Program-made: the position numbers and the translations under genes
Notes under the pieces: model-generated
Seen by the model: the letters and a program-made list of their open reading frames with translations, nothing else
The model's database searches: none
What the model was told of the DNA's origin: nothing
Part shown: positions 1 through 64,000 of the stretch, one piece after another
How the letters are laid out: the number at the start of each line of letters is the position of its first letter
Position numbering within the stretch: position 1 is the first letter of the stretch
NCBI GenBank assembly: GCA_030748575.1
Contig: JASMLR010000001.1
Coordinates: 62,001 to 126,000 of the forward strand
DNA from: Phycisphaerales bacterium
GTDB taxonomy: Bacteria > Planctomycetota > Phycisphaerae > Phycisphaerales > SM1A02
Direction of reading: 5' to 3'
Length of the DNA: 64,000 bases

Positions 1-48
1 AATGCCGGCGCCCATGGCACCGGCACCGAGAATTCCAACTGTGGGCAT
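1..48 (-). CDS. 3-hydroxyacyl-CoA dehydrogenase, N-terminal 16 residues only
   Basis: Only the first 16 codons are in the window; the gene runs off the left edge. They read MPTVGILGAGAMGAGI. The GxGxMGxGI glycine-rich loop is the NAD-binding start of 3-hydroxybutyryl-CoA or 3-hydroxyacyl-CoA dehydrogenases (PaaH/FadB type). The ATG lies 10 bases after the PaaG-like stop, so it is probably the fourth gene of the same operon. The family would oxidise the 3-hydroxyacyl-CoA made by the upstream hydratase. The loop is seen directly; the exact substrate is inferred from context. Confidence 0.75.
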   Translation of the reverse strand, partial: MPTVGILGAGAMGAGI

Positions 49-58
49 GGTTCGTGTC

Positions 59-865
59 CTACTCGCCGGTGAAGTTCGGCGTTCGCTTCTGCAGGAAGGC
101 GGTCACGCCTTCAAAGTGGTCCTTCGATCGTCCAGCCGTTTCCTGCGCGAACGACTCTGCTTCAAGCTGCTCCGTGAGCGATCGCTCGAAGGACTCGTTG
201 AGCAGCCGCTTGGTCAGCGAGATCGCCTTGCCCGGAAGCGAAGCAAGCCTGGCCGCCACCGCGGTGGTCGCGGCGTCAAGTTCCTCGGCCGGAACGACCT
301 GATTGACCAGTCCGATCGAGAGCGCTTCGTCGGCTTTCACCGGCCGACCGGTCAGGCACAGTTCCATGGCCCTGCCCAGCCCGACGAGCCGCGGAAGCGT
401 CCACGTGCTTGCCGAGTCAGGGACGAGCCCGACATTGATGAACACTTCAATGAACTTGGCGCGCTCAGACGCGATTCGCATATCGCAGGCAAGCGCGAGG
501 CTACAGCCGGCGCCAGCAGCAACGCCGTTGACCGCTGCGATCACCGGCTTGTCCATCGTGCGGATGAGTTTGACCCACGGGTCGTATCGCTTCTTCAGGT
601 CGGCCCCGAGCGCTGGCACGTGCCCGGGGACGTACTTGCGTTCGAGATCGCCAAGATCCTGCCCACTGCTGAAGGCCCGGCCCGCGCCGGTGATGACCAG
701 AACGCGGATGGCGGGGTCCTTTGCAGCCTGCTTGAGTGCTGCGATGAACTCGCCGCTGAAGTCGTCATTGAAGGCGTTGAGCACATCCGGTCGGTTGATG
801 GTGATTGTGCCAATCCCATCCGAGGACGTGAGTTCAATGGTCGAGAATTCGGTTGCTGTCGTCAT
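59..865 (-). CDS. paaG: enoyl-CoA hydratase/isomerase family, PaaG-like
   Basis: A 268-residue crotonase-fold protein. The ATG at 865 is chosen because family alignment begins at TTATEFSTIEL; a longer frame upstream overlaps the neighbour. The usual hydratase Glu in the GGGCEL loop is Ser here (GAGCSL). The block FINVGLVPDSASTW followed by LPRLVG, with an Asp after VP, matches 1,2-epoxyphenylacetyl-CoA isomerase PaaG, which uses that Asp. It lies 7 bases after the PaaF-like gene. Likely role is isomerisation in ring opening or in unsaturated acyl-CoA oxidation; without paaABCDE or paaK in view the phenylacetate assignment is tentative. The gene symbol is by similarity only. Confidence 0.7.
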   Translation of the reverse strand: MTTATEFSTIELTSSDGIGTITINRPDVLNAFNDDFSGEFIAALKQAAKDPAIRVLVITGAGRAFSSGQDLGDLERKYVPGHVPALGADLKKRYDPWVKLIRTMDKPVIAAVNGVAAGAGCSLALACDMRIASERAKFIEVFINVGLVPDSASTWTLPRLVGLGRAMELCLTGRPVKADEALSIGLVNQVVPAEELDAATTAVAARLASLPGKAISLTKRLLNESFERSLTEQLEAESFAQETAGRSKDHFEGVTAFLQKRTPNFTGE

Positions 866-872
866 GGTGTGC

Positions 873-1649
873 TCACTTGCCCGTAAAGGTGGGGCGGCGT
901 TTTTCCATGAAGGCGGCCATGCCTTCCTTCTGGTCTTCGGTGTCAAAGAGTTCGTAGAACAACTGTCGTTCTCGAACCAATCCGTCGGAGAGGTTCTGCT
1001 CCTCCGCATTGAGCACGGACTCCTTGGCATTCTGCAGGGAGATCGGCGCCTTGGCGGCGATTGCGTGGGCGATCTTCAGGGCGTGGTCGTACCAATGCTC
1101 GCGGGGAACAACCCGGCTGACGAGCCCGTGGCTCATCGCTTCCCTGGCCGAGAGGAACCGGCCACTGAGTACGACATCCATGGCAATCGCCTTCCCCACG
1201 GCGCGGGTGAGTCGCTGCGTTCCCCCTGCGCCGGGCATGACGCCGATGTTGATTTCGGGCTGGCCGATCTTCGCCGTCTCGCTGCAGACGATCACGTCGC
1301 AGTGCATCATGAGTTCGCAGCCGCCCCCGAGCGCAAAGCCGCTGACGGCGGCGACGATCGGTTTACGGATTCGCTTGATGCGTTCCCACTGCGTGAACTG
1401 GTCCCGCTGTTCCATATCAGCGCGGGTGGCCGTCGCCATGTCGCCGATGTCAGCCCCGGCGGCCCAGGCTCGCTCGCCTCCGGCGAGCAGGATGACGCGA
1501 ACGCTGTCATCTGCATCGAATCCCTCAAGGAGGCCGGCCAGATCGCGCATCAGATCAAGATTGAGCGCGTTGAGCACTTTGGGCCGGTTGATGCGGACAA
1601 TGGCAACGTGGCCGTCGGATTCGGTCAGCAGATGTGGTTGATCGCTCAT
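873..1649 (-). CDS. paaF: enoyl-CoA hydratase, PaaF/crotonase type
   Basis: A 258-residue enoyl-CoA hydratase that adds water across 2-trans-enoyl-CoA. Both catalytic glutamates are visible: one in the oxyanion-hole loop GGGCEL and one in IGQPEINIG, followed by PGAGGTQRLTRAVGK as in mitochondrial crotonase. Length is normal for the family. Its ATG overlaps the thioesterase stop (ATGA), and the PaaG-like gene follows after 7 bases, so the cluster is one transcript. It could serve general fatty acid oxidation rather than phenylacetate breakdown. Confidence 0.85.
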   Translation of the reverse strand: MSDQPHLLTESDGHVAIVRINRPKVLNALNLDLMRDLAGLLEGFDADDSVRVILLAGGERAWAAGADIGDMATATRADMEQRDQFTQWERIKRIRKPIVAAVSGFALGGGCELMMHCDVIVCSETAKIGQPEINIGVMPGAGGTQRLTRAVGKAIAMDVVLSGRFLSAREAMSHGLVSRVVPREHWYDHALKIAHAIAAKAPISLQNAKESVLNAEEQNLSDGLVRERQLFYELFDTEDQKEGMAAFMEKRRPTFTGK

Positions 1650-2062
1650 GGTGTCGTCTCGGCCTGATCGCGTTCGGCGCGGTCGATGATCTTCTTCAGG
1701 ACGGCCTTCGGCAGGACACGCTGCACCTGCCGGCCGCGGCCAAGCAGGGTATCACCCGCCCACGCCGTCACGTCGCAGGTCAGTGTGGTGTCATCCAGCG
1801 ATACGGCCTCAGCGCGGATCCGGACCGTCGCGCCGACCGCTGCCGGCGCAATGTGCTCGATGGACAGGTGCCGCCCGATGCCCTCCTCGTGCTCGTCGAG
1901 ATGCGGCGCCAGGACCTTGCGGGCTGCTAACTCCATGTGATGGGCCATCGACCAGGTTGAGTAGACCCGGTGCACAAGCACGCCGTCGAAGGCGGGGCAC
2001 ATGTCTTCGGTGACGACAACTGCCACTTCAGCAGTCGCGCCGACGGTCAACTCGGGCTTCAT
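1646..2062 (-). CDS. FlK-like hotdog acyl-CoA thioesterase
   Basis: A 138-residue hotdog-fold protein. It aligns with fluoroacetyl-CoA thioesterase FlK. The Thr, Glu and His of the FlK triad appear as Thr36 (VYSTW), Glu44 (HHMELA) and His70 (IEHIAPA). The ATG at 2062 is chosen because the family starts with a short strand before VGAT; the frame stays open upstream but that extension is low in family character. It is the first gene of the beta-oxidation cluster and overlaps the next gene by four bases. It probably releases CoA from stalled short acyl-CoAs. The substrate is not known. Confidence 0.7.
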   Translation of the reverse strand: MKPELTVGATAEVAVVVTEDMCPAFDGVLVHRVYSTWSMAHHMELAARKVLAPHLDEHEEGIGRHLSIEHIAPAAVGATVRIRAEAVSLDDTTLTCDVTAWAGDTLLGRGRQVQRVLPKAVLKKIIDRAERDQAETTP

Positions 2063-2092
2063 GGAGGCGCATGGTAGGCCCACCGGGGGCAG

Positions 2093-2098
2093 TACCAT
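2093..2098 (+). promoter_or_regulatory. -10-like hexamer for a leaderless start
   Basis: TACCAT lies six bases before the ATG at 2105, and no Shine-Dalgarno sequence is present. This spacing would start the transcript at or next to the ATG. The same layout recurs at 26420, 30059 and 58432. No convincing -35 is seen. Confidence 0.4.
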
Positions 2099-2104
2099 CA
2101 CACC

Positions 2105-2737
2105 ATGGGACTCGTCGGCCTGTTTGCTGTGGCAATTGCCGTCTGGATACTCGGCGGCGTCTGGTTCACACTGCGACTTGCAGGGCGGCCGCCGGGCGGG
2201 GCTGCGGCGTCGGCGATGTCGGCGGGAGCGCCCATTGATCTGGAGTCTGCGGGCCTCCGCGGGCGGGTCTGGGTGCTTCAAGCCGATGCGGGCATTGGCC
2301 TTGAGGTCATGGATATCGAGGGGCACGGTGCCGGCCCCGTCCTGGTCCTGGTGCATGACTGGGGGGACGCTGCGCTCACGCTGCTGCCACACGCGGTCGA
2401 TGCGGCGGAGACGCACCGGCGGGTCCTGCTGCCGGCGCTTCGCGGGCACGAGGGGGGCGGGGGGCGATGCAGCCTCGGCCCTGCTGAGGTTCGGGATGTT
2501 CGGCTGTTGCTGGAGACGGCCGGTTCACCGGAGAGTGTGCTGGAGGGGTGGGGGCTTGGCGGGCGGGTCGCGTTGGACGCGAGCGACGCCGAAGGCGTGG
2601 CGGACGTGCGAGATCACGGTGCGTGGAGCGGTCGGCGGGACGGGATTCGGCGAATCCTGTCCAGCCGCGGCATTCCCATGTGGCCGGTGGGATGGTTGGC
2701 GTCCTGGCTGTGGCCGGAGCGAGGAGCAGTGTCATGA
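2105..2737 (+). CDS. degenerate alpha/beta hydrolase-like membrane-anchored protein
   Basis: A 210-residue protein with an N-terminal hydrophobic segment (about residues 2-25) that may be an anchor. LVLVHDWGD resembles the HG oxyanion strand of alpha/beta hydrolases. The place of the nucleophile elbow GxSxG reads GWGLGG, so the catalytic Ser is missing. The protein is also short for the fold, ending soon after the elbow. Its stop overlaps the ATG of the Rid gene (ATGA), so they are co-transcribed. It is probably a non-catalytic relic or binding protein; function unknown. Confidence 0.55.
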   Translation: MGLVGLFAVAIAVWILGGVWFTLRLAGRPPGGAAASAMSAGAPIDLESAGLRGRVWVLQADAGIGLEVMDIEGHGAGPVLVLVHDWGDAALTLLPHAVDAAETHRRVLLPALRGHEGGGGRCSLGPAEVRDVRLLLETAGSPESVLEGWGLGGRVALDASDAEGVADVRDHGAWSGRRDGIRRILSSRGIPMWPVGWLASWLWPERGAVS

Positions 2738-3126
2738 AGCGGACCAACGTCAGTTCTGGAACGGTGTGGGAAACTGAGGTCGGCTACTCGCGGGCGGTCC
2801 GCACCGGACCCTTTGTGTTTGTGACCGGAACGGTGGCTGCAGACGAAACCGGAACCGTCACGTCCCCCGGAGACGCTTATGAGCAGACGCTGCAGGCGAT
2901 CGACAAGGTCGCTGCGGCGCTTGCCCGGGTTGGCGCGGGCGTCGAAGACATCGTTCGGACCCGCATCTACATCACAGACATGGCCGACGCTGCAGATGTT
3001 GGCCGCGCTCACAAACGCAAACTGGGCCACGTCATGCCGGCGACGACGATGGTCGCGGTGGCGGGACTCTGGGGCGAAGGAAGTGTTGTAGAGATAGAAG
3101 CAGACGCGGTCGTGGGGGATCAATGA
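2734..3126 (+). CDS. RidA/YjgF/YER057c family protein (non-archetypal Rid)
   Basis: A 130-residue Rid protein of normal length, with the family blocks VKT-like RTRIYITDM and VEIEADAVV. True RidA enamine deaminases carry a conserved Arg in the PAR block near the C-terminus; here it reads PATTMVAV, so the key Arg is absent. The same PATTMV variant occurs in a common Rid subgroup (from memory), so deaminase activity should not be assumed. It overlaps the hydrolase-like gene by four bases and the convergent fumC by seven. Confidence 0.8.
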   Translation: MKRTNVSSGTVWETEVGYSRAVRTGPFVFVTGTVAADETGTVTSPGDAYEQTLQAIDKVAAALARVGAGVEDIVRTRIYITDMADAADVGRAHKRKLGHVMPATTMVAVAGLWGEGSVVEIEADAVVGDQ

Positions 3127-4571
3127 GGCCGCGTCATGTCTGACACGTCGAGCACATCATCCAGTTGGTCGACCGGCAGGACGTTGTGCTCCAGGCAATA
3201 CTCGCGAATCGTCTGTCCCGACTTGTAACTCGCCTTGGCGATCCGGGCCGCTTCGTTGTATCCGATCACCGGCGCGAGCGCCGTGCCGAGCATGAGACTT
3301 CGCTCAACGGTGGCGGCAATTGCCTTCTTGTTTGCTTTGAGTCCCTTCACGCAGTCATCTGCAAACACTTCGGCGACGTTACCAATGATGGTGATGCTCT
3401 CCATCAGGCAATCGGCAATCATCGGCATGGCGAGGTTGAGTTCCATCATCGATCCGGTACCGCCCATACCGCCGATGCTGATGGCGACATCATTGCCGGC
3501 GACCTTCATGGCCACCTGCATGACGGACTCGACCATCACCGGATTGACCTTGCCGGGCATGATGGAAGAACCCGGCTGCACCGCTGGCAGTTCCAGTTCA
3601 TGAATGCCGCACCGAGGTCCGCAGCCCATGAATCGAATGTCACTTGCAATCTTGGAAAGACTCACACCGATGGTCTTGAGATGGCCGTGGGCATCGACGA
3701 TGCAATCGCGTGAAGCCTGCGCTTCGAAGTGATTGGTCGCTTCCTTGAATCGAACGCCCACATCCTTTGAGAGTTGACGCGCTACCAATCCGGCAAAGCG
3801 GGGATGCGTGTTGATGCCCGTTCCGACGGCTGTTCCTCCGATGGGGAGTTCGGTGGCTACCGATTCAATCGCCCATCCAGCACGCTGCACAGCTTCTTTT
3901 GCCTGATGGGCATAGCCGCTGAACTCCTGGCCCAGGCGAATCGGCGTGGCATCCTGCAGGTGCGTTCGGCCGATCTTCACGATGGAGTCGAACGACCGAG
4001 CCTTCGATTGAAGCGTTTTGGCCAACTTCTTGAGCGACGGGACCATCGAATGCTTCATGTGCATCGCGGCGGCAATCTGCATGGCCGTGGGAAAGGTGTC
4101 GTTGGACGACTGGCCCATGTTCACGTGGTCATTGGGGTGAACTGGGTCCTGCGCTCCGATCTTCTTGCCGGCCGCCTTGCATGCGATGTTCGAGACAACC
4201 TCGTTGACGTTCATGTTCGTCGATGTTCCGGAGCCTGTCTGGAAGACGTCGACAGGGAAGTGCCGCATCATGTCCTGCCGGGTATCCGGGTTGTCGAGGG
4301 CGGTGATGATCTCTGTGCAGGCGTTGGAAATCAATCGACATCGCTTGGCGTCCAACTTGCCGAGCGACTGGTTGGCGCCGGCCGCGGCTCGCTTGAGATA
4401 CGCGAATGCGCGAATGATCTCCCACCCGACGGGCCTGCCAGATACCGGGAAGTTCAGCACGGCCCGCTGGGTTGTCGCGCCATACAGCACGTCTGCCGGC
4501 ACATTCATCGTGCCCATCGAGTCGGATTCTGTTCGCATGCGTGGAGCCTTGAAGGTCATCTTGCGTGCCAT
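3120..4571 (-). CDS. fumC: fumarate hydratase class II (fumarase C)
   Basis: Reversible hydration of fumarate to malate in the TCA cycle, cytoplasmic, homotetramer. The protein has 483 residues, near the usual 460-470. Visible motifs are FQTGSGTSTNMN, GRTHLQDATPI and the superfamily signature GSSIMPGKVNP that carries the catalytic Ser loop. The active-site position often written TAVGTG is present as GGTAVGTGIN. The ATG at 4571 is followed by a second Met four codons on. It lies 36 bases after the HEAT lipoprotein on the same strand and is probably co-transcribed. Aspartase is the main alternative, but the motifs favour fumarase. Confidence 0.92.
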   Translation of the reverse strand: MARKMTFKAPRMRTESDSMGTMNVPADVLYGATTQRAVLNFPVSGRPVGWEIIRAFAYLKRAAAGANQSLGKLDAKRCRLISNACTEIITALDNPDTRQDMMRHFPVDVFQTGSGTSTNMNVNEVVSNIACKAAGKKIGAQDPVHPNDHVNMGQSSNDTFPTAMQIAAAMHMKHSMVPSLKKLAKTLQSKARSFDSIVKIGRTHLQDATPIRLGQEFSGYAHQAKEAVQRAGWAIESVATELPIGGTAVGTGINTHPRFAGLVARQLSKDVGVRFKEATNHFEAQASRDCIVDAHGHLKTIGVSLSKIASDIRFMGCGPRCGIHELELPAVQPGSSIMPGKVNPVMVESVMQVAMKVAGNDVAISIGGMGGTGSMMELNLAMPMIADCLMESITIIGNVAEVFADDCVKGLKANKKAIAATVERSLMLGTALAPVIGYNEAARIAKASYKSGQTIREYCLEHNVLPVDQLDDVLDVSDMTRPH

Positions 4572-4607
4572 AGTGCGTTCCTGGTTGGTTGAGAGCCAGA
4601 GGGGGGG

Positions 4608-6701
4608 TCAGCCGGGGGGAGCGTCCTGGTCGGCCGTGCCCATCATCGGGTCCGCGGCGACTCCGAGGCGTTCCCGCATGGTGTCGTCGAGTACGTCCTG
4701 AAAGCGGCGGACGATCTCCGTTCGCAGGAGTTCCGCAGCGTCTGGTTGTCCGTCACGAAGCGACTCGTACATGCCGATCCAGGCCGTGGGTGTTCCGTCG
4801 ACGGAGGCAGCATCGTCGTAGAGGCGGCCACGCATTGCTGCTTCAAACTTGAGTGAGCGCAAGGTGTCGGTCAGATCGCTGTCCGCAACGCGGTCGAGCA
4901 GGCCATAGGCCGCTCGTGGGTCTCCGGTCTCCAGTACGAGCGGCGCAAGACGGCTGGCCAGCGGGGCGACGGTGTCCGGCGGGAGGTCTTCGGCCGTGTA
5001 GGCGGCGCGAAGGAGCGCCGCACGCTCCGCCGGTGTACTTCCGGCTGCAATCAGGATGTCATCCGCTGCAAGGGCGTCGGTGGTCGGAAGCCCCTGAGCC
5101 GTTTCAAGCAGTGCCTGGCTCCACAGGTCGGCGTGCGGCTGCGGAGGCGTCATCCCTGCGATGGTCCGAAGCGCCTCAAGATCTCCACGCTGACGCGCCG
5201 AGCGAATCGCCACCGGGTAGATCGCCGGGTCCGAGGCGCGGGCATGCAGTGGTGCGGTGACGCCTCGAGTCAACATGGCATCAGCGATCGCGGTGCGCCA
5301 CTCGGCGTTCTCGTCATCAAGCCGTTGCTCCAGCATGTGCAGGTCGCTCTGATCGCCCAGAAGTGCGAGCAGCGCCCCACTTCGTGGCGCAGGCTTCTGA
5401 TTGAACGTCGCCCGAACGGCGGGAAGAATGGCCACGGTGTCGATGGTTGGCTGCCGGGCCGGATCGGACATCACATCGTGCAGCGCCTCGATCGCCACCG
5501 GCCCCACCGTGGGTGTGCTGAGGAGCGGGCCGATGACCTCCGCCTTCAGAAGTTCCGGCTGGGCCGAGGCAATCCGTGGAAGGAGGGCTGCGAGCACGAC
5601 CGGATCTGCTTCGGCGGGAAAGCGGACGATCGCGGCTGCATCGGCGGCGGCCGGCTCAAACTCTGGAAGCAGGTTCGCAACGGCTCTGCGGACGTCCGGG
5701 TTGGTGTCCTGGAGGAGCGTGAGTGCCGTCTCCTGGCCCGCCGCCGACTCATGCCCGTCGCGAAGGTGAACGGCCAATCGATCAAGGCCGAAAAGGCGGA
5801 CGGCCGCCAACTCATCGTTGAGCAGGTGGATGAGCCGCTCCTGCTGCTGCTCGATGGACAGATAGGGCCAGAAGTCTCGGATCGTCTCCAGAATGCGTGC
5901 CGCCATGCGGTCACGCTCCGCTTCCGACGCGGACAACTCCTGCGCCTGGCGTGCCGCCTGCCGCGTCAAAGCGTCGACGGTGTCCTGAAGCCATCGCTCC
6001 GATGGGCGGTCACGATTCTCAGCCCACCAGTCGAGCCAGAAGTCGACGTCGCTGTTGCGGGGAAGGCCTGTCAGGTGTGAGAGTTGTGTTGTCACGGTGT
6101 CAACGACATTGGGTGGAGCGGCCTCTTCTGCCTGGAGGACGGCCGCCAGATTGGCTGCGGCGCGGGCCGGCACGTGTCGGAACGCGGCGATGGCGCGCAC
6201 CGCGGCGATTCGCGCGTCCGCCGGTGCGGTGGCGTCTTCCGCGATGGCGGCAAGCGCGCCGAGCGTTGTGCCGTTGACCTGCCCGTGGCGTGCCAGCAAC
6301 TCGGCCAGAACGTCCTGAACCTCAGGCGGAGCGGTACGCACCCGTTCCAGAAGCGGCCCCCGCATGGCCGGGTCCAGCCGGGGCGCGGCGACCATGGCCT
6401 CGAGGGCGGCGCGGAGCACTTCCAACCGTTCACTGTGAACGGCCTGGGCGAGAACTTCGCGAGACTGCGGCAATTCCAGCGCGGCCAGTTCTGCGGCGGC
6501 CGCGGTGCGGGCGGCCTGGTCGACGTCTTCCGAGCCGCTTGAGAGGATCAGAGAAGCCAGTTGGAGCCGCCGCTGACTGGAAGCGTCAAGTTCCGAAGGA
6601 ATAGGCTCGGTTGGCGGGGTGGTCCCCGGGCTCGGGGGCGGCGCAGCGCACGAACAGCCGACAAGAATCAGTCCGCCCATCACCAGTCGCGCCGCTTGCA
6701 T
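4608..6701 (-). CDS. HEAT-repeat-like lipoprotein
   Basis: A 697-residue exported lipoprotein. The N-terminus has a hydrophobic stretch ending in the lipobox LVGCSC, so Cys17 is probably lipidated. The rest is Ala/Leu-rich helical sequence with HEAT-like repeats (for example VRTAPPEVQDVLAELLARHG and the block around NPDVRRAVANLL). Such arrays are protein-binding scaffolds. The ATG at 6701 is preferred over a TTG one codon upstream. The fumC gene follows after 36 bases. No enzymatic domain is recognised. Confidence 0.7.
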   Translation of the reverse strand: MQAARLVMGGLILVGCSCAAPPPSPGTTPPTEPIPSELDASSQRRLQLASLILSSGSEDVDQAARTAAAAELAALELPQSREVLAQAVHSERLEVLRAALEAMVAAPRLDPAMRGPLLERVRTAPPEVQDVLAELLARHGQVNGTTLGALAAIAEDATAPADARIAAVRAIAAFRHVPARAAANLAAVLQAEEAAPPNVVDTVTTQLSHLTGLPRNSDVDFWLDWWAENRDRPSERWLQDTVDALTRQAARQAQELSASEAERDRMAARILETIRDFWPYLSIEQQQERLIHLLNDELAAVRLFGLDRLAVHLRDGHESAAGQETALTLLQDTNPDVRRAVANLLPEFEPAAADAAAIVRFPAEADPVVLAALLPRIASAQPELLKAEVIGPLLSTPTVGPVAIEALHDVMSDPARQPTIDTVAILPAVRATFNQKPAPRSGALLALLGDQSDLHMLEQRLDDENAEWRTAIADAMLTRGVTAPLHARASDPAIYPVAIRSARQRGDLEALRTIAGMTPPQPHADLWSQALLETAQGLPTTDALAADDILIAAGSTPAERAALLRAAYTAEDLPPDTVAPLASRLAPLVLETGDPRAAYGLLDRVADSDLTDTLRSLKFEAAMRGRLYDDAASVDGTPTAWIGMYESLRDGQPDAAELLRTEIVRRFQDVLDDTMRERLGVAADPMMGTADQDAPPG

Positions 6702-6809
6702 CAACGTTCATGCATTCTACGCGTTGAAGCGGCGTCGCGGACCCTGCTCCCGGCGTAGACTGGGCTCGGACAGGGGGGGCCGCCTGGGCCAGTTTCAGAA
6801 GGAGTGTGC

Positions 6810-8180
6810 ATGAGCGACTGGCTGGATGCCGAAGCCCTTGCAGGCCGGGCCATGGACCTGTTCGAGTCGGGCCGGCTCGCTGATGCTGAAGTATCGCTGA
6901 GGCGTGCCATCGATATCGACGACAGGCAGCCCGGATGGCATCACCATCTTGGGATCATGCAGATGATCGGCGACCGCGTGGGAGACGCCGTGGCCTCCTT
7001 CGACCGGGCCGCGGAACTTGACCCCGGGGCGACTGAACACCTTGAGGCGGCCGCCGGCGCATGTGCGAGCGGCGAGGACTTTCTCGGCGCCGCTGAGCGG
7101 CTGCAGCGGCTCCTGGAGATCGATCCGAGCGACGAAGAGCCGTGGGCTCGATTGATCAGTGCCCACGCGGCAGCCGGGCGTCACGACGACGCCGAGACGT
7201 CGTTCTATCTCGCGGAGTTGCATCTGGGCGATCCGAGCGCGAGGTGCCTGACCGCCATGGCGGAGAGCCTCTCGATTCGCGAGATGTGGCCTCGCGCGTA
7301 CTGGTGCCTTGAGGAGGCCATTCGGCTCGAACCTGACCGGTCGGAGGCGCTTCGGCTTCTGGCCGATGCCCATGTGGCGACGGGCCGGCTCGATGACGCG
7401 ATGGCGCTCTTTGAACGGCTGATCAGCGAGTCACCCGTGGATGCGTCGATGGCCATTGCATGGTCGGATCTGCTCTCGCGGGTTGGCCGCGAAGCCGACT
7501 CCGCTGGCGTGCTTCGCCGAGTCCTGGATGCGGACCCGGCCAACCCGGAAGTGCACTATCGCCTGGGAGTCGCCTCGGCTGCCCGGGGGCACTATCAGCA
7601 GGCGGCGCTCTCGTTTCAATTGGTCAGAAGGCTTGATCGAACCCATCCACGATGCGATCGGGATCTGGCCGCGTGCCTGCTCCATCTGGGGCAGATTGGC
7701 GACGCGAAGCGACTGCTTGGCATGGTGGTTTCGCGTTTGCAGCAAGGGGATGCCAGCGATCTTGAAAGCGAGCCTGACGCTGCGCTGGTCGATCTGGGAC
7801 AATTGCTCGTTCGGGCCGATCTTCCCGAGAAAGCGGCGACGATTCTGGAAATCGCCAGTAACCGGCACGGGGGGACCGCCGCTCCGCTCATGCGGGATCT
7901 TGCGCGGGCGCGGTATCTGGCGGGTGACCTGGAGGGTGGACGGGCCATCAGCAGACGCGTGCTTCGGGTGGACCCGACCTGCCTGGCCTCACTCTCGAAC
8001 CTGGCGATGGCCGCGCTCCGCCGCGATCGTCTGGCCGAGGCCGCCGGATGGGTCAAGCGAGGACTGGCCGCGCATCCCGGCGACGACGTGCTACGCCGCA
8101 TCAAGACGCGGATTCTGCTTCGCCGCGTGATGAAGACGGTCCGCCGGATCGCCGGGGCGGACGGCGCAGTGCATCGGTGA
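6810..8180 (+). CDS. TPR-repeat protein
   Basis: A 456-residue soluble protein made of tetratricopeptide repeats from about residue 5 to the end. Repeat hallmarks include AxxLFExGRLADAExxLRRAI and pairs such as VHYRLGVASAARGHYQQAALSF. No signal peptide or catalytic domain is visible. The ATG at 6810 is chosen over a GTG two codons earlier because AAGGAG stands five bases before it. A TAGACT hexamer at 6756 may be its -10. TPR proteins usually act as assembly scaffolds; the partner is unknown. Confidence 0.75.
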   Translation: MSDWLDAEALAGRAMDLFESGRLADAEVSLRRAIDIDDRQPGWHHHLGIMQMIGDRVGDAVASFDRAAELDPGATEHLEAAAGACASGEDFLGAAERLQRLLEIDPSDEEPWARLISAHAAAGRHDDAETSFYLAELHLGDPSARCLTAMAESLSIREMWPRAYWCLEEAIRLEPDRSEALRLLADAHVATGRLDDAMALFERLISESPVDASMAIAWSDLLSRVGREADSAGVLRRVLDADPANPEVHYRLGVASAARGHYQQAALSFQLVRRLDRTHPRCDRDLAACLLHLGQIGDAKRLLGMVVSRLQQGDASDLESEPDAALVDLGQLLVRADLPEKAATILEIASNRHGGTAAPLMRDLARARYLAGDLEGGRAISRRVLRVDPTCLASLSNLAMAALRRDRLAEAAGWVKRGLAAHPGDDVLRRIKTRILLRRVMKTVRRIAGADGAVHR

Positions 8181-8228
8181 GCCAGAGGCCCCGCCGACGT
8201 GGTGCAACTTGAACCAACGCGGTGCGGT

Positions 8229-8471
8229 CTACAGGGTGCCGCTGGTGTAGGGGAGCAGGCCCATGAAGCGTGCCCGCTTGATCGCCTGGCTGACACGGCG
8301 CTGTTCTGCAGCGTTGGTGCCGAGCCGCTTGCGTGAGTAGATCTTGCCGTTCGGCGTCATCAGACGACGCAGATCGTCAACGTCCTTGTAGTCCACCCAT
8401 GGATTGCCCTTGGGGTCCTTGCGGACGATCTTGATCTGTCGCGAACGTCGGTTTCCTCGCATTGCTGCCAT
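8229..8471 (-). CDS. rpsR: 30S ribosomal protein bS18
   Basis: An 80-residue ribosomal protein bS18. The signature DVDDLRRLMTPNGKIYSRKRLGTNA with the basic helix QRRVSQAIKRARFMGLLPY is typical. It is encoded alone here, not beside rpsF and rplI as in many bacteria. A promoter-like TTGCGT-N16-TAGAAT lies about 75 bases upstream. The start could also be the Met at codon 4. Confidence 0.93.
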   Translation of the reverse strand: MAAMRGNRRSRQIKIVRKDPKGNPWVDYKDVDDLRRLMTPNGKIYSRKRLGTNAAEQRRVSQAIKRARFMGLLPYTSGTL

Positions 8472-8545
8472 GGCGGTTTCAATCCTCGTCGTGGATACTG
8501 GGGGTCAGCAGCCCCGGGCATGGTGCCCGAGGCGACGAATCACGG

Positions 8546-8573
8546 ATTCTAGCGGAATCTCCGCCCAACGCAA
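8546..8573 (-). promoter_or_regulatory. candidate rpsR promoter
   Basis: On the minus strand TTGCGT (8573-8568) is followed after 16 bases by TAGAAT (8551-8546). This would give a leader of about 70 bases before the bS18 ATG. The -35 half overlaps the ribosome-binding region of the divergent amidotransferase gene. Confidence 0.45.
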
Positions 8574-8587
8574 AGGGGCCTGGCCCA

Positions 8588-9256
8588 GTGTCTCGCGAGC
8601 GGCCCGTCATCGGCATCACAGCATCCGTTCTAGACGGCACGATGCGGCTGTCTCCGGCCTACTGGACCGCCATCTGGGCTGCGGGAGGGACGCCCATGGT
8701 CCTGCCGCCGCTGGTGGAGGCGGCTGGCGACCTGGTCCGGGGCTGCAGGGCCGTGGTCCTGTCCGGCGGCGACGACCCCATCATGGAGACCTGGAACAGG
8801 CCGACCCACCCGCAGGCCAAACGGGTCGAGCCACTCCGGCAGACGTTTGATCTGGCCGTGTACCAGGCGGCCCAGGCGGAGGGCCTTCCCGTCCTCGGTG
8901 TGTGCCTGGGCATGCAGTTGATGGGGCTTGAGGCCGGAGGCGATCTGGACCAGCACCTTCCGGACTCAAGTCCGACGGCCTCGATGCATGCGGACGGCCG
9001 CTCGCACGACGTGTCCGGACCACTCGGAACGGGCGCCGTCCACAGCCGCCACCACCAGGCCGTGCGGGATCCCGGAACGCTTGAGGTGGTTGCCGAGGCA
9101 CCTGACGGTGTGATCGAGGCCATTGCCGACCCGGCGGCGGCGTTCCACGTCGGTGTCCAGTGGCACCCTGAGCGAAGTGGGGATGGCCCACTTGGCGCGG
9201 GGCTGTTTCATTCGTTGGTCGCAGCCGCGCGAGCGTACACCCATGCCACTTCGTGA
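8588..9256 (+). CDS. class I glutamine amidotransferase, peptidase C26 family (gamma-glutamyl-GABA hydrolase-like)
   Basis: A 222-residue class I glutaminase-fold hydrolase resembling PuuD. The nucleophile elbow is GVCLGMQ (Cys) and the catalytic His-Glu pair is in QWHPE. The N-terminal strand RPVIGITAS and the VVLSGGDDP loop match the family. The GTG at 8588 is preferred: an upstream in-frame ATG would overlap the bS18 start, and AAAGGGG stands nine bases before the GTG. Its stop lies inside the YgfZ-like gene (14-base overlap). PuuD-like enzymes split gamma-glutamyl amides; the actual substrate is not evident. Confidence 0.75.
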   Translation: MSRERPVIGITASVLDGTMRLSPAYWTAIWAAGGTPMVLPPLVEAAGDLVRGCRAVVLSGGDDPIMETWNRPTHPQAKRVEPLRQTFDLAVYQAAQAEGLPVLGVCLGMQLMGLEAGGDLDQHLPDSSPTASMHADGRSHDVSGPLGTGAVHSRHHQAVRDPGTLEVVAEAPDGVIEAIADPAAAFHVGVQWHPERSGDGPLGAGLFHSLVAAARAYTHATS

Positions 9257-10424
9257 GCATCATCGAGCTTCGGCAGAAGCGCTTGGGCGTGCTGCCGCGG
9301 AAACGACCGCCGCCGATCGGCCAGGCGCGGCAAGCGGTGCGCTGGCCGGAGGCGAGCCCGAGTATGTGCAGTGGGGCGATGGGGCGACGGACCATCCAGA
9401 CTTCATTCTGGCGACGATCGGGTCGGTGGAATTGGAGTATGCGGCGTTGCGGCGAGGCGTGGGCCTGATCGATGCAGCGCACCGCGAGGTCATCGAAGTG
9501 CGGGGCGCCGACGCGAAGGACCTGATCGGCCGGCTCGTGACGCAGAAGATTGCGGGGAAGGCTCCCATGCAGACCTGCGATGCGTTTCTCCTGGAGCGAA
9601 CGGGCCGAATCCTTGCAGACCTGACGGTTCTCGTCGACGAGGACGGCGTGATGGTGTCGGTGGATCGGTGTGATTGCAGCGCCGTCGTCGAAGCCATCGA
9701 ATCGATGGTGTTCACTGAGGACGTCAGGGTCGAGCCGCCGGGCCTCTGGGCCACGATTGACGCCCACGGCCCCGAGGTACCCGAGCTACTTGAAGCTGCC
9801 GGCGTGGACGTTCCCGATGAGGGGGCTGCTGCCAAAGCAATGGTCGCGGACGCCGCGTGCGTGCTGCTCAGAGATGATCGGTTCGGCGAGACCGGCGTTC
9901 GCGTGCTGGCGCCACGGTCCGATGTGCTTGGTGTCTGGCAGGCACTTCACGCGTCAGCAGCAGGTGTGTGCCGGACGGTCGGGTGGTACGCGACCAACAT
10001 GGCCAGATTGGAAGCTGCGGAACCCTGGTGGCACATCGACTTCGGTCCGACCAACCTGCCGCATGAGACGGGCCTCCTCCACCGCCGCGTGAGTTTCACC
10101 AAGGGGTGCTATCCGGGGCAGGAAGTCGTGGCACGTATGGAGCACCTCGGTCACCCGAAGCAGATTGTGCGAGCGCTTGCCATGCCGGATGAGCGTCTTC
10201 CGATTGCAGGAGGCCAGGTGTTTGCCGCTGGCTGTGACGGCCCGGGCGATCCGGTCGGCGTGGTGACCTCCAGCGCGCCGTCTCCACTTCGGGGAGGGAA
10301 TGCAACCGCGCTGGCTACGTTGCGCTGGTCGGCTGCAGACATCGGGGCGGCCGTATCGGTATCGGCCGAGGGGGCGTTCGTGGACGTCGAGGTTTCAGAA
10401 GCCTCCAGGAGTATGCGCTCGTGA
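9243..10424 (+). CDS. YgfZ/GcvT-like folate-binding protein
   Basis: A 393-residue protein of the aminomethyltransferase fold. The signature KGCYPGQEVVARM is the K-G-C-Y-x-G-Q-E motif of YgfZ/IBA57, proteins that help assemble or repair certain iron-sulfur enzymes with tetrahydrofolate. The block VEYAALRRGVGLIDAAHR matches the GcvT N-terminal strand. The ATG at 9243 gives a 14-base overlap with the upstream gene. The first 45 residues are an unaligned extension. MiaB in this window is a known type of YgfZ client in E. coli, which fits but does not prove the role. Confidence 0.75.
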   Translation: MPLREHHRASAEALGRAAAETTAADRPGAASGALAGGEPEYVQWGDGATDHPDFILATIGSVELEYAALRRGVGLIDAAHREVIEVRGADAKDLIGRLVTQKIAGKAPMQTCDAFLLERTGRILADLTVLVDEDGVMVSVDRCDCSAVVEAIESMVFTEDVRVEPPGLWATIDAHGPEVPELLEAAGVDVPDEGAAAKAMVADAACVLLRDDRFGETGVRVLAPRSDVLGVWQALHASAAGVCRTVGWYATNMARLEAAEPWWHIDFGPTNLPHETGLLHRRVSFTKGCYPGQEVVARMEHLGHPKQIVRALAMPDERLPIAGGQVFAAGCDGPGDPVGVVTSSAPSPLRGGNATALATLRWSAADIGAAVSVSAEGAFVDVEVSEASRSMRS

Positions 10425-10588
10425 TGACACCGCCACCTCTGGATCCGAGCGACCAGCCGCTTGCAACCCCCGTGGAGTGGACGCTTCTTGGGGTTGGGTT
10501 GCTTCTGACGATCGTCGTTGCAGTGATCATGCTCACCTTCTTCATCAAGCAGCAGCGACGTGAGTCATCGCAGGACTCCAGACGGTGA
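10424..10588 (+). CDS. 54-residue single-pass membrane protein
   Basis: A short gene between two larger ones. Its ATG overlaps the upstream stop (TGATG) and its TGA overlaps the GTG of the HMG-CoA lyase gene (GTGA). The product starts with MTPPPLDPSD, has one clear membrane helix of about 22 residues (WTLLGVGLLLTIVVAVIMLT) and ends in a basic-polar tail KQQRRESSQ. The tight coupling on both sides argues that it is translated. No family is recognised. Confidence 0.65.
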   Translation: MTPPPLDPSDQPLATPVEWTLLGVGLLLTIVVAVIMLTFFIKQQRRESSQDSRR

Positions 10589-11451
10589 ACAGTGATCGAG
10601 ACATCACGATCACCGAGGTTGGTCCCAGGGATGGCCTGCAGAACGAGTCCACACTCGTCTCGGTGGCCGACAAGGTGGCGTTGATTGACCGCCTGTCATG
10701 GAGCGGGCTTCCTGAGATCGAAGTCTCTGCATTTGTCAGGCCGGACGTCGTTCCGCAACTCGCCGATGCTGCCGAGGTGTTTGCTCAGATTCGCCGCAAC
10801 GACGACGTCATCTATTCGGCGCTGGTGCCGAATCTTCGCGGGTTGGAGCGAGCGATGGCCGTGGGCGTCGATGCGATCTCGCTCTTCACAGCGGCCAGCG
10901 AGACGTTTGCGGCCAGAAACACCAACGCCACGATCGGAGAGACGATCGACCGATTCAGGCCCGTGGTCGAAGCGGCCGTTGCGGAGGGAATCACGGTACG
11001 CGCGTACATCAGTTGCGCCGTCGCGTGCCCGTTCGAAGGTGCTGTCGCAGCCAGCGCCGTGAAGGAACTGGCCCAGCGGCTTTGTGCACTGGGTCCAATG
11101 CAGATCGATCTCGGCGACACAATTGGAGTCGCCGTGCCTGACGACATTGAGCGGCTTCTCGCCGCGGTGTCGCCCGTGGTGCCGATGGATGACATCGTGC
11201 TTCATCTGCATGACACGAGCGGGGGTGCGGCGGCGTGCGCACGTCGAGGCATTGAATGCGGCGTCACACGTTTTGATGGCGCCTGCGGCGGGCTTGGCGG
11301 GTGTCCGTTTGCACCCGGAGCGCCCGGAAACATCTCGACCGAGGCGCTTCTCTCGCTGTGCGCAGACCTCAATCTGACGTCCGGAGTTGACAGGACGGCC
11401 GTCGCCGAGGCCGGGGCATGGATGCAGTCACTGGTCGGCAGGGCCGAGTGA
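10585..11451 (+). CDS. mvaB: hydroxymethylglutaryl-CoA lyase
   Basis: Splits HMG-CoA into acetyl-CoA and acetoacetate, the last step of leucine breakdown; related to HMGL-like TIM-barrel aldolases. The 288 residues contain VGPRDGLQNE (catalytic Arg-Asp), the metal motif HLHDT and the Cys loop GGLGGCPFAPGAPGN. All key residues are present. The start is GTG at 10585, coupled to the small membrane protein stop. No 3-methylglutaconyl-CoA hydratase is adjacent, although the two crotonases at 59-1649 are in the window. A related citramalate-type lyase is a less likely alternative. Confidence 0.88.
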   Translation: MNSDRDITITEVGPRDGLQNESTLVSVADKVALIDRLSWSGLPEIEVSAFVRPDVVPQLADAAEVFAQIRRNDDVIYSALVPNLRGLERAMAVGVDAISLFTAASETFAARNTNATIGETIDRFRPVVEAAVAEGITVRAYISCAVACPFEGAVAASAVKELAQRLCALGPMQIDLGDTIGVAVPDDIERLLAAVSPVVPMDDIVLHLHDTSGGAAACARRGIECGVTRFDGACGGLGGCPFAPGAPGNISTEALLSLCADLNLTSGVDRTAVAEAGAWMQSLVGRAE

Positions 11452-12684
11452 TCAGGTTACGTCTTCGTCCGGGCCGAACGTCAGACAGTTTTTCCCTCGT
11501 CGCTTCGATTCCAGCGAGCGTTGATCGGCGATTCGAAGCAACGATGCCGTGTCGTCGCCGTCCCACGGGAAGGTGGCGAGGCCTCCGGAGATACTCAGCC
11601 TGCCTGGCGCCGCGAGCCCCAGTTCCGGGAAACGCAAGTCCGTGATCTGTTGCTGAAAGCGTGCAGCGAGCACTTCGACGGTGTCCGGGTGTCTCGATCC
11701 GGGCGTTCGGGGGCCGCCAAAGTCTGAGAACAACACGGCGAACTCGTCACCACCGAGCCGAGCGACGCGGTCGCCTTCGCGAATCACCGACCCGAGCAGC
11801 CGGACCATGGCGATGAGGATGGTGTCGCCCGCTTCATGGCCAAACTTGTCATTGAACCCTTTGAAGCCATCGATGTCGAAGACGAAGAGCGTCAGTTCCT
11901 GACGCAGCCTCCGAGCATCTTCGATGGCAGACGCAGTGAACTGCTCAAAGCTTCTCCGGTTCCAGGTTCCGGTGAGATGATCTCGGCTCGCTTCCCGGCG
12001 GAGGTTTCCAACCGTTTCGCCCAGCGCGATCCAGCGGGCGAGCCACCCGGCCCACGGTTGCAGCGCCTCGGTCGGTCCGCCTTCGATGACGCCCCAGGTC
12101 GCCAGCCCGTATCGCACGGGTGTGTCATCGGGGCCTCCGGCACCTCCCGCGACGAACCGAAGCGAGGAGAGGCCTGTTCGCTGTTCAATGGCGCGGATGG
12201 CCAGCGGCACGAGTTGTCCGGTGTCTTCCAGAATGGCCTCAACCAGGTCGCTGTCACCGACTTCGTGTGACGCCGCTGGCTGCGAGGGGGCCGCGAGGGT
12301 TGCTTCTCGCCGCGGCTGGGGCGGCAGGCCGTCAAGCGCTCGCTCGAGAGCGTCGGCGTCGATGGGAGCGGGCATGCACTGGTCGACGTGGGAGGCAATC
12401 AGAGAAGCCGGCGCATCGTCCATGACGAGAATGATCTGAATGGTCGGGTCGATTCGGCGTATGGCCTCGGCGCTTCTGACGACTTCATGCAGCGTCCGCG
12501 GAGACGCGGGCGCAATCAGCACCGCCTCGATGGGCGTGCGAGCAGGGCAGGTCGCAATGAGACCGAGTACGTCGAACAGGGAGGACGCGGGCTCGCTTGT
12601 GATCGACGTGGAGTCGTCGATGGTGTCGACCGGGCCAAGCGTCAAGACCCGACGCCTTCGCTTGCGTGGTGCGGTAGCGCTCAC
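11452..12684 (-). CDS. GGDEF-domain diguanylate cyclase with GAF-like segment
   Basis: A 410-residue protein. Residues about 1-130 look like a degenerate receiver or P-loop-like regulatory segment, about 140-230 like a GAF-type sensory region, and about 235-405 form a GGDEF domain. The active-site motif RLGGDEFAVLF is intact, and DHLTGTWNRR and FDIDGFKGFND match the cyclase fold, so c-di-GMP synthesis is expected. The start is GTG at 12684, overlapping the stop of the upstream gene by four bases. The stop directly abuts that of the HMG-CoA lyase gene. No membrane segment is seen. Confidence 0.82.
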   Translation of the reverse strand: MSATAPRKRRRRVLTLGPVDTIDDSTSITSEPASSLFDVLGLIATCPARTPIEAVLIAPASPRTLHEVVRSAEAIRRIDPTIQIILVMDDAPASLIASHVDQCMPAPIDADALERALDGLPPQPRREATLAAPSQPAASHEVGDSDLVEAILEDTGQLVPLAIRAIEQRTGLSSLRFVAGGAGGPDDTPVRYGLATWGVIEGGPTEALQPWAGWLARWIALGETVGNLRREASRDHLTGTWNRRSFEQFTASAIEDARRLRQELTLFVFDIDGFKGFNDKFGHEAGDTILIAMVRLLGSVIREGDRVARLGGDEFAVLFSDFGGPRTPGSRHPDTVEVLAARFQQQITDLRFPELGLAAPGRLSISGGLATFPWDGDDTASLLRIADQRSLESKRRGKNCLTFGPDEDVT

Positions 12685-13196
12685 CGGCTGTGGCCCTTGT
12701 CCTTGTTGACTCCCGAGAGAAGCGTCGCAAGTTCCTCTTCGTTGACTTCCTGCGTGTGTGGAGGCTGGACGACCACCGGAGGGTCCGGTGTTGCCGGTGG
12801 AGGCTCATGCATGCTCCGAAGGTCCTGGCCGTCGAACCGCAGCACAGGGATGTCCGGAACGTGCTGCTGCATCGCCTGCAGCAGATTGCTCGCCTCACTC
12901 CCGGCTTCCGCAATCATGACCAGTGGGGCGGCGTCCGTCTGGTTTCCCCCGGCGCCTCTGCGTTGCCGGGCCTCCCGGCGGAGCAGGCAGACTTCCGCCA
13001 TCGCCATACGCGGATCGTGTTCGACGCGGGGAGACAGCCCCGCCTCCAGGAGGGCCTGATGCAGTGTGTCGGGGAGCGGCTGGTCGGCTTGAGCGAGCAC
13101 GACGCAGGGCCGCAGCACCCGCGGCGGCGGTTGTTCATCGCCACGGACCAGACGCGGCCCGGTTGCCGGCTTGGAGCCCGATTTCTTCGACGCCAT
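12681..13196 (-). CDS. receiver-like hypothetical protein, partner of GGDEF protein
   Basis: A 171-residue protein with a basic N-terminus (MASKKSGSK). Residues about 20-130 have the alternating strand-helix pattern of a receiver-like domain (VLRPCVVLAQADQPLPDTL, PLVMIAEAGSEASNLL), but no clear phosphoacceptor Asp. The C-terminus is Pro-rich and then acidic. The ATG at 13196 is preferred, with AGAGGA 11 bases upstream; a start at 13229 is possible. The GTGA overlap with the diguanylate cyclase suggests the two products work together. Function unassigned. Confidence 0.55.
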   Translation of the reverse strand: MASKKSGSKPATGPRLVRGDEQPPPRVLRPCVVLAQADQPLPDTLHQALLEAGLSPRVEHDPRMAMAEVCLLRREARQRRGAGGNQTDAAPLVMIAEAGSEASNLLQAMQQHVPDIPVLRFDGQDLRSMHEPPPATPDPPVVVQPPHTQEVNEEELATLLSGVNKDKGHSR

Positions 13197-13296
13197 CGTT
13201 GCCAGAATCCTCTTCAGAGTCCCGCTCAAGTGTATATCGGCCTGCGGGGCAGTCGAGGTGTTTTGCGGGCAAGTCGCTGTGTTGGTGCAGGTTGCG

Positions 13297-14400
13297 TCAG
13301 CGGCGACCAGCCAGATCCAGAGCCATCCGGGCGATCACATCAGCGGCATTTCGGCCTGCCGAGGCCGCGGCGGCTGCTCGCATGGCGTGGAGAGGGGTTT
13401 CGCGGGCAAGCAGAGGCCCCGCCGCCTCCACAAGCCGCTCCATGGTGCAGCGGGTGTCCGTATCGTCGGCGACGCTGCACGCGGCTCCAGCCTCCACCGC
13501 CGGCATGCAGTTGTGCCGTTGGTGGTCGTCCTTGTGATGGGGGTAGGGCAGATAGATGGCGGGCACCCCGGCGTGGGTGATCTCGGCGACGGAGCACGCG
13601 CCCGCCCGGCTGATCGCCAGATCGGCCGCACCCCACAGCACGCCCATGTCGTGCCGGAACGCGTACACGGTGGCGTCAACGCCGGCGTCCCTCCAGGCCT
13701 GGCTGGCGGCTTCCTGTGAACCCCGCCCCGAAAGGTGCACGACCTGCCATCCACGCATCAGTTCCGGATGCCGACGCGCGACTTCGGGCATGAGTCTGTT
13801 GATCGTGCCGGCGCCTTGCGAGGCGCCGGTGATGAGCAGCGTCGGCATGTCCGGGTCCAGGCCGAGCGATCGTCTGCAGGAGGCGGCGTCGCCGGGCGGG
13901 GCGGCGGCTGCGCGGATCGGCATGCCGACGATGTCATCGGCAAACGGCAAGGTCGTGGTCACGGCGGAACACACCCGAGTGGCCCGCCGCCGCATCCAGC
14001 GGTTGGCGCGGCCGGGGACGCGGTCGAGATTGACCAGCAGCCGCGGAATCCCGAGCCGCCTGGCCGCGGCCGCGACGGGGGCCGCGACGAAGCCGCCGAG
14101 CAGGACGACTGCAGCGACGTCCGCTTCCCGAATCAGTTGCTCGGATCGCCGCCTACTCCCTGCAAAGGCGCGGGCGAAGGCCACCGCGCGGAGCGGCCGC
14201 AGCGAGGGCGGCACCGCCGGCAGCGGGACGCCGGTGCGGTTCGCCGTACCGAGCATTTCGGCGTCGATGCTGCGGCCACTGTGCGCAAACAGGCAGCGGA
14301 CGCGCGAGTCTGTTCGCTCGAGCCCCTCTGCGACGGCCAGCCCCGGACTGATGTGCCCGCCAGACCCTCCGCCTGCCATCAGGATGGTGCAGCCGCTCAC
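13297..14400 (-). CDS. murG: UDP-N-acetylglucosamine-N-acetylmuramyl-(pentapeptide) transferase MurG
   Basis: Transfers GlcNAc from UDP-GlcNAc to lipid I to make lipid II at the inner membrane face. The 367 residues carry the N-terminal loop MAGGGSGGHISPGLAVA and C-terminal nucleotide-sugar loops (ISRAGACSVAEI, IYLPYPHHKDDHQ). The GTG at 14400 is preferred because it gives VSGCTILMAGGGSGGH, and it overlaps the FtsW stop (GTGA). The order ftsW-murG is the usual division-cluster arrangement, but murC, murD and mraY are not adjacent. This supports genuine peptidoglycan synthesis in this organism. Confidence 0.9.
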   Translation of the reverse strand: MSGCTILMAGGGSGGHISPGLAVAEGLERTDSRVRCLFAHSGRSIDAEMLGTANRTGVPLPAVPPSLRPLRAVAFARAFAGSRRRSEQLIREADVAAVVLLGGFVAAPVAAAARRLGIPRLLVNLDRVPGRANRWMRRRATRVCSAVTTTLPFADDIVGMPIRAAAAPPGDAASCRRSLGLDPDMPTLLITGASQGAGTINRLMPEVARRHPELMRGWQVVHLSGRGSQEAASQAWRDAGVDATVYAFRHDMGVLWGAADLAISRAGACSVAEITHAGVPAIYLPYPHHKDDHQRHNCMPAVEAGAACSVADDTDTRCTMERLVEAAGPLLARETPLHAMRAAAAASAGRNAADVIARMALDLAGRR

Positions 14401-15533
14401 GCGGATGGATCCGCCGCCAGGGGGGCGCCCTGATGGGGAGGGGTCGGCGCCGCCGTCCTGCGTGGATCCAGAGAGGCCATACAGCCGAGCATGAACGCGG
14501 TCAGGAGCCAGCCGGTACCGCCTGAAGACACCAGAGGCAAGGCAATCCCCTTGGTCGGCGCAAGCCCGCACACGACCAGCAGGTTGATGATGGCCTGAAC
14601 GGCGATGGTCGCGGTCACCCCCAGCGCCAGCAGTTGTCGTTGGGGGTGCACCTGCCTGGCCGCCACGCTCCAGCCAGACCAGATGAGCGTGGCGAAGAGT
14701 CCCACGACGAGCATGCAGCCGAGGAATCCGAACTCCTCCGTGATGACGGCGAAGATGAAGTCCGTGGTGTCTTCCGGCAGGTATCCGAACTTCTGAATGC
14801 CGTTCCCCAGGCCCAGCCCGCCAATGTGCCCGTTGGAAATCGCCTTCATGGATTGAATGACGTGGTACCCGGACCCGGCGGGATCCGCCCACGGATCGAG
14901 AAAGGACTTGAGCCGCGTGACGCGATAGCCCTCCGACGCAATGGCCGCCGCGATGGCGCCGCATGCCGGGATGATCAGCAGCAAGACGTGCCGCAGACGC
15001 ATGCCGCCTGCGACCAGCATCAGCATGGCGACTGCGCCGATCAGGATGGCGGTGCCGAGGTCTTCCAGCAGGGTCAGGGCGCAGACGATGCCAATGACGG
15101 CCAGCGGCAGGAGGATCCCGCGGCCTGCTGCGCCCATCGTGGAGGCGCGGCGCGGGATGTACCAGGCGAGAAACAGCACAAGGCCCCACTTGGCAATCTC
15201 GCTTGGCTGGAACCCGAAGGGCCCCAGATCGATCCATCGACGAGCGCCGTTGACTTCACGCCCGATGCCCGGAACCAGAACGAGGACGAGCAGCACGATG
15301 GCAAGGCCAAGTGCCCCAACTGCGGCGTGCCTGGAAAACAGCCACCGTGTGGGCGTCAGGCTTCCCATCGCCAGCGCCGCCATGGCAGCCAATGCCAGCA
15401 GAACGGTCCTGTCGGTCACTGTATCGAGCAGCGTGCCGGCGTCCGTCACGGTCATGGCGGCCGACTGCACGACGATCGTTCCGATCATGAGCAGGGCGGC
15501 GGTGGCAACGAACACGAGATCACGAGGCGACAT
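14397..15533 (-). CDS. ftsW: FtsW/RodA/SpoVE family peptidoglycan glycosyltransferase
   Basis: A 378-residue integral membrane SEDS protein with about ten helices. SEDS blocks are visible: NGARRWIDLGPFGFQPSEIAKW, written here in part as FGFQPSEIAKW, then DLGTA, SGYHVIQSMKAISNG and PLVSSGGTGW. It polymerises lipid II during septation together with a class B PBP. The ATG at 15533 is preferred to a GTG two codons upstream. It is coupled to murG by a four-base overlap, which favours FtsW over RodA. Confidence 0.88.
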   Translation of the reverse strand: MSPRDLVFVATAALLMIGTIVVQSAAMTVTDAGTLLDTVTDRTVLLALAAMAALAMGSLTPTRWLFSRHAAVGALGLAIVLLVLVLVPGIGREVNGARRWIDLGPFGFQPSEIAKWGLVLFLAWYIPRRASTMGAAGRGILLPLAVIGIVCALTLLEDLGTAILIGAVAMLMLVAGGMRLRHVLLLIIPACGAIAAAIASEGYRVTRLKSFLDPWADPAGSGYHVIQSMKAISNGHIGGLGLGNGIQKFGYLPEDTTDFIFAVITEEFGFLGCMLVVGLFATLIWSGWSVAARQVHPQRQLLALGVTATIAVQAIINLLVVCGLAPTKGIALPLVSSGGTGWLLTAFMLGCMASLDPRRTAAPTPPHQGAPLAADPSA

Positions 15534-15597
15534 GTGCACTCAATATCGGCCCGCACGCGGCCGCAGCGCCAACGTCCAGGCCTGGTTCATCGGCTCT

Positions 15598-17298
15598 ATG
15601 ATGGGCGATTCCATGGAACGACCGACCATCAGCGGTGAGGCATTCGGGCCAGCGGTCTATCTCGAGACCTTTGGGTGCCAGATGAACGAGTTGGACAGCG
15701 AACTGGTCGCTGGGCACCTTCGTGCGCTGGGGTATCGCTTTACGGACGATCGAACTGCAGCTGACATCGTGCTGTTCAACACCTGCTCGGTTCGCCAGCA
15801 GGCCGAAAACAAGGTGCTCAGCCGCATCGGGCGGCTCAAGATCGAAAAGGCCGAGGGCCGCCGGGTCGTTCTTGGTGTGCTGGGGTGTCTGGCGGAACGA
15901 GAAGGGGCCCGGCTCCTGGCGGACCGGCCGGAAGTCGACCTGTTGTGCGGCCCGGGCGAACTGGATCGGCTGCCCATGCTTCTGGACAACATTCTCAAGA
16001 ACGATGTGGTGGATCAGGAGTGCCGGATGGCGCTCCAGGGCGGGAAGAGCCGTCGAACCGCCACGCTTGCCGCGGCCGAGGACTCGCTCGCGTCACTCGA
16101 TCTTTCACGCGCCTTCGACCCGGATCAGGCGGGTGGAGGCGGCCGGGCGGCCTATGTGCGGATCACGCGTGGGTGCAACAAGTTCTGCACGTACTGCGTC
16201 GTTCCCAACACCCGGGGCGCCGAAGTTCATCGCCCGCCCGACGCCATTGTCGCTGAGTGCAAGCGGCTTGCGGATGCGGGAGTGATCGAAGTAACGCTCC
16301 TCGGGCAGACGGTGAATCATTACGTGTACGTCCACGGCGCCGCGGTTGGCGCCGATGGATGCGAGCGGGATCAGGTCGGCCCGGGGTTGGCGGCCTTCCG
16401 GAAGGCCGATCGCGGAGGCGGGGGCCGGCGGGTGACGACCTTCGCAGACCTGCTCGCCCGCATCCATGAGGAGGTGCCGGGCATTCAGCGACTTCGGTTC
16501 GTCACCAGCTACCCTCGGGACTTCGGTGACGATGTCCTGGCCGTGATGCGTGATGCACCTCGGATCTGCCGGTACCTCCACGTGCCTGCCCAGTCGGGGT
16601 CGGACCGGATCCTGAAGGCGATGAACCGGGGGTACACGGTCGCGGAGTACATGGAGTTCATTGACCGCGTCCTTGGTCAGTTGCCGGATGCGGGAATTGC
16701 TGGGGACATCATCGTCGGCTTTCCAACCGAGACCGAGGCCGATTTCGAAGCGACCTGCAGCCTGGTGCAGTCCGTACCGTTCAAGAACAACTTCGTGTTC
16801 AAGTACTCGCCGCGACCGGGGACGGTTGCCATTGACCGGCTCGCCGACGATGTTCCTGAGCACGTCAAGCGGTCCCGGATCAACCACCTGCTTGACCTGC
16901 AGTCAGAGGTCAGCCGGGCGGTGCATGCGAGGGAAATCGGAAAAGTGCACCATATTTTCGTTGAAAAGCGAGGGCAGGAGATGGCCCGGCAGGGGGGTGT
17001 TCAGTTGGGGTGGGAGGAGCCATCCGTGCAGGTTTCGGGGCGGACCCCGGGAGACCTGATCACGGTCTTCCCGGTGGAGAACCGGGCCGCGGCAGACGCG
17101 ATTATTGGGCGTATTGTGCCGGTCAGGGTCGAGTCGGCCGCCCCGCGGCTTCTTCGCGGGCGGCTGGTGGGTGACCCTGGCGAGCATTCTGGGGGCCATC
17201 CTGAGGAGCAAGGGGGGCAGGCGGGCCCCGGAGCTACGGGTTGTACCGCTGGTGAGAATCTTGCCGTTTCTCGGATCCGGACGCTTGAAGACACGTAA
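15598..17298 (+). CDS. miaB: tRNA-2-methylthio-N6-dimethylallyladenosine synthase MiaB
   Basis: Radical SAM methylthiotransferase that adds the 2-methylthio group to i6A37 of tRNAs. The UPF0004 domain has FGCQMNELDS, NTCSVR and LGCLAER, giving the three auxiliary-cluster cysteines. The radical SAM motif is RGCNKFCTYCVVP. A C-terminal TRAM domain follows. The protein has 566 residues, about 100 more than usual, from a Gly/Arg-rich insert near residues 245-285 and a 40-residue polar tail. The start is uncertain: 15598, 15601 and 15613 are all in frame; a TATGAT at 15597 would make 15613 nearly leaderless. Confidence 0.9.
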   Translation: MMGDSMERPTISGEAFGPAVYLETFGCQMNELDSELVAGHLRALGYRFTDDRTAADIVLFNTCSVRQQAENKVLSRIGRLKIEKAEGRRVVLGVLGCLAEREGARLLADRPEVDLLCGPGELDRLPMLLDNILKNDVVDQECRMALQGGKSRRTATLAAAEDSLASLDLSRAFDPDQAGGGGRAAYVRITRGCNKFCTYCVVPNTRGAEVHRPPDAIVAECKRLADAGVIEVTLLGQTVNHYVYVHGAAVGADGCERDQVGPGLAAFRKADRGGGGRRVTTFADLLARIHEEVPGIQRLRFVTSYPRDFGDDVLAVMRDAPRICRYLHVPAQSGSDRILKAMNRGYTVAEYMEFIDRVLGQLPDAGIAGDIIVGFPTETEADFEATCSLVQSVPFKNNFVFKYSPRPGTVAIDRLADDVPEHVKRSRINHLLDLQSEVSRAVHAREIGKVHHIFVEKRGQEMARQGGVQLGWEEPSVQVSGRTPGDLITVFPVENRAAADAIIGRIVPVRVESAAPRLLRGRLVGDPGEHSGGHPEEQGGQAGPGATGCTAGENLAVSRIRTLEDT

Positions 17299-17644
17299 AA
17301 AGTTCCCGGTGGGCCGACTTCCCGTCTTGACTGCTTTGCGTCGGAAGGTATGGTCGACAGGATACTTACCCGGATTCCGGGCCGTTTCCTTCGTGTTCTG
17401 AGCCACGTTTCGTGGCGTTCCGAGCATGTGCAGCAGCGGTCAGGGGCCGGTTGGTCTGGAGGGCAGGACCCGAGGCGGGCTTGCTCGGCGACAATCTGAT
17501 GAGCGTGATTTCCGGTCGACGCGTGGTCGATCGACTGATCAATACTCCACGAGAGGCCGATGCCTCAATCCCGAGTGAGGAGTGGGGGACGATCTGGATC
17601 CAGTGTTTGGTGGACCTCTAACGAGAAGAGAAAGGTTCTGAGAA
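17299..17644 (+). other. leader region before the first sorted-protein gene
   Basis: No gene is supported in these 346 bases. They hold the promoter at 17327-17354, a small GCCACG-TTT-CGTGGC hairpin at 17402-17416, and a leader of about 285 bases ending in the ribosome site GAGAAAGG before the ATG at 17645. Short frames here lack family character. Confidence 0.5.
17327..17354 (+). promoter_or_regulatory. candidate promoter of sorted-protein gene 1
   Basis: TTGACT (17327-17332) and TATGGT (17349-17354) are separated by 16 bases. The downstream paralogue has the same layout (18811-18838). The predicted leader is about 285 bases long, which leaves room for post-transcriptional control. Confidence 0.5.
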
Positions 17645-18319
17645 ATGAACAAGACTTCAATCTTCGCTGGCACCATTGGTGGCATTGCGATCGCCGGCAG
17701 CGCCGTTGCCGGCATGAATGGCCTCTCCTACGACATTGTCGGCAATGATCTGGAGCCCGGTACCTATACCGTGCGAATGTACGCCGAAGTCGACGCAGGC
17801 AACCGCGTTGACGCCGTGTTCGGAAACTCCGAGTACAACATGTCAATCAACTACAACGGCGGCGCCTACGCCTATCAGAACAGCCTTGGTGGGCCGACCA
17901 GCACGTCGATCAACCCGGCGTTCTTCGCGCTTGCTCCGTCGCTGGAGTGGGACAGCTATGTGACGATCGGCAGCCTCTACGCTCCGAACGCGCTGCAGGA
18001 CATCGGCATCAGCTGGACCAGCTGGGATCCGGATGGCGGCGACCTGTTCTCGGACAACGGCACCTTCTTCATCACGCCTGCTGATCCGCAGGGTGAGGAG
18101 TCGGGCGGCCGCGTCCTCATCGCGCAGTTCACGACCTTTGCTGGCAGTGGCGACTATGACCTGATGTTCAGCGCTGGCTTCCAGGGCAAGGATGCCAGTG
18201 GCACCACCTGGCAGTCCGCCCACAGCGTCAGCATCGCGGGCGAGATCATCCCCGCGCCGGGCGCCATGGCCCTGCTCGGTCTGGCCGGTCTGGCCGGCCG
18301 CCGTCGTCGCCGCGGCTGA
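17645..18319 (+). CDS. PEP-CTERM-like sorted secreted protein, paralogue 1
   Basis: A 224-residue exported protein. It has a signal peptide of about 22 residues cleaved near AVAG, a beta-rich body, and the tail IIPAPGAMALLGLAGLAGRRRRRG. This is the three-part sorting tail of PEP-CTERM proteins with PAPG in place of PEP: motif, hydrophobic helix, Arg cluster. Blocks shared with the gene at 19004 include RVDAVFGNS, LEWDSYVTIGSLYA, TPADPQG and GGRVLIAQFT. It probably ends up in the envelope or outside after removal of the tail. GAGAAAGG stands eight bases before the ATG, and a strong terminator follows. Molecular function unknown. Confidence 0.8.
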   Translation: MNKTSIFAGTIGGIAIAGSAVAGMNGLSYDIVGNDLEPGTYTVRMYAEVDAGNRVDAVFGNSEYNMSINYNGGAYAYQNSLGGPTSTSINPAFFALAPSLEWDSYVTIGSLYAPNALQDIGISWTSWDPDGGDLFSDNGTFFITPADPQGEESGGRVLIAQFTTFAGSGDYDLMFSAGFQGKDASGTTWQSAHSVSIAGEIIPAPGAMALLGLAGLAGRRRRRG

Positions 18320-18381
18320 GCCGCTTCGACGCCTGGAGACCGGATTGCTCGGGCTAGCCGGGCTCCAGTCTGATCTGAATC

Positions 18382-18428
18382 AACACCCGCCGCTGCAGTC
18401 CCCCACGCAGCGGCGGGTGTTCGTTTTT
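18382..18428 (+). terminator. Rho-independent terminator after paralogue 1
   Basis: A perfect 15-base-pair stem (18382-18396 with 18407-18421) encloses a 10-base loop and is followed by CGTTTTT. It closes the first sorted-protein gene. Confidence 0.85.
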
Positions 18429-18810
18429 GGGCGGGTTTCGGTCCCCCCGGGGGGTGTTCGTATCCGGGACTGGCCCACGTTGCCGCCGCCCTGGTGGACC
18501 TGCGTGGATGTGATCCCCACCTGCGTCCCCCCACACGCCTGAAATCTCGCCAATTGGCCATTGCGGCTGCAGGGTGGCCGGGCTGACGAGCCACCATTTC
18601 GCCTGCCCGATGGCAGGCCTGGCAAGCAGGGCAGGACAGGCAAGGAAAGAGGTTCGAGAAGGAGCGGTGGGTATCCCGCGCCATGGCGAGACAAACGGCG
18701 AAAATGGAACCTGCCTCGCGACATTCTTGGCCTTCGGAGCGCCGGCGCAAAATCTGCCCTCCCAGACCGTATCCATTGAAAAAACCACAAGTTCCATCCG
18801 CGACAACATC

Positions 18811-18838
18811 TTGACCGGGCGTCGCCCTGAGTTACAGT
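18811..18838 (+). promoter_or_regulatory. candidate promoter of sorted-protein gene 2
   Basis: TTGACC (18811-18816) is separated by 16 bases from TACAGT (18833-18838). The start would be near 18845, about 160 bases before the ATG at 19004. Confidence 0.5.
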
Positions 18839-19003
18839 GCCCCCGGAAGCGGAGGGAGCAACAGCCTCAGCGAGGAGCCGGTGGTGCGGTTCCGAGCACA
18901 AGTAAGGCTGCTGTTCTAGGGAGAACCGTACGCCACGGCCACCACGTCGTGGGAAATTTAACCCGTCCGAGCCAATGAGGGCTCGGCGAGGAGAAGGTCA
19001 GAA

Positions 19004-19678
19004 ATGATGAAGACCATTGGATTGGCAGGTGCTGCGTGCACCCTCATCGGAACCGCTGGTGCGTCCGCAGACGCCATCGGCATTTCAGTCGAGTTGGTCG
19101 ACTCGAGCCAAGGCTCCACGTATCGCGTGTACGCCGAGGTCGAGGACGGCGATCGTATCGACGCCGTGTTCGGCAACAGCACGAACGACCTCATGGTCGG
19201 TGCTGGTGGCGGCTTGTCTTTCTACCAGAATGGCTTGGGTGGCGCTACGTCGTTGAGCATCAACAGCGCGTTCTTCCCACTGGCCCCGTCGGTGGAGTGG
19301 GACTCCTACGTCACCATCGGCTCGCTCTACGCCGACGGTTATCCGTTCGGCAGCAACGAACTCAAGACCATTGGTATCGACTTCACCAGCTTTGAGGCTG
19401 GCGGAAGCATCGAGTCCAACAATGGCTCCTGGTTTGTCACGCCCGTCGACCCGCAGGGTGGTGAGATTGGCGGCCGCGTGCTGCTCGGCCAGTTCACCGT
19501 GCTTAACGGTACTGGCGATGCCGCTCACGACCTCGCGGGCGTGATCAACGTCCAGGGGAAGGACGCTGACGGCAACACGTTCCAGAGCCTCGGCATGTCG
19601 ATCGCGCCGATTCCCGCGCCTGGCGCGATTGCCCTGCTCGGCGTTGCTGGTCTTGCTGGACGGCGTCGCCGTCGCTGA
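19004..19678 (+). CDS. PEP-CTERM-like sorted secreted protein, paralogue 2
   Basis: A 224-residue protein, the same length as its upstream paralogue. It has a signal peptide of about 23 residues (cleavage near ASADA), a beta-rich body and the tail IPAPGAIALLGVAGLAGRRRRR. Similarity to paralogue 1 runs along the whole length, so a tandem duplication is likely, but the signal peptides and central loops differ. GAGGAGAAGG stands six bases before the ATG. It has its own promoter and terminator, so the pair can be expressed separately. Function unknown; probably an envelope or extracellular matrix component. Confidence 0.8.
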   Translation: MMKTIGLAGAACTLIGTAGASADAIGISVELVDSSQGSTYRVYAEVEDGDRIDAVFGNSTNDLMVGAGGGLSFYQNGLGGATSLSINSAFFPLAPSVEWDSYVTIGSLYADGYPFGSNELKTIGIDFTSFEAGGSIESNNGSWFVTPVDPQGGEIGGRVLLGQFTVLNGTGDAAHDLAGVINVQGKDADGNTFQSLGMSIAPIPAPGAIALLGVAGLAGRRRRR

Positions 19679-19734
19679 GTGAACCTGTGCGGGCTCGTCC
19701 CGCGATTGGGGTTCACCCCACGCAACACTCAAAG

Positions 19735-19770
19735 CACCCCCGCGGACTGCGTCCGCGGGGGTGTTTCTTT
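19735..19770 (+). terminator. Rho-independent terminator after paralogue 2
   Basis: A perfect 13-base-pair stem (19735-19747 with 19751-19763) with a three-base loop is followed by TTTCTTT. Confidence 0.85.
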
Positions 19771-19950
19771 GGGCGAAGCGGCGCGGATTGCGGCCCCCGG
19801 GGTGATTCTCTTGGCGACGCGACGCAGGCTGCGGCCGCGGGGGCGACTCTGGGCCACGCCGGCCGCTGGGCAGTCGGTGATTGCGCAGCCCAGGCCATGC
19901 CCACTCCCGGGTGTCTGGAGCCGGCTTTCCGGTGCGCCGCTTGGCGGGCG

Positions 19951-21426
19951 TCAGCCCTGGGATTCGTACCGCTCGACGGCGTCTCCGAGGGCCCTCTGCA
20001 AGGGGGCCAGATGTGTGCCCCAGGGCTCGTGCCGGCCCACCGAGGACGCATAGATGGGACGGCGAACCTGATCACTGCTGAGCGTCAGCACCGTGCGGCC
20101 TGTCTCCCAGAAGCGGAGGCAGGCTGGATCGAAGGGCAGGTCGCAGAAGTCCAGGATGCGATGCACTTCGGCGTCAAGATCCCGAACGAGCGACTCGTAC
20201 CTCACTTCCAGCACGGGCAGGTCGAGGGTGGCCCGCCAGTGCTGCATGAGTGCTTCCGTCAGTCTCCAGGTCTGACCGATGGCGGTCAGGTCCGCTGCCC
20301 ACGCGTTGGTCCCCGGAGGGAGCTTCTGCTCCCAGCATGAGAGTCCGAGGTCCATGGGGTGCCGCGTGCAGTGGATGACCCGGGCGGCGGGAAACAGCAG
20401 CTGAATCGCGCCAAGATGCATGAAGTTCCCGAGTTGCTTGTCGATGACGCGGGCGGCGTCCGGAGCGAGCCGATCAAGCTCTGCGAGGTACGCGTTCGCA
20501 ACCGCCGACATCCCGAGTTCATTGGCCTCCGAAAGGAGCGCCGGCCACGGGAGGCGGGTTCCGAGGTGCTCCTGCATACCGACGATGAGGCGGGGCAGGG
20601 TTTCGATCTCGCCGACGCCTGCAGCCTGAGGGTGCGCGTCGAGAATCTGCTCGACCAACGTCGAGCCACTGCGGAGCAGCCCGACGACGAAGACGGGGCG
20701 GTCGTCGGTGTTACTCGCCCGCGGAAGTGTGGGCATGGCCTCAGTTGTGAAGGTCTCCATGAGCATCGCGTTGCGGTGCTCGTCTCCCTCGGCGGCCCAC
20801 CCGCGGGCGGAGAGGTCGTTGCCTGCGCGGAACGCGTCGGCGGCCTCGGCGTACCGGCCCGTAGCAGCCTCGGCCCGGCCGAGTACGAACCACAGCCCTC
20901 GCTGGACATCGGCCGAGGCATCTCGTGCGGGCAGGTGCCGGCGGGCGAGTGCGGCCGCTTCCTCGGCTCGCCCGAGGCGGACCATCGCGCGGGCGCGGGG
21001 CACCGCCGTGCTCGGTCGGTCCGGCCCCTTCTCTGCGACCTGCAGTGCCCGCTCCGGCTGCCCCATTCGCAGGTAGACCTCGGCCTTCCCGGCGACGGCG
21101 GCCTCGTACCCGGGGGCCCCCTTGAGTGCCTGGTCGTACCGGGCAATGGCGTCGCGGAAGCGACCCTGCGTCGTCAGCAGTTCGGCGTACAACGCGTGGT
21201 AGTCCGCTCGCCTGCGATCGCCGCGGAGGGCCTTTCTGATGTGCGACTCCGCGTCGTCGTATTGCCGCTCGATCGTTGCAAGTTGCGCCAGGATTGCGAA
21301 CGCTTCGTGGTCGTTCCTCCGCCTGGACACATGTTCCTGGAGCAGGATTCGGGCGTCGCTCACCTGTCCGGCCCGAAGCATGCTCTGGGCCTGCGATCGA
21401 ATCGCCTTGTCTTCCTGAGCGCCCAA
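19951..21426 (-). CDS. TPR-sulfotransferase
   Basis: A 491-residue two-domain protein. Residues 1-230 are TPR repeats; about 240-490 form a PAPS-dependent sulfotransferase. The 5'-phosphosulfate loop PVFVVGLLRSGSTLVEQIL and the 3'-phosphate region CTRHPMD with Arg-His are visible. This is the pattern of tyrosylprotein or glycan sulfotransferases fused to TPR. The start is TTG at 21426, two bases after the rho stop, supported by ACGAGG six bases before it. PAPS would come from the sat-cysC pair at 33696-35538. The acceptor is unknown. Confidence 0.8.
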   Translation of the reverse strand: MGAQEDKAIRSQAQSMLRAGQVSDARILLQEHVSRRRNDHEAFAILAQLATIERQYDDAESHIRKALRGDRRRADYHALYAELLTTQGRFRDAIARYDQALKGAPGYEAAVAGKAEVYLRMGQPERALQVAEKGPDRPSTAVPRARAMVRLGRAEEAAALARRHLPARDASADVQRGLWFVLGRAEAATGRYAEAADAFRAGNDLSARGWAAEGDEHRNAMLMETFTTEAMPTLPRASNTDDRPVFVVGLLRSGSTLVEQILDAHPQAAGVGEIETLPRLIVGMQEHLGTRLPWPALLSEANELGMSAVANAYLAELDRLAPDAARVIDKQLGNFMHLGAIQLLFPAARVIHCTRHPMDLGLSCWEQKLPPGTNAWAADLTAIGQTWRLTEALMQHWRATLDLPVLEVRYESLVRDLDAEVHRILDFCDLPFDPACLRFWETGRTVLTLSSDQVRRPIYASSVGRHEPWGTHLAPLQRALGDAVERYESQG

Positions 21427-21428
21427 CG

Positions 21429-22559
21429 TCAGCCTCGTACGAGGTCCGCATTGGTCGGGAACCGCTCCAATGCCTTGAGCAACTGCTCGATCTGTGTGGA
21501 TGGTTTCATGTTCATGAGGCGCCGGCGGAGGGCCGTCACCGTCTTGAACTCCATCGGCTCAAGCAGCAGGTCCTCCTTGCGTGTGCCGGAGGCAGCGAGG
21601 TTGATGGCGGGAAAGAGCCGAAGCTCGGAAATGGACCTGTCGAGGATCAGTTCCATGTTGCCGGTGCCCTTGAACTCCTCGAAAATCACCTGGTCCGCCT
21701 TGGAGCCGGTGTCCACCAGGCACGACGCAATGATCGTCAGCGACCCGCCACCCTCCACGTTTCGGGCGGATCCGAACATCTGCTTGGGCACTTCCAGCGC
21801 GCGAGAGTCGAGACCGCCGCTCATGGTTCGACCACTGTTTCCGTGGCTTCGTGAGTTGTTGAAGGCGCGTCCAAGTCGGGTGAGGGAGTCAAGCAGCACG
21901 ACCACGTCTCGCCCCGCCTCCAGCATGCGCCGGGCCCGATCAATGGCCGTCTGTCCGAGCGAAATGTGCCGCTCAATGTCTTCGTCATTGGATGACGCAA
22001 GCACCTGCGCTGGGACGTTGCGGCGAAAGTCGGTCACTTCTTCCGGCCGCTCATCGATCAGCAGCGCCACCACCTCAACGTTCGGGTGATTGTGTTTGAT
22101 GCCTGCAGCGATGTTCTGAAGCAGCACCGTCTTGCCGGCTTTCGGGGGCGCCACAATCAGTCCGCGGGTTCCGTAGCCAAGGGGGCAGAAGAGATCGATC
22201 AGGCGGCATGCTGCGGGGCAGCCCGGGTACTCCAGGCTCATCCGGGGCTGAGGGTCGATGGGAATCAGTTCTTCGAACGGCTTGCAGGCCGCCCACTCCG
22301 CCGGCTCCAGGCCCTCAATCCTGACGACCGACTCGACGACGGCCCGCGGTGGTCCGCGTCGCTTGCCAGAGCGGCGGCGAGGCCGTTTGTGGGTGATGGT
22401 CGCGGTGATCTCCTGGCCCGGGCGAAGTTCAAACTCCTCCGCGATCGGCGCTGGAACGAGCGGGTCGCCGGCGTCGACGACAATGCCGTTCTCAAACTGT
22501 CTGAGTTTGCACTCGTTGGCGGAGTGCCACTCAAGAATCCCTGTGCAGGTGTCAGCCAT
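21429..22559 (-). CDS. rho: transcription termination factor Rho
   Basis: Hexameric RNA helicase that ends transcription. The 376 residues cover the RNA-binding OB fold (GILEWHSANECKLRQF) and the ATPase core with APPKAGKTVLLQ (Walker A), LLIDERPEEVTD and LDSLTRLGRAFN. The ATG at 22559 has GGAG five bases upstream; a longer frame exists but is not supported. The protein lacks the roughly 45-residue N-terminal helical Rho_N subdomain of E. coli Rho (419 residues). It is coupled to the TPR-sulfotransferase gene, an unusual neighbour. Confidence 0.92.
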   Translation of the reverse strand: MADTCTGILEWHSANECKLRQFENGIVVDAGDPLVPAPIAEEFELRPGQEITATITHKRPRRRSGKRRGPPRAVVESVVRIEGLEPAEWAACKPFEELIPIDPQPRMSLEYPGCPAACRLIDLFCPLGYGTRGLIVAPPKAGKTVLLQNIAAGIKHNHPNVEVVALLIDERPEEVTDFRRNVPAQVLASSNDEDIERHISLGQTAIDRARRMLEAGRDVVVLLDSLTRLGRAFNNSRSHGNSGRTMSGGLDSRALEVPKQMFGSARNVEGGGSLTIIASCLVDTGSKADQVIFEEFKGTGNMELILDRSISELRLFPAINLAASGTRKEDLLLEPMEFKTVTALRRRLMNMKPSTQIEQLLKALERFPTNADLVRG

Positions 22560-22685
22560 GAATGCTCCGCGGGTGTCACGACGACGTGCGGCGTCGCCGA
22601 TCGGGATCAACGCATGGATTGGTCCAGATGCACGGCCCCGCTGGGCGTGCCGGCCCAGTATAGCAGCCGACCTCCGCAGGCAGAA

Positions 22686-23660
22686 TCAGGTGTGATCTTG
22701 CGCGAGGGCGGTCGCAATGTCCGCGGCCGTGCGGGCATTGGACACAAGCAGATCCACGTTGCATCGCAGCGTGTCCCCTCCCGAAAGGCGGGCCATGGCG
22801 TCGAGCAGCGCCGGCGTTCGATCCGGGCCGGTCGCCCGGACTTCGGCCTCGGCGGTTTCGGCGATCGTGCGCAGCGAGCTCGCGTCCATGCTGTGAGCGG
22901 GCGGAGGCGGCTGCACCACCAACATGCCGCCGGCCGCTGGAAGTTGCCAGTGTGCAGTTGCGATGGCTGCGATCCGGCTCACGTTGTCGACTCGGGAAAC
23001 AGCGGGGGCGTCATCGGCCGGCGGGGATTGAAAGCCTGGCATCTGATGGACGCCCAGCCCGAGTACAGGCACGCCCAGCGATTCGAGCGCCTGGCTCGTT
23101 GCGTGCGCGTCGATGATGGACTTGGGGCCAGCGCATACGGTGCACACGCGTGATCGGGCCAGTTCACCAAGATCCGCCGAGACGTCAACGTCCGCCGGCC
23201 ATCCCAGATGCACACCGCCGATGCCGCCGGTCGCGAACACGCGTGGCGCCGGTTGGCCCATCGCTGCGGCCAGCCGGAGCGTTCCAGAGACCGTCGTTCC
23301 GGCGGACATGCCGCGGGCCATGGCGATTGCCATGGTCGCCGTGGAGGCCTTTGCTGCGGTTCGGTCTTCGGCAAGTTCATCGAGTGCTTCTGCAGAGAGC
23401 CCGATGTGCGGTGCGCCATGCAGAATGGCGGATGCGGCCGGAACGGCGCCGGCGTCGCGAATGACGCGTTCCATGGCACGAACTGTTCCAAGATGAACGG
23501 CCTGGTCTGCGGCGAGGTGTTCGGGTCGCGACCCATGCTCGGCACGCCACGATGACCGTGGAAGCCCGCACGTCAGGACGGCAGTCTCGAGAAGCACGAC
23601 CGGCCCGCCACCATTGAGGGCCTTGGCGACCTCAGGCAGAACGTGTACGACTGGGGTCAT
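22686..23660 (-). CDS. psuG: pseudouridine-5'-phosphate glycosidase
   Basis: Splits pseudouridine 5'-phosphate into uracil and ribose 5-phosphate, salvaging modified RNA bases. The 324 residues include LLETAVLTCGLP, FATGGIGGVH, GPKSIIDAHAT (catalytic Lys region), SLGVPVLGLG and NVDLLVSNARTAADIA. No PsuK kinase is adjacent. The ATG overlaps the stop of the DEAD-box gene (ATGA), with GGAG immediately before it, so the two are translated together. The pairing links RNA unwinding and RNA base salvage. Confidence 0.9.
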   Translation of the reverse strand: MTPVVHVLPEVAKALNGGGPVVLLETAVLTCGLPRSSWRAEHGSRPEHLAADQAVHLGTVRAMERVIRDAGAVPAASAILHGAPHIGLSAEALDELAEDRTAAKASTATMAIAMARGMSAGTTVSGTLRLAAAMGQPAPRVFATGGIGGVHLGWPADVDVSADLGELARSRVCTVCAGPKSIIDAHATSQALESLGVPVLGLGVHQMPGFQSPPADDAPAVSRVDNVSRIAAIATAHWQLPAAGGMLVVQPPPPAHSMDASSLRTIAETAEAEVRATGPDRTPALLDAMARLSGGDTLRCNVDLLVSNARTAADIATALAQDHT

Positions 23661-25000
23661 CTCCTGCGGCCGCGAACACGCCCGCCCATTCGCTTCTTGG
23701 GAAGCGATTTCGGGACGATTCCACCAGGAAATCGGTCTGGGTCCTGGGCGACATCTTCGTTGGGCGCTTCGGTGATCGTGCGGCCGAGGTTCTTGCGATT
23801 CTGCTCTCGCTCCCGATCGAGTTCGGCTCGCTTGTCGCGGACCTTTCGCGGAACCGGGCCGGGCTCGAACTCATCGTGGATCACTTCTGCAATCTCGACA
23901 TTTGTCAACCGCTCGACACCATCCAGAAGTGATCCTTGCTCAGGCTCGACGAACATGATGGCCTGCCCGCTCCGCCCGGTACGCGCGGTGCGCCCGATTC
24001 GGTGGACATAGACCTCCGGGTCCTCGGGGATGTCGTAGTTGAAGACATGGGTGATGCCGTCCACGTCAATGCCGCGGGCGGCCACGTCCGATGCGACGAC
24101 GATGTGCAGCTTTCCAGTGCGGAGCTGCTCCATGACGCGGTTCCGCTTGCTCTGGTGCATGTCGGCGTGCAGAGCCTGCGCATTGATGTCGTGGTCACGC
24201 AGGTCCTTGGCGACCTTGTCGACCGTAGCCTTGGTGCGGCAGAACACGAGCCCCAGTTCGGGCTCTTCCTTCTGAAGCACGTGGCGGAGCAGACGCCGTT
24301 TGTCCCAGGGCTGCACGGTGACGAAGGTCTGCTTGACCTGCGAAACCGTCAGGCTCTTTGCGTCAACCGTGGAGAGGTTCTCCGGATTCTTCATGTACTT
24401 GCGGGCGAGCCGCTCAATCTCATCCGAGATCGTTGCTGACACAAAGACAGTCTGGTGCTTGTGCTTGATCGTTCCGAGGATCTTGCGAATGTCGTCGCGG
24501 AATCCGATATCGAGCATGCGATCGACTTCGTCGAGTACCGCGATTCGAAGGCGGTCGTAGGGGAGCAGCCCCCGGCGGTTCATGTCCATGACACGCCCCG
24601 GCGTTCCGACGATGATCTCCGGACGCCGTTGGAGCCGCTTGGCCTGGATCTCGATCTTCTGGCCGCCGTACACGGCGAGTTTGTGCAGCCCGGTGTTCTT
24701 GCCGAGGATGTCCATCTCCCGGGCCACCTGAATGGCCAGCTCCCGCGTGGGCACCAGGCACAGGGCTCCAAACGCGTCACCCGGCTCAAGCAGATGGAGG
24801 ATGGGCAGACCGAACGCCGCCGTCTTCCCGGTGCCGGTTCTCGACTGCCCCATGACGTCGCGGCCGCTGATCGCCAGCGGGATCAGTTCAGCTTGAACGT
24901 GCGTCGGGTTCTGGAAGCCGGCCTCTTCGATGCCCGAGAGCACCTCTGGACGCAGGCCGAGATCCGCGAAGGATCGTGTGGTATCAAATATCTCGCTCAT
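23657..25000 (-). CDS. DEAD-box RNA helicase with DEVD motif II
   Basis: ATP-dependent RNA helicase of 447 residues. The Q motif (FADLGLRPEVL with GFQNPTHVQ), motif I SRTGTGKT, Ia PTRELAIQ, Ib TPGR, motif III SAT and motif VI HRIGRTARTGRSG are present. Motif II reads DEVD instead of DEAD. The C-terminal 60 residues are basic and Gly/Arg-rich, as in RhlE-type helicases, for RNA binding. It is first in an operon with psuG. Typical roles are ribosome assembly or mRNA decay. Confidence 0.9.
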   Translation of the reverse strand: MSEIFDTTRSFADLGLRPEVLSGIEEAGFQNPTHVQAELIPLAISGRDVMGQSRTGTGKTAAFGLPILHLLEPGDAFGALCLVPTRELAIQVAREMDILGKNTGLHKLAVYGGQKIEIQAKRLQRRPEIIVGTPGRVMDMNRRGLLPYDRLRIAVLDEVDRMLDIGFRDDIRKILGTIKHKHQTVFVSATISDEIERLARKYMKNPENLSTVDAKSLTVSQVKQTFVTVQPWDKRRLLRHVLQKEEPELGLVFCRTKATVDKVAKDLRDHDINAQALHADMHQSKRNRVMEQLRTGKLHIVVASDVAARGIDVDGITHVFNYDIPEDPEVYVHRIGRTARTGRSGQAIMFVEPEQGSLLDGVERLTNVEIAEVIHDEFEPGPVPRKVRDKRAELDREREQNRKNLGRTITEAPNEDVAQDPDRFPGGIVPKSLPKKRMGGRVRGRRR

Positions 25001-25119
25001 GAGGAATCAGTGCCGATCATGCGGGCGTCAGCGCCCGCCTATTCGGCCGCGTTCGTTCCACGGCGCTCATGGTAGGATCAGACACAGGTCGATACAACCA
25101 AGGCACGGGCCCCGCACGG

Positions 25120-26352
25120 ATGCAATCGGACAGTCTCCTTCATGTCGATCTCGCCGCCATCGGCAGGAATGCCGCGGCATTCAAACGCCTCGTCGGCGTG
25201 GATACGGCGTGCTGCGGCGTTGTGAAGGCTGACGCCTATGGCCTCGGGGCCGTCCGGGTCTCAGGGGCCTTGATGGATGGTCAGGTGGACATGCTGGCCG
25301 TATTCCGGGTCGAAGAGGCCTTGGAACTCCTCCGCGAGCAGGTCGGTGTTCCCCTGCTGGTCCTGGGGCCTGCCCGGGGACTGAGCCCGGTGCATCCTCT
25401 GACATCTCCGCTGTTGGACCGCCGAGTAGAGTTGGTCGTGCACGATCTTCGCCAGCTGCGCGAGGTGGAGGACATCGCTCAAGCGGGCTCGTCACCCATC
25501 CGCGTGCATGTCGAAGTCGATGTGGGAATGCGGCGAGGTGGTGTTGCCGTCGAGGAGGCCCAGACCCTGCTGAAGGCGGTGATGGCGTGTTCCACCGTTG
25601 AACTCGCCGGCGTCATGGCCCAGTTCACTGCCGCGGGGCATGACGGCGACCGCACTGCAGTCGAGGATGCCCGGCTTCGCACCGTCGCGGGTTCGATCGG
25701 CTTGCCGGACGGGTGCCGCGTCCATGCGGCGGCGACCGCGGCCTGCGTGCGGGACTCAAGTCTGCATCACGACCTCATTCGTTTTGGAATGGGCTGGATT
25801 GGAACGGTCCCCGGCGACCCAGCGCTCGCCCGCGCGATGTCGCCACATCTGACGCCGGCCGTGCGGTGGCGGAGCACGATCACCAAGGTGCACCGCATCC
25901 AGGCGGGCGCGGCCGTTGGATACGGAGGGCTGTGGACGGCGGCAGCGGACACGACCATCGGCATTGTGCCGGTTGGATACGCCGACGGCATTCCGCACAC
26001 GGCTGGAGCCACATCAGAGGCTGCGGGGGCGTCGGTGGCCGTGATGAGCCAGCGAGGGCGGCACGATGCGCCTGCGCGATTTGCACCGATCGTTGGCGCG
26101 GTGAACATGGACCAGTGCGCGATTGACCTGGGGGACGCGGGCAGCGGGGCCGAGGCCTTCGTCGGCCGCGACGTCGAGATGATTTCAGCCACACACACCG
26201 GGCCGACGAGCCTGGCGGGCTTCTCGCAGGCGTGCGGCGTGAGCCCACACCAACTGCTGGTGGGCATCGGCCACCGCGTCCGCCGCGTGAGCGTGTCGCG
26301 GCTGGACTCGGTGGCCGACCACGCCGACTGGCCGGCCGCTGAGGCCGTGTAG
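25120..26352 (+). CDS. alr: alanine racemase
   Basis: PLP enzyme making D-alanine for peptidoglycan. The PLP-lysine motif is VVKADAYGLGA near the N-terminus, and the catalytic Tyr is in AVGYGGLW. The IGIVPVGYADG and GAVNMDQ blocks also match the family. The ATG at 25120 places about ten residues before HVDLAAIGRN, as usual; a 17-codon extension to 25069 is possible. At 410 residues it is somewhat long, and the loops around residues 60-100 diverge. The gene is divergent from the DEAD-box gene, and TAGGAT at 25073 may be its -10. Confidence 0.88.
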   Translation: MQSDSLLHVDLAAIGRNAAAFKRLVGVDTACCGVVKADAYGLGAVRVSGALMDGQVDMLAVFRVEEALELLREQVGVPLLVLGPARGLSPVHPLTSPLLDRRVELVVHDLRQLREVEDIAQAGSSPIRVHVEVDVGMRRGGVAVEEAQTLLKAVMACSTVELAGVMAQFTAAGHDGDRTAVEDARLRTVAGSIGLPDGCRVHAAATAACVRDSSLHHDLIRFGMGWIGTVPGDPALARAMSPHLTPAVRWRSTITKVHRIQAGAAVGYGGLWTAAADTTIGIVPVGYADGIPHTAGATSEAAGASVAVMSQRGRHDAPARFAPIVGAVNMDQCAIDLGDAGSGAEAFVGRDVEMISATHTGPTSLAGFSQACGVSPHQLLVGIGHRVRRVSVSRLDSVADHADWPAAEAV

Positions 26353-26419
26353 TCCCAACTGATTCGCCAGGGACGCGTCGCGTCCCGGTCTGCACCCATG
26401 AAGCACGGCCCTGATGCGA

Positions 26420-26425
26420 TATCCT
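26420..26425 (+). promoter_or_regulatory. -10-like hexamer for leaderless mqnA
   Basis: TATCCT is followed after six bases by the ATG at 26432. No ribosome-binding site is visible. The layout equals that at 2093 and 30059 and decides the mqnA start in favour of 26432. Confidence 0.45.
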
Positions 26426-26431
26426 GCGTGG

Positions 26432-27268
26432 ATGTCCGTGCTTGACATGCAGCCCATGGAGCGGTCGAAGGCGTCCTTGAGCGTGTCAAGGCTCGGCGTC
26501 GTTCGCTTCCTCAATGCGCGGCCGATTGTCGCCGGTCTCGATGCACTTGCGGGCCTGTCCGTCAGGCCGGCGCCGCCGAGCGATCTGATCGGCTTGGTGA
26601 GTGAACGAGCAGTTGACCTGGCTCTGTGCAGCTCAGTTGACCTGCTGACGGCTCCATTTGATGTTGCGTGGCTTCCCGTCGCGCCGCTTGGCTGCGATGG
26701 GGAAACACTGACTGTGCGCGTGTTCTCCCGAAAGCCACTCGATCAGGTTGGCCGGATTCACTGCGATACTGACAGCCACACGTCCATAGCGCTCCTGCGG
26801 GTCCTCCTGGCCGAGTACTGGAAGTGCGACCCTGAACTGGTGCCACTCGGGTCGGATGATGATGTCGAAGCAACGCTGTTGATTGGTGACAAGGTGATCG
26901 GCCCGACGGGTGATCCCGCCGCGTGGCCCTGTCAGGTCGACCTTGGTGAGATCTGGAAGCAGCACACCGGGCTCCCCTTCGTCTTTGCTGTGTGGATGGG
27001 CCGGGCAGAGGAGCGGGATCGGATTCGCCGCGTGGGCCGCGTGCTCGATCGGCAGTTGCGGCTCAATCAGCATCGCCTGCGTGAGATCGTGTCGAAGGAA
27101 GCGGGGGATCACGGGTGGTCCCGGGACGCCGCGAGGGACTACCTCACCAGGCACATTCGGTATGCCTTCACGGATCGCGAGCGTGAGGGCCTGCAGACGT
27201 TTCTCGGCCGCTGCGTGGCGCTTGGAATCGTTCCCCCCCGCGACCTGCCCGAGCCACTGACGCTCTGA
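26432..27268 (+). CDS. mqnA: chorismate dehydratase MqnA (futalosine pathway)
   Basis: First enzyme of the futalosine route to menaquinone; converts chorismate to 3-enolpyruvyl-benzoate. The 278 residues share the periplasmic-binding-like fold. Family blocks are RLGVVRFLNARPI, ERAVDLALCSSVD and DSHTSIALLRVLL, and a lid region GDKVIGP. The start at 26432 is inferred from the TATCCT hexamer six bases upstream; ATGs at 26414 and 26456 are alternatives. The following sigma-like gene starts directly after the stop, so both share one transcript. Other mqn genes are not in the window. Confidence 0.85.
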   Translation: MSVLDMQPMERSKASLSVSRLGVVRFLNARPIVAGLDALAGLSVRPAPPSDLIGLVSERAVDLALCSSVDLLTAPFDVAWLPVAPLGCDGETLTVRVFSRKPLDQVGRIHCDTDSHTSIALLRVLLAEYWKCDPELVPLGSDDDVEATLLIGDKVIGPTGDPAAWPCQVDLGEIWKQHTGLPFVFAVWMGRAEERDRIRRVGRVLDRQLRLNQHRLREIVSKEAGDHGWSRDAARDYLTRHIRYAFTDREREGLQTFLGRCVALGIVPPRDLPEPLTL

Positions 27269-28867
27269 ATGCCCAGAGCAGCTGCATTTCGCTGCGGCAT
27301 CATCGGCGAACTGCATCGCCAGTTGTCCTGGGCACCTGACGAAGCGTGCGAGCGACTCATCGATTCAGCCGAATCACTGGTGCGCGAGATCGATCTCGAT
27401 CGGGCGTATCCCGTGGAGTTCATCACGTTTCGTCTGACCGGCTGGAAGCCCGATGCGGCGAGCCATGTCGAGTCCGTGGCGGGTGAAGCGTTGCTGGCCG
27501 ATCTGGTCACCATGGTGCAGCGGATCAGCAGGCGGGTGCCCATGGATGTGGCCGCCGGAGATGTCGCGGTGCTGGATCTGGATGACATTGCGCGGGCCTT
27601 GTCGGTGTCCCGTCGAACGCTCGTTCGAATTCGGCGGCTGGGCCTGCTGATGCGGTACGGGCGAATGGAGGATGGTTCGCTCCGGCTCGTGTGCGCGCCC
27701 GACATGTTGGACTGGTTCAGGAGGACACGGGCCGACCACATCGCCGGCCGCGCCGTCCCGGCGACCCCCGCCGAAGTCGTCATCGAACTGGCCCGTGCCC
27801 TGCAGCCGATCGCGACGATTCAGGCCGCAGTTCGCGCGATTGCGCCGCAGTGCCCCGGACGCTCGCCTCAGGCCATTCGGTCCATTCTGCGGCGGGCGGT
27901 GGCGAGCGGACGCGTGCAGGTGTCCTCCCGAGGCCGCCTGACGCCGCGGGAGGGGCGGTTGGCGGCCCGCGCCCAGTGGCGGGGGATTCCCAACGAGGAG
28001 GTGGCCGAGCGGCTTGGCGTCAGCGCCGCGGCGGCGCACCGGGCGGCGGCTCGGTGGCGGGCGGACCGGGTGCGGGCCATCTCCCTGTCACTCCAGCAGT
28101 CCGAGGACGATGGGCCTGAGTCGGAGACCGTACTCTTGGCGGAGGGTGCGCGATCGGGGCTGCCGCCGTGGAACTCCCGCGTGTCGCTTGAGCCGCCGGA
28201 GCGACCTGCTGCGGAGGCCCATCTGCTCGCCGCATCGCACATGCTGCTCAGACGCGTGCATCAAGGCGTTGCGGCCCTGGCGTCGCAGCCGTCCGTGCAG
28301 CGGCTCGATCGAATCGAAACGGACCTGCGTTGGATGACGCGGCTGCGATGGCACCTGATGATGTCGCTCGGCCTCGTGGTGCATCAGGCCGTGCTGGCCC
28401 GGCTGGGCCGGCAACCGTCCACCATGCCAGCCGACGTGCAGCGGGTGGTGCTCCACCGGGCCACAGGCCTCATCGGAGACGTGCTGGACCGTCAGTCGGT
28501 CGCGTCGTTCGACCGATTGGCCATCCGGGTGCGGGCGGCCGTCGACCGGATGCTCGCTGGCGTTCGCGCGGTGGATCCGGGGCACGCATCGGTACGGCAT
28601 CCGGAGGCGGTGTCCGTGCCGCTGACGTCCCTGTCGCGATGGTCAGGCCTCCTGCCCGACCCTCGATGGCACCATGCCGTCAACCGTCTGTCCGGCGCGC
28701 AGGCGGAGGTCTGTCAGGCCCGGTGGGGCTTTGCTGGCGACGCGCCGCTGACGCTTGCGGAGATTGCAGGTCTGCGACGCTCCAGCAGGCAGAAAGTGGC
28801 AGCCATCTCCGCAGCAGCGCACCGGAACCTTGTTCTGGAGAGTCGATCTCCAGAGATCCCGCAGTGA
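27269..28867 (+). CDS. sigma-factor-like helix-turn-helix protein
   Basis: A 532-residue Arg-rich protein beginning at the base after the mqnA stop. Three helix-turn-helix-like segments are visible. Residues about 108-140 (DIARALSVSRRTLVRIRRLGLL) resemble MerR/excisionase-type DNA binding, about 245-265 read EVAERLGVSAAAAHRAAARW, and the C-terminus (LAEIAGLRRSSRQKVAAISAAA) resembles sigma-70 region 4. Sigma regions 2 and 3 are not clear. It may be a divergent sigma factor or multi-HTH regulator. The zero-gap link to menaquinone synthesis may be only transcriptional. Confidence 0.5.
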   Translation: MPRAAAFRCGIIGELHRQLSWAPDEACERLIDSAESLVREIDLDRAYPVEFITFRLTGWKPDAASHVESVAGEALLADLVTMVQRISRRVPMDVAAGDVAVLDLDDIARALSVSRRTLVRIRRLGLLMRYGRMEDGSLRLVCAPDMLDWFRRTRADHIAGRAVPATPAEVVIELARALQPIATIQAAVRAIAPQCPGRSPQAIRSILRRAVASGRVQVSSRGRLTPREGRLAARAQWRGIPNEEVAERLGVSAAAAHRAAARWRADRVRAISLSLQQSEDDGPESETVLLAEGARSGLPPWNSRVSLEPPERPAAEAHLLAASHMLLRRVHQGVAALASQPSVQRLDRIETDLRWMTRLRWHLMMSLGLVVHQAVLARLGRQPSTMPADVQRVVLHRATGLIGDVLDRQSVASFDRLAIRVRAAVDRMLAGVRAVDPGHASVRHPEAVSVPLTSLSRWSGLLPDPRWHHAVNRLSGAQAEVCQARWGFAGDAPLTLAEIAGLRRSSRQKVAAISAAAHRNLVLESRSPEIPQ

Positions 28868-28886
28868 CCGCCGGCTGACGCCTGGA

Positions 28887-29420
28887 TCAACGCTTGGAGA
28901 ACTGGAACCGCTTGCGGGCACCGGGCTGGCCGGGCTTCTTCCGCTCGACGCGGCGGGGGTCGCGGCTGAGGAAGCCACGGTCGCGAAGGACCGGCTCCAG
29001 AGCGCCGTCGTACTGCATCAGGGCTCGACCAAGGCCGAGAATGATGGCACCTGCCTGACCCGTGTAGCCGCCGCCATGCACATTGACATGCACCTGCACG
29101 CCGCCGGTTGTGTTGGTGGCTTCAAGCACGGCGCCAATGCTCTTGTGATCGCGTTCTTCGGTGAAGAACTCGGTCATGTCACGGCCGTTGACCTTGAATT
29201 CACCGGATCCGCCACGCACACGCACGCGTGCAACCGAGGCCTTCCGCCGGCCGGTGCCCCAGAACCATCCGCCAGCCGATGGGGTGGCAGCGGGAGCTGA
29301 TTCTTCCACCTCAGGGGTCAGCAGTTCCGACGGAAGCGGCGCAATGGCCTCGGGCGTCGGCGTATCGGCCGGCGCTGCGTCGGTCTGGGTGGGGTCGGTG
29401 TTGGGCGTGTCCTCGGTCAT
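28887..29420 (-). CDS. rpsI: 30S ribosomal protein uS9 with long N-terminal extension
   Basis: Ribosomal protein uS9. The core starts at about residue 50 with WFWGTGRRKASVARVRV and ends with the classical basic tail RKRFQFSKR that reaches the P-site tRNA. The GGGYTGQAGAIILGLGRAL block is typical. The first 50 residues are an acidic, Pro/Thr-rich extension not found in standard S9 (about 130 residues). The core length suggests the ATG at 29420 is real only if this extension is translated; no internal Met precedes the core. It is co-transcribed with rplM, 60 bases upstream. Confidence 0.93.
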   Translation of the reverse strand: MTEDTPNTDPTQTDAAPADTPTPEAIAPLPSELLTPEVEESAPAATPSAGGWFWGTGRRKASVARVRVRGGSGEFKVNGRDMTEFFTEERDHKSIGAVLEATNTTGGVQVHVNVHGGGYTGQAGAIILGLGRALMQYDGALEPVLRDRGFLSRDPRRVERKKPGQPGARKRFQFSKR

Positions 29421-29480
29421 CGGGTCGTTTCTCGTCGGATGGACGTCTCATGGTGAGACGTGTCTGTGAATCGTGGCGTA

Positions 29481-29915
29481 TCAGCCGCAGAGTGGCGTCG
29501 GCGATTGTGCGGTGTGCGGGTGCTCGGCACCTGCGTAGACCTTGAGTTTTCTGAACATCTGCCGACCAAGTCGCGTCTTGGGCAGCATGCGGCGGACGGC
29601 CTGCTCGACGATGCGCTCGGGGTGCTTGGCCTGCACCGCACCGACGCTTCGCAGTTTCAGCCCGCCGGGATAGCCGCTGTAGGATTTGACCATTCGTTGC
29701 TCGGCCTTGCGTCCGGTCAGCACGATCTTCTCGGCGTTTGTGACAACGACGAAGTCACCACAGTCAACATGGGGCGTCCAGTCAGGACGATGCTTGCCCA
29801 TGAGCACGCGGGCAATCTCAACCGCCATGCGTCCGAGCACCTGGCCGTCGGCGTCGATGTGTCGCCAGCCGCATGTGGTCTCGGCGGGCTTGAGGAAGGT
29901 CGTTTGACGGGGCAT
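29481..29915 (-). CDS. rplM: 50S ribosomal protein uL13
   Basis: Ribosomal protein uL13, 144 residues, the standard length. Motifs include WRHIDADGQVLGRMA, DCGDFVVVTNAEKIVLTG and RRMLPKTRLGRQMFRKLKVY. The ATG at 29915 has GGAG nine bases upstream; another ATG three codons earlier sits directly on the GGAG and is less likely. A consensus-like promoter stands about 75 bases upstream. rplM-rpsI is the normal bacterial pair. Confidence 0.95.
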   Translation of the reverse strand: MPRQTTFLKPAETTCGWRHIDADGQVLGRMAVEIARVLMGKHRPDWTPHVDCGDFVVVTNAEKIVLTGRKAEQRMVKSYSGYPGGLKLRSVGAVQAKHPERIVEQAVRRMLPKTRLGRQMFRKLKVYAGAEHPHTAQSPTPLCG

Positions 29916-29997
29916 GAGCAACATCTCCAGTTCCGCGGTCTGAAGCAGCGGAATCCCTGAATACAGCAAGACTGCGGCGGACCGCAGCGAATCGGGC

Positions 29998-30025
29998 AGG
30001 ATACCCGACCCACCCTCACTGTCAA
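29998..30025 (-). promoter_or_regulatory. rplM-rpsI promoter
   Basis: On the minus strand a perfect TTGACA (30025-30020) is followed after 16 bases by TATCCT (30003-29998). The rpmE gene has the identical combination and spacing at 38310-38283. Confidence 0.7.
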
Positions 30026-30058
30026 CCTTGCGGGGGCCCGCAGGAGGGCGCCGCAGGC

Positions 30059-30064
30059 TAGGCT
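30059..30064 (+). promoter_or_regulatory. -10-like hexamer for a leaderless CPBP gene
   Basis: TAGGCT ends six bases before the ATG at 30071, and there is no ribosome-binding site. The transcript would begin at the start codon. Confidence 0.45.
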
Positions 30065-30070
30065 GTCCGC

Positions 30071-31459
30071 ATGCAGACAGGCAGCCAGCCGCCTCCAAAG
30101 CCCATTCGCACCTTTCCGGTCGTGGCCTGGGCTGCCATCGTCGTGCTCGCGGCGATGCTCATGCTGGCAGCGTCAGCAGGGAAGGCGGGGGAGGCCGCGG
30201 AGGGCGGGACTGACGCCCTTCTGGAGATCGAGGCGCGGCTGGTGCTGGCTCAGGAAGCCCTCGCCCCGGGGACCGGCGGGACGGCCCTGCAGGCGGCGCT
30301 CGATCACTCCAGCCCGGACCGCAGGCTCCGGCTGGCTGCTGTGGCGGCGGCCCTCGGCGGCCCGAGCGAAGGGCGGTCGGTCGTGGCGTCGGTGCAGCAG
30401 GACCTGGCGGAGGCCGGTGCGGAGCCGACCGCGGAAGAGTTGACCGCGATGGAGGATCTGGACCGTTTGTTTGCCGGGGACGAGAGCGGCGACCTGCAGG
30501 CGCGGGTCGAGGCGTCGCTGGGGTGGTTTGGGCGGCTTGCCGTCGCGGCGTCGCCCGCCGATCCACAGGCCCGAGAGGCCCGGGTCGCGCCAGCCTTCGA
30601 GGGGGCCGCGGCGATGATGGTCGGGCTGACCATGGTCGTGCTCGGGCTCGGCGGGCTCGGCGTGTTTGGGCTGGTCATGCTGGTGCTGGGAGCGGTCAGG
30701 GCCTTCGGCGATGGTCTGCCGGTTCGGATCACGCTCTCATCTGGTCATGACGGTGTCTATGCCGAGACGTTTGCCGTCTGGCTGGTGCTGTTCCAGGTCA
30801 TCGTGGTCGCGGCCGGTGCCGCTGCGATGAACCTGCCTGCCAGTTGGACCATGCTCCTGACGTTTGCGGCGTTCTTCGTGAGCCTGGCCGCGCTCGGCTG
30901 GCCGGTGCTGCGTGGCGTTGCCTGGTCCCGCGTCCGGCAGGACATCGGGTGGACCTGCGGGCAGGGCATGGTGAAGGAACTTGGCTGCGGACTGCTTGGC
31001 TATGCCGCGGCGATTCCGATTGCCGGTGTCGGCATGGGCATCTCCATGATTCTGATTCTGCTTGCGGCGCCCGATGAGGGTGCCGGCGCCGCCGCGCATC
31101 CGATCGTCAACGAACTGGCCGCAGGCGGCTGGCCTGTGCGGATCCAGGTGCTCCTGGTCGCCAGCGTTGCGGCGCCGGTTGTCGAGGAGACGATGTTCCG
31201 CGGGGTCCTGTACCGCCAGATTCGATCGGCCACGGCGACCTCGAGACTCTGGATGAGCGTCGCCGTGTCGGCGGGGCTGACGTCGCTGGTCTTCGCGGTG
31301 ATCCATCCGCAGGGCGTGCTGGCCGTGCCGGCGCTCATGGGCCTGGCGATCGCATTCAGTCTGGCACGCGAGTGGCGGGGCAGCCTCATTGCCCCGATCG
31401 TCATGCACGGCGTCTCCAACGGCATCGTCATGGCGATGCTCATGGTGATGCTCGGCTGA
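30071..31459 (+). CDS. CPBP family intramembrane metalloprotease
   Basis: A 462-residue membrane protein. It has an N-terminal hydrophobic segment, a helical exported stretch to about residue 170, then about eight membrane helices. The Abi/CPBP motifs are visible: EETMFRG (motif 1 with the catalytic Glu pair and Arg), FAVIHPQ (motif 2 His) and MHGVSNGIVM (motif 3 His and Asn). All proposed metal and catalytic residues are present. Relatives process prenylated or sorted proteins; a role in removing CTERM tails is conceivable but not shown. Confidence 0.85.
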   Translation: MQTGSQPPPKPIRTFPVVAWAAIVVLAAMLMLAASAGKAGEAAEGGTDALLEIEARLVLAQEALAPGTGGTALQAALDHSSPDRRLRLAAVAAALGGPSEGRSVVASVQQDLAEAGAEPTAEELTAMEDLDRLFAGDESGDLQARVEASLGWFGRLAVAASPADPQAREARVAPAFEGAAAMMVGLTMVVLGLGGLGVFGLVMLVLGAVRAFGDGLPVRITLSSGHDGVYAETFAVWLVLFQVIVVAAGAAAMNLPASWTMLLTFAAFFVSLAALGWPVLRGVAWSRVRQDIGWTCGQGMVKELGCGLLGYAAAIPIAGVGMGISMILILLAAPDEGAGAAAHPIVNELAAGGWPVRIQVLLVASVAAPVVEETMFRGVLYRQIRSATATSRLWMSVAVSAGLTSLVFAVIHPQGVLAVPALMGLAIAFSLAREWRGSLIAPIVMHGVSNGIVMAMLMVMLG

Positions 31460-31462
31460 AAC

Positions 31463-32539
31463 TCAACTCACGCTGATCGTTGGTTGGGTCGGGGCCTGGG
31501 CTGCCGACATCGAGACGCGGCGGGCTAGTTCGCCCGACATGTGCTCGATCGCGTCGGTGATCTCGCTGCAGATCTCAAAGTTCGCCAGCGGTGTTCCAGC
31601 ATCCGCATGCTTGCGCATTTCGATATGCATGGGCATGGGGCCGAGGAAGGGCAAGCCCATGTCGCTCGCCATCGCCTCGCCGCCGCCTCTTCCGAAGAGA
31701 TCGTATTCGCGTCCGTCATCAGCGATGAACCAACTCATGTTCTCCACGAGCCCGAGGACCGGAACGCCGAGTTCGCCAAACATCCGGACGGCTCGCCGGG
31801 CGTCTTCAAGCGCGACGCGTTGCGGCGTTCCAACGATGACGGCGCCCGAGAGCGGCATGGCCTGCGCCAGCGAGAGCGGGACGTCTCCGGTACCGGGCGG
31901 AAGGTCGACGATCAGGTAGTCGAGGGTTCCCCAGTCGGTCTGCAGCAGGAGTTGAGAGAACGCCTTGTGCGCCATGGGGCCGCGCCAGATCATCGGCTTG
32001 TCAGGATCGACCAGTTTGCCGATGGTCATCGACTTGATTCCGTGCGCCGGGAAGGGCACCAGCGTGTTCCCCTCGGCCATCGCGTCGAGATCGTCCAGAC
32101 CGAGCATCGTGCCTAGGGACGGCCCGTAAATGTCTCCGTCCAGCAGCCCGCACGTGGCGCCGAGCCGGCTGAGGCCGATGGCCAGCAGCGTGGAAATGGT
32201 CGACTTGCCCACGCCGCCTTTGCCGGCGCCGACCGCAATGACATGACGGACCCCGGGCAGCACGTCTCGTTCCGGTGTGGCCGCTGCCGTAAAAACCACA
32301 TCGACGGTCTGTTCGGCCAGGCCCCTGGTGGTGGCCGCCCCGGCAATGGCCGCGGTGATGTCCGCCTTGATTCGGTCCTTCATGGGACAGGCCGGTGTGG
32401 TGAGTTCGATGGTCGTCGTGACGTGATCCCCGTCAATTGCCACCTGCTGCACCATGCCGAGGCTGACGAGATCCTTCTTGAGGTCCGGGTCCTCGACTCC
32501 CCGAAGTGCCTCGAATACGTCCGATTCCTGAAGTGGCAC
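31463..32539 (-). CDS. mrp: Mrp/ApbC-type P-loop iron-sulfur carrier, CxxC missing
   Basis: A 358-residue protein with an N-terminal DUF59-like domain (about residues 3-90; VEDPDLKKDLVSLG) and a ParA-type ATPase. The P-loop is GAGKGGVGKSTIS, and DLPPGTGDVPLSL is typical of Mrp/Nbp35. These carriers deliver iron-sulfur clusters. The usual CxxC after ENMSW is absent (FIADDGREYDLFG). The GTG at 32539 is chosen because AGGAG stands six bases before it. It ends four bases from the convergent CPBP stop. Confidence 0.88.
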   Translation of the reverse strand: MPLQESDVFEALRGVEDPDLKKDLVSLGMVQQVAIDGDHVTTTIELTTPACPMKDRIKADITAAIAGAATTRGLAEQTVDVVFTAAATPERDVLPGVRHVIAVGAGKGGVGKSTISTLLAIGLSRLGATCGLLDGDIYGPSLGTMLGLDDLDAMAEGNTLVPFPAHGIKSMTIGKLVDPDKPMIWRGPMAHKAFSQLLLQTDWGTLDYLIVDLPPGTGDVPLSLAQAMPLSGAVIVGTPQRVALEDARRAVRMFGELGVPVLGLVENMSWFIADDGREYDLFGRGGGEAMASDMGLPFLGPMPMHIEMRKHADAGTPLANFEICSEITDAIEHMSGELARRVSMSAAQAPTQPTISVS

Positions 32540-32619
32540 GGTGAACTCCTGTTGGGGGATGGTGCGGCGTCCCGAGCCGTAGGATGGTATCGGCTCAGGT
32601 GGGGCCATGGAGGTCGCTG

Positions 32620-33540
32620 ATGATGATAGCGCTCGCGTTGACGTGCTCCGTGCTGGTGCTGACCGGAGTATCGATGGCCGATGGGCAGGTGGCCCCTGCG
32701 GATCCAACGGATCCGGCGAGCGTGGCGAGGTCCGGCGACGGATCGGTCGGGGGCGGGCCGCTGCTTGCCGGTCCGGACGTGACGTCAACAACGCGAGACG
32801 CGCAGCGGCCGGGCATGCGAAGCGGACTCGGTGGGGCCATGCAGCCAACAGGTGTGCAGATGATCCTGCAGGCCCGATGTGGAAGTTGCCACGGCCCGGA
32901 GAAGCAGAAGGCAGGTGTCCGGGTGGTGCCGGTCGAGGCGATGTTCGAAGGCGATCGGCGGGACTGGGTGGTTGTTCCCGGCGATCCCAATGCCAGCGAG
33001 CTTTTCAGACGGGTGTCGCTTCCGGCCGGCCATGAGGACGTGATGCCGCCGGACGATGGCGCCCTTGGCGATCTCGAGATTGAGAAGATTCGACTCTGGA
33101 TCGAGCAGGGCGACACGCAGGCTGCACTGATCACCGCGGCCAAGGCGGGTGAGCGGTCAAATGTGGACCCGAGGACCTGGGCCGCGGTCTATCTGTCCCT
33201 CGATCTGAAAGCCACGCAGCGGCGTACCGCGGAAGCGGAGATCCAGGCACTCCAGAAGGAAATGGCGGAGCTTCGCAAGGGGCGACGCGGACAAGGGGGG
33301 AACTCGGCGGCCGACAGTGACGAAGCACGGAAGGCCGCACGCGCCGGGCGAGAGGCGATGTCCCAACGCATCGGTGAGGTGCAGAAAACACTTTGGGCGG
33401 CACTGACGCCGGCGCAGCAGGAGGCCTTCCGCGGCGTGCTGTCCGACCCGGACGCGTTGCAGCAGGCACGCGAGGCCGGGAAGCAGCGGCAGGGGCGACG
33501 CGGATCTCGCGGTGCGGGTCGTCCTCGGCGTCCTCAGTGA
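32620..33540 (+). CDS. exported planctomycete-type cytochrome c domain protein
   Basis: A 306-residue exported protein. It starts with a signal peptide (MMIALALTCSVLVLTG). A haem c site RCGSCHG lies at about residues 86-92, in a planctomycete-type cytochrome domain with PGDPNASELFRRV and HEDVMPPDD. The second half is a charged coiled-coil-like region with a basic Gly/Arg-rich end. The ATG at 32620 is chosen because GGAGG stands six bases upstream. It may carry electrons or bind haem in the periplasm; no DUF1549/1553 partner is adjacent. Confidence 0.78.
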   Translation: MMIALALTCSVLVLTGVSMADGQVAPADPTDPASVARSGDGSVGGGPLLAGPDVTSTTRDAQRPGMRSGLGGAMQPTGVQMILQARCGSCHGPEKQKAGVRVVPVEAMFEGDRRDWVVVPGDPNASELFRRVSLPAGHEDVMPPDDGALGDLEIEKIRLWIEQGDTQAALITAAKAGERSNVDPRTWAAVYLSLDLKATQRRTAEAEIQALQKEMAELRKGRRGQGGNSAADSDEARKAARAGREAMSQRIGEVQKTLWAALTPAQQEAFRGVLSDPDALQQAREAGKQRQGRRGSRGAGRPRRPQ

Positions 33541-33695
33541 CGCTGGAGCATCGCCCGGGGGACACCGGTGACCCTCGCTCATGGCCCCGTGCGGGGCCCT
33601 CGGTGACATTTTTCACGCTTTGCGCGAACGCATTCTCCCAACCGGACATCGTTGTCTCTACGATCGCCCTTTTCCCCCCGATTTTGGAGTCAACC

Positions 33696-34889
33696 ATGTC
33701 CGCAGGATCGCTCATTCCCCCGCATGGCGGGACCCTCGTCAATCGAATCGTTTCCGAGGCCGATGCCGCTGCGCTCCGTGAGGAGGCCGCCACGCTGCCG
33801 AAGATTGAACTCTCCGCCAAGCAGGCTTGTGACCTTGAGATGATCGCGATCGGTGCCTTCAGCCCGCTGACCGGCTTCGTCGGCAAGGCGGACTTTGAGT
33901 CGATCTGCAAGGACATGCGGCTCGCCAACGGCACGGTCTTTCCCATTCCCGTGACGCTCGCCGTCTGCGATGACGTCAAGGGAACGCTGAGCGAGGGCGG
34001 CCGCGCCGCGCTGTATCACAGCGATGGCACACTCATGGCCGTCATGGACGTGGCTGAGATCTACACGCACGATCGTGACATTGAGATGCCCGGCGTCTTC
34101 CGCACGACGGACGAGGCCCACCCGGGCGTCAAGGCCGTCATGGACGAGGGCAACTGGCTGGTCGGTGGCGACATCCATGTGATCACCGTGACCCCCGAGC
34201 ATGAGCCGGGCGAGCAGTTCACCGAGTACCGCCTCACGCCCGCGCAGACCCGCGCCGCGTTTGAGGAGAAGGGCTGGTCGACCGTCGCGGCCTTCCAGAC
34301 CCGCAACCCCATTCACCGCGCCCACGAGTACCTGTGCAAGTGCGCCACTGAGATCTGCGATGGCTTGCTCATTCACCCGCTCGTCGGCGAGACCAAGCCT
34401 GGCGATATCCCCGCCGATGTCCGCATGAAGTGCTACGAGACCATCATCGAGAACTACTTCGTTCCCGAGTACACGATGCTCAGCGTCATGCCTGCAGCGA
34501 TGCGATACGCCGGTCCCCGTGAAGCCGTGCTGCACGCGCTCGTTCGCCAGAACTATGGCGTCTCCCACTTCATCGTCGGCCGTGATCACGCCGGCGTGGG
34601 CGACTACTACGGCACCTACGACGCGCAGGAGATCTTCAACGACCTGAATGAGGGCGATCTGGCCGTCACGCCGCTCAAGTTCGAGCATGCTGCCTGGAGC
34701 AACAAGGCTCAGGGCATGGTGTCTGCCAAGACCTTCCCGAAGATCAAGGGCGACCAGATCTTCCTGAGCGGCACCAAGGTGCGTGAACTGCTCTCACAAG
34801 GCGAGCGTCCGCCTGCCGAGTTCAGCCGCCCCGAGGTGGCCGATGTCCTGATTGAGTGGGCGACCGCCGCAGAGCCCGTCGCAAGCTGA
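33696..34889 (+). CDS. sat: sulfate adenylyltransferase (homo-oligomeric ATP sulfurylase)
   Basis: Makes APS and pyrophosphate from sulfate and ATP. The 397 residues include the PUA-like N-terminal domain and the catalytic motifs [11 protein letters not shown] (HxxH) and [12 protein letters not shown]. Length fits the single-chain Sat type, not CysDN. GGAG lies seven bases before the ATG at 33696. The cysC gene starts 34 bases after the stop. With CysC this yields PAPS for sulfation or assimilation. Codon choice is noticeably biased (GCC, AAG, GAG), suggesting high expression. Confidence 0.93.
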
Positions 34890-34923
34890 TCGTTCAACCC
34901 AGATTCAAACGGAGTACACCCCC

Positions 34924-35538
34924 ATGGCCGAACAGGTCGCAACGAATGTCCATTGGCACGACGGCACCGTCACCCGCGATGAGCGGAAGGGCTGCATGAA
35001 GCAGACCGGCGGGACCATCTGGTTTACAGGTCTCTCCGGCAGCGGCAAGAGCACGATCGCGGTGGCGGTCGAGCAGGTGCTGTGCCAGCAGGGCCGTCCC
35101 GTGTATCGCCTCGATGGCGACAACATCCGATTCGGGCTCAACAAGAACCTCGGGTTCTCAGCTGAGGACCGAGCTGAGAACATCCGTCGGATCGGCGAAG
35201 TGTGCAAGCTCTTCGCCGACGCTGGCGTCATCACGCTCGCGTCCTTCATCAGCCCCTACAAGGCCGACCGAGACGCAGCTCGGGCGCTGCACGAGGAGGC
35301 AGGCCTGCCCTTCGTCGAGTGCTATGTCGAGGTGCCGCTTGAGATCGCCGAAGAGCGCGACCCCAAGGGGCTCTACAAGAAGGCCCGGGCAGGCGAGATC
35401 AAGGGATTCACGGGCATTGACGATCCGTACGAAGCCCCGGAGAGCCCCGAACTGCTGATTCCCACCGGCGACCAGTCGCTGGAGGAGTCGGTGACCATGG
35501 CCCTCGAGGGCATCAAGGCGCGTGGTCTGCACGACTGA
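34924..35538 (+). CDS. cysC: adenylylsulfate kinase
   Basis: Phosphorylates APS to PAPS. The 204 residues carry the P-loop GLSGSGKST, the [10 protein letters not shown] block, [10 protein letters not shown] and the [22 protein letters not shown] region typical of CysC. The ATG at 34924 fits the family; GGAG lies upstream. It is in an operon with sat and ends with a strong terminator. PAPS could feed the TPR-sulfotransferase at 19951-21426. Confidence 0.94.
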
Positions 35539-35559
35539 GCACCCTGTGTGTAAACGACG

Positions 35560-35596
35560 CGAGGCCGCGATCTCAGGATCGCGGCCTCGTTCTTTT
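35560..35596 (+). terminator. Rho-independent terminator of sat-cysC
   Basis: A perfect 13-base-pair stem (35560-35572 with 35577-35589) and a TCAG loop are followed by TTCTTTT. Confidence 0.88.
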
Positions 35597-35619
35597 GTGG
35601 TGGTGACTTCGGGAGCGGG

Positions 35620-36777
35620 TCAGGAGCCGCCGTACATGACGACGTCGTCGAACGGGTCCAGCCGGTCATAGTTCTCCTGCCAGCCGCTGCCCGTGACAGG
35701 GAACTCGTCGGCCGGGAGCGGCTCGCCGTTCTCGTTGCGGGGGCCGTCCAGCCGCGCCAGGTAGATGCCGTCGGGCCCGGCCGACAGCATGGCGTAGCCG
35801 GATCTCGCGGTGCCCAGACGCGGGTCTTCGGTCGTGAAGTCGTTGTCGTCAAAGTACGACTGCCTCGCCATGGCCGGATGCGAGAGCAGCAGGTACAGCC
35901 AGTAATCACGCTCACCGTCGTTGCTGTCTGCGCCAAGCCTGCTGCCAAGCAGCGGCTTGGCCGAGTCGCACGCCTGCTGCGCTTGCGTGCGTCCCAGCCG
36001 GGAACTGCCGAGGTAGCGGTCGATGCCGTTGAGTCTGAATTGGGGCGTGCCCTCGTGCGTGTCCAGTCCCAGCAGAAGTGGTCCCGTGTCGCGTTCCTTA
36101 CGGAAGATCATGATGGGGTTGCCCCAGGCGTCGATCAAGTCGGGCAGTTTGGTGAATCCGTCCGTGACTGCAATGCCGTTCTCGCCGTCCGGGTCTGCGT
36201 CGTACCCGCTGCCCCAACGCTCCAGAAGTTCGTTGTCCTTGGGGGAGAGGTAGGGGGGGTACTGCTTGCCATTGATCCACGGGCCTTCGCCAACCCGAGG
36301 CATACGGACCACGACTGCATACTGGAGGGGTTGATGGTCCGGGTCAGGGTCTACGAGCACAAACTCGATGGGCGTGACGCCGTCCTCGCTCGCCGCGGCG
36401 TCTCGGTACCTGACGTACTCGGCGTTGAGCACCTGGTCGACCGGGTTGTCGTCCGCGTCGAGAATGTTCACCCGCGCCCCGCCCAGCAGGTGCAGCAGGA
36501 TGTTCTGCGTGTTGGTGAGGTTGGCGCCCGATGAATCATCTTCGTGCAGCATGTGTGTGGGCACGATGCCGGGCAGTGTGCCGTGTTCCAACGCAAACGC
36601 GTCCATGGCGGCTGAGACCGACTCCATGGTGGACTTGGTTCTCGCGACCTTGGCGGCCGTGGTGGCGCCACCGACGGCGACCAGCAGAATGCCCGCCAGC
36701 ACGCCAATGAGCGCGATGACGATCAGGATCTCGACGAGCGTGAACGCCCTGGGGGGGCGGTGAAACGAGGCGGTCAT
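35620..36777 (-). CDS. type II secretion/type IV pilin-like pseudopilin
   Basis: A 385-residue protein with the prepilin signature RAFTLVEILIVIALIGVLAG: short basic leader, Phe/Thr at the cleavage site, Glu5 and a hydrophobic helix. PilD-type peptidase would cut before FTLVE. The large C-terminal domain is polar with DPDGENGI-like and YDRLDPFDD segments, as in planctomycete pseudopilins that carry cargo-like heads. GGAG stands eight bases before the ATG. It lies downstream of prfA but no secretion genes are next to it. Confidence 0.82.
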   Translation of the reverse strand: MTASFHRPPRAFTLVEILIVIALIGVLAGILLVAVGGATTAAKVARTKSTMESVSAAMDAFALEHGTLPGIVPTHMLHEDDSSGANLTNTQNILLHLLGGARVNILDADDNPVDQVLNAEYVRYRDAAASEDGVTPIEFVLVDPDPDHQPLQYAVVVRMPRVGEGPWINGKQYPPYLSPKDNELLERWGSGYDADPDGENGIAVTDGFTKLPDLIDAWGNPIMIFRKERDTGPLLLGLDTHEGTPQFRLNGIDRYLGSSRLGRTQAQQACDSAKPLLGSRLGADSNDGERDYWLYLLLSHPAMARQSYFDDNDFTTEDPRLGTARSGYAMLSAGPDGIYLARLDGPRNENGEPLPADEFPVTGSGWQENYDRLDPFDDVVMYGGS

Positions 36778-36841
36778 GAGCGATTCTCCGGGATACCAGC
36801 CACTCAGGATACTCCCGACCGGAGGCTGCGGTTCCAGTTGA

Positions 36842-37918
36842 TCAGAGCGCTGCGAGGCGTTGAGCGGTATCCAGTTCGATGAGTTGGTCGATCATGGGCT
36901 GCAGATCGCCCTGCATGATGGCCTGCAGGGGGAAGTTCCGGCTCAGCCGGGTGTCCACGGCGATGGCGTCCTTCCAGCGATAGGTCCGAATCTTCTCGGC
37001 CCGTGAGCCGCTTCCGATCATGGCGGCCCGCGACTCGGCACGGGCAGCCTCCTGCTCGGCGCGTTGCCGCTCAAACAGCCGCGCCCTGAGCAGTTTCCAG
37101 GCCTTCTCTCGATTCTGCGCCTGGCTCTTGGTGTCCTGCATGCGGACTTCGATCCCGGTGGGCTCGTGGATGAGATGCACTGCGGTTGAGACCTTGTTGA
37201 CGTTCTGGCCGCCCGGGCCGGTGGCGGTGGTGATCATCTCCTTGACGTCCGCAGCGTTCAGGTGCACCTGGACCTCCTCAGGCTCCGGGAGCACCGCCAC
37301 GGTCGCGGTGGACGTGTGCACCCGCCCCTGCGATTCGGTGGCCGGAACCCGCTTGACCTGATGCGTGCCGCCTTCGTAGCCCAGGCAGGACCAGGCGCCC
37401 TCGCCCTCGACGGCGATCGTCGCGGCGCGGTAGCCGCCCTGCTCGCCGGCGGAGAGTTCCAGATCCTCGACCCGCCACCCGCGGCCAGCCGCGTAGCGGC
37501 GGTACATCTCAAGCAGATCGCCGGCCCACAACGCGGCCTCGTCGCCGCCAACTCCGGCCCGCACCTCAAGGATCAGCGAGCCGATGGCGTCGTCGGCCGC
37601 GTGGACGAGCCGTGACTGCAGGTCATCTGCAAGGGCGGTTGCGGTGTCGCGAAGTGACTCCAACTCCTCTCTGGCCAGTTCGCGAAGATCAGCATCGCCC
37701 TCAAGCATGGCCTCCGCTTCGCGTTGGGCCTCCTGATTGGCAGTCCAGTTGCGGTAGGGCGTGACGATTCGCTCGAGCGCTGCCCGTCGTATGGAGAGTT
37801 CCCGCACGCGGCGATGATCCGAGGTCACCTCGGGTGAAAGCAGCGACGCTTCGACGTCGTCGAACTGGCTGGCGAGTTCGTCGAGTTTGGCGATGAGGTT
37901 GGCGGGAAGCGTGGACAT
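36842..37918 (-). CDS. prfA: peptide chain release factor 1
   Basis: Recognises UAA and UAG stop codons and triggers peptide release. The GGQ motif is in GPGGQNVNKV, and the RF1-type codon-recognition loop is RVPATESQGRVH (PAT rather than the SPF of RF2). At 358 residues the length is standard. It lies about 90 bases after rpmE on the same strand, the common rpmE-prfA pairing; the methyltransferase prmC, often next, is absent. A stem-loop separates the two genes. Confidence 0.95.
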   Translation of the reverse strand: MSTLPANLIAKLDELASQFDDVEASLLSPEVTSDHRRVRELSIRRAALERIVTPYRNWTANQEAQREAEAMLEGDADLRELAREELESLRDTATALADDLQSRLVHAADDAIGSLILEVRAGVGGDEAALWAGDLLEMYRRYAAGRGWRVEDLELSAGEQGGYRAATIAVEGEGAWSCLGYEGGTHQVKRVPATESQGRVHTSTATVAVLPEPEEVQVHLNAADVKEMITTATGPGGQNVNKVSTAVHLIHEPTGIEVRMQDTKSQAQNREKAWKLLRARLFERQRAEQEAARAESRAAMIGSGSRAEKIRTYRWKDAIAVDTRLSRNFPLQAIMQGDLQPMIDQLIELDTAQRLAAL

Positions 37919-37954
37919 GGGCGTCGTGAGGGTATCTCGGGTTCGACCTGCGCG

Positions 37955-37988
37955 CGAAGAAGCCGCATCCCACAGGGGACGCGGCTTC
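37955..37988 (-). terminator. stem-loop between rpmE and prfA
   Basis: GAAGCCGC pairs with GCGGCTTC (37981-37988 with 37959-37966) and an inner TCCC/GGGA stem continues it. On the minus strand it is followed by TTCG, a poor T tract, so it may attenuate rather than end transcription into prfA. Confidence 0.5.
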
Positions 37989-38008
37989 GGGGGGATCGGC
38001 TGAGGGTG

Positions 38009-38233
38009 CTACTTCTTCTTGTTCTTGAAGTAGTCGCCCTTGAACTTGTTCTGGAACTTCTCGACCCGACCGGCGGTGTCCACAAAGGAGGACTTTCCGG
38101 TGTAGAAGGGGTGCGAGCCCGACCAGATCTCGACATTCATCTCAGGCACCGTGGCGCCGACGGTCATGACGACCTCGCCGCGATAGGTGACCTTGCACTC
38201 GGGGTAGTACTCAGGATGGGTGTCGTTCTTCAT
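38009..38233 (-). CDS. rpmE: 50S ribosomal protein bL31
   Basis: A 74-residue ribosomal protein bL31. The block WSGSHPFYTGKSSFVDTAGRVEKF is diagnostic. Of the four zinc cysteines of the C+ form only one Cys remains (PECKV), and the CxxC before HPF reads WSGS, so it is a zinc-free C- type. The ATG at 38233 follows TTGGAGC. Its promoter is at 38283-38310. Confidence 0.92.
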   Translation of the reverse strand: MKNDTHPEYYPECKVTYRGEVVMTVGATVPEMNVEIWSGSHPFYTGKSSFVDTAGRVEKFQNKFKGDYFKNKKK

Positions 38234-38282
38234 GGGATGCTCCAAGGCGACCGGGCCCCTCCCGGGGGCCGGCGAGCCCCGC

Positions 38283-38310
38283 AGGATAGGGAGCCCCGGT
38301 GGAATGTCAA
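38283..38310 (-). promoter_or_regulatory. rpmE-prfA promoter
   Basis: On the minus strand TTGACA (38310-38305) is followed after 16 bases by TATCCT (38288-38283). It matches the rplM promoter in both hexamers and spacing. Confidence 0.7.
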
Positions 38311-38318
38311 GCCGTCCA

Positions 38319-38347
38319 TTGCCGGGAGGCGGTCCTGACACTATTCT
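38319..38347 (+). promoter_or_regulatory. candidate tRNA-Asn promoter
   Basis: TTGCCG (38319-38324) and TATTCT (38342-38347) are 17 bases apart, about 36 bases before the tRNA. It is divergent from the rpmE promoter. Confidence 0.5.
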
Positions 38348-38383
38348 GTGCCGTCTCGCCCGCTCTGGGCGGCATCACGCAGA

Positions 38384-38456
38384 TCCCCTGTAGCTCAATT
38401 GGTAGAGCGAGCGGCTGTTAACCGCTAGGTTGCTGGTTCGAGTCCAGCCGGGGGAG
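38384..38456 (+). tRNA. tRNA-Asn (anticodon GTT)
   Basis: A 73-base cloverleaf. The acceptor arm pairs TCCCCTG with CGGGGGA (one G-T pair), followed by discriminator G. The D arm is GCTCAATTGGTAGAGC, the anticodon GTT is at 38417-38419, and the T arm is GCTGGTTCGAGTCCAGC. The 3' CCA is not encoded. Confidence 0.95.
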
Positions 38457-38470
38457 TTCCCTGTGAACCA

Positions 38471-38511
38471 GCGGGTCGCCTGTTTCGAAGCTGGCGACCC
38501 GCGGTCGTTTT
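38471..38511 (+). terminator. terminator after tRNA-Asn
   Basis: GCGGGTCGCC (38471-38480) pairs with GGCGACCCGC (38493-38502) across a 12-base loop, followed by GGTCGTTTT. Confidence 0.75.
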
Positions 38512-38669
38512 GGGCCAAGGCGACATCTCCAGGCAGAGCCGGAACAACCGCCCTTGGCGCAATCGTGGTGGGGTGTCGGCGCTCTCGGTTTCGAGACCGT
38601 TCCGATCGAACCCCGATCCGAACGCCCTCAAAGGCCTGAGGTATTACCCCCCCCTCAACTCAGTCCAGT

Positions 38670-38708
38670 CCGCGGATTCTACGCTGTACAGTCACAGCGA
38701 ATCCGCGG
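38670..38708 (+). promoter_or_regulatory. long hairpin directly before a ribosome-binding site
   Basis: CCGCGGATT (38670-38678) pairs with AATCCGCGG (38700-38708), and after a three-base bulge CGCTGT pairs with ACAGCG. There is no T tract. The ribosome site AGGGAG of the gene at 38722 follows within a few bases. The apex contains TACAGT, which could also be a -10. Confidence 0.5.
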
Positions 38709-38721
38709 GGAGGGAGTCCTC

Positions 38722-39078
38722 ATGAGACGTTACCGGGCCGCGTTGAAGTGGGTGGGTCGGGGCGTCGGCGCGTGCTACGTCGCCTTCTTCCTGTTCTTCC
38801 TCGTGGCGCACCTGATGGGTGATGAGCCTTCCGGATTGCAGCCACTCAGCGGCTCAGAGGTGGCCATGTTCGTCGCGATCGGTGTGACGATCGCGGGCGT
38901 GCTGGTCTCGTTCTGGAAGGCTGGCGCCGGAGGGTGGTGCGCGCTGGCCGGATGGATGGCACTGGTCGGGATTGATTGGCCGGTGGTGTTCAATCCCTAC
39001 TTCGGCATGGCTGCCGTCGCAGGCGTGCTGCTCATTCTTGGGAGTTGGGGGGCTCCGGCGCGAGCGTGCCGCGAATGA
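38722..39078 (+). CDS. small multi-pass membrane protein
   Basis: A 118-residue protein with a basic start (MRRYRAALKWVGR) and four predicted membrane helices (CYVAFFLFFLVAHL, VAMFVAIGVTIAGVLVSF, WCALAGWMALVGIDW, MAAVAGVLLILGSW). The ATG at 38722 is preceded by GGGGAGGGAG. The last 47 bases overlap the convergent gene at 39032. No family is recognised. Confidence 0.6.
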   Translation: MRRYRAALKWVGRGVGACYVAFFLFFLVAHLMGDEPSGLQPLSGSEVAMFVAIGVTIAGVLVSFWKAGAGGWCALAGWMALVGIDWPVVFNPYFGMAAVAGVLLILGSWGAPARACRE

Positions 39079-40258
39079 GCCCCGGCCACCAGATCTCACG
39101 TTCATCCTGGCCGTCACAGGCCAGGCGGAGCAGCAAGTAGGCCCGCGTGGATCCGGCCATCAGGTAGGCCACCACCCAGCCGGCAACCGCCCACTGAACC
39201 AGACCGGACCAGAAGGACACGAGCCCACCAGCCCAGGCCACGTGCCAACTCGCGTCAGGCGCCTCGCCGCCCTCGGTGGCCGCCTGGGCGGACGCAAACG
39301 TCTCATTGAACGTCCACTGATCGACCAGCGCGGCGGTGATGTCGATGGTGAGGTTGGCCACGGTCAGAACCAGCAGCAGGCCGAGGGCCAGACCGAGCAT
39401 CAGCGTGAAGAGGTAGAGCATCCAACGCAGCGGCTTGGCCACGATGTAGGCGATGGCGCGGTGCATCGCGTCGGGGCCGTCGCAGTTTTCTGCCGCGACC
39501 GCGGGGAGCAACAGTGGACATGACACTGCGTATGCCAGAAGGAGCAGGGCAATACCGAGTCCGACCAGAAGGGCGGCGCCGTAGAGCACAGCCCCCAGAA
39601 GGTTCAACACCGGCGCGTTGAGCAGCACAAGACCGAAGACCAGCAGCAGCAATGCAAGCAGGGCCGCCATGACCAGCGGCATGAGCAGCGCGGCGAAGAA
39701 CGCCTGCCAGCGACCGGCGACCATGCCCAGCGCCGGGTTGACCGAGGCAGCGTCGCGTGTGGCCAGACCCACGGCCTCCAGTCTGCACAGCACGCCGCCT
39801 CCGAGCGCGAGCGAGGCCGCGGTCCAGAGGCCGAAGAGCAGGATGAACCAGTGGTGGCCGCCGTTCCAGAGGCTGGCGGGTGTCGTCCACAGCAGGTCTC
39901 GCCCGGCGGCCAGAAACGCTGCTGGCTCGAGGCCGACCGTCGCGTCGATCAGGCGGCTGCCGCAGGACTGCACCTGGTCAAGCGTGAATTGAAAGGGCGC
40001 CACGGGTTCCGGGTCTTCGCCAGGCGTGACCGCGTTGATGAGACCGGTCATGAGCGATGCCGATGCACTGCTCGGTTCCGGGGTGGTGGCGGCATCCCAG
40101 ATGCGGCCCCCGCCGACGAGCAGCGCCAGCGTGAACATGCCGATGCCGATTCGGGTCGGGCTGAGCGCCGAACCGATCGCGCCGAGAATTGACCCGAATC
40201 GGAACACGCGATCGAAACGTACGTGAGCAATGGATGTGTCAAGCGGGCGTTCGGACAC
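39032..40258 (-). CDS. polytopic membrane protein of unknown function
   Basis: A 408-residue protein with about six to seven hydrophobic segments. The most hydrophobic one is near residues 185-225 (LLMPLVMAALLALLLLVF onward). A periplasmic-looking loop separates the first two helices. The start is GTG at 40258 with a strong GGGAGG six bases before it. TACCAT at 40307-40302 may be its -10. The tail overlaps the convergent gene at 38722. It resembles generic planctomycete membrane proteins without a named family; no catalytic motif is seen. Confidence 0.7.
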   Translation of the reverse strand: MSERPLDTSIAHVRFDRVFRFGSILGAIGSALSPTRIGIGMFTLALLVGGGRIWDAATTPEPSSASASLMTGLINAVTPGEDPEPVAPFQFTLDQVQSCGSRLIDATVGLEPAAFLAAGRDLLWTTPASLWNGGHHWFILLFGLWTAASLALGGGVLCRLEAVGLATRDAASVNPALGMVAGRWQAFFAALLMPLVMAALLALLLLVFGLVLLNAPVLNLLGAVLYGAALLVGLGIALLLLAYAVSCPLLLPAVAAENCDGPDAMHRAIAYIVAKPLRWMLYLFTLMLGLALGLLLVLTVANLTIDITAALVDQWTFNETFASAQAATEGGEAPDASWHVAWAGGLVSFWSGLVQWAVAGWVVAYLMAGSTRAYLLLRLACDGQDEREIWWPGLIRGTLAPEPPNSQE

Positions 40259-40334
40259 GTGTCACCTCCCAGGCGGTACTGACGATGCTCGGCCGCCTCC
40301 GATGGTACAGCAGGCCTCCTGACGCAGCATGCAA

Positions 40335-40365
40335 CAGGGGGCCCCGCTTGACGCGAAGCCCCCTG
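40335..40365 (-). terminator. weak terminator-like stem-loop after the DUF2617-like gene
   Basis: CAGGGGGC pairs with GCCCCCTG (40335-40342 with 40358-40365), with an inner CGC/GCG pair. The T tract is poor. Confidence 0.4.
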
Positions 40366-40387
40366 CAAGCTGTTTCAATGGAATTGG

Positions 40388-40957
40388 TCAGTCGGTCTCG
40401 TCGACACCGGCCTGCAGAATGGACTGTGTGCGAAGCACCATCATGCCGTCGCCACGAAGGTGATACGTCTGCACATGGACCTGATCGCTGTACCGCTGGA
40501 ACTCGATGAGCGACAGGCTCGGGTGTTCGCCCTTGCCCTGCCAGGTTGTGACCAGACACGACGGATCCCGACCGTGTTCGAGCATCTCCTGGTAGGTGCC
40601 GAGATACAGGTGATCGGACAGGGTTTCGGTCTGGATGGAGGTGACGAAGGAGATCCGCTCACCAAAGATCTCTTCGTAGTCCCGCTCGCCGGTACAGGGC
40701 ATGGTGGTGACCAGCCCCCGCTCCGGGAGTTCCTCGGGGTTGGCCGTCACGATCTCACAGAGCGTGGTCGTGGCGTGCTCAAACCGGAGGACATGGCCCC
40801 CCGGGAAGATCCACGCCTCGAACTCAAAATCCGGATGCGTTGTCTCACGACGGCCGGCAATCCGGAAGAATTCCGGATGGATCGGGCCGCGATACAGCAG
40901 CATGCTGTAGGCCTGCAGGCCGCTTGCAGATGGGTGCACAGTCATTGTTGAATCCAT
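40388..40957 (-). CDS. DUF2617-like protein
   Basis: A 189-residue soluble protein. The opening YSMLLYRGPIHPEFFRIAGRR and the middle LCEIVTANPEELPERG resemble what I recall of DUF2617 proteins of planctomycetes and actinobacteria, whose function is unknown. The ATG at 40957 has AAGG about six bases upstream; a second Met follows four codons later. It stands alone, divergent from the uracil-DNA glycosylase gene. Confidence 0.6.
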   Translation of the reverse strand: MDSTMTVHPSASGLQAYSMLLYRGPIHPEFFRIAGRRETTHPDFEFEAWIFPGGHVLRFEHATTTLCEIVTANPEELPERGLVTTMPCTGERDYEEIFGERISFVTSIQTETLSDHLYLGTYQEMLEHGRDPSCLVTTWQGKGEHPSLSLIEFQRYSDQVHVQTYHLRGDGMMVLRTQSILQAGVDETD

Positions 40958-41066
40958 TCCACACCTTGATTTCGTCGGTTTCGATGGGGGCCTCCGAGGC
41001 CCCACGCTCCCCTCCCTGGGAGATACCCGCCGGCGAACAGCGTGTATTGTCGCGGAGGATTGAACA

Positions 41067-41858
41067 ATGGCAACCCTAGAAGGTGAAACGCGGGGAAGAA
41101 TGTCCCCTGCCGGGCACCTCAGGGCACGGAACCTGAGCGGGAGGCATCGCTTGCAGTTGAAAAAAACTTTGAATGGCAGTGTTTCCGTGACGGAATTGAA
41201 ACTCGCCCGGGCTGATGTGGCCCTAGGCGTTCCGTGGGCCCCACGGCCCTGCGAGCCTGCCAGGCAGGGGCAGCCTGAGGCGTCCGATCTTGCCACCCTC
41301 GCTGAAGCGGCGGAAGCGGCTTTTCCCTTCTGTGAAGGGCTTTCCGGGGCGTGTCGCTGCGTGTTCGGCGAGGGACGCGACGATGCGGATCTGGTCTTTG
41401 TCGGGGAGGGACCCGGGGCGGAGGAGGATCGTCAGGGTCGCCCGTTTGTGGGACCCGCAGGTCGTAAATTGGACGAGATCATGGCCGCCATGGGACTGTC
41501 TCGGGTTGACGTATACATCTGCAATGTCTTGAAGGCGCGGCCCCCGGGCAATCGCGCGCCGCTTCCGGATGAGGTCGCTGCGTCCGCGCCGTGGTTGCAT
41601 GCCCAACTGCGACTGATACGTCCCAAGATCATTGTGGCGCTGGGGGGGGCTGCCGCGAAGGTGCTTCTGGAGACCGACACGGGCATCACCCGGCTTCGAG
41701 GTCGAATCGCGACCTGGCACGACCCCGATTCTGATCTCCAGATTCCCGTCATGCCGACCTTCCACCCCGCCTACATCCTGCGGAACTACACCGAAGAGGT
41801 TCGGCGGCAGGTCTGGCACGACATGCAGGCTGCGATGGCGGTGTTGTCGGGGTCCTGA
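41067..41858 (+). CDS. family 4 uracil-DNA glycosylase lacking most iron-sulfur ligands
   Basis: A 263-residue base-excision-repair glycosylase removing uracil from DNA. Family 4 motifs are present: GEGPGAEEDRQGRPFVGPAG (about residues 113-132), the YICNVLK strand with Asn, PPGNR and the C-terminal FHPAYILRN with its His. Canonical enzymes hold a 4Fe-4S cluster with four cysteines. Aligned positions read Phe86, Cys89, Ala157 and Ser173, so three ligands are gone; two extra cysteines (96, 98) do not align. The N-terminal 75 residues are an unaligned extension. The ATG at 41067 has GAGG eight bases before it. Confidence 0.85.
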   Translation: MATLEGETRGRMSPAGHLRARNLSGRHRLQLKKTLNGSVSVTELKLARADVALGVPWAPRPCEPARQGQPEASDLATLAEAAEAAFPFCEGLSGACRCVFGEGRDDADLVFVGEGPGAEEDRQGRPFVGPAGRKLDEIMAAMGLSRVDVYICNVLKARPPGNRAPLPDEVAASAPWLHAQLRLIRPKIIVALGGAAAKVLLETDTGITRLRGRIATWHDPDSDLQIPVMPTFHPAYILRNYTEEVRRQVWHDMQAAMAVLSGS

Positions 41859-41894
41859 GCCGCCGGCACCGCAGCGGCCTCAGCGGGGCCTGTC

Positions 41895-41989
41895 GCCCTC
41901 TGCGCACACCAGCAAGCCCTCGGCGGGACCAGTCGCCCTCAACGCCAAGAGGGAGCCCTCCACGCAAAGAAGGAGCCCTCACCGCCCTC
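41895..41989 (+). repeat. GCCCTC-centred degenerate repeats
   Basis: GCCCTC occurs six times (41895, 41916, 41935, 41955, 41975, 41984) at roughly 20-base intervals, each followed by variants of CGCAA. The copies lie downstream of the glycosylase gene, next to the terminator of dtd. No gene is supported in 41859-42129. Confidence 0.45.
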
Positions 41990-41993
41990 AGCG

Positions 41994-42033
41994 CAAAAAA
42001 AGAGCCCGCCGTTGACCGCCAACGTACAGGCTC
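41994..42033 (-). terminator. Rho-independent terminator of the Memo-dtd operon
   Basis: On the minus strand GAGCCTG (42033-42027) pairs with CGGGCTC (42008-42002), an inner CGTTG pairs with CAACG, and seven Ts follow (42001-41995). Confidence 0.8.
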
Positions 42034-42129
42034 CTTGTGGGGGGGGCTTGTGAAGTGATCTACTGTTCGCCATCCACCGGGCGGAGGTTCCGCATCTCAG
42101 AGAAAAAGTCGCTGAACTGCGTTTGCAGG

Positions 42130-42576
42130 TCAGGAGGGCGTCTCAATGATCAGGGTCACGGGACCGTCGTTGACGAGTCCCACCTGCATGGACGCCCCGA
42201 AGACGCCGGTTCGGGTTGGGACGCCCCGCTCGGTGATGGCGTCAGCGAGGGCATCACAGGCCGGGGCGGCCTGCGACGGGGGGGCCGCTGCGACGAAACT
42301 GGGCCTGTTGCCTTTGTCGCAGGTGCCTGCGAGCGTGAACTGGCTGACCAGCAGAATCTCGCCGGAGATGTCCAGGGTGGATCGATTCATCCGTCCGTCG
42401 TCGTCAGGAAACACCCGCAGGTTGGTCAGCTTCCGCGCCATCCAGTCGATCGACTCGGGGGTGTCCCGTGGTTCGATGGCCACCAGCACCAGGAGCCCGC
42501 GTCCGATCTGTTGGCGGGCGGCGGCGCCTTCGGCATCGACCCAGGCCTGCGAGACCCGCTGGGCGACGGCAATCAC
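42130..42576 (-). CDS. dtd: D-aminoacyl-tRNA deacylase
   Basis: Removes D-amino acids (and glycine from tRNA-Ala) from mischarged tRNAs. The 148 residues carry the SQFTL motif in [20 protein letters not shown] and the Gly-cis-Pro loop in [12 protein letters not shown]. The start is GTG at 42576, giving V-I-A-V-A-Q-R-V as the family N-terminus. It overlaps the Memo-like stop by four bases (GTGA). A terminator lies about 100 bases downstream. Confidence 0.93.
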
Positions 42577-43781
42577 GTGCCGAGTGCCAGACCCGCGGAA
42601 GCGACGACCGCATTGTTGGTCTCGTCCAGGGCGTGCTGCTGGTAGTCAATCAACTCGATCACGCCTGGTTGCAGGATGTCGAGCATCGCGGCCATGGGCC
42701 CGACGCCGCTCCAGCGGTTGGCGTTGGCGTTCCACTTCACGGCGGAGACAAACGCATCTGCATCGCCCTTGGCAAAGGTCCCCAGCAGCTCCCGGTCGGC
42801 GCGATCGGCCTCGGCCAGCCGCTGATCGTCGATCGCCCGCGGCTCACCAAACTGTGGGCCCACATGGCTGAGGTCGCCGGTGGCGATGACCAGGGTCTTT
42901 CCTTCGGACGCCGCAATGACCTCGCGGGCCGCTTCTGTAAACGCCGCCGTGCTCACTCGCCCTCCGTCCTGGTCGAAGGAGGCAAGCGGGTCGGGGACGA
43001 GGACGCCGATGATCCTGGGCGTGCCGAGGCATCGCTGGATCCAGGGGATCTGCATTTCGATGCCATGGGCCGCGAGATGATCCAACTCGTCTTCCATGAA
43101 ACTGTCACCGACCCGGTCGGTCAGTGCCTCGATGAACGCCGTGTCCGGTTCAAGCCGCCCGAAGGGACTCTGGAAGCCCAGCGGCGTGCCGACGACGCCA
43201 TCGCCCAGCCCGATCTGGCAGTAGTCCAGCACCAGCACGCGATCGAACGAGGCTCCGAGGATCGCGTGGTAGACGCCGGCGTAGATCTCGGACGTCGCTG
43301 CGTAGTCCATGCGTGGGACGCACAGGCCAATCGGATCAAAGGGGAGTTCCGGGTCTTCGGACTCCCCGAGCCAGGCCTCCAACTGGGTTCGGCAGGCCTC
43401 CGGGGACTCGCCGAGCATGCGGCTTTGCCGCAGGGGCAGGGTTCCGTCCTCGTGGAGCCGCGCCAGCATCTGCTGCTCAAGTTCGGTGGCGGTCGGCCCC
43501 CACAGCAGGCCCAATTCGTCCAGTTTGGACACGAGCGCGGCGATCGCCTCCGGCGGCGCCTTGAGGTTGGTGGCGATCTCCTCCTGCGTCCACTCACCAT
43601 TGAAGTGCTGAAGGGCCTGCGCCATCCCGGTGGGAATCACCATGGTCTGGTTGCAGAGCATCAGCGGATCCCGGAGGGCCAGGCCCTCCTGCCCCTCCTT
43701 GTTCTTGACAGGCTGGGGGAGGACGCGGCGGAGGTGGGGCCGTTCACGGTGGGGGGGGCATGGTTCAGCGGCAGATGCCAT
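42573..43781 (-). CDS. Memo-like (AmmeMemoRadiSam B) protein with degenerate metal site
   Basis: A 402-residue protein. Residues about 20-140 form a helical N-terminal extension with a winged-helix look ([20 protein letters not shown]). Residues about 148-400 match the Memo family: [17 protein letters not shown] and [10 protein letters not shown]. The human MEMO1 metal ligands (from memory His49, His81, Cys244) align with Arg157 (PRMDY), a non-His in LDYCQ, and Ser in RWSGVGP, so only the DLSH His remains. AGGAG precedes the ATG and TAGCCT at 43816-43811 may be its -10. Dtd follows by overlap. No AMMECR1 or radical SAM partner is adjacent. Confidence 0.78.
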
Positions 43782-44108
43782 TGGGGGCGACTCCTGAATG
43801 CGAGCGGGGCAGGCTACAGCGGAACCCCGCCGAATTGGGGCCCTGAACCCCCTGGAGGGCGAGATGTCCGGGAACCTTCGGGGGGCGGCTCCCGTAGGTC
43901 GGGCGTGATGTCGGTTGGAATCTCATTGTTTGAGTCAATCAAGGCAATGGGGTGGCCGACCTGACGTTCTGAGGGGGTCGCCTGACCGGGTCAGGCGGTG
44001 CCAACGCTGGCGATTGATCGGCTAGGATGTCCGATTCGCCCGCAAGGGATTGGGTGTACGACGTTTCAACGAGATCAGGTGCCAATGCACGGCCGAGGAC
44101 CACTTTCC
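43782..44108 (+). other. intergenic region between divergent Memo-like and ankyrin genes
   Basis: No gene is supported. The region holds a minus-strand TAGCCT near 43816, the 17-base palindrome at 43980-43996, and a plus-strand TAGGAT at 44023. The rest shows no recognised signal. Confidence 0.45.
43980..43996. promoter_or_regulatory. 17-base palindrome, operator-like
   Basis: GCCTGACCGGGTCAGGC is a perfect palindrome around its central base. It lies 27 bases before a TAGGAT -10-like hexamer and 113 bases before the ankyrin gene, where a repressor or activator could bind. Confidence 0.4.
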
Positions 44109-45830
44109 ATGATGCTGACCCCGAGCACGATGATGACGACCCTCCGAACGGCGATGCTCGCCACGGGTCTTGCCCTCCTGTCCACTGCGGCCTCCGGCCA
44201 GGACCATCCCAAACCAGAACCCGCCCCGAAGCCGGCTGCGGCGCCCACACCGGCCGCCACCCCGCCTCAGGGCCCGGCGGGCGGTCTGCTTCGTCCACCG
44301 GCCAACATCCCCCCGGCATCGGGTGCCTCCGAACGTGCGCAGGTGATCGTGGCGGAGCCGCCGATCATTCAACTCGGCGAGTTCTCGACCAGCGAAACCA
44401 AGGCCGGCAGCGTCATGCTCAAGAACACCGGCGACAAGGCGGTGACCGTCCTCTCGGCCAAGGCGTCGTGTGGATGCACAACCGCCGACTTCAAGAAGAA
44501 CACGGTCCTCGAGCCGGGTCAGGAAACCGAAGTGACCGTTCGCATGCGTGGTGGACCGACCGCGCGGGTGCTCAACAAGACGGTGACATTCACGATCGAG
44601 GGATACCCCCAGTTGAAGGTGCCCGTAAAGGGCAAGTCGATCGCCTACGTCACCATGGAGCCGGGCCGTGTTGGTATTGCTGACAACCCTGACGGCAAGA
44701 TCAAGTTCAAGTCGATTGACGAACAACCGTTCAAGATCATCAATGTGCAGCCCGCCATCGTGAAGGGCGAACTTCCGGCCGAGCCTGGCGTGGAGCAGGA
44801 AGTGATCCTCGACTGGGACGCCTTCCTCGACACGGCGAAGAACTCCCGCGTGACGTTCTACTTCGACCATCCCAAGTGCAGTCAGCACTTCACGATTGTG
44901 AAACTGACGCCGGAGGAGCGAACGGCCATTCGCCGCAACGCGGGGAACAACCCTGCCGGAACAAAGGGCGCCAAGGGCGAGAAGACCGCGGGCCCGGGTT
45001 TGACAACCTCCGGACAGGCATCGGGGGCGCAGTCCGCCACGCCTCGCGCGCAGTCCCTTTCGAATCTGGTTCGCCGCGGCAAGACCGATGAGGTCAAGAA
45101 GCGTCTTGAGGGCGGAGACAAGGCGTCGCACACGGACGACTCGGGCACGCCCCTGCTGGCGCTGGCGGCCAAGGACGGTAATGTCGAGATGATGGCCGTT
45201 CTGCTTGATGCAGGCGCGGACATCAATCAGACCGATCGGGTTGGTCGAACGGCCATCATGCACGCAGGGACATCGAAGAACCCCGAGGCTGTGCGGCTGC
45301 TCATCGTCCGTGAGGCCGATGTCAACATGAGGGACAGTTTCATCGGCGGACCGCTGGCCTGGACCAGCGGATTCGGTACCGCAGAGTCGGTGCAGGATCT
45401 GCTCGACGCCGGCGCCGACGTCGAGACAGTGGGAAGCGCCACCGGCTACACGCCGCTCATCTGGGCGTCGGGCTTCGGCGATCCCAACGCCATTCCCATG
45501 CTTCTTGAGGCGGGTGCCAACATCGAGGCCGGTGACGGCATTGATGGATCAACCCCGCTTATGCACGCCTGCAAGACCGGCAAGATTGAGGGCATGACGA
45601 CGCTCATCAACAGCGGCGCCAACATCGAAGCCCGCAACCGCGTGGGGCAGACGCCACTGCTCGCCGCGGCGTCGCACGCCAATGGCTCTGCAGACAAGAT
45701 CCGATTGCTCAAGACGTCCGGCGCAGATCTCTCTGCCAAGGACAACTCGGGCCGCACGGCCCTTGATCTGGCCAAAGCCCGCACGGACGCCAATGCGTCA
45801 CAGGTCATCGTGGTGCTGACCGAAGAGTGA
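44109..45830 (+). CDS. exported DUF1573 domain fused to ankyrin repeats
   Basis: A 573-residue exported protein. The signal peptide covers about residues 1-30 (TLRTAMLATGLALLSTAASG) and is followed by a Pro/Ala-rich linker. Residues about 85-190 form a DUF1573 immunoglobulin-like domain with the SCGCTTADF motif. Residues about 320-570 hold seven ankyrin repeats (for example DSGTPLLALAAKDGNVEMMA and GYTPLIWASGFGDPN). The fusion looks like a periplasmic binding scaffold. The ATG at 44109 has GAGG upstream. A terminator follows. Confidence 0.82.
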   Translation: MMLTPSTMMTTLRTAMLATGLALLSTAASGQDHPKPEPAPKPAAAPTPAATPPQGPAGGLLRPPANIPPASGASERAQVIVAEPPIIQLGEFSTSETKAGSVMLKNTGDKAVTVLSAKASCGCTTADFKKNTVLEPGQETEVTVRMRGGPTARVLNKTVTFTIEGYPQLKVPVKGKSIAYVTMEPGRVGIADNPDGKIKFKSIDEQPFKIINVQPAIVKGELPAEPGVEQEVILDWDAFLDTAKNSRVTFYFDHPKCSQHFTIVKLTPEERTAIRRNAGNNPAGTKGAKGEKTAGPGLTTSGQASGAQSATPRAQSLSNLVRRGKTDEVKKRLEGGDKASHTDDSGTPLLALAAKDGNVEMMAVLLDAGADINQTDRVGRTAIMHAGTSKNPEAVRLLIVREADVNMRDSFIGGPLAWTSGFGTAESVQDLLDAGADVETVGSATGYTPLIWASGFGDPNAIPMLLEAGANIEAGDGIDGSTPLMHACKTGKIEGMTTLINSGANIEARNRVGQTPLLAAASHANGSADKIRLLKTSGADLSAKDNSGRTALDLAKARTDANASQVIVVLTEE

Positions 45831-45853
45831 GTTGACACCACAAGGATTCCCCT

Positions 45854-45890
45854 CCGAGCCGGTCGCCCGCGACCGGCTCGGTGCCCTTTT
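45854..45890 (+). terminator. Rho-independent terminator of the ankyrin gene
   Basis: A perfect 11-base-pair stem (45854-45864 with 45871-45881) with a six-base loop is followed by TGCCCTTTT. Confidence 0.82.
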
Positions 45891-45973
45891 GGCCTTTGGG
45901 AGGGGCAGGCGGGCAGGCGGCTGGTGATACCATGCGACGCCCCGAAACACCCTGTCCCAAGGAGACCAGTGTC

Positions 45974-47512
45974 ATGTCCATCACAACGGATACAGCAGCG
46001 CATCCAGCACTTGAGACTCTGCGAGAGCGCATGCTTGGCGCTGCGGCCATCGGGTCCTCAGCCTCCGTACTCCATTGGGATCAGGAGACCAAGATGCCGC
46101 CGGAGGGCGTTGAGCCTCGCGGGAGACAACTGGCGGCCCTGGCGAGGATCTACCACGAGCAGGTGACCAGTGCGGAGGTTGGCGATCTCATTTCCGAGTG
46201 TGAGGCGTGCAATGACCTGATGGCGGACGAGACGTCCGACGCGGCTGCAACGATCCGCCGGCTCCGAACCGACTACGACCGAGAGACCTGCATTCCAGTT
46301 GATCTCGTTGAAGAGGAAGCGACCCTTGGTTCTCAGGCCCAGCACAACTGGGCTGAGGCTCGCCGCAACGCCGACTTTTCGCAGTTCCAGCCCTGGCTTG
46401 AGAAGGTGGTGGCGTTGCTGCGCCGCAAGGCCGACTGTTACGGATGGGCCGAGGGAGGCGAGCCGTGGGACGCGCTGGCCGACGGGTATGAACCGGGGTG
46501 TACGGCAGCCTGGGTCGAGTCCGTCTTCACGCCACTGCGATCTCGTTTGCAGACTCTGCTGCAACGCATTCAGGGGTCGACGACGCCGCCCAGCAACGAC
46601 TTCAATGAAGTGCGTCTTCCGATCGATGCGCAGGAGGCGTTTGTTCGCGAGGTTGCCGAGGCCATCGGGTTTGACTTCCGCCGCGGTCGCATGGACGTGT
46701 CGACCCATCCGTTCTGCACCGGCTTTCATCCCCGGGACGTGCGAATCACGACCCGCTTCCATGAGGACAATGTCAACGACGCGCTCGGCTCGACCATGCA
46801 TGAGTGTGGCCATGCCATCTACGAGCAGGGCCTTCGGCAGGATGAGGCGGGCCTTCCGCTCGGCTCGGCCGTGTCGCTGGGGATTCACGAATCCCAGAGC
46901 CGCCTGTGGGAGAACCAGGTGGGGCGTTCCCGGCAGTTCTGGCAGTGGTGCCGTCCGGTGCTCGTGAAGCACTTCGGCGATGCAGTGGCCGGGTTTGACG
47001 TGGACACGCTGTACCGGTCGGTCAACATCGTCAGGCCGGACTTCATTCGGGTCGAGGCCGATGAAGCCACCTACAACATGCACATCATGATCCGCTTCGA
47101 GTTGGAGCGGGCACTGATGACCGGCGATCTCAATGTTGCCGACGTCCCGGATGCCTGGGCGCAGCGGTACCGGGACTACCTGGACATCGAGGTGCCGGAC
47201 GACGCTCGGGGATGTCTGCAGGATGTGCACTGGTCGATGGTCAGCATGGGCTACTTCCCGACCTACACCCTCGGCAATCTGTACTCAGCGCAGTTCTTCG
47301 ATGCGGCCACTCGGGAGATCCCGAACCTTGAGGACGGGTTTGCTGACGGCGAGTTCGACCGTCTGCGGTCCTGGCTCAACGAGAAGATTCATCGCCAGGG
47401 GCGGCGATATCTTCCGGCCGACCTGTGCGAGGTGGTGACGGGCGCCCCCCTGTGCGCCGACCACCTCATGTCCTATCTCGAAGGCAAGTACGGTGAGATC
47501 TACGGCCTGTGA
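45974..47512 (+). CDS. M32 family (Taq-type) metallocarboxypeptidase
   Basis: Zinc carboxypeptidase of 512 residues, the usual length. The metal motif is HECGH at 276-280 in STMHECGHAIYEQG, and the downstream GIHESQSRLWEN carries the third ligand Glu. Blocks HPFCTGFHPRDVRITTRF and MHIMIRFELERAL match the family. It trims C-terminal residues of peptides in the cytoplasm. AAGGAG stands nine bases before the ATG. The last 13 bases overlap the convergent DegP-like gene. Confidence 0.93.
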   Translation: MSITTDTAAHPALETLRERMLGAAAIGSSASVLHWDQETKMPPEGVEPRGRQLAALARIYHEQVTSAEVGDLISECEACNDLMADETSDAAATIRRLRTDYDRETCIPVDLVEEEATLGSQAQHNWAEARRNADFSQFQPWLEKVVALLRRKADCYGWAEGGEPWDALADGYEPGCTAAWVESVFTPLRSRLQTLLQRIQGSTTPPSNDFNEVRLPIDAQEAFVREVAEAIGFDFRRGRMDVSTHPFCTGFHPRDVRITTRFHEDNVNDALGSTMHECGHAIYEQGLRQDEAGLPLGSAVSLGIHESQSRLWENQVGRSRQFWQWCRPVLVKHFGDAVAGFDVDTLYRSVNIVRPDFIRVEADEATYNMHIMIRFELERALMTGDLNVADVPDAWAQRYRDYLDIEVPDDARGCLQDVHWSMVSMGYFPTYTLGNLYSAQFFDAATREIPNLEDGFADGEFDRLRSWLNEKIHRQGRRYLPADLCEVVTGAPLCADHLMSYLEGKYGEIYGL

Positions 47513-48525
47513 CGTGCGACGCCGTCACGCCGCGCGATCGGTGTGACGGCGAGGACGTACGACCGATCCTCGCGGCGGATCTGCAGTTGGCAGGTCTCGC
47601 CCGGTGGCGTGACCGCGATGGCGTGGCGAACGCCTGACACGCTGTTGACGGTCCGGTCGCCCACGGCGAGGATGGTGTCGCCAGCGCGCAGCCCGGCCTC
47701 ATCGGCAGGCAGCCCCGGCGAGACTGCTCGGATGAAGCAGCGGGTGTCTCCTGCCACGGCATCCACACGCTCGCCAAGAGTGACGCCGATGAATCCCTTG
47801 GCCACTTCGCCGTCGGCGATGACCGATTCGGTGACGCGGCGCACCATGTCCACGGGAATCGCAAACCCAACGCCTGCGCTGGCACCGGTTGTGGTCTTGA
47901 TGGCCGTGTTCAGGCCGACAACATGCCCGTGCAGATCCACAAGCGGTCCGCCGCTGTTTCCCGGATTGATGGCCGCATCCGTCTGGATCAGGTGTTCGTA
48001 CGCGCTCAGTCCGAGATTGGACCGGCCCGTGGCGCTGATGATCCCGGCGCTGTAAGAGTGCGACAGGCCGAAAGGCGTGCCGACCGCCAGTACCCATTGG
48101 CCTACGTGCGCCGGGGCGTCGCCCGCGAAGGTCGCCGGTGTGATGTCGACTGCGTCGATGTGGAGGACGGCGAGGTCGGCATCCCGATCGGCGCCGATGG
48201 CTTCGGCCTCGTATCGCCTGCCATCGTGCAGCGTCACGACGATCACATCGGCCCCCGCGATGACGTGCAGGTTGGTGGCGATGTGCCCTTCCTCCGAAAT
48301 GAGGACGCCCGACCCTGTGCCTTCAATGATGGGCCGCATGCCGCGGTAGCGCCCGGTCGCCGCCTTGCCGGTGCCAATTCTCACAACGGATGGTTTGATC
48401 TGCGTTGCGGCGGACTGGAACGCCTTCGAGAGGCTGTCAGCAAAGTCGATCGGTGTGTCGTGGGGGTGGCCGATGGCGGCCGTGGCCGCAGCCGCTATGG
48501 CGATCGAAGCAGCAAGTACACGCAT
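47500..48525 (-). CDS. DegP/HtrA-like periplasmic serine protease with one PDZ domain
   Basis: A 341-residue exported trypsin-fold protease. It has a signal peptide of about 19 residues. The catalytic triad is visible as His in TNLHVIAGA, Asp in DADLAVLHID and Ser in NPGNSGGPL. A PDZ domain (about residues 245-330) follows, with PGLPADEAGLRAGDTILAVG. One PDZ makes it DegS-like in layout, but the cleavable signal suggests a soluble enzyme. It may degrade or sense misfolded exported proteins. It is downstream of anmK on the same strand. Confidence 0.9.
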   Translation of the reverse strand: MRVLAASIAIAAAATAAIGHPHDTPIDFADSLSKAFQSAATQIKPSVVRIGTGKAATGRYRGMRPIIEGTGSGVLISEEGHIATNLHVIAGADVIVVTLHDGRRYEAEAIGADRDADLAVLHIDAVDITPATFAGDAPAHVGQWVLAVGTPFGLSHSYSAGIISATGRSNLGLSAYEHLIQTDAAINPGNSGGPLVDLHGHVVGLNTAIKTTTGASAGVGFAIPVDMVRRVTESVIADGEVAKGFIGVTLGERVDAVAGDTRCFIRAVSPGLPADEAGLRAGDTILAVGDRTVNSVSGVRHAIAVTPPGETCQLQIRREDRSYVLAVTPIARRDGVARHRP

Positions 48526-48577
48526 CGTGTCGGGACTCCTCGTGAAGTATTGGTGATGCTAGGCGCGCCCTTTCACC

Positions 48578-49675
48578 TTAGGAATCCGGCAGCGGCCTGC
48601 ACCAGGACATGCTGGTGCATGGACCTGGCCTGCGGCCCGTGACCTCCGGCAGCGTTGTGGGCTCGCCGCCGCCGTCGATGGCGGCCAGGACGGCGACGCA
48701 CGCGGCCTCTCTGGCTTCGATCGGAACGCCTCGCGCGGCGGTGAGCATCGTGGGGCGGTCGGCGGCCGATGTGATGGCAGCGAGAAGGGGTTGGTGGTGG
48801 GCCCCGCCGCCCGCGATCAGCAGTTCATGAGGGTTTGCATGGCGTGAGGCGGTTCCGATGAAGGTGCCGATCGCAGCGGCGAGCGTGGCGAGCAGGGTTG
48901 GCGTGTCGGTGGACGCGTGGTGCTCGATCCACTGCACGCACTCGTCTCCGGTCCCCAGGCTTCGCTCGCCGCCGTGGAACTGCGTGTGGAGGGTCTGCGT
49001 CAGGGTGGCCAGGAGCGTGTCATCGACCTGGCCGCTCCCGGCGATCCGGCCATCCTCGTCGTACGGCCTGCCAAGCCGCATGCGCGCCGCAGCATCCAGC
49101 AGATGGTTGCACGGGCAGATGTCGCGGCCGCGGACGTCGCCATCGCCCGGGAGCCACGTGATGTTGCAGAAGCCGCCGAGATTCACCACGGCCCGTGGGG
49201 GACCACCTCCGAAGAGCACGAGGTCTGCGAGCGGCGTGACCGGCGCGCCCTGGCCGCCTGCTGCAACATCGCCGCCTCGAAGGTCAAATGCGGTGGGGCA
49301 CCCGAGGGCGTGGGCGACTCGTGCGGCGTCGATCATCTGCCAGGAGTCCGGGGGGCTGTGGTAGACGGTCTGCCCGTGGACGGCTGCAAACTGCAGCGAT
49401 GCGCCGTCGGCCGCGCGCCGCATGACCGCCGCGGTCTGGTCAGCGAGCTCGCGCCGGGCTGCGGCGATGTCGGCGGCCGTCGCCGGCTCACCGCGGCACA
49501 GGGCGGCCAGCGTGTCGCGGGCCGGACCGAACGGACCCGACGCATGGTTCAGGACGCTGGCGGTGAGGGATGGTCCGGCGCCCGTGATCTGCACGAGGGC
49601 AGCGTCAATGCCGTCGAGGCTGGTGCCGGTCATGGCGCCCACGGCGAGGCGGTCAGTGTCTTGAGGCGGACGCAT
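48578..49675 (-). CDS. anmK: anhydro-N-acetylmuramic acid kinase
   Basis: Opens and phosphorylates 1,6-anhydro-MurNAc, recycling peptidoglycan fragments. The 365 residues include GAMTGTSLDGIDAAL, HGQTVYH, FDLRGGDVAAGGQGAPVTPLAD (shown in part), NLGGFCNITWLP and the ELLIAGGGAHH block. The ATG at 49675 fits the family start; the long open frame upstream is antisense to the neighbour. With MurG, FtsW and Alr it supports a real peptidoglycan cycle. The DegP-like gene follows after 52 bases. Confidence 0.92.
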   Translation of the reverse strand: MRPPQDTDRLAVGAMTGTSLDGIDAALVQITGAGPSLTASVLNHASGPFGPARDTLAALCRGEPATAADIAAARRELADQTAAVMRRAADGASLQFAAVHGQTVYHSPPDSWQMIDAARVAHALGCPTAFDLRGGDVAAGGQGAPVTPLADLVLFGGGPPRAVVNLGGFCNITWLPGDGDVRGRDICPCNHLLDAAARMRLGRPYDEDGRIAGSGQVDDTLLATLTQTLHTQFHGGERSLGTGDECVQWIEHHASTDTPTLLATLAAAIGTFIGTASRHANPHELLIAGGGAHHQPLLAAITSAADRPTMLTAARGVPIEAREAACVAVLAAIDGGGEPTTLPEVTGRRPGPCTSMSWCRPLPDS

Positions 49676-49783
49676 GGTCGGATGATGCCCGCTTTCAGCT
49701 GCGACCGCCAACTTCAGGGGGGATGGGCCATCTGCTAGGCTGCCGCGTCCCCGGATGTCGGTGTTCAGCAAAGGTGACCAGAC

Positions 49784-50770
49784 GTGTCGAAGCGAATTGT
49801 TGTGACGGGAGGAGGTGGCTTCCTCGGTTCCCATCTGACCGCCAGGCTTCTGGACGAAGGGCACCACGTCATCTGCATCGACAACTTCTTTACGAGCAGC
49901 GAGCGGACCATCGAACCCTTTCTGGGCCGCCCCGGCTTTGAACTGATTCGCCACGACATTGTCGAGCCCGTCTTCGTTGATGAGGTGGACCAGATCTACA
50001 ACCTCGCGTGCCCGGCGGCCCCGGGTCACTATCAGTACAACCCGGTCCGAACGGTGAAGACGTCGGTCATGGGTGTGATCAACATGCTTGGGATGGCGAG
50101 AAAGACCGGCGCTCGCATCTTTCAGGCCTCCACAAGTGAGGTCTACGGCGACCCGGAGATCTCGCCGCAACGTGAGTCGTACCGCGGTAACGTCAATCCG
50201 ATCGGCCGGCGGGCGTGCTACGACGAGGGCAAGCGGGCGGCCGAGACCCTCTTCTTCGACTATCACCGAGAGCACGGTATTGAGATCCGGGTCGCTCGGA
50301 TCTTCAACACCTTCGGCCCGCATATGCATCCGTTTGATGGTCGCGTGGTGAGTAACTTCATCAGGCAGGCGCTGGCAGGGGATGACATCACCATCTTCGG
50401 GGAGGGTGATCAGACGCGGTCCTTCTGCTACGTGTCCGACCTGATCGACGGCTTCGTCCGCCTGATGAACGCGGATGACTTCACCGGCCCGGTCAATCTG
50501 GGCAATCCGCAGGAGCGGACGATTCTGGACCTTGCCGAGCACGTGATCGAGTTGACCGGTTCGTCGTCCCGACTGGTGCGAAAGCCCCTGCCGCCGGATG
50601 ACCCGGTGCGGCGATGTCCCGACATCACCCTGGCCACGGAGCGGCTTGGCTGGAAGCCCACGGTGGGCCTCCGAGAGGGCCTGGAGGCCACCATCGCGTA
50701 CTTTGCGGGGCTGGACCTCTCGGAATGGACCCCTCCGACCCCGTATTGGGAAGCGCCGCCCGTTGCGTGA
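49784..50770 (+). CDS. UDP-glucuronate decarboxylase (UDP-xylose synthase)
   Basis: NAD-dependent SDR enzyme converting UDP-glucuronate to UDP-xylose for surface glycans. The 328 residues carry [10 protein letters not shown] (NAD loop), the catalytic Thr-Ser region in [19 protein letters not shown] (YxxxK) and [31 protein letters not shown]-like IDNFFTSS and [14 protein letters not shown] are diagnostic of the UXS subfamily. The start is GTG at 49784. A TAGGCT at 49736 may be its -10. Confidence 0.92.
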
Positions 50771-50850
50771 CCTCGGCGGGGCGAAGACCCGAACAAACGC
50801 CGAAAAAAGATACCGAAAATCTCCCGAACATCCCTTGCGGCCGCCGATGA

Positions 50851-50880
50851 GTTCTGGCAGGATTCCACCCCTGACAGAAC
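50851..50880. promoter_or_regulatory. dyad upstream of recA
   Basis: GTTCTGGCAG and CTGACAGAAC are inverted repeats (9 of 10 matching) separated by 10 bases. The dyad ends 70 bases before the recA ATG. It could be a damage-response operator or an RNA hairpin. A TTGCGG-N17-CAGGAT combination (50835-50863) would overlap its left arm. Confidence 0.45.
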
Positions 50881-50950
50881 ACGAACATGCGGCGGCCGCC
50901 CGGACCTTGCTCCCCTCGGGAACCGCTGGCACCGATGAAAGGACGCTCAG

Positions 50951-52162
50951 ATGGTGAAGGCAACGGCTCCCCGATCCCGAAAGAAGGCACCCAAGGCAGC
51001 AGCAGGCGGCGGCCGTGGTACCGTTCGCAACGGTTCCACCGGACGTCAACAGGAAGGAAAGGCAGCAGGGACGATGGCACGAAAGCCGGCAGCAGTCACG
51101 GAAGGCAAGGCCAAGGTCGATGCCCTTGAACGGGCGATCTCACAGATTGACACGGCCTTCGGGACGGGTTCGATCATGCGGCTCGAAGGCGACCGTCGCC
51201 GCGCCGTTGAGGGTGTTCCGACCGGGACGCTCAGTCTCGATCTGGCACTTGGTGGTCGAGGGGTCCCGAAGGGCCGGGTCGTGGAGATCTTCGGTCCTGA
51301 GTCGTCGGGAAAGACGACGCTCGCATTGACGATTGCCGCCAACGCGCAGAAGCAGGGCGGTACCGCGGCCATGATCGACGCCGAGCACGCGCTTGATCCG
51401 ACCTGGGCCAAGCGTCTCGGTGTCAATCTCGACGCACTGCTCGTCTCGCAGCCGGACACCGGAGAGCAGGCACTTGAGATCTGCGAAATGCTGGTTCGGT
51501 CCAATGCGCTCGACGTCATCATCGTCGACTCGGTCGCGGCATTGATTCCGCGGGCTGAGATCGAGGGCGAGATGGGCGACAGCCACGTTGGTCTTCAGGC
51601 AAGACTGATGAGTCAGGCCCTGCGGAAGTTGACAGGCGCGATTGCCAAGAGCAGTTGTGTTGTCATCTTCATCAACCAGTTGCGGGAGAAGATCGGCGTC
51701 ATGTTCGGAAGCCCCGAGACCACCCCGGGTGGTCGCGCACTGAAGTTCTACTCTTCGGTGCGTATCGACATCCGCCGCATCGGGGCGATCAAGGATGGCG
51801 ATCAGAACGTCGGCAATCGAGTGCGGACGCGGGTCGTCAAGAACAAGATCGCGCCGCCATTTCGTGATGCCGAGTTCGACATCATGTTCAACGAGGGCAT
51901 CAGTGCAACGGGCGACTTGCTGGATCTGGCGGTCGCGGATGGCCATGTCAAGAAGTCGGGTGCGTGGTTCAGTTGCGGCGAGATGCGGCTCGGCCAGGGC
52001 CGCGAGAACTCCAAGGCGTATCTGGCGGAGCACCCCGACCTGTTCGCCGAGTTGCACAAGAAGGTCCTGATCAGCCGCGGCGTGGTGGAGGCTGACGGGC
52101 AGCAGGACGCGGCCGCCCCCGATGCCCCCGATGCTGACGCGGCGAAGGCGCCTTCATCCTGA
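50951..52162 (+). CDS. recA: recombinase RecA
   Basis: Homologous recombination and SOS co-protease. The core has [13 protein letters not shown] (Walker A), [26 protein letters not shown], the L2 region [27 protein letters not shown] (shown in part) and [17 protein letters not shown]. At 403 residues it exceeds the usual 350 because of a basic 40-residue N-terminal extension and an acidic Ala/Asp tail. If translation starts at 51074 (MARKPAAV) the extension disappears. AAAGGA precedes the ATG at 50951. A dyad lies upstream and a terminator downstream. Confidence 0.96.
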
Positions 52163-52210
52163 GGGTGAGAAGGCCCTGGCGCTTTCGGGCTGCCTGTGCA
52201 GGTTAATCGG

Positions 52211-52262
52211 GCAGTCTGAATGAGCAGTCTGAGTGAGCAGTCTGGCTGAGCAGTCTGGGTGA
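52211..52262 (+). repeat. four 13-base tandem repeats
   Basis: The unit GCAGTCTGRNTGA is repeated four times head to tail directly (52211, 52224, 52237, 52250), between the recA stop and its terminator. Only two central bases vary among copies. There is no spacer, so it is not a CRISPR array. Confidence 0.85.
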
Positions 52263-52269
52263 GCAAGGC

Positions 52270-52307
52270 GGGCCCTGGCGTGTGATCACGCCGGGGCCCG
52301 TGTTGTT
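52270..52307 (+). terminator. recA terminator
   Basis: A 13-base-pair stem with one G-T pair (52270-52282 with 52287-52299) and a TGAT loop is followed by GTGTTGTT. Confidence 0.7.
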
Positions 52308-52390
52308 CCCCCCCGCGGGCCGCGACGTGCCACAGACGCCTCCGGCGGAGGAAGTGGCCATGCAGCGGGGAGGGTGGCCTTGGCGATCGC

Positions 52391-52396
52391 TATACT
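52391..52396 (+). promoter_or_regulatory. -10-like hexamer of tRNA-Leu
   Basis: TATACT stands 13 bases before the mature tRNA end. No clear -35 is visible. Confidence 0.45.
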
Positions 52397-52409
52397 CCCC
52401 CCCTTCGCC

Positions 52410-52495
52410 GCGGCTGTGGCGGAATTGGCAGACGCGCTAGATTCAGGTTCTAGTGGGAGTAATATCCCGTGGAGGTTCGACTCCTCTCAGCCGCA
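52410..52495 (+). tRNA. tRNA-Leu (anticodon CAG)
   Basis: An 86-base class II tRNA. The acceptor arm pairs GCGGCTG with CAGCCGC, discriminator A. The anticodon stem CTAGA/TCTAG encloses TTCAGGT with anticodon CAG at 52444-52446. A long variable arm (TGGGAGTAATATCCC) is typical of Leu. CCA is not encoded. Confidence 0.96.
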
Positions 52496-52740
52496 TCATC
52501 GACCGAAAGGGCCTCGGCGTCGCCGGGGCCCTTTTGTGTCTTCCTTGAGTCCTCTTGCGCCCTCTTGCGTCCACATGGGGTCCTCTTGAGTCCGCTCGCG
52601 TCTTCGTCGCCGACGGGCCGGGCGTGGACGGAACGCGGCCTGCCCGCCTCGGTTCCTGAGCCGTTGCCGGCGGCTGAGCACCGCCCCGTACACTGGAGTC
52701 CGCGATGTCGCCCGGCAGGGTGTCACTGGAGAACCGCCGA

Positions 52741-53964
52741 ATGAATAACGGGCCCGAGCCGCTCTATCTGGATCACAATGCAACGACGCCACAGACGCCA
52801 ACTGTGACGGCTGCGGTCGTGGAGGCGTTTGAGCAGGCCTGGGGCAACCCATCAAGCATCCACCGGACGGGGCAGCTGGCCCGCCGGCGGGTGGAGGAAG
52901 CCAGGGCGCAGGTTGCGGGGTTGATCGGCGCTGCGGCAGGAGAGATCGTGTTCACCTCGGGCGGCAGTGAGTCGGTCAATGCGGCGATCCGCTCGGCCCT
53001 GGATGCGGCCCCGGAGCGGCGTCTGGTCGTGACCAGTGGTGTTGAGCACTCCGCGGTTCGGGAGTTGCTCGCCGTACTCGAGCCCCAGGGGATTGAGGTG
53101 ATGCAGCTCCCGCACTCAGAGGCAGGCTGTGTTGAGCCCGCTGCCCTGACCGAGATCCTTCGCGCTCGGGCGGACGAGGTGGCGCTGGTCTCGGTGATGT
53201 GGGCGAACAACGAAACGGGGGTCATTGAGCCGGTTCCGGAACTCGCGGCCATCTGCGAGCAGTTCGGCGTCCCGATGCACTCTGATGCAACGCAGTGGGT
53301 CGGAAAGATGCCAGTCGACGTGGGGTCCGTTCCCTTGACGATGATGAGTTTCGCGGGGCACAAGTTCCATGGGCCGAAGGGGACGGGTGTGCTCTGGGCA
53401 CGGGCCGGCACCCAGGTGTCGCCGCTGGTTGTCGGGGGCGGCCAGGAGCGAGGCAGGCGGGGGGGCACGGAGAACGTGCCCGGGATCATCGGCTTGGGGG
53501 TGGCGGCAGCGGAGGCGCGGGCGTGGCTGGAAGGGGGTGGCCATCGGGCCATGCCTGCGCTCCAGGCCCGCTTTGAGCAGGCCGTTGCCGACGCGGTGCC
53601 GGGCGTGTGTGTCAATGGCGGAACCGCTGCGCGCATGTGGTCCACGTCCAGCCTCGGCTTCCCGGACATCGAGGCCGAACTGCTGCTGCTGGTGCTCTCA
53701 GAGCGAGGGCTCGATGCGTCGGCGGGCTCGGCATGTTCATCGGGCGCTCTGAAGGAGTCGAGCGTTCTGGAGGCGATGGGGCACCAGCCCTGTCAGGTTC
53801 CTGAGGCCCGCTATGGTTCCGTGCGGTTCAGTTGGGCTCGCGAAACCACTTGGGAGACCCTGGCCCGCGCTGCGGCGATCATCGCCGAGGGCGTGGAGGC
53901 GGTGCAGGGCATCGAGCCTCCCGCCGAGCAGGTCCCACAGTCGTCCGCCGCTCAAGATCGGTGA
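52741..53964 (+). CDS. cysteine desulfurase, NifS/IscS type
   Basis: PLP enzyme that takes sulfur from cysteine for iron-sulfur clusters and thio-modification of tRNA. The 407 residues have YLDHNATTP at the start, the PLP Lys in SFAGHKFHGPKGTG and the active-site Cys332 in GSACSSG. GGAG stands nine bases before the ATG at 52741; an ATG at 52705 is also in frame. No iscU follows; instead it is flanked by two tRNA genes. MiaB and MnmA-type enzymes could be clients. Confidence 0.92.
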   Translation: MNNGPEPLYLDHNATTPQTPTVTAAVVEAFEQAWGNPSSIHRTGQLARRRVEEARAQVAGLIGAAAGEIVFTSGGSESVNAAIRSALDAAPERRLVVTSGVEHSAVRELLAVLEPQGIEVMQLPHSEAGCVEPAALTEILRARADEVALVSVMWANNETGVIEPVPELAAICEQFGVPMHSDATQWVGKMPVDVGSVPLTMMSFAGHKFHGPKGTGVLWARAGTQVSPLVVGGGQERGRRGGTENVPGIIGLGVAAAEARAWLEGGGHRAMPALQARFEQAVADAVPGVCVNGGTAARMWSTSSLGFPDIEAELLLLVLSERGLDASAGSACSSGALKESSVLEAMGHQPCQVPEARYGSVRFSWARETTWETLARAAAIIAEGVEAVQGIEPPAEQVPQSSAAQDR

Positions 53965-54065
53965 CGCGCACCGCCCACTGGCCTTGTCGGCCTGGCGCGG
54001 GCGGCGGGCCCCTTCGGTCAGGCTCTGGACGTGGCCCCGGCACACCCGCGGGGGGCCGGAGCAGG

Positions 54066-54071
54066 TAGACT
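54066..54071 (+). promoter_or_regulatory. -10-like hexamer of tRNA-Lys
   Basis: TAGACT stands nine bases before the mature tRNA end, so the 5' leader of the precursor would be very short. Confidence 0.45.
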
Positions 54072-54080
54072 GCCCGCCTC

Positions 54081-54153
<73 letters not shown>

Positions 54154-54321
54154 TTTTGGGTGAATTTTCGGGGTCGTAAGTCATGCAAGTTGAACAGGTT
54201 GCGACGGGCTGACCGTGCGCCGGCTGTCAACAGGCCGCGGCGGAGAGCGGAGGGTCTTGGACGGGCCGCGGGCCGTCCCATACACTCGGCTCGGACCCTG
54301 AGTTTGGAGGAACGACGCCGC

Positions 54322-54528
54322 ATGCCGCATGGAACCCTCACGCGTCTCTTTGAGGTCCGGGGATTCGGGTTCATCACGCCCGACGAGAGTGATCGCGACG
54401 TGTTTCTCGGTATCGACGTGATCAGCTCGTCGACGGAAGTGTTGCGGGAAGGTCAGCGTGTTCAGTACGAGGCGGTGGATGCCGCCCCGGGATTGAAGGC
54501 GGTGTCGGTGCAGCCCATCAACGCGTGA
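54322..54528 (+). CDS. cold-shock-domain protein with variant RNP2
   Basis: A 68-residue single cold-shock domain. GTLTRLFEVRGFGFITPDES corresponds to the first strands with RNP1 GFGFI. RNP2 reads DVFLGID instead of DVFVHFS, so the usual His-Phe pair is lost. The rest (LREGQRVQYEAVDAAPGLKAVSV) fits the fold. The ATG at 54322 has TTTGGAGG upstream, and TACACT at 54281 may be its -10. Its stop overlaps the GTG of the methyltransferase gene, so both act in RNA metabolism on one transcript. Confidence 0.85.
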   Translation: MPHGTLTRLFEVRGFGFITPDESDRDVFLGIDVISSSTEVLREGQRVQYEAVDAAPGLKAVSVQPINA

Positions 54529-55484
54529 CCGAACCGGATCTCAATCAACTCCCAGCGGCCTTCTTGAAGCGACTGGAACTGCTGCTGGATCCGCCTGCGC
54601 GTGCGGCGTGGCAGCGGGCGGCTGCCAGATTGCCTATGAGTGTGCGGTGGACCGGGCCGCCGGGCCAGGAGTCCCGAGGCGCTGACTATCTGAAGGAACA
54701 CGGATTCGATCCCCACCCCATCGGTTGGGCACCTGATGCGTGGACGCTTCCCGGGGCGGCCCGCCGGTCGGTGACGGGGCTCGACTGGGTGCGGTCGCAG
54801 CAACTCTTTGTGCAGTCGGCTTCCAGCATGGCGGCCGTGCAGGCCCTGGGTGTGCAGCCCGGCCACGATGTGCTCGACCTCTGCGCAGCGCCGGGCGCCA
54901 AGACGTCGCTCATTCATCGGCGGCAGGAAGGCCGCGGGATTCTGGTGGCCAACGAACTCAGCCGTGCTCGGTCCCGCCGCCTTCACGCGCTGCTGTCCAG
55001 GCTTGACATCACCGGTGTCGAGATTCTGGTTGGCGGAGGGGAACACCTTGGCCGCTCGCATGCGCGGTGCTTCGATCGCGTGCTTGCCGACGTTCCCTGC
55101 AGTGGAGAGGGGCGGTTCCACCTGTCCGATCAGGCCACGTGGTCCAACTGGAGTGAGTCGAGCATTCGCGGGCTCTCCAGGCGGCAGACAGCGCTGCTTC
55201 AGTCGGCGTGCCACGCCTGTCGGCCGGGCGGTGAAGTGCTCTACGCGACCTGCACGATGGCTCCTGAGGAGAATGAGCAGGTGATTGATCGAGTGCTTTC
55301 AAAGGCGGACCCGCATGTGGAACTCCTTCCTGTGGACATGGACATTCCCGGTCGGCGGCCTGGCTTGCAGTCCTGGGGCGGCGTCGAGTTCAGCAACGAC
55401 CTCTCCCACGCCGTGCGCATTCAGGCGAACGAGATCATGACACCGTTCTTCATGGCCAGACTTCGAAAGGTGGGCAGCGTATGA
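54525..55484 (+). CDS. RsmB/NOP2-type RNA (cytosine-5) methyltransferase
   Basis: SAM-dependent m5C methyltransferase of rRNA or tRNA. The 319 residues lack the long NusB-like N-terminal domain of RsmB and have the compact RsmF/NOP layout. The SAM loop is VLDLCAAPGAKTSLI, the first catalytic Cys is in DVPCSGEG and the second in YATCTMAPEENE. The start is GTG at 54525, coupled to the cold-shock gene; the stop overlaps the next ATG (ATGA). Confidence 0.88.
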   Translation: MTEPDLNQLPAAFLKRLELLLDPPARAAWQRAAARLPMSVRWTGPPGQESRGADYLKEHGFDPHPIGWAPDAWTLPGAARRSVTGLDWVRSQQLFVQSASSMAAVQALGVQPGHDVLDLCAAPGAKTSLIHRRQEGRGILVANELSRARSRRLHALLSRLDITGVEILVGGGEHLGRSHARCFDRVLADVPCSGEGRFHLSDQATWSNWSESSIRGLSRRQTALLQSACHACRPGGEVLYATCTMAPEENEQVIDRVLSKADPHVELLPVDMDIPGRRPGLQSWGGVEFSNDLSHAVRIQANEIMTPFFMARLRKVGSV

Positions 55485-56275
55485 GTGGGCGAGCGTGGCT
55501 CTGCGTAGTGCTGGTCGCGGCTGCGGGGTGCCAGCCGGACCATGCGGCGATGGATGTGGCCTATCTCCGGGCGCACATGCCGCCAGCCGAGTTTGAGCGG
55601 CTCGAACCTGACCGCATGGCGCATCACACGCGCGTGATGCGCGCGGCGTGGATGGCGTCCCCTTGGCGAGAAGACGTGGACGAGACGCTCTGGCGTAACG
55701 CTGTCCTGCCGCCGACCCATGTTTCGGAAGCGTGTGAGGATTGGTGCGATGTGCTGGTCGTCCGGCTGAGGGGCGTGGGGGCGGACGCAATGAGCGTCCG
55801 GGAGACGGTCCAAGCCCTCAATGGTGCGATCGGCGACACACTCGGTGTGCAGTACCACCCGACGAAGCGACGCGCGCCGGATCAGGGACCGCTTGAGACG
55901 ATGGCATCGGGGTGGTCGTCCTGCACCGGCCTCTCCATTCTGCTTGCAGACGCATGCCGAACGCGGGGCATTCCCGCCCGCCTTGTTGGAACGCCGCGGT
56001 GGGTTGACGACAGTGGCAACCACACATGGGTGGAAGTCTGGGCCGACGGCGATTGGCACCATGTGGAGGCCGCCGATCCAACGTCGTGGGACGCGGCGTG
56101 GTTTGATGGCAAGGCGGCCAAGGCGGCAGGATCGGATGATCCCATGCATCGCATCTATGCAGTCATGCCTGACGGCCCGCTTGTCTTTCCGCTCGCGTGG
56201 GCGCCGGAGCGGCAGGACATACGCGCGGTCGATGTGACGGCCCGCTACGCCTTGCCGCAGGACGCATCACCATGA
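55481..56275 (+). CDS. transglutaminase-like lipoprotein
   Basis: A 264-residue exported lipoprotein. The signal ends in the lipobox VAAAGC, with Cys17 as the lipid site. The transglutaminase-like fold has Cys in SSCTGLSILLADACR, His in NHTWVEVW and Asp in EAADPTSW, a complete Cys-His-Asp triad. Such proteins are usually proteases or cross-linkers in the envelope. The ATG overlaps the methyltransferase stop (ATGA), and a strong hairpin follows the stop. Confidence 0.8.
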   Translation: MSGRAWLCVVLVAAAGCQPDHAAMDVAYLRAHMPPAEFERLEPDRMAHHTRVMRAAWMASPWREDVDETLWRNAVLPPTHVSEACEDWCDVLVVRLRGVGADAMSVRETVQALNGAIGDTLGVQYHPTKRRAPDQGPLETMASGWSSCTGLSILLADACRTRGIPARLVGTPRWVDDSGNHTWVEVWADGDWHHVEAADPTSWDAAWFDGKAAKAAGSDDPMHRIYAVMPDGPLVFPLAWAPERQDIRAVDVTARYALPQDASP

Positions 56276-56278
56276 CCA

Positions 56279-56312
56279 CGCGGCGCCGCCTCACCTGGAG
56301 GACGGCGCCGCG
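56279..56312. terminator. strong hairpin between convergent genes
   Basis: CGCGGCGCCG (56279-56288) pairs with CGGCGCCGCG (56303-56312), with an inner CCTC/GAGG stem. It lacks T tracts on both strands, yet lies between two convergent genes and may stop polymerase from either side. Confidence 0.5.
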
Positions 56313-56337
56313 TAGGGCAGGATGAACACGGTGAGGG

Positions 56338-56763
56338 TCAGCGGCGTCGCCGTCCCCCGCAAAGACCGGCCAGCCCGAGCATCACCAGTGCCCCGGGGGC
56401 GGGGACCGGCATGCCACCGGGACTCCAGACGGGCGCGCCAGCGGACTGCTCGTCAATCCGAAGGCCTTGGTCATACGGATTCATGCCCCAGCCCTTGGGC
56501 TCTGTTGGTGACTGAAGGATCAGCGTCACGTCGAGCAGCGACGGTTTGGGCTTGGCGGACGTGTGGTCATTCCAGCCGATGGTGGCCCATTCGTCCTCGG
56601 GCAGCGTCGCGCCGCCCTTGATCATTCCGTCCTGGTTCGTGTGGAGCCGAGGCAGTTCGAACAACTGCCAGGGTGTGTCTGCAAACCTCGCGGAGGCCTC
56701 CGAGGTCGCCGCTGCCAGAAGGACTGCTGCGGCTGATGTCATGGTCGCTCTGTAAGTGTTCAT
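56338..56763 (-). CDS. PEP-CTERM-like sorted small secreted protein
   Basis: A 141-residue protein. It has a signal peptide (MNTYRATMTSAAAVLLAAAT, cleavage near ASA) and a short polar body. It ends with VPAPGALVMLGLAGLCGGRRRR: PAPG motif, hydrophobic segment and Arg cluster. GAGGAG stands five bases before the ATG at 56763. It starts 11 bases after the XRE/TPR regulator stop and is thus in that operon. No similarity to the two paralogues at 17645 and 19004 is evident except the tail. Confidence 0.75.
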   Translation of the reverse strand: MNTYRATMTSAAAVLLAAATSEASARFADTPWQLFELPRLHTNQDGMIKGGATLPEDEWATIGWNDHTSAKPKPSLLDVTLILQSPTEPKGWGMNPYDQGLRIDEQSAGAPVWSPGGMPVPAPGALVMLGLAGLCGGRRRR

Positions 56764-56774
56764 GGTGACTCCTC

Positions 56775-58037
56775 TCAAGATCCTGCTGGGACGCTGTCCG
56801 CGACGACCTTGGCGGACTCGAGCATGTTCCATCCGGTGCGGCGGAACTGCGGGAATCGACCCATGGTGCCCGTAATCATGCGGACATCGTCGTTGTCAAT
56901 GGTCAGGGGTTTGTCCTGACCGGTCCATCCAACGAATCGCCTGTGCCCATCGAACTGGATCGAGAACACGCGTTCCCGCATGGCCCAGTTGTCAAGCCGT
57001 TCGGCGATCTCGTCGGCCTTGTTTGTGAAGAGCGCCAGCAACCGCTGAAGTTCCCGCTCATCTGAAATGTGGCGAAGCGCGATGTTGCACCCGAAGATGC
57101 ACCACCATCCGTAACTCTCAAGTAGATCTCCGGTCGCTGTATCGTCGAGATCGACCACCTCGGACATGGCGTCCAGAATGGTGGCTGCAGCACTCCGGGC
57201 GTCGATCCGGCCGAGCATGACCTCTGCTTCAAGCATGCCACCCCGGCACGTGCGGGCGATGCCCGCGGCAGTGGGGTGGTCCCGCCAGTCCAGCATGTGA
57301 AGCGCCTGCGTTGCCTCCTTGAGCGTGGTGTGCGCGATGGCCGCGTGCTGGTTGGCGTGGCCCGGATCGGCGTCGATCAGGCGGCGGTGCGTGCTTCCCA
57401 GCACGTAGAGCGTGAAGGCGTGCGTGCGACGATCGCGATCGGACACCGGCGCTCCGCTCTGAAAGTGGGCGACGATTTCGGCCGCAGTGGCCTGCGCTTC
57501 GGTCAGGTGCCACAGGCTGTAGCACGAGTTGGCGAGATTGCTCTGCAGCATTCGACGGACGTCAGACGGAATCGGAGCCTCGGTCAGGCCCTCCCGTGCG
57601 ATGTCCAGGCTGCGTGTGAAACGACCGAGCCCGTCCCAGGCGCCGAGCTCCCGGTTGCAGGCCAGGGCACGTTCCTCCGCCGTGCTGGCGGCGGACCTCG
57701 CCTTTCCTGCAAGCCTGATCATCTCACGGTAGTTGCCTTGACGGTGAGCTTCACCGGCGAGCGTGTCGAGCTCGTCGAAGGTTGCGTCGCCTTCGACCGG
57801 CGGGACGTCGCCGTCGGCGCCGCCCCAGAGACACTCAGTGACGTCGCCGACTGACCAGTCGAGTACGTCCGCGAGTTCCACGATGAGATCGAGTTTCGGG
57901 TTGCCGCTTGCCGGGATGATCTTGCTTGAATCCCGGCCGAGCGCTTCAGCCAATTCGCGTCGATTCCAGTTTCGGTAGACCTGCGCCAGTTCCACCAGAC
58001 GCTCGAGTCGCTTTCTCCTGTTACACATGTCAATCAT
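56775..58037 (-). CDS. XRE-type HTH regulator with TPR-like C-terminal region
   Basis: A 420-residue protein. Residues about 8-65 form a Cro/C1-type helix-turn-helix (NRRELAEALGRDSSKI, DLIVELADVLDWSVGDVTE). Residues about 85-330 are helical TPR-like repeats, as in peptide-sensing RRNPP/Rgg regulators. The C-terminus has a beta-like segment with FDGHRRFVGWTG. GGGGAG stands eight bases before the ATG at 58037. It is followed after 11 bases by a sorted secreted protein. It may sense a peptide or nutrient and control the exported product. No DNA target is proven. Confidence 0.72.
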   Translation of the reverse strand: MIDMCNRRKRLERLVELAQVYRNWNRRELAEALGRDSSKIIPASGNPKLDLIVELADVLDWSVGDVTECLWGGADGDVPPVEGDATFDELDTLAGEAHRQGNYREMIRLAGKARSAASTAEERALACNRELGAWDGLGRFTRSLDIAREGLTEAPIPSDVRRMLQSNLANSCYSLWHLTEAQATAAEIVAHFQSGAPVSDRDRRTHAFTLYVLGSTHRRLIDADPGHANQHAAIAHTTLKEATQALHMLDWRDHPTAAGIARTCRGGMLEAEVMLGRIDARSAAATILDAMSEVVDLDDTATGDLLESYGWWCIFGCNIALRHISDERELQRLLALFTNKADEIAERLDNWAMRERVFSIQFDGHRRFVGWTGQDKPLTIDNDDVRMITGTMGRFPQFRRTGWNMLESAKVVADSVPAGS

Positions 58038-58099
58038 GTCGGGTTCTCCCCTGGCGGTCATTCGCTGTCCGCCGAAAGTAGTGACGGGGTTCAGGTCCG

Positions 58100-58129
58100 G
58101 CGCCTTGGTTCCTCCGTGTACCAAGGCGC
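58100..58129. promoter_or_regulatory. perfect 9-base inverted repeat, operator candidate
   Basis: GCGCCTTGG and CCAAGGCGC are separated by 12 bases. The dyad begins 63 bases upstream of the XRE/TPR start codon and could be an autoregulatory operator. Confidence 0.5.
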
Positions 58130-58134
58130 GACGC

Positions 58135-58144
58135 GTGACGTCAC
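58135..58144. promoter_or_regulatory. 10-base palindrome GTGACGTCAC
   Basis: A perfect palindrome close to the first dyad, resembling CRE- or CRP-like half-site pairs. Function not shown. Confidence 0.35.
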
Positions 58145-58295
58145 AACTGCGAACATAGCGGTCGGTTGCGCCCTTTCGGAAGCCAATTGCCAAAACGCAT
58201 TGAGACGCTCTTGCGCCACGTTCCTCGCTTGAAGGTTCGTTGTTACAAGCGATGTTTGATCGGGGCGCGAGAGCGATCGCATCGTGTCCACAGCG

Positions 58296-58325
58296 GTGAT
58301 GCTTCGATGTCGTTTCAAGCATCAC
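58296..58325. promoter_or_regulatory. second perfect 9-base inverted repeat
   Basis: GTGATGCTT and AAGCATCAC are separated by 12 bases, exactly the arm length and spacing of the dyad at 58100. The arm sequence differs. It lies about 110 bases before the -10-like hexamer of the amidotransferase gene. Confidence 0.5.
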
Positions 58326-58431
58326 GTTGTTGTCGGGGGTTCGGTTTGTAACGTCTGTATGTTTCTTTGAACGATGCGCATCCCCGCCGTGGGAGGTGGC
58401 GCAGCTCGCAACACGAGCTACTCCGGGTTGG

Positions 58432-58437
58432 TAGCCT
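58432..58437 (+). promoter_or_regulatory. -10-like hexamer for a nearly leaderless amidotransferase mRNA
   Basis: TAGCCT is followed after seven bases by the ATG at 58445, without a ribosome-binding site. Confidence 0.42.
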
Positions 58438-58444
58438 GCCCGGC

Positions 58445-59260
58445 ATGTGCAGATGGATTGCCTACACAGGCCCGAGTCTTCAACTGGATGAGTTGCTCAT
58501 CAAGCCGACCCACTCGCTGATGACGCAATCTCGCCATGCCAGAGAGTCGACGTTCTCGATCAATGCGGACGGGTACGGTGTCGGGTGGTACACGTCGTCG
58601 TCGGCGTCGCCGGGGGTGTATCACGAGACGCGTCCGGCATGGAACGATGAGAATCTTCGAAGTCTCGCCTCACATCTGTCATCCCCGCTCTTCATGTCGC
58701 ACATTCGCGCTGCAACCAGCGTCGTGTCACGCACCAACTGCCACCCCTTTACATGTGACAATTGGATGTTCCAGCACAACGGCGCCATCGGCGGCTTTGA
58801 TGAAATCCGCCACACATTGGACGAGGCCATCGATCCGCGCGTCTACGCGCAGAAGCGTGGGTGTACTGACAGCGAGACCATGTTCGGGCTGTGTCTGACC
58901 GAAGGGCTGCGCGATGATCCGCCGGGCGCCATCGCTCGCATGATTCGTCGTGTGGAGGGTGCGAGGGAGGCGGCCGGCGTGGAACCGCCTTTCAACATGA
59001 CGGTGGCCATTTCGGACGGCACCACGTTGTGGGCCGCCCGGTACGGCTCGGCTGGGGATGGACCCTCGCTGTACCACACCGCCAACCGGGCGGCGCTGGA
59101 TCAGGCTTCGGCGCGGGCCGGGGTCATCGAGGCGGCGTCGACCATCGTGGTTTCGGAGCCGCTGGACGACTGCGGCAGGCACTGGGTGGAGGTGCCGGGG
59201 GGCCACTGGCTGCAGGCGGTGGGGGACGAGGTGGGCGTGTCACCCCTTCCAGCCGGATGA
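58445..59260 (+). CDS. class II glutamine amidotransferase (EgtC-like)
   Basis: A 271-residue Ntn hydrolase. It begins MCRWIAYTG, so Cys2 becomes the N-terminal nucleophile after Met removal. FSINADGYGVGWY, SHIRAAT and CHPFTCDNWMFQHNGAIGGF are the typical glutaminase-fold blocks of the YafJ/EgtC group. EgtC cleaves gamma-glutamyl amides in ergothioneine synthesis, but egtB and egtD are not in the window, so the substrate is open. The ATG at 58445 fits the family exactly. A terminator follows. Confidence 0.88.
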   Translation: MCRWIAYTGPSLQLDELLIKPTHSLMTQSRHARESTFSINADGYGVGWYTSSSASPGVYHETRPAWNDENLRSLASHLSSPLFMSHIRAATSVVSRTNCHPFTCDNWMFQHNGAIGGFDEIRHTLDEAIDPRVYAQKRGCTDSETMFGLCLTEGLRDDPPGAIARMIRRVEGAREAAGVEPPFNMTVAISDGTTLWAARYGSAGDGPSLYHTANRAALDQASARAGVIEAASTIVVSEPLDDCGRHWVEVPGGHWLQAVGDEVGVSPLPAG

Positions 59261-59334
59261 ATGGGCCTGCTTCTTGCCCGGAGGGGCAGGAACCGGGAAC
59301 TTGCCGCCCTGATTCACGTATTATGTGATGACCA

Positions 59335-59361
59335 CCTCTCGCCGTCTGAGAGGGGTTTTTT
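59335..59361 (+). terminator. Rho-independent terminator of the amidotransferase gene
   Basis: CCTCTC pairs with GAGAGG (59335-59340 with 59348-59353) across a seven-base loop, followed by GG and six Ts. Confidence 0.8.
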
Positions 59362-59437
59362 GCCTCACAGTGACCGTGCCCATCACGCCTCCGGGTGGGC
59401 TGACCCGCTGCGGTGGCACTGTGGCAGGGAGTTCCTG

Positions 59438-62400
59438 ATGCGACATGTGGCTCTGGCCGGGGTGTTTCTGACGGTCTGTGCCGTGACGACGCCGTCCTGG
59501 GCCGCTGGCCGGGACCGGGTCGAGATCGAGTCACCGCTGCGTCTGAGCACCCACGCGGCCGACTATGACGCCGCGCCGTCCAAGGCGTCGGTGCTTCGCA
59601 TGGATTCGGCCGCCGTCGGGACGCTTTGGGGCGCGTCCACCGTGTCGCTGCGGAACATCCCCATGCCCGCAGGCCCGGACGTCGATCTGGAACTTGAACG
59701 CGTGGCCAATCCCATCGAGGCGACGTGGCTCCTGGGTGACAATGGCTTCGGCGGCGTGCAGCGGACGTGGGTCCCCGCGGCCGATGTGGTGCTTCTGGCC
59801 GGCCATCTGGCGGGTCGCCCGGACCGGCGGGCGTTCATCGGGGTGTCGAACACGGCGGCGCAGGGATGGATCGAGACCGATGATGGTCTGCACCTGCTGT
59901 CGACGCCGCCCGATGGCGGGCCGACGCTGCTCTATCGCGTTGGCTCCGAGCGAGGGGGCATCGATATCGCGCCGCCGCCGCCGGCCGAGAGTGGACTGGT
60001 CCGGGCCACTGCTGACTCCGGTCTCGTCGGCTCGTCGAGCCGCGTTTCGCCTGCCGAGACGACCGCGAAGCCGCTGACCGATACCGAGCGGATCCTTGAC
60101 GCCCTGGCCGACCCGGACAGTTCGCTGTACGGCACCGTGTCCGGCGAGACGATTCTGCGTCTGCTGGACGTGCCGGTGGACGGCGATCGGGCGATGGTCG
60201 ACGTGGAGGACGCCCCGTTTGGCGCCTGCTGTCTGGCCCCGGGAGTGTGTATTCAGGAAACCGAAGCGGTCTGCGCGGCTTTGTGCCCCGGGTCGACGGA
60301 GGGCGACCTGATGTTTGACTTCTGCGGCAACCCCTCGGACCCGACCGATCCGCCTCCGTGCTGGCTGGGTGAGGGCGTTCCCTGCGACGAGCGGTGGGTC
60401 TGCTACGAGTCGGCGGAAGATGATCCTGACACGCCCGACGAAGAACCGTGGACGGGGAACTGGGTTGGCGCGTGCTGCTATCCGGATCCAGCCAACGACG
60501 GCGAGACGCTCTTTGAGGACAAGATGGCCTGCGAGTGCGCCATGTTGGGTGGCCGCTTCGTCGCCGTGCCTGCGTTCTGTCTGGGTGAGTATCTTCCCGA
60601 GCAGACGCCGGCAGAGAACTTTGTGTCGGTCGCCGAGATTGAGGCGATCGATGGGATGGAGAACGTTGACTTCTGCAGCCTGCCTGCGGGCGCGTGCTGC
60701 GTTGAGCAGAACGTCGTGTGTGCCGACGTCATCGACGACGAGGTGGTGCAGGAATTCTTCGAGCGTATCGGGTGTCTGTATATCCCGCAGGTGTTGTGCG
60801 AAGACGCCGACATCATGACGGCGACGTTCAGCGGGACGGGGGGCCCGGGTCTGTTCATCAAGGAGTGTTTTCCGTGTTCCTATGACGTGATTGGCCCGGA
60901 TGACGCCTTTCTCTGTAACGTCGAGGTTGAAGACAACACGCAGGCGCCTCTGAGCCCGAAGGGGGTCCGGTGTCAGACGCCCCGCATTGTCATCGACACC
61001 GACACGTGGTATCTGGAACGATTCAATGGCGATGTGGGCGCGGCTCAGGCCTATGCAACGCTTCTGATGGCATCATCGGCGTTCATGTTTGAGCGAGACG
61101 CGCTCGTCAGGCTGCAGATTGGCGAGTTGTTGTTGCGGTCCAGCGGTGTTCCGCCCTCGCTCAATAACCAGACACCTCGGCCCGTTCTCAACCCGTACTT
61201 GCCTGGGGCGTGCTGCGCGGGCGGCGTGTGCCATGAGAATCTCTCCTATGGCGATTGCATCAGCGAGTTCCTGCAGGGCGAGTGGCAGGGGCCCGGGTCA
61301 AGTTGCTGGGAGCAGTCAACGGACTGCGTAGGGGATCCCATCAACCCGGACGACCCACGGCCATGGACCATCACCAGCACGCTCAGCAACATGAACGCGG
61401 AGTGGACGACCGGAACGGCGGGGCAACTCGGTATCGGGTACGACATGGTGCTGCTGCTCTCCGGATTCCCATACGAGCGTTCGGAGCATCTGGAGCCCAC
61501 GTGGGGCGTCGTGACCCAGGGCATGGCGTCCGGCAACGCGACGATGTGCACCACCCAGTTCAATCCCTTTGCCGTCGCCGCGGTGCAGGGCTCCTTCCCA
61601 TATCCGGGAACATCATTCGAGTCGGATGACGTCAACTGGGACCCGGTCATGGTCAGCCAGGCTGTGGCGATGACGATCGGCGTCTCCGTGACCCGGGCCT
61701 ACGGGTACGACCGGTGCATCGGGCTTCCGTGTGAGTACGGGGCAGGCGCCAAGGCAGACTGTGATCTGCAACTGGCTCTCCCCGACTACGGCGACGGCAA
61801 GATGCCGCCGACCATCATGAGCAACTGCTATCTGTGCGAGGGCGGAACGGCCAACTTCCAGCTTCGTTTCCGCTCCGAGATCGCGGCGCGCATCTACGCC
61901 CGCCTTGCCAACCTCGACTGCGTGGCCGCCGGCAGCACGACCGCCGGGCCGCACGAGGTCCCGGACCCGGCCAGCCCAAGTGATTCGGTGGTGGTTCCTC
62001 TGGCCGCCGACGACGTGTTTCGCGTCCTCGGGGCCTCGCCGCAGTACTACGACGTTCTGGCCAATGATCTGGCCATCGAGTGCTCTGCGTTGTCCGACGG
62101 CGACCTTGAGATCCACTCGCTCTACGCACCAGCCGATGCAGATGCCTTGCCCGATCCACTTCCGGTTGACCCGGGCGGTCTGCCGACCGCGACCACGGCG
62201 GTCACCCTGCAGGGCGGAACTGTTGACATTGCGATCGACCCGGCCACCGGTCAGCAGGTGGTCCTGTACACGCCCCCCGCGGGCGGGATGTGCGGGATGG
62301 ACGTGTTCATGTACCTGCCCCAGAGTTCAGAGACCGACCCGGATACCGGGAACACGGTCTGGCGGCTGGCAGATGCGGTGGCAACGGTCAGCCTGATTCG

Positions 62401-64000
62401 CCAGCCGCAGGCTGCTGGTAGTACCACGGACGGCGTGTCCTGGGCGCAGTGCCCACCCGCCGCGTGCTGCGTGCCGAGCGGCCTGTGCTACGACGACTAC
62501 ACGCAGGCGCAGTGTGAGCAGGAACTGGGCGGAGATTGGTATCAGGGTCTTGCCTGCGGCGATGCTGCAGTGCCGTGCACGACGTTTGGCGGGGCGAATC
62601 CCTGCGTGGATGCAGCCCTTCAGGTGACGTATCACGCCAGCATCAACGAACCGCCAGCTGGGGGCACGCCTCCCACCCTGCCGATCGACCCCTGCCGGCT
62701 CGACCGCACCCAGATCGACGTGAACGCCCAGACCGGCGTGGTCAGCGGCGTGTCCTGGGACAATGTGGAGGCCACGATCACGGATGGCAATGTGACCCAG
62801 CCGGAGGAATTGATTCTCCGGTACTGGTTCGCCACCGTGCCTGGCGGGCCGCCCGATGAGTTTGTTGATGTGCGGCCCTTTGCCGACCCCGCAACGACGG
62901 TGGACTGCGGACCGACCGTGGCGCCACCGCTTCCGCTGGGTCCGTCCAGTGGAAGCTGCGGGATCGCCGGCGCGCGATACGTGCCGACGCAGAACGGCGT
63001 CACGGCCATTCCCCTGGAGTTCCTCGTGCAGCATGACCTGGTGCCCGGCGCCGATGCCTGCTGGCTCGCGGGGGGCTCCTTTGGCGTCTTTGTTGAGGAC
63101 GACGGCGGATACGGCGCTGTGGCGTCCACGGGGGCGTGCTGCGTGGGCGGTCTCTGCATAGAGACCAATCCCTTCGATTGCCTGGCCCTGGCCGGGTTCA
63201 CCCTCTCGGAAGACTACTGGTCGAGTGACGCAGACCCGAGCAATGATCCGGATCCCGATGGCGGCGAGCGGATGTGGAAGCGAACCGCCGCGTCATCCGG
63301 GTTCTTCATGGGTATCGGGACGACCTGCGACCAGCGAGATTGGTGCCGTCCGACGGCGCCCTGCTGCTACGACCTGGCCAGTGGTGAGCGAACGTGCTCG
63401 GTGCTGACCCCGGACGACTGCTGGACGGTGGGCACGACTTTGGGCAACGCCGACGCCGACTATGGGGTGGACTGGGGAACGATCGGGCAGGAGGGGGCGT
63501 TTGTCGATGCGACGACGCTCGACGGGACGCCCTGGTCTGATCTGGACGAGGCCGCCTGGGGTTTCGGGTGTGACTGGCCGACCTGTTTCGTCGAGGACCC
63601 GGCCGCGACGAGCATCGCCACGGCGGCGTGCTGTGTGCGCACGAGCGACGACACGTTCTGCACCGATCTCACCGAAGAGGCGTGCGCCGAGTTCGGCGTG
63701 GCCACCGGTTGGGAGACATCCTGGTCCGTGCAGGGTTCGTGTGATCAGATTCCCTGCGGCTCCTTCGGCGACGTTGCGTGGGGGGGCCCGCTTGGCGCCT
63801 GCTGCTATCAGTACGAAGGCGGGTCCGTGAACTGCGAGTCGGACCTCACGTTCGATGAGTGCATGAACACGTACCTCACGCCGGATGATCCCACCTTGAT
63901 TCCCAACTACATTCAGTTCCGACCCGGCGAGGCCTGCGGCCCATCCTCCGACTGCGATCTGGCGGACCCGCCGGACGAATTGGGGGCGTGCTGCATGTCC
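59438..64000 (+). CDS. giant exported GACC-repeat protein with reprolysin-like pseudoprotease domain, 3' end cut
   Basis: An open frame of 1521 codons from an ATG at 59438 to the window end. It starts with a signal peptide (HVALAGVFLTVCAVTTPSWA). Residues about 30-250 are Ala/Asp-rich. At least ten Cys-rich modules of the type GACC-x(n)-C-x(n)-C-x-GG-xW-xG-C begin near 60221, 60467, 60689, 61205, 62459, 63131, 63356, 63623, 63794 and 63985. Residues about 514-830 resemble an M12-type metalloprotease: RIVIDTDTWYLERF, GYDMVLLLSG and the Met-turn TIMSNCYLCEGG (Met794). Where HExxH is expected the sequence reads QAVAM (741-745), so it is catalytically dead. An Ig-like segment with DVLANDL follows. 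It is probably a disulfide-rich surface or matrix protein. Confidence 0.8.
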   Translation, partial: MRHVALAGVFLTVCAVTTPSWAAGRDRVEIESPLRLSTHAADYDAAPSKASVLRMDSAAVGTLWGASTVSLRNIPMPAGPDVDLELERVANPIEATWLLGDNGFGGVQRTWVPAADVVLLAGHLAGRPDRRAFIGVSNTAAQGWIETDDGLHLLSTPPDGGPTLLYRVGSERGGIDIAPPPPAESGLVRATADSGLVGSSSRVSPAETTAKPLTDTERILDALADPDSSLYGTVSGETILRLLDVPVDGDRAMVDVEDAPFGACCLAPGVCIQETEAVCAALCPGSTEGDLMFDFCGNPSDPTDPPPCWLGEGVPCDERWVCYESAEDDPDTPDEEPWTGNWVGACCYPDPANDGETLFEDKMACECAMLGGRFVAVPAFCLGEYLPEQTPAENFVSVAEIEAIDGMENVDFCSLPAGACCVEQNVVCADVIDDEVVQEFFERIGCLYIPQVLCEDADIMTATFSGTGGPGLFIKECFPCSYDVIGPDDAFLCNVEVEDNTQAPLSPKGVRCQTPRIVIDTDTWYLERFNGDVGAAQAYATLLMASSAFMFERDALVRLQIGELLLRSSGVPPSLNNQTPRPVLNPYLPGACCAGGVCHENLSYGDCISEFLQGEWQGPGSSCWEQSTDCVGDPINPDDPRPWTITSTLSNMNAEWTTGTAGQLGIGYDMVLLLSGFPYERSEHLEPTWGVVTQGMASGNATMCTTQFNPFAVAAVQGSFPYPGTSFESDDVNWDPVMVSQAVAMTIGVSVTRAYGYDRCIGLPCEYGAGAKADCDLQLALPDYGDGKMPPTIMSNCYLCEGGTANFQLRFRSEIAARIYARLANLDCVAAGSTTAGPHEVPDPASPSDSVVVPLAADDVFRVLGASPQYYDVLANDLAIECSALSDGDLEIHSLYAPADADALPDPLPVDPGGLPTATTAVTLQGGTVDIAIDPATGQQVVLYTPPAGGMCGMDVFMYLPQSSETDPDTGNTVWRLADAVATVSLIRQPQAAGSTTDGVSWAQCPPAACCVPSGLCYDDYTQAQCEQELGGDWYQGLACGDAAVPCTTFGGANPCVDAALQVTYHASINEPPAGGTPPTLPIDPCRLDRTQIDVNAQTGVVSGVSWDNVEATITDGNVTQPEELILRYWFATVPGGPPDEFVDVRPFADPATTVDCGPTVAPPLPLGPSSGSCGIAGARYVPTQNGVTAIPLEFLVQHDLVPGADACWLAGGSFGVFVEDDGGYGAVASTGACCVGGLCIETNPFDCLALAGFTLSEDYWSSDADPSNDPDPDGGERMWKRTAASSGFFMGIGTTCDQRDWCRPTAPCCYDLASGERTCSVLTPDDCWTVGTTLGNADADYGVDWGTIGQEGAFVDATTLDGTPWSDLDEAAWGFGCDWPTCFVEDPAATSIATAACCVRTSDDTFCTDLTEEACAEFGVATGWETSWSVQGSCDQIPCGSFGDVAWGGPLGACCYQYEGGSVNCESDLTFDECMNTYLTPDDPTLIPNYIQFRPGEACGPSSDCDLADPPDELGACCMS

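Follow-up and report, generated by a model that had tools for sequence, protein, structure and literature searches.

A two-gene HTH-TPR regulator and exported-protein locus of Phycisphaerae as a candidate RRNPP-like peptide-sensing module

Peptide sensing by RRNPP regulators is described, in the available portions of two published accounts, for Gram-positive Firmicutes and their mobile elements (PMC9765709, PMC10075063). The signature set out in the accessible part of one of them has five criteria, namely a receptor of 250–500 aa, TPRs, adjacency within −60 to +400 bases, export, and a propeptide of 10–100 aa (PMC10075063). According to the accessible part of the other, most RRNPP pheromones are located C-terminally in their precursor, and some propeptides carry repeated motif copies (PMC9765709). 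Our literature search, the coverage of which did not extend to preprints and most subscription papers, returned no RRNPP system in Planctomycetes and no description of the regulator-partner pair reported here.

The pair is located in a 64,000-nucleotide stretch of contig JASMLR010000001.1 from a Phycisphaerales bacterium (the window). As in PlcR-PapR, NprR-NprX, Rap-Phr, and AimR, a predicted receptor (420 aa) with an HTH and C-terminal TPRs is combined with an exported product from the adjacent gene, here across a gap of 11 bases. The regulator model matches PlcR, Rap, and NprR structures, conserved Asn residues are found on its predicted TPR A-helices, and a motif in the partner is sometimes repeated in the family. 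The pair differs from RRNPP systems in its host (Phycisphaerae rather than Firmicutes), in the size of the window partner (141 aa against a propeptide limit of 100, with some family partners, such as L042 with 87 aa and L175 with 60 aa, within the propeptide range), in a candidate motif that is internal (residues 41–45 of 141) and near-invariant, in partners that have a surface-sorting tail or large scaffolds, and in that no clear sequence-level relationship was found for the regulator. Because the partner is oversized and its motif internal, we do not file the pair as an RRNPP member; it probably works like an RRNPP system. We propose, with a probability of about 0.6, that the two genes form an RRNPP-like peptide-sensing module, the ligand of which would be an H[ST]xQ[DEG] motif (HTNQD here) in the exported protein.

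Gene pair and predicted structure of its products

The regulator gene starts with an ATG at position 58037, preceded by AGGGGAG, and its stop codon is at 56775–56777. The ATG of the partner gene (56763) lies 11 bases past this stop and has its own ribosome-binding site, so that reading the sequence bears out the original prediction of a regulator followed by an exported protein of 141 residues at this distance (Table 1). The genome contains a single copy of the regulator.

Table 1. Features of the regulator-partner locus in the window
Feature	Position	Strand	Basis or remark
Exported partner gene, 141 aa	56338..56763	minus	sequence, family neighbourhood
Sorting tail, PEP-CTERM-like, partner residues 119–141	56341..56409	minus	below curated cut-offs
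HTNQD, partner residues 41–45, proposed regulator ligand	56629..56643	minus	family motif
Putative signal peptide, partner residues 1–24	56692..56763	minus	by eye, AxA site
Ribosome-binding site GAGGAG of partner gene	56769..56774	minus	read directly
Regulator gene, 420 aa	56775..58037	minus	HTH, TPR superhelix, and C-terminal cap (predicted)
C-terminal segment of regulator, residues 378–411, GTMGRFPxFR, highly conserved	56805..56906	minus	alignment, model
TPR superhelix of regulator (predicted), residues 87–372, proposed motif-binding groove	56922..57779	minus	profile, model, co-variation with partner motif
HTH DNA-binding domain of regulator (predicted), residues 1–77	57807..58037	minus	model helices, HTH matches of family members
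Palindrome TGACGTCA	58136..58143	.	∼100 bases upstream of regulator

A model calculated from an alignment of 110 family members (mean pLDDT 93.3, pTM 0.88) predicts an HTH-TPR fold for the regulator, in which an HTH (helices 2–22, 26–33, 49–59, and 63–77) is followed by ∼6–7 TPR-like helix pairs and a C-terminal cap. The window regulator alone returned no significant Pfam or NCBIfam match and no Pfam TPR match; the TPR-like repeats that had been predicted for it were recovered with the family profile, which matches the structure of a designed consensus TPR protein (E = 3.4e-22 against PDB sequences), and in the superhelix of the model. Among 24 N-terminal segments of family members, HTH_31 matches 9 and HTH_3 matches 8 at E ≤ 1 (best 3.5e-4); the HTH_3 match to the window's own regulator is weak (E = 0.12), and the HTH profile on its own matches the PlcR HTH at E = 1 only. 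The helix pattern fits the previously suggested XRE type, to which these weak sequence matches faintly point as well.

In a Foldseek search of the PDB, TPR domains of eukaryotic LGN (GPSM2), solved with bound partner peptides, were the top matches of the regulator model (E about 1e-4); PlcR:PapR:DNA ranks 14th (E = 4.1e-4), and Rap structures follow from the 26th place onward. Re-alignment yields Z-scores of ∼19 for LGN, 17.9 for Rap phi3T, 17.7 for RapF with peptide, and 17.4 for NprR-NprX; in their match to the model, RRNPP proteins are equalled or surpassed by LGN and further eukaryotic TPR proteins. LGN differs in its unrelated function and in having no HTH, and its likeness to the regulator may be convergent or very distant. 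A profile search against PDB sequences returned 48 matches at E ≤ 1, none of them a Rap, PlcR, or NprR chain, and we therefore do not claim RRNPP membership by sequence. With PlcR, Rap, and NprR among the structural matches, the comparison with RRNPP regulators made in the original prediction is apt for the architecture.

The partner starts with a hydrophobic signal peptide with a predicted cut at an AxA site (ASA/RF, by eye) and reads HTNQDG at residues 41–46, within the segment PRLHTNQDGMIK; beyond HTNQD, the protein reads PAPGALVMLGLAGLCGGRRRR. Its predicted sorting tail has the form PAPG...RRRR and thus the PAPG type expected from the earlier reading, and it scores just under the curated cut-offs (16.4 versus 20.7 bits for PF07589, 15.1 versus 16 for TIGR02595). 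One exosortase match is found in the genome (PF09721, E = 6.4e-45), and an exosortase is present in 98 of the 101 genomes that have the regulator family. The partner thus resembles PEP-CTERM/exosortase substrates in its signal peptide, its PAPG, hydrophobic stretch, and Arg run, and the exosortase in the genome, and differs from them in the sub-threshold tail, many homologous partners being tailless. To our knowledge, neither the motif nor the pairing with a regulator is a part of the PEP-CTERM system.

The upstream palindrome is part of a block that is partly conserved in the window's genus and is a possible operator. No family-wide operator was found, the TGACGTCA block being missing from the other loci compared, and when 11 loci were searched against Rfam for RNA elements upstream, only tRNAs were returned. 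Upstream of the regulator, several of the loci L017–L024, L028, and L033 share a AAAAAAGGC-like stretch, which has no Rfam match where searched.

Family distribution and the partner motif

The regulator family was found in 77 of the 151 relatives' genomes searched and, at E ≤ 1e-15, in 40 of 347 class-drawn and 5 of 343 phylum-drawn genomes (the samples overlap). All matches from the class and phylum samples belong to class families f1, f2, f19, and f22, and family f4 appears among the matches from the search of relatives. Named regulator records are from Phycisphaerales/Phycisphaerae or generic planctomycete MAGs, with few bearing other labels. Among the genomes searched, the family was found only in Phycisphaerae. 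Eight partial matches had been removed before a set of 113 regulators was obtained.

Next to 106 of 130 regulator genes, an exported-type ORF starts −20 to +45 bases from the regulator stop, with export judged by a hydrophobicity window, not SignalP, that passes membrane proteins too; a ribosome-binding-site-like sequence is found at 92 of these 106 ORFs. Conservation of the pair in relatives, by which the original prediction had proposed to check itself, is hence observed across the class. In the named loci (the best 80 of 189, a set that overlaps the 130 genes and is biased to close relatives), 78 of 83 regulators have an exported-type ORF beside them, 69 of these with the strict motif. The pair persists in f1, f2, and f22 and among many paralogues, and this recurrence across the family exceeds chance. 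Recurrent flanking genes were rejected as a conserved third gene, since they look like syntenic housekeeping-type genes.

Other arrangements were seen as well. At L078, L086, and L181, a cation-efflux transporter-like gene (by eye), clearly not a partner, follows the regulator. One genome (G035) has 11 regulator copies (L065, L088, and L094–L102), many of them followed by another exported protein of ∼110–140 aa with a conserved PPPSPHLxPLLPRFF-like segment. In f19 (L175, L176, and L185), the regulator is followed by a motif-less exported protein of 60 aa, which is near the size of classical pheromone precursors and has a mature part reading GEVPSQWQG...LLSP or similar.

The partners are hypervariable and wholly different between clades, save for the short motif H[ST]xQ[DEG], the conservation of which in these sequences goes beyond the original prediction. 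It is found past residue 18 in 56 of 106 partners, the strict form being missing in the other 50. When one regulator per 60%-identity cluster is considered, 21 of 59 partners have the motif, whereas across 1000 shuffles the mean is 0.156 and the highest count 2. Partners contain 67 copies in 15,136 residues (4.4 per 1000) versus 8 copies in 313 neighbouring ORFs with 102,126 residues in total (0.08 per 1000). The motif is located at residues 33–76, after the signal peptide, and at least two strict copies are present in 11 of the 106 partners. Within the window's genus, mean identity is 75% for the regulator, 41% for the partner, and 30% for the partner middle, and HTNQDG is identical in seven of seven partners.

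The motif resides on variable scaffolds. Tail-bearing partners carry HTNQD, HTNQG, HSNQG, HTGQD, HTAQD, HTDQD, and others; tailless partners of ∼90–120 aa carry HTMQE, HSMQE, or HTVQE; and large exported proteins have the motif near their N terminus (L035, 507 aa; L060, 340 aa; L064, 384 aa; L174, 524 aa; L184, 554 aa). The L035 protein presumably resembles an M64 metallopeptidase, and those of L174 and L184 look like β-helices by eye. In a FastTree phylogeny of the regulators (midpoint-rooted, with 2 rows over 500 aa omitted and the window's long ORF trimmed to 420), the motif is found on both sides of the deepest split, with at least 15 state changes. Whole clades, such as the G035 regulators, have other exported partners.

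Among motif-less partners, those of L186/L259, L248, and L260 share GH[IV]DIPEI, and HNEQGR is common to the partners of L051, L237, L258, and L262, as if the tag had been exchanged. At L134 and L136 (genus g35), a dockerin-like (by eye) exported protein of 562 aa contains HTNQD once or twice, which may be chance. The HTNQD DNA pattern occurs once in the window's own genome, inside the partner gene. HTNQD as a general envelope motif was considered and rejected: among 30 loci, which account for 33 of 55 places with the pattern, 7 loci (9 places) are partners, and the remaining places fall in another reading frame or in unrelated proteins, or have no explanation. The Ty1 epitope tag, EVHTNQDPLD, has HTNQD as its core too, as stated in the available text of PMC6499798; the likeness is presumably a coincidence, and anti-Ty1 antibodies might cross-react with HTNQD-bearing partners.

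Co-variation of the regulator with the partner motif

We compared regulators in eight phylogenetically independent pairs, one member with and the other without the partner motif; rows in which the motif is degenerate or the ORF is lacking were omitted. The ten columns that best track motif loss are G132, H98, N128, V212, G303, D304, T263, D91, A261, and N170, of which nine belong to TPR A-helices and one immediately precedes an A-helix. A score of at least 3 is reached by 9 of 53 tested A-helix columns versus 0 of 46 columns in B-helices, HTH, and C terminus. A-helix columns differ from all others (p = 0.017), whereas A- and B-helix columns compared as wholes show no significant difference (rank test p = 0.34). 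The column changes may alternatively arise if motif-less regulators simply evolve faster.

In TPR proteins, A-helices line the concave face. A TPR binding groove, on which the original prediction had staked its interpretation, is present in the regulator model, and its A-helix face, which is strongly conserved, changes together with the partner motif. Asn-128, Asn-167, Asn-170, and Asn-318 are conserved in motif-bearing regulators; in RRNPP receptors, Asn residues fix the peptide backbone, as described in the available text of PMC3601957.

We also inspected a read-through model, in which a regulator of the same genus and its partner are fused in one chain (one model, 14 paired rows). The partner mostly has pLDDT values below 50, except for junction and signal-peptide parts and residues 466–477 and 484–485. 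Residues 466–477 correspond to GPLLHTNQDGVK, with the motif at 470–474, and the block 471–480 has a mean pLDDT of 63 and no secondary structure. No other non-helical part of the partner is predicted with confidence as clearly as the motif; pLDDT stays at 31–41 in the sorting tail, which most of these 14 rows contain. From this modest confidence peak in a fused chain, we infer that the motif may dock onto the regulator. The co-variation and the model suggest that the regulator senses its exported partner by recognising this motif.

Possible ligand source and function of the module

In the RRNPP-like module that we favor, the regulator would bind DNA via its N-terminal HTH, and the concave TPR face would bind the H[ST]xQ[DEG] segment of the partner in extended form. 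Once bound to the motif, the regulator would switch, in the simplest case at its own promoter, the autoregulation and the direction of the switch being presumed. The ligand could come from the unexported precursor or from a re-imported fragment.

It is possible, if tentative, that the regulator binds the motif of the cytoplasmic precursor, with expression of the operon following export and sorting capacity. Sensing of this kind requires neither protease nor importer. It is supported by a motif that sits behind the signal peptide, is near-invariant over many genera, has no constant cleavage site nearby, and is carried by exported proteins, surface-anchored or large, that would make unlikely precursors of a pheromone; the near-invariance, internal position, and anchoring tail or large scaffolds that set the partners apart from RRNPP propeptides fit sensing inside the cell too. 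HTNQD pairs are retained in genus g23, where SBP_bac_5 and oligo_HPY are missing from four of four genomes, although an OPT transporter in three of the four means that import could still occur there. Duplicated motif copies would be unneeded, and we know of no RRNPP receptor that has its own precursor as the main ligand. In the other version of the module, which we consider unlikely, the exported protein would be cut outside, and the motif fragment would be re-imported and bind the groove, reporting cell density or envelope turnover in a diderm host. The receptor does adjoin an exported precursor as in the RRNPP signature given in the accessible part of PMC10075063, and the repeated motif copies in 11 of the 106 partners recall some propeptides in the corresponding part of PMC9765709. 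Means of import are at hand, as the window's own genome has an Opp-type binding protein adjoined by a permease-like ORF, and SBP_bac_5 is found in 92 of 101 family genomes. Against a pheromone stand the internal rather than C-terminal motif in a partner of 141 aa, the lack of a constant flanking cleavage site, a motif that hardly diversifies between species, unlike private pheromones, and the outer membrane as an extra barrier. In the g23 genomes (G030, G063, G086, and G163), the OPT transporter found in three may be a replacement for the missing peptide importer.

A role of the motif outside the module, in which the exported protein would use it in the envelope for partner binding, processing, or modification while the regulator controls the operon in answer to another ligand, appears somewhat unlikely. 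Short motifs that are conserved in secreted proteins may act as sites of docking or processing, and the near-ubiquity of exosortase in the family genomes would agree with this; however, motif and TPR face co-vary, the motif is conspicuous in the read-through model, and with one HTNQD pattern in the window's own genome and a low density in neighbouring ORFs, it is not a general envelope signal. That unrelated genes are merely co-located is highly improbable: the recurrent flanking genes look syntenic and of housekeeping type, and gene order may be inherited passively among close relatives, but the pair spans f1, f2, and f22 and many paralogues, and the motif is common to them.

Within the RRNPP-like module, we lean slightly toward sensing of the cell's own unexported partner over a diffusible pheromone. 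The original interpretation of the locus, as a planctomycete form of cell-cell or envelope signalling, is partly supported, by the recurrence of the pair and the predicted groove, with signalling between cells as a possibility. At somewhat under even odds, Phycisphaerae may have a TPR-HTH receptor class of their own, which monitors its own exported or surface-anchored protein via a near-universal HTNQD-like five-residue tag that evolution shifts among unrelated exported scaffolds, and which would be an export-surveillance or envelope-turnover sensor, or a first case of RRNPP-like signalling in planctomycetes. The motif offers a five-residue, directly testable candidate ligand. If our reading is true, a lineage-restricted HTH-TPR receptor would extend the RRNPP-type principle to planctomycetes, and one group of uncharacterised planctomycete PEP-CTERM-like proteins would gain a function.

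What the first reader, a model, noticed from the sequence alone, without database searches (positions are those of the whole stretch)
59438..64000. Inactive reprolysin-like domain embedded in a giant GACC-repeat protein
Residues about 514-830 keep the frame of an M12/adamalysin-type protease: the opening strand, GYDMVLLLSG, a VMV strand leading into the active-site helix, and a well-kept Met-turn region TIMSNCYLCEGG with LRF after it. At the position of HExxHxxxxxH the sequence is QAVAM and no His follows at the right spacing. The fold is thus kept while all zinc ligands are lost. The domain sits between GACC Cys-rich modules, so it may have become a binding or structural domain of a secreted matrix. 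Family pattern is recalled, not searched.
Basis: partly seen in the sequence, partly recalled or inferred. Interest (0 to 1): 0.85.

Follow-up and report, generated by a model that had tools for sequence, protein, structure and literature searches.

The report
Conserved dead protease in Cys-rich protein
A giant secreted, cysteine-rich protein of marine Phycisphaerales bacteria carries an ADAM/snake-venom-type (M12B) protease domain that has lost every zinc-binding residue in all ten relatives found, yet is the slowest-changing part of the protein, so it has most likely been reused as a binding or structural domain.

Summary
Residues 510-830 (window 60965-61927) are an M12B/reprolysin-type metzincin domain. 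A profile of intact relatives from the same bacterial class matches at 99 bits. Profile-profile comparison gives E 9.7e-31. The predicted fold matches acutolysin A over 196 of 197 residues, Z 19.9. At HExxHxxGxxH the window reads QAVAMTIGVSV: all three zinc histidines and the catalytic Glu are gone. The scaffold (7 Cys, Trp-Asp, Gly, Met-turn) is kept. All ten orthologues are dead at the same four positions, whereas all ~45 paralogues sampled across the class are intact. The dead domain has the lowest dN of the protein, so it is not a decaying relic. Best reading: a secreted disulfide-rich surface or matrix protein whose pseudoprotease is a binding/scaffold domain (function inferred). Dead M12B domains are well known in animal ADAMs. 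This bacterial, GACC-interrupted form is a new variant of that kind.

The parts
59438..64000 (+). Giant GACC-repeat pseudoprotease gene; continues past the window to about 64684 (1749 aa from 59438), ending in a weak dockerin type I match
   Evidence: Dockerin_1 E 0.0099 (below cut-off) at protein residues ~1699-1744
59438..59503 (+). Signal-peptide-like N-terminus MRHVALAGVFLTVCAVTTPSWA
   Evidence: read from the sequence; no signal-peptide program was available
59519..59947 (+). Propeptide-like domain shared with the intact Phycisphaerae reprolysins (residues ~28-170)
   Evidence: HMM of 46 intact N-terminal regions, 75.6 bits
60221..60890 (+). Three GACC Cys-rich modules between propeptide and pseudoprotease (approximate end)
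60965..61927 (+). M12B/reprolysin-type pseudoprotease domain, residues 510-830
61205..61327 (+). GACC module inserted inside the M12B domain, after the second strand (residues 590-630)
   Evidence: alignment with intact relatives, which lack it; predicted beta-beta-alpha-beta
61520..61534 (+). Former GGGxA segment (residues 695-699; by family knowledge the substrate-binding edge strand), conserved in intact relatives and lost here
61637..61690 (+). Dead active-site helix WDPVMVSQAVAMTIGVSV, residues 734-751; HExxHxxGxxH reads QAVAMTIGVSV
61811..61843 (+). Met-turn region TIMSNCYLCEG, residues 792-802, kept
61859..61921 (+). C-terminal helix region QLRFRSEIAARIYARLANLDC (residues 808-828), conserved specifically in the pseudoproteases
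61940..62437 (+). Big_9/cadherin-like region (approximate bounds), as in the intact paralogues
   Evidence: Pfam Big_9 in orthologues L042 and L043; no Pfam hit in the window protein itself
62459..64000 (+). C-terminal array of GACC modules (nine CC sites in all, the last three beyond the window)

Best explanation
The gene encodes a secreted, disulfide-rich surface or matrix protein that descends from an active exoprotease of layout signal peptide - propeptide - M12B protease - Big_9 - dockerin. The protease domain lost its three zinc histidines, catalytic glutamate and GGGxA segment, but kept its fold, all seven scaffold cysteines and the Met-turn. Cys-rich GACC modules were added on both sides and one was inserted into the domain. 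Shown: homology, complete loss of catalytic residues, loss fixed in all ten orthologues, retained propeptide, insertion, syntenic vertical inheritance, strong constraint. Inferred: the dead domain works as a protein- or polymer-binding scaffold, probably through the former active-site helix and the pseudoprotease-specific C-terminal helix, in an extracellular assembly held by disulfides. I put about 0.97 on the pseudoprotease identity and about 0.55 on the binding/scaffold role.
For: Homology and fold. Site loss; every orthologue is dead (H1 to Q/R, E to A/V, H2 and H3 to assorted residues) while all sampled paralogues keep HExxHxxxxxH. Single clade of nine at 100/100. Same locus between a class II glutamine amidotransferase and purD-uvrB in genera g1, g36 and g35. 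Propeptide retained. Own vs G007 dN: M12 domain 0.177, dead site helix 0.063, Met-turn plus C-helix 0.063, against propeptide 0.353, Big_9 0.474, C-terminal GACC array 0.356, purD 0.147. Five intact reprolysin paralogues in the same genome can supply the catalysis.
Against: No binding partner, expression, localisation or zinc measurement exists. dS is saturated (about 0.7 differences per synonymous site), so dN/dS is only indicative. The second AF2 model (pLDDT 72.7) used intact relatives in its alignment, and the segment between the active-site helix and the Met-turn is low confidence. GACC modules 1-3 have nearly the same dN (0.18) as the domain. Dockerin and signal peptide calls are weak or by eye.
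Confidence: 0.6

Rival explanations
1. The pseudoprotease regulates or decoys the active reprolysin paralogues of the same cell: it competes for their substrates, propeptides or docking sites, as some pseudoproteases do for their active relatives.
For: Five intact paralogues in the genome; the propeptide-like domain is retained.
Against: The GGGxA segment is lost, which argues against substrate-like binding in the cleft. The gene is not beside any intact paralogue. Intact paralogues are common in genera that lack the pseudoprotease.
Confidence: 0.18
2. The domain is a structural relic kept only because it lies in the middle of a large disulfide-linked protein; it has no interaction of its own.
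For: The scaffold residues are those conserved; insertion of a GACC module inside it is tolerated.
Against: It is among the slowest parts of the protein, and its former site helix and C-terminal helix are slowest within it; a C-terminal motif conserved only in the pseudoproteases has appeared.
Confidence: 0.2
3. A cryptic active enzyme using other ligands or another metal.
For: Conserved Asp residues (758, 774) remain, although 758 is also conserved in the intact enzymes.
Against: No conserved His remains in the domain; the general base is Ala/Val in all orthologues.
Confidence: 0.02

Closest known systems
Catalytically dead ADAMs (ADAM2, 11, 18, 22, 23, 32; PMC11266112 Table 2)
   Same: M12B fold; propeptide; HExxHxxGxxH degenerated with first His to Gln, Gly and Met-turn kept (ADAM2 QLLSLSMGITYD, ADAM22 QSLAHNIGIISD; here QAVAMTIGVSV). 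ADAM22 structures are among the top fold matches.
   Different: Bacterial; no disintegrin domain or membrane anchor was seen; a GACC module is inserted inside the domain; it descends from local Phycisphaerae reprolysins, so the loss is independent.
Intact Phycisphaerae reprolysin-like exoproteases (Pfam PF13688; e.g. G000:C44, 710 aa)
   Same: Signal peptide - propeptide - M12B - Big_9 - dockerin backbone; same seven cysteines and Met-turn
   Different: They keep HExxHxxGxxHTH and have no GACC module inside the domain; mostly 500-1000 aa.
GACC-bearing intact reprolysin of the same genome (G000:C66, 795 aa)
   Same: M12B domain together with GACC modules and dockerin-like C-terminus
   Different: Site intact (HEMGHNWNAGH); its three GACC modules follow the domain and do not interrupt it.
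Zincin families with substituted HExxH sites, CLCA and others (PMC3650047)
   Same: Documents that substituted HExxH sites occur also in bacteria and that the first His is often replaced by Arg or Gln
   Different: A different zincin family; no M12B member with this architecture was seen in the passages read.

Membership tests
Metzincin M12B (reprolysin/adamalysin) fold | Sequence homology to M12B domains | tested here: met
   99 bits to HMM of intact class members, hhalign E 9.7e-31; direct Pfam scan does not reach it
Metzincin M12B (reprolysin/adamalysin) fold | Three-dimensional M12B fold | tested here: met
   Predicted model: Z 19.9, 196/197 residues to acutolysin A; top 50 rows all M12B
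Metzincin M12B (reprolysin/adamalysin) fold | Met-turn | tested here: met
   M794 aligned to the Met-turn Met in all rows
M12B active peptidase | HExxHxxGxxH zinc ligands and general base | tested here: not met
   All four positions substituted in all ten orthologues
M12B active peptidase | Peptidase activity and bound zinc | not testable with these tools
   needs purified protein
Pseudoenzyme (pseudopeptidase) | Catalytic residues lost while the domain remains under selection | tested here: met
   caveat: dS saturated
ADAM family (animal) | Disintegrin domain and membrane anchor | tested here: inconclusive
   No Pfam match to a disintegrin domain at E<=1; C-terminus is dockerin-like; no transmembrane program was run
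Dockerin type I / GC-type dockerin | C-terminal duplicated Ca-binding dockerin repeat | tested here: inconclusive
   Below Pfam cut-off in the window protein (E 0.0099), 5.7e-4 in orthologue L043

The most novel reading that the evidence does not exclude
A bacterial lineage independently evolved a counterpart of the pseudo-ADAMs: a dead M12B domain fixed in two to three genera, interrupted by Cys-rich GACC modules that insert as units (one inside the domain in g1 and g36, a second in G043), with the former active-site helix and a new C-terminal motif recruited as the binding surface of an extracellular matrix protein.
Probability: 0.45. Interest if true: 0.6.

Novelty: new variant of a known kind. 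Interest (0 to 1): 0.48.

Why it matters
Pseudoproteases of the ADAM type are known mainly from animals, where they act in cell adhesion and synapse assembly. A vertically inherited, selectively constrained bacterial case with intact paralogues in the same genome gives an independent replicate of how a metzincin is turned into a non-catalytic domain. It also shows a small Cys-rich module invading a folded domain without destroying it. It warns annotators too: Pfam and NCBIfam miss the domain completely.

Tried and rejected
Direct Pfam, NCBIfam and PDB sequence searches of the domain found nothing useful; homology appeared only through related genomes. The first structure model (nine pseudoprotease sequences, pLDDT 50) was weak, though its matches were already M12B. 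An unrelated fold was rejected. HExxH elsewhere was rejected. Sequencing error or a recent pseudogene was rejected: ten genomes, no stops. Horizontal mobility: no plasmid match; synteny indicates vertical descent. G042's place in the tree is a long branch and unsure; its orthology rests on synteny. Literature searches found no paper on GACC modules or on a bacterial M12B pseudopeptidase, but subscription journals are not held.

Full report
What is there. The ORF from 59438 encodes a protein that continues beyond the window; the genome (window = G000:C11:62001-126000) gives 1749 aa in all. It starts with a signal-peptide-like stretch and carries 99 cysteines and thirteen CC sites, mostly in GACC modules. 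It ends in a weak dockerin match.

Homology and fold. Pfam and NCBIfam see nothing in the window protein. Its relatives in the same class include many intact reprolysins that Pfam recognises strongly, e.g. the 710-aa paralogue at G000:C44, Reprolysin_5 E 1.5e-22. An HMM built only from 22 intact domains matches the window domain at 99 bits. Two separately built alignments, pseudo and intact, match at hhalign probability 99.9 and E 9.7e-31. The AF2 model built with intact relatives added to the alignment (mean pLDDT 72.7, pTM 0.77) aligns 196 of 197 residues of acutolysin A at Z 19.9, and every one of the top 50 rows is M12B, including the dead ADAM22.

The dead site. Intact: NWDLVVMAHELGHNFGTMHTHD. 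Window: NWDPVMVSQAVAMTIGVSVTRA. Residues 741, 742, 745 and 751 (H, E, H, H in every intact row) are Q, A, M and V. Across nine pseudoproteases H1 is Q or R, E is A or V, and H2 and H3 are assorted; the second His of HTH and the GGGxA segment at 695-699 (by family knowledge the substrate edge strand) are lost too. What is kept is scaffold: seven Cys (512, 704, 760, 775, 797, 800, 828), W734, D735, G748, T752 and M794. No HExxH exists anywhere in the protein. The degeneration pattern parallels animal pseudo-ADAMs (QLLSLSMGITYD in ADAM2, QSLAHNIGIISD in ADAM22; PMC11266112) and fits the general trend of first-His to Arg or Gln (PMC3650047).

Distribution and descent. In all 181 genomes held of the family, the gene occurs in 7 of 9 genomes of the window's genus, in both hits of genus g36, and as a divergent copy in G042 (g35). 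Samples of the order (400), class (397) and phylum (392) add none. Named hits are marine Phycisphaerales MAGs, e.g. ALOHA and Arabian Sea. Nine form one clade (100/100, site columns left out). The gene lies between a class II glutamine amidotransferase and a small gene plus purD and uvrB, conserved through all three genera including G042; in G043 only the purD-uvrB side was seen. In genus g5 (G012) the amidotransferase lies directly beside the small gene and purD-uvrB, with no giant gene.

Order of events (inferred). G042 is dead and carries flanking GACC modules, but has no module inside the domain. g1 and g36 have one inside, and G043 has a second at another loop. If the G042 copy shares the loss, the site died before the domain was interrupted; its long branch leaves an independent loss possible.

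Is it used? Between the window's species and G007 the dead domain has dN 0.177, level with the first three GACC modules (0.18), lower than the propeptide (0.353), Big_9 (0.474) and C-terminal GACC array (0.356), and near purD (0.147). The former site helix and the Met-turn plus C-terminal helix are lowest at 0.063. dS is saturated, so the comparison of dN among parts is the safer statement. A motif QLRFRSEIAARIYAR at the C-terminal helix is conserved only in the pseudoproteases. The propeptide is retained. Together these argue for a recruited binding/scaffold domain rather than decay. The partner is unknown.

What is ordinary and what is not. Dead M12B domains are a known kind, and substituted HExxH sites are known in bacteria. 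What is unusual is a vertically fixed bacterial M12B pseudoprotease, slowly evolving within a giant disulfide-rich protein and interrupted by a Cys-rich module. I rate it a new variant of a known kind.

Noticed in passing
G000, 20 ORFs; window 60221-64000; alignment A7: The GACC module (consensus GACCxxGxCxDxxTxxxCxxxxGxWxxxGxxCxxxxxC) is not recognised by Pfam or NCBIfam and occurs 38 times in about 20 ORFs of this genome: an uncharacterised Cys-rich domain of this class.
   Followed up: partly
L154:1121-3505 (G000:C66): An intact reprolysin paralogue (HEMGHNWNAGH) with three GACC modules directly after the protease domain: GACC and M12B are combined more than once.
   Followed up: partly
L043 (G043:C91), L044 (G042:C9): G043 has a second GACC module inserted in another loop of the dead domain; G042 has a dead domain with no insert.
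   Followed up: partly
window 55481-56275: Transglutaminase-core protein (Transglut_core E 3.5e-14) in the same neighbourhood, with relatives near the orthologues in G001 and G002.
   Followed up: no
window 56775-58325 (-): Conserved neighbour with HTH/TPR look (by eye) and no Pfam match, found near this locus in genera g1, g35, g5 and g8.
   Followed up: no
L036:8506-8685, L045, L046, L154: Intact paralogues tend to end in a Cys-bearing dockerin tail (..TPC..GGC..GCS) whereas nearly all pseudoprotease orthologues end without Cys (..TEWE..VHWE); anchoring may differ.
   Followed up: no
L096-L128: 33 IMG/VR contigs called viral encode reprolysin-like domains, most with an intact HExxH.
   Followed up: no
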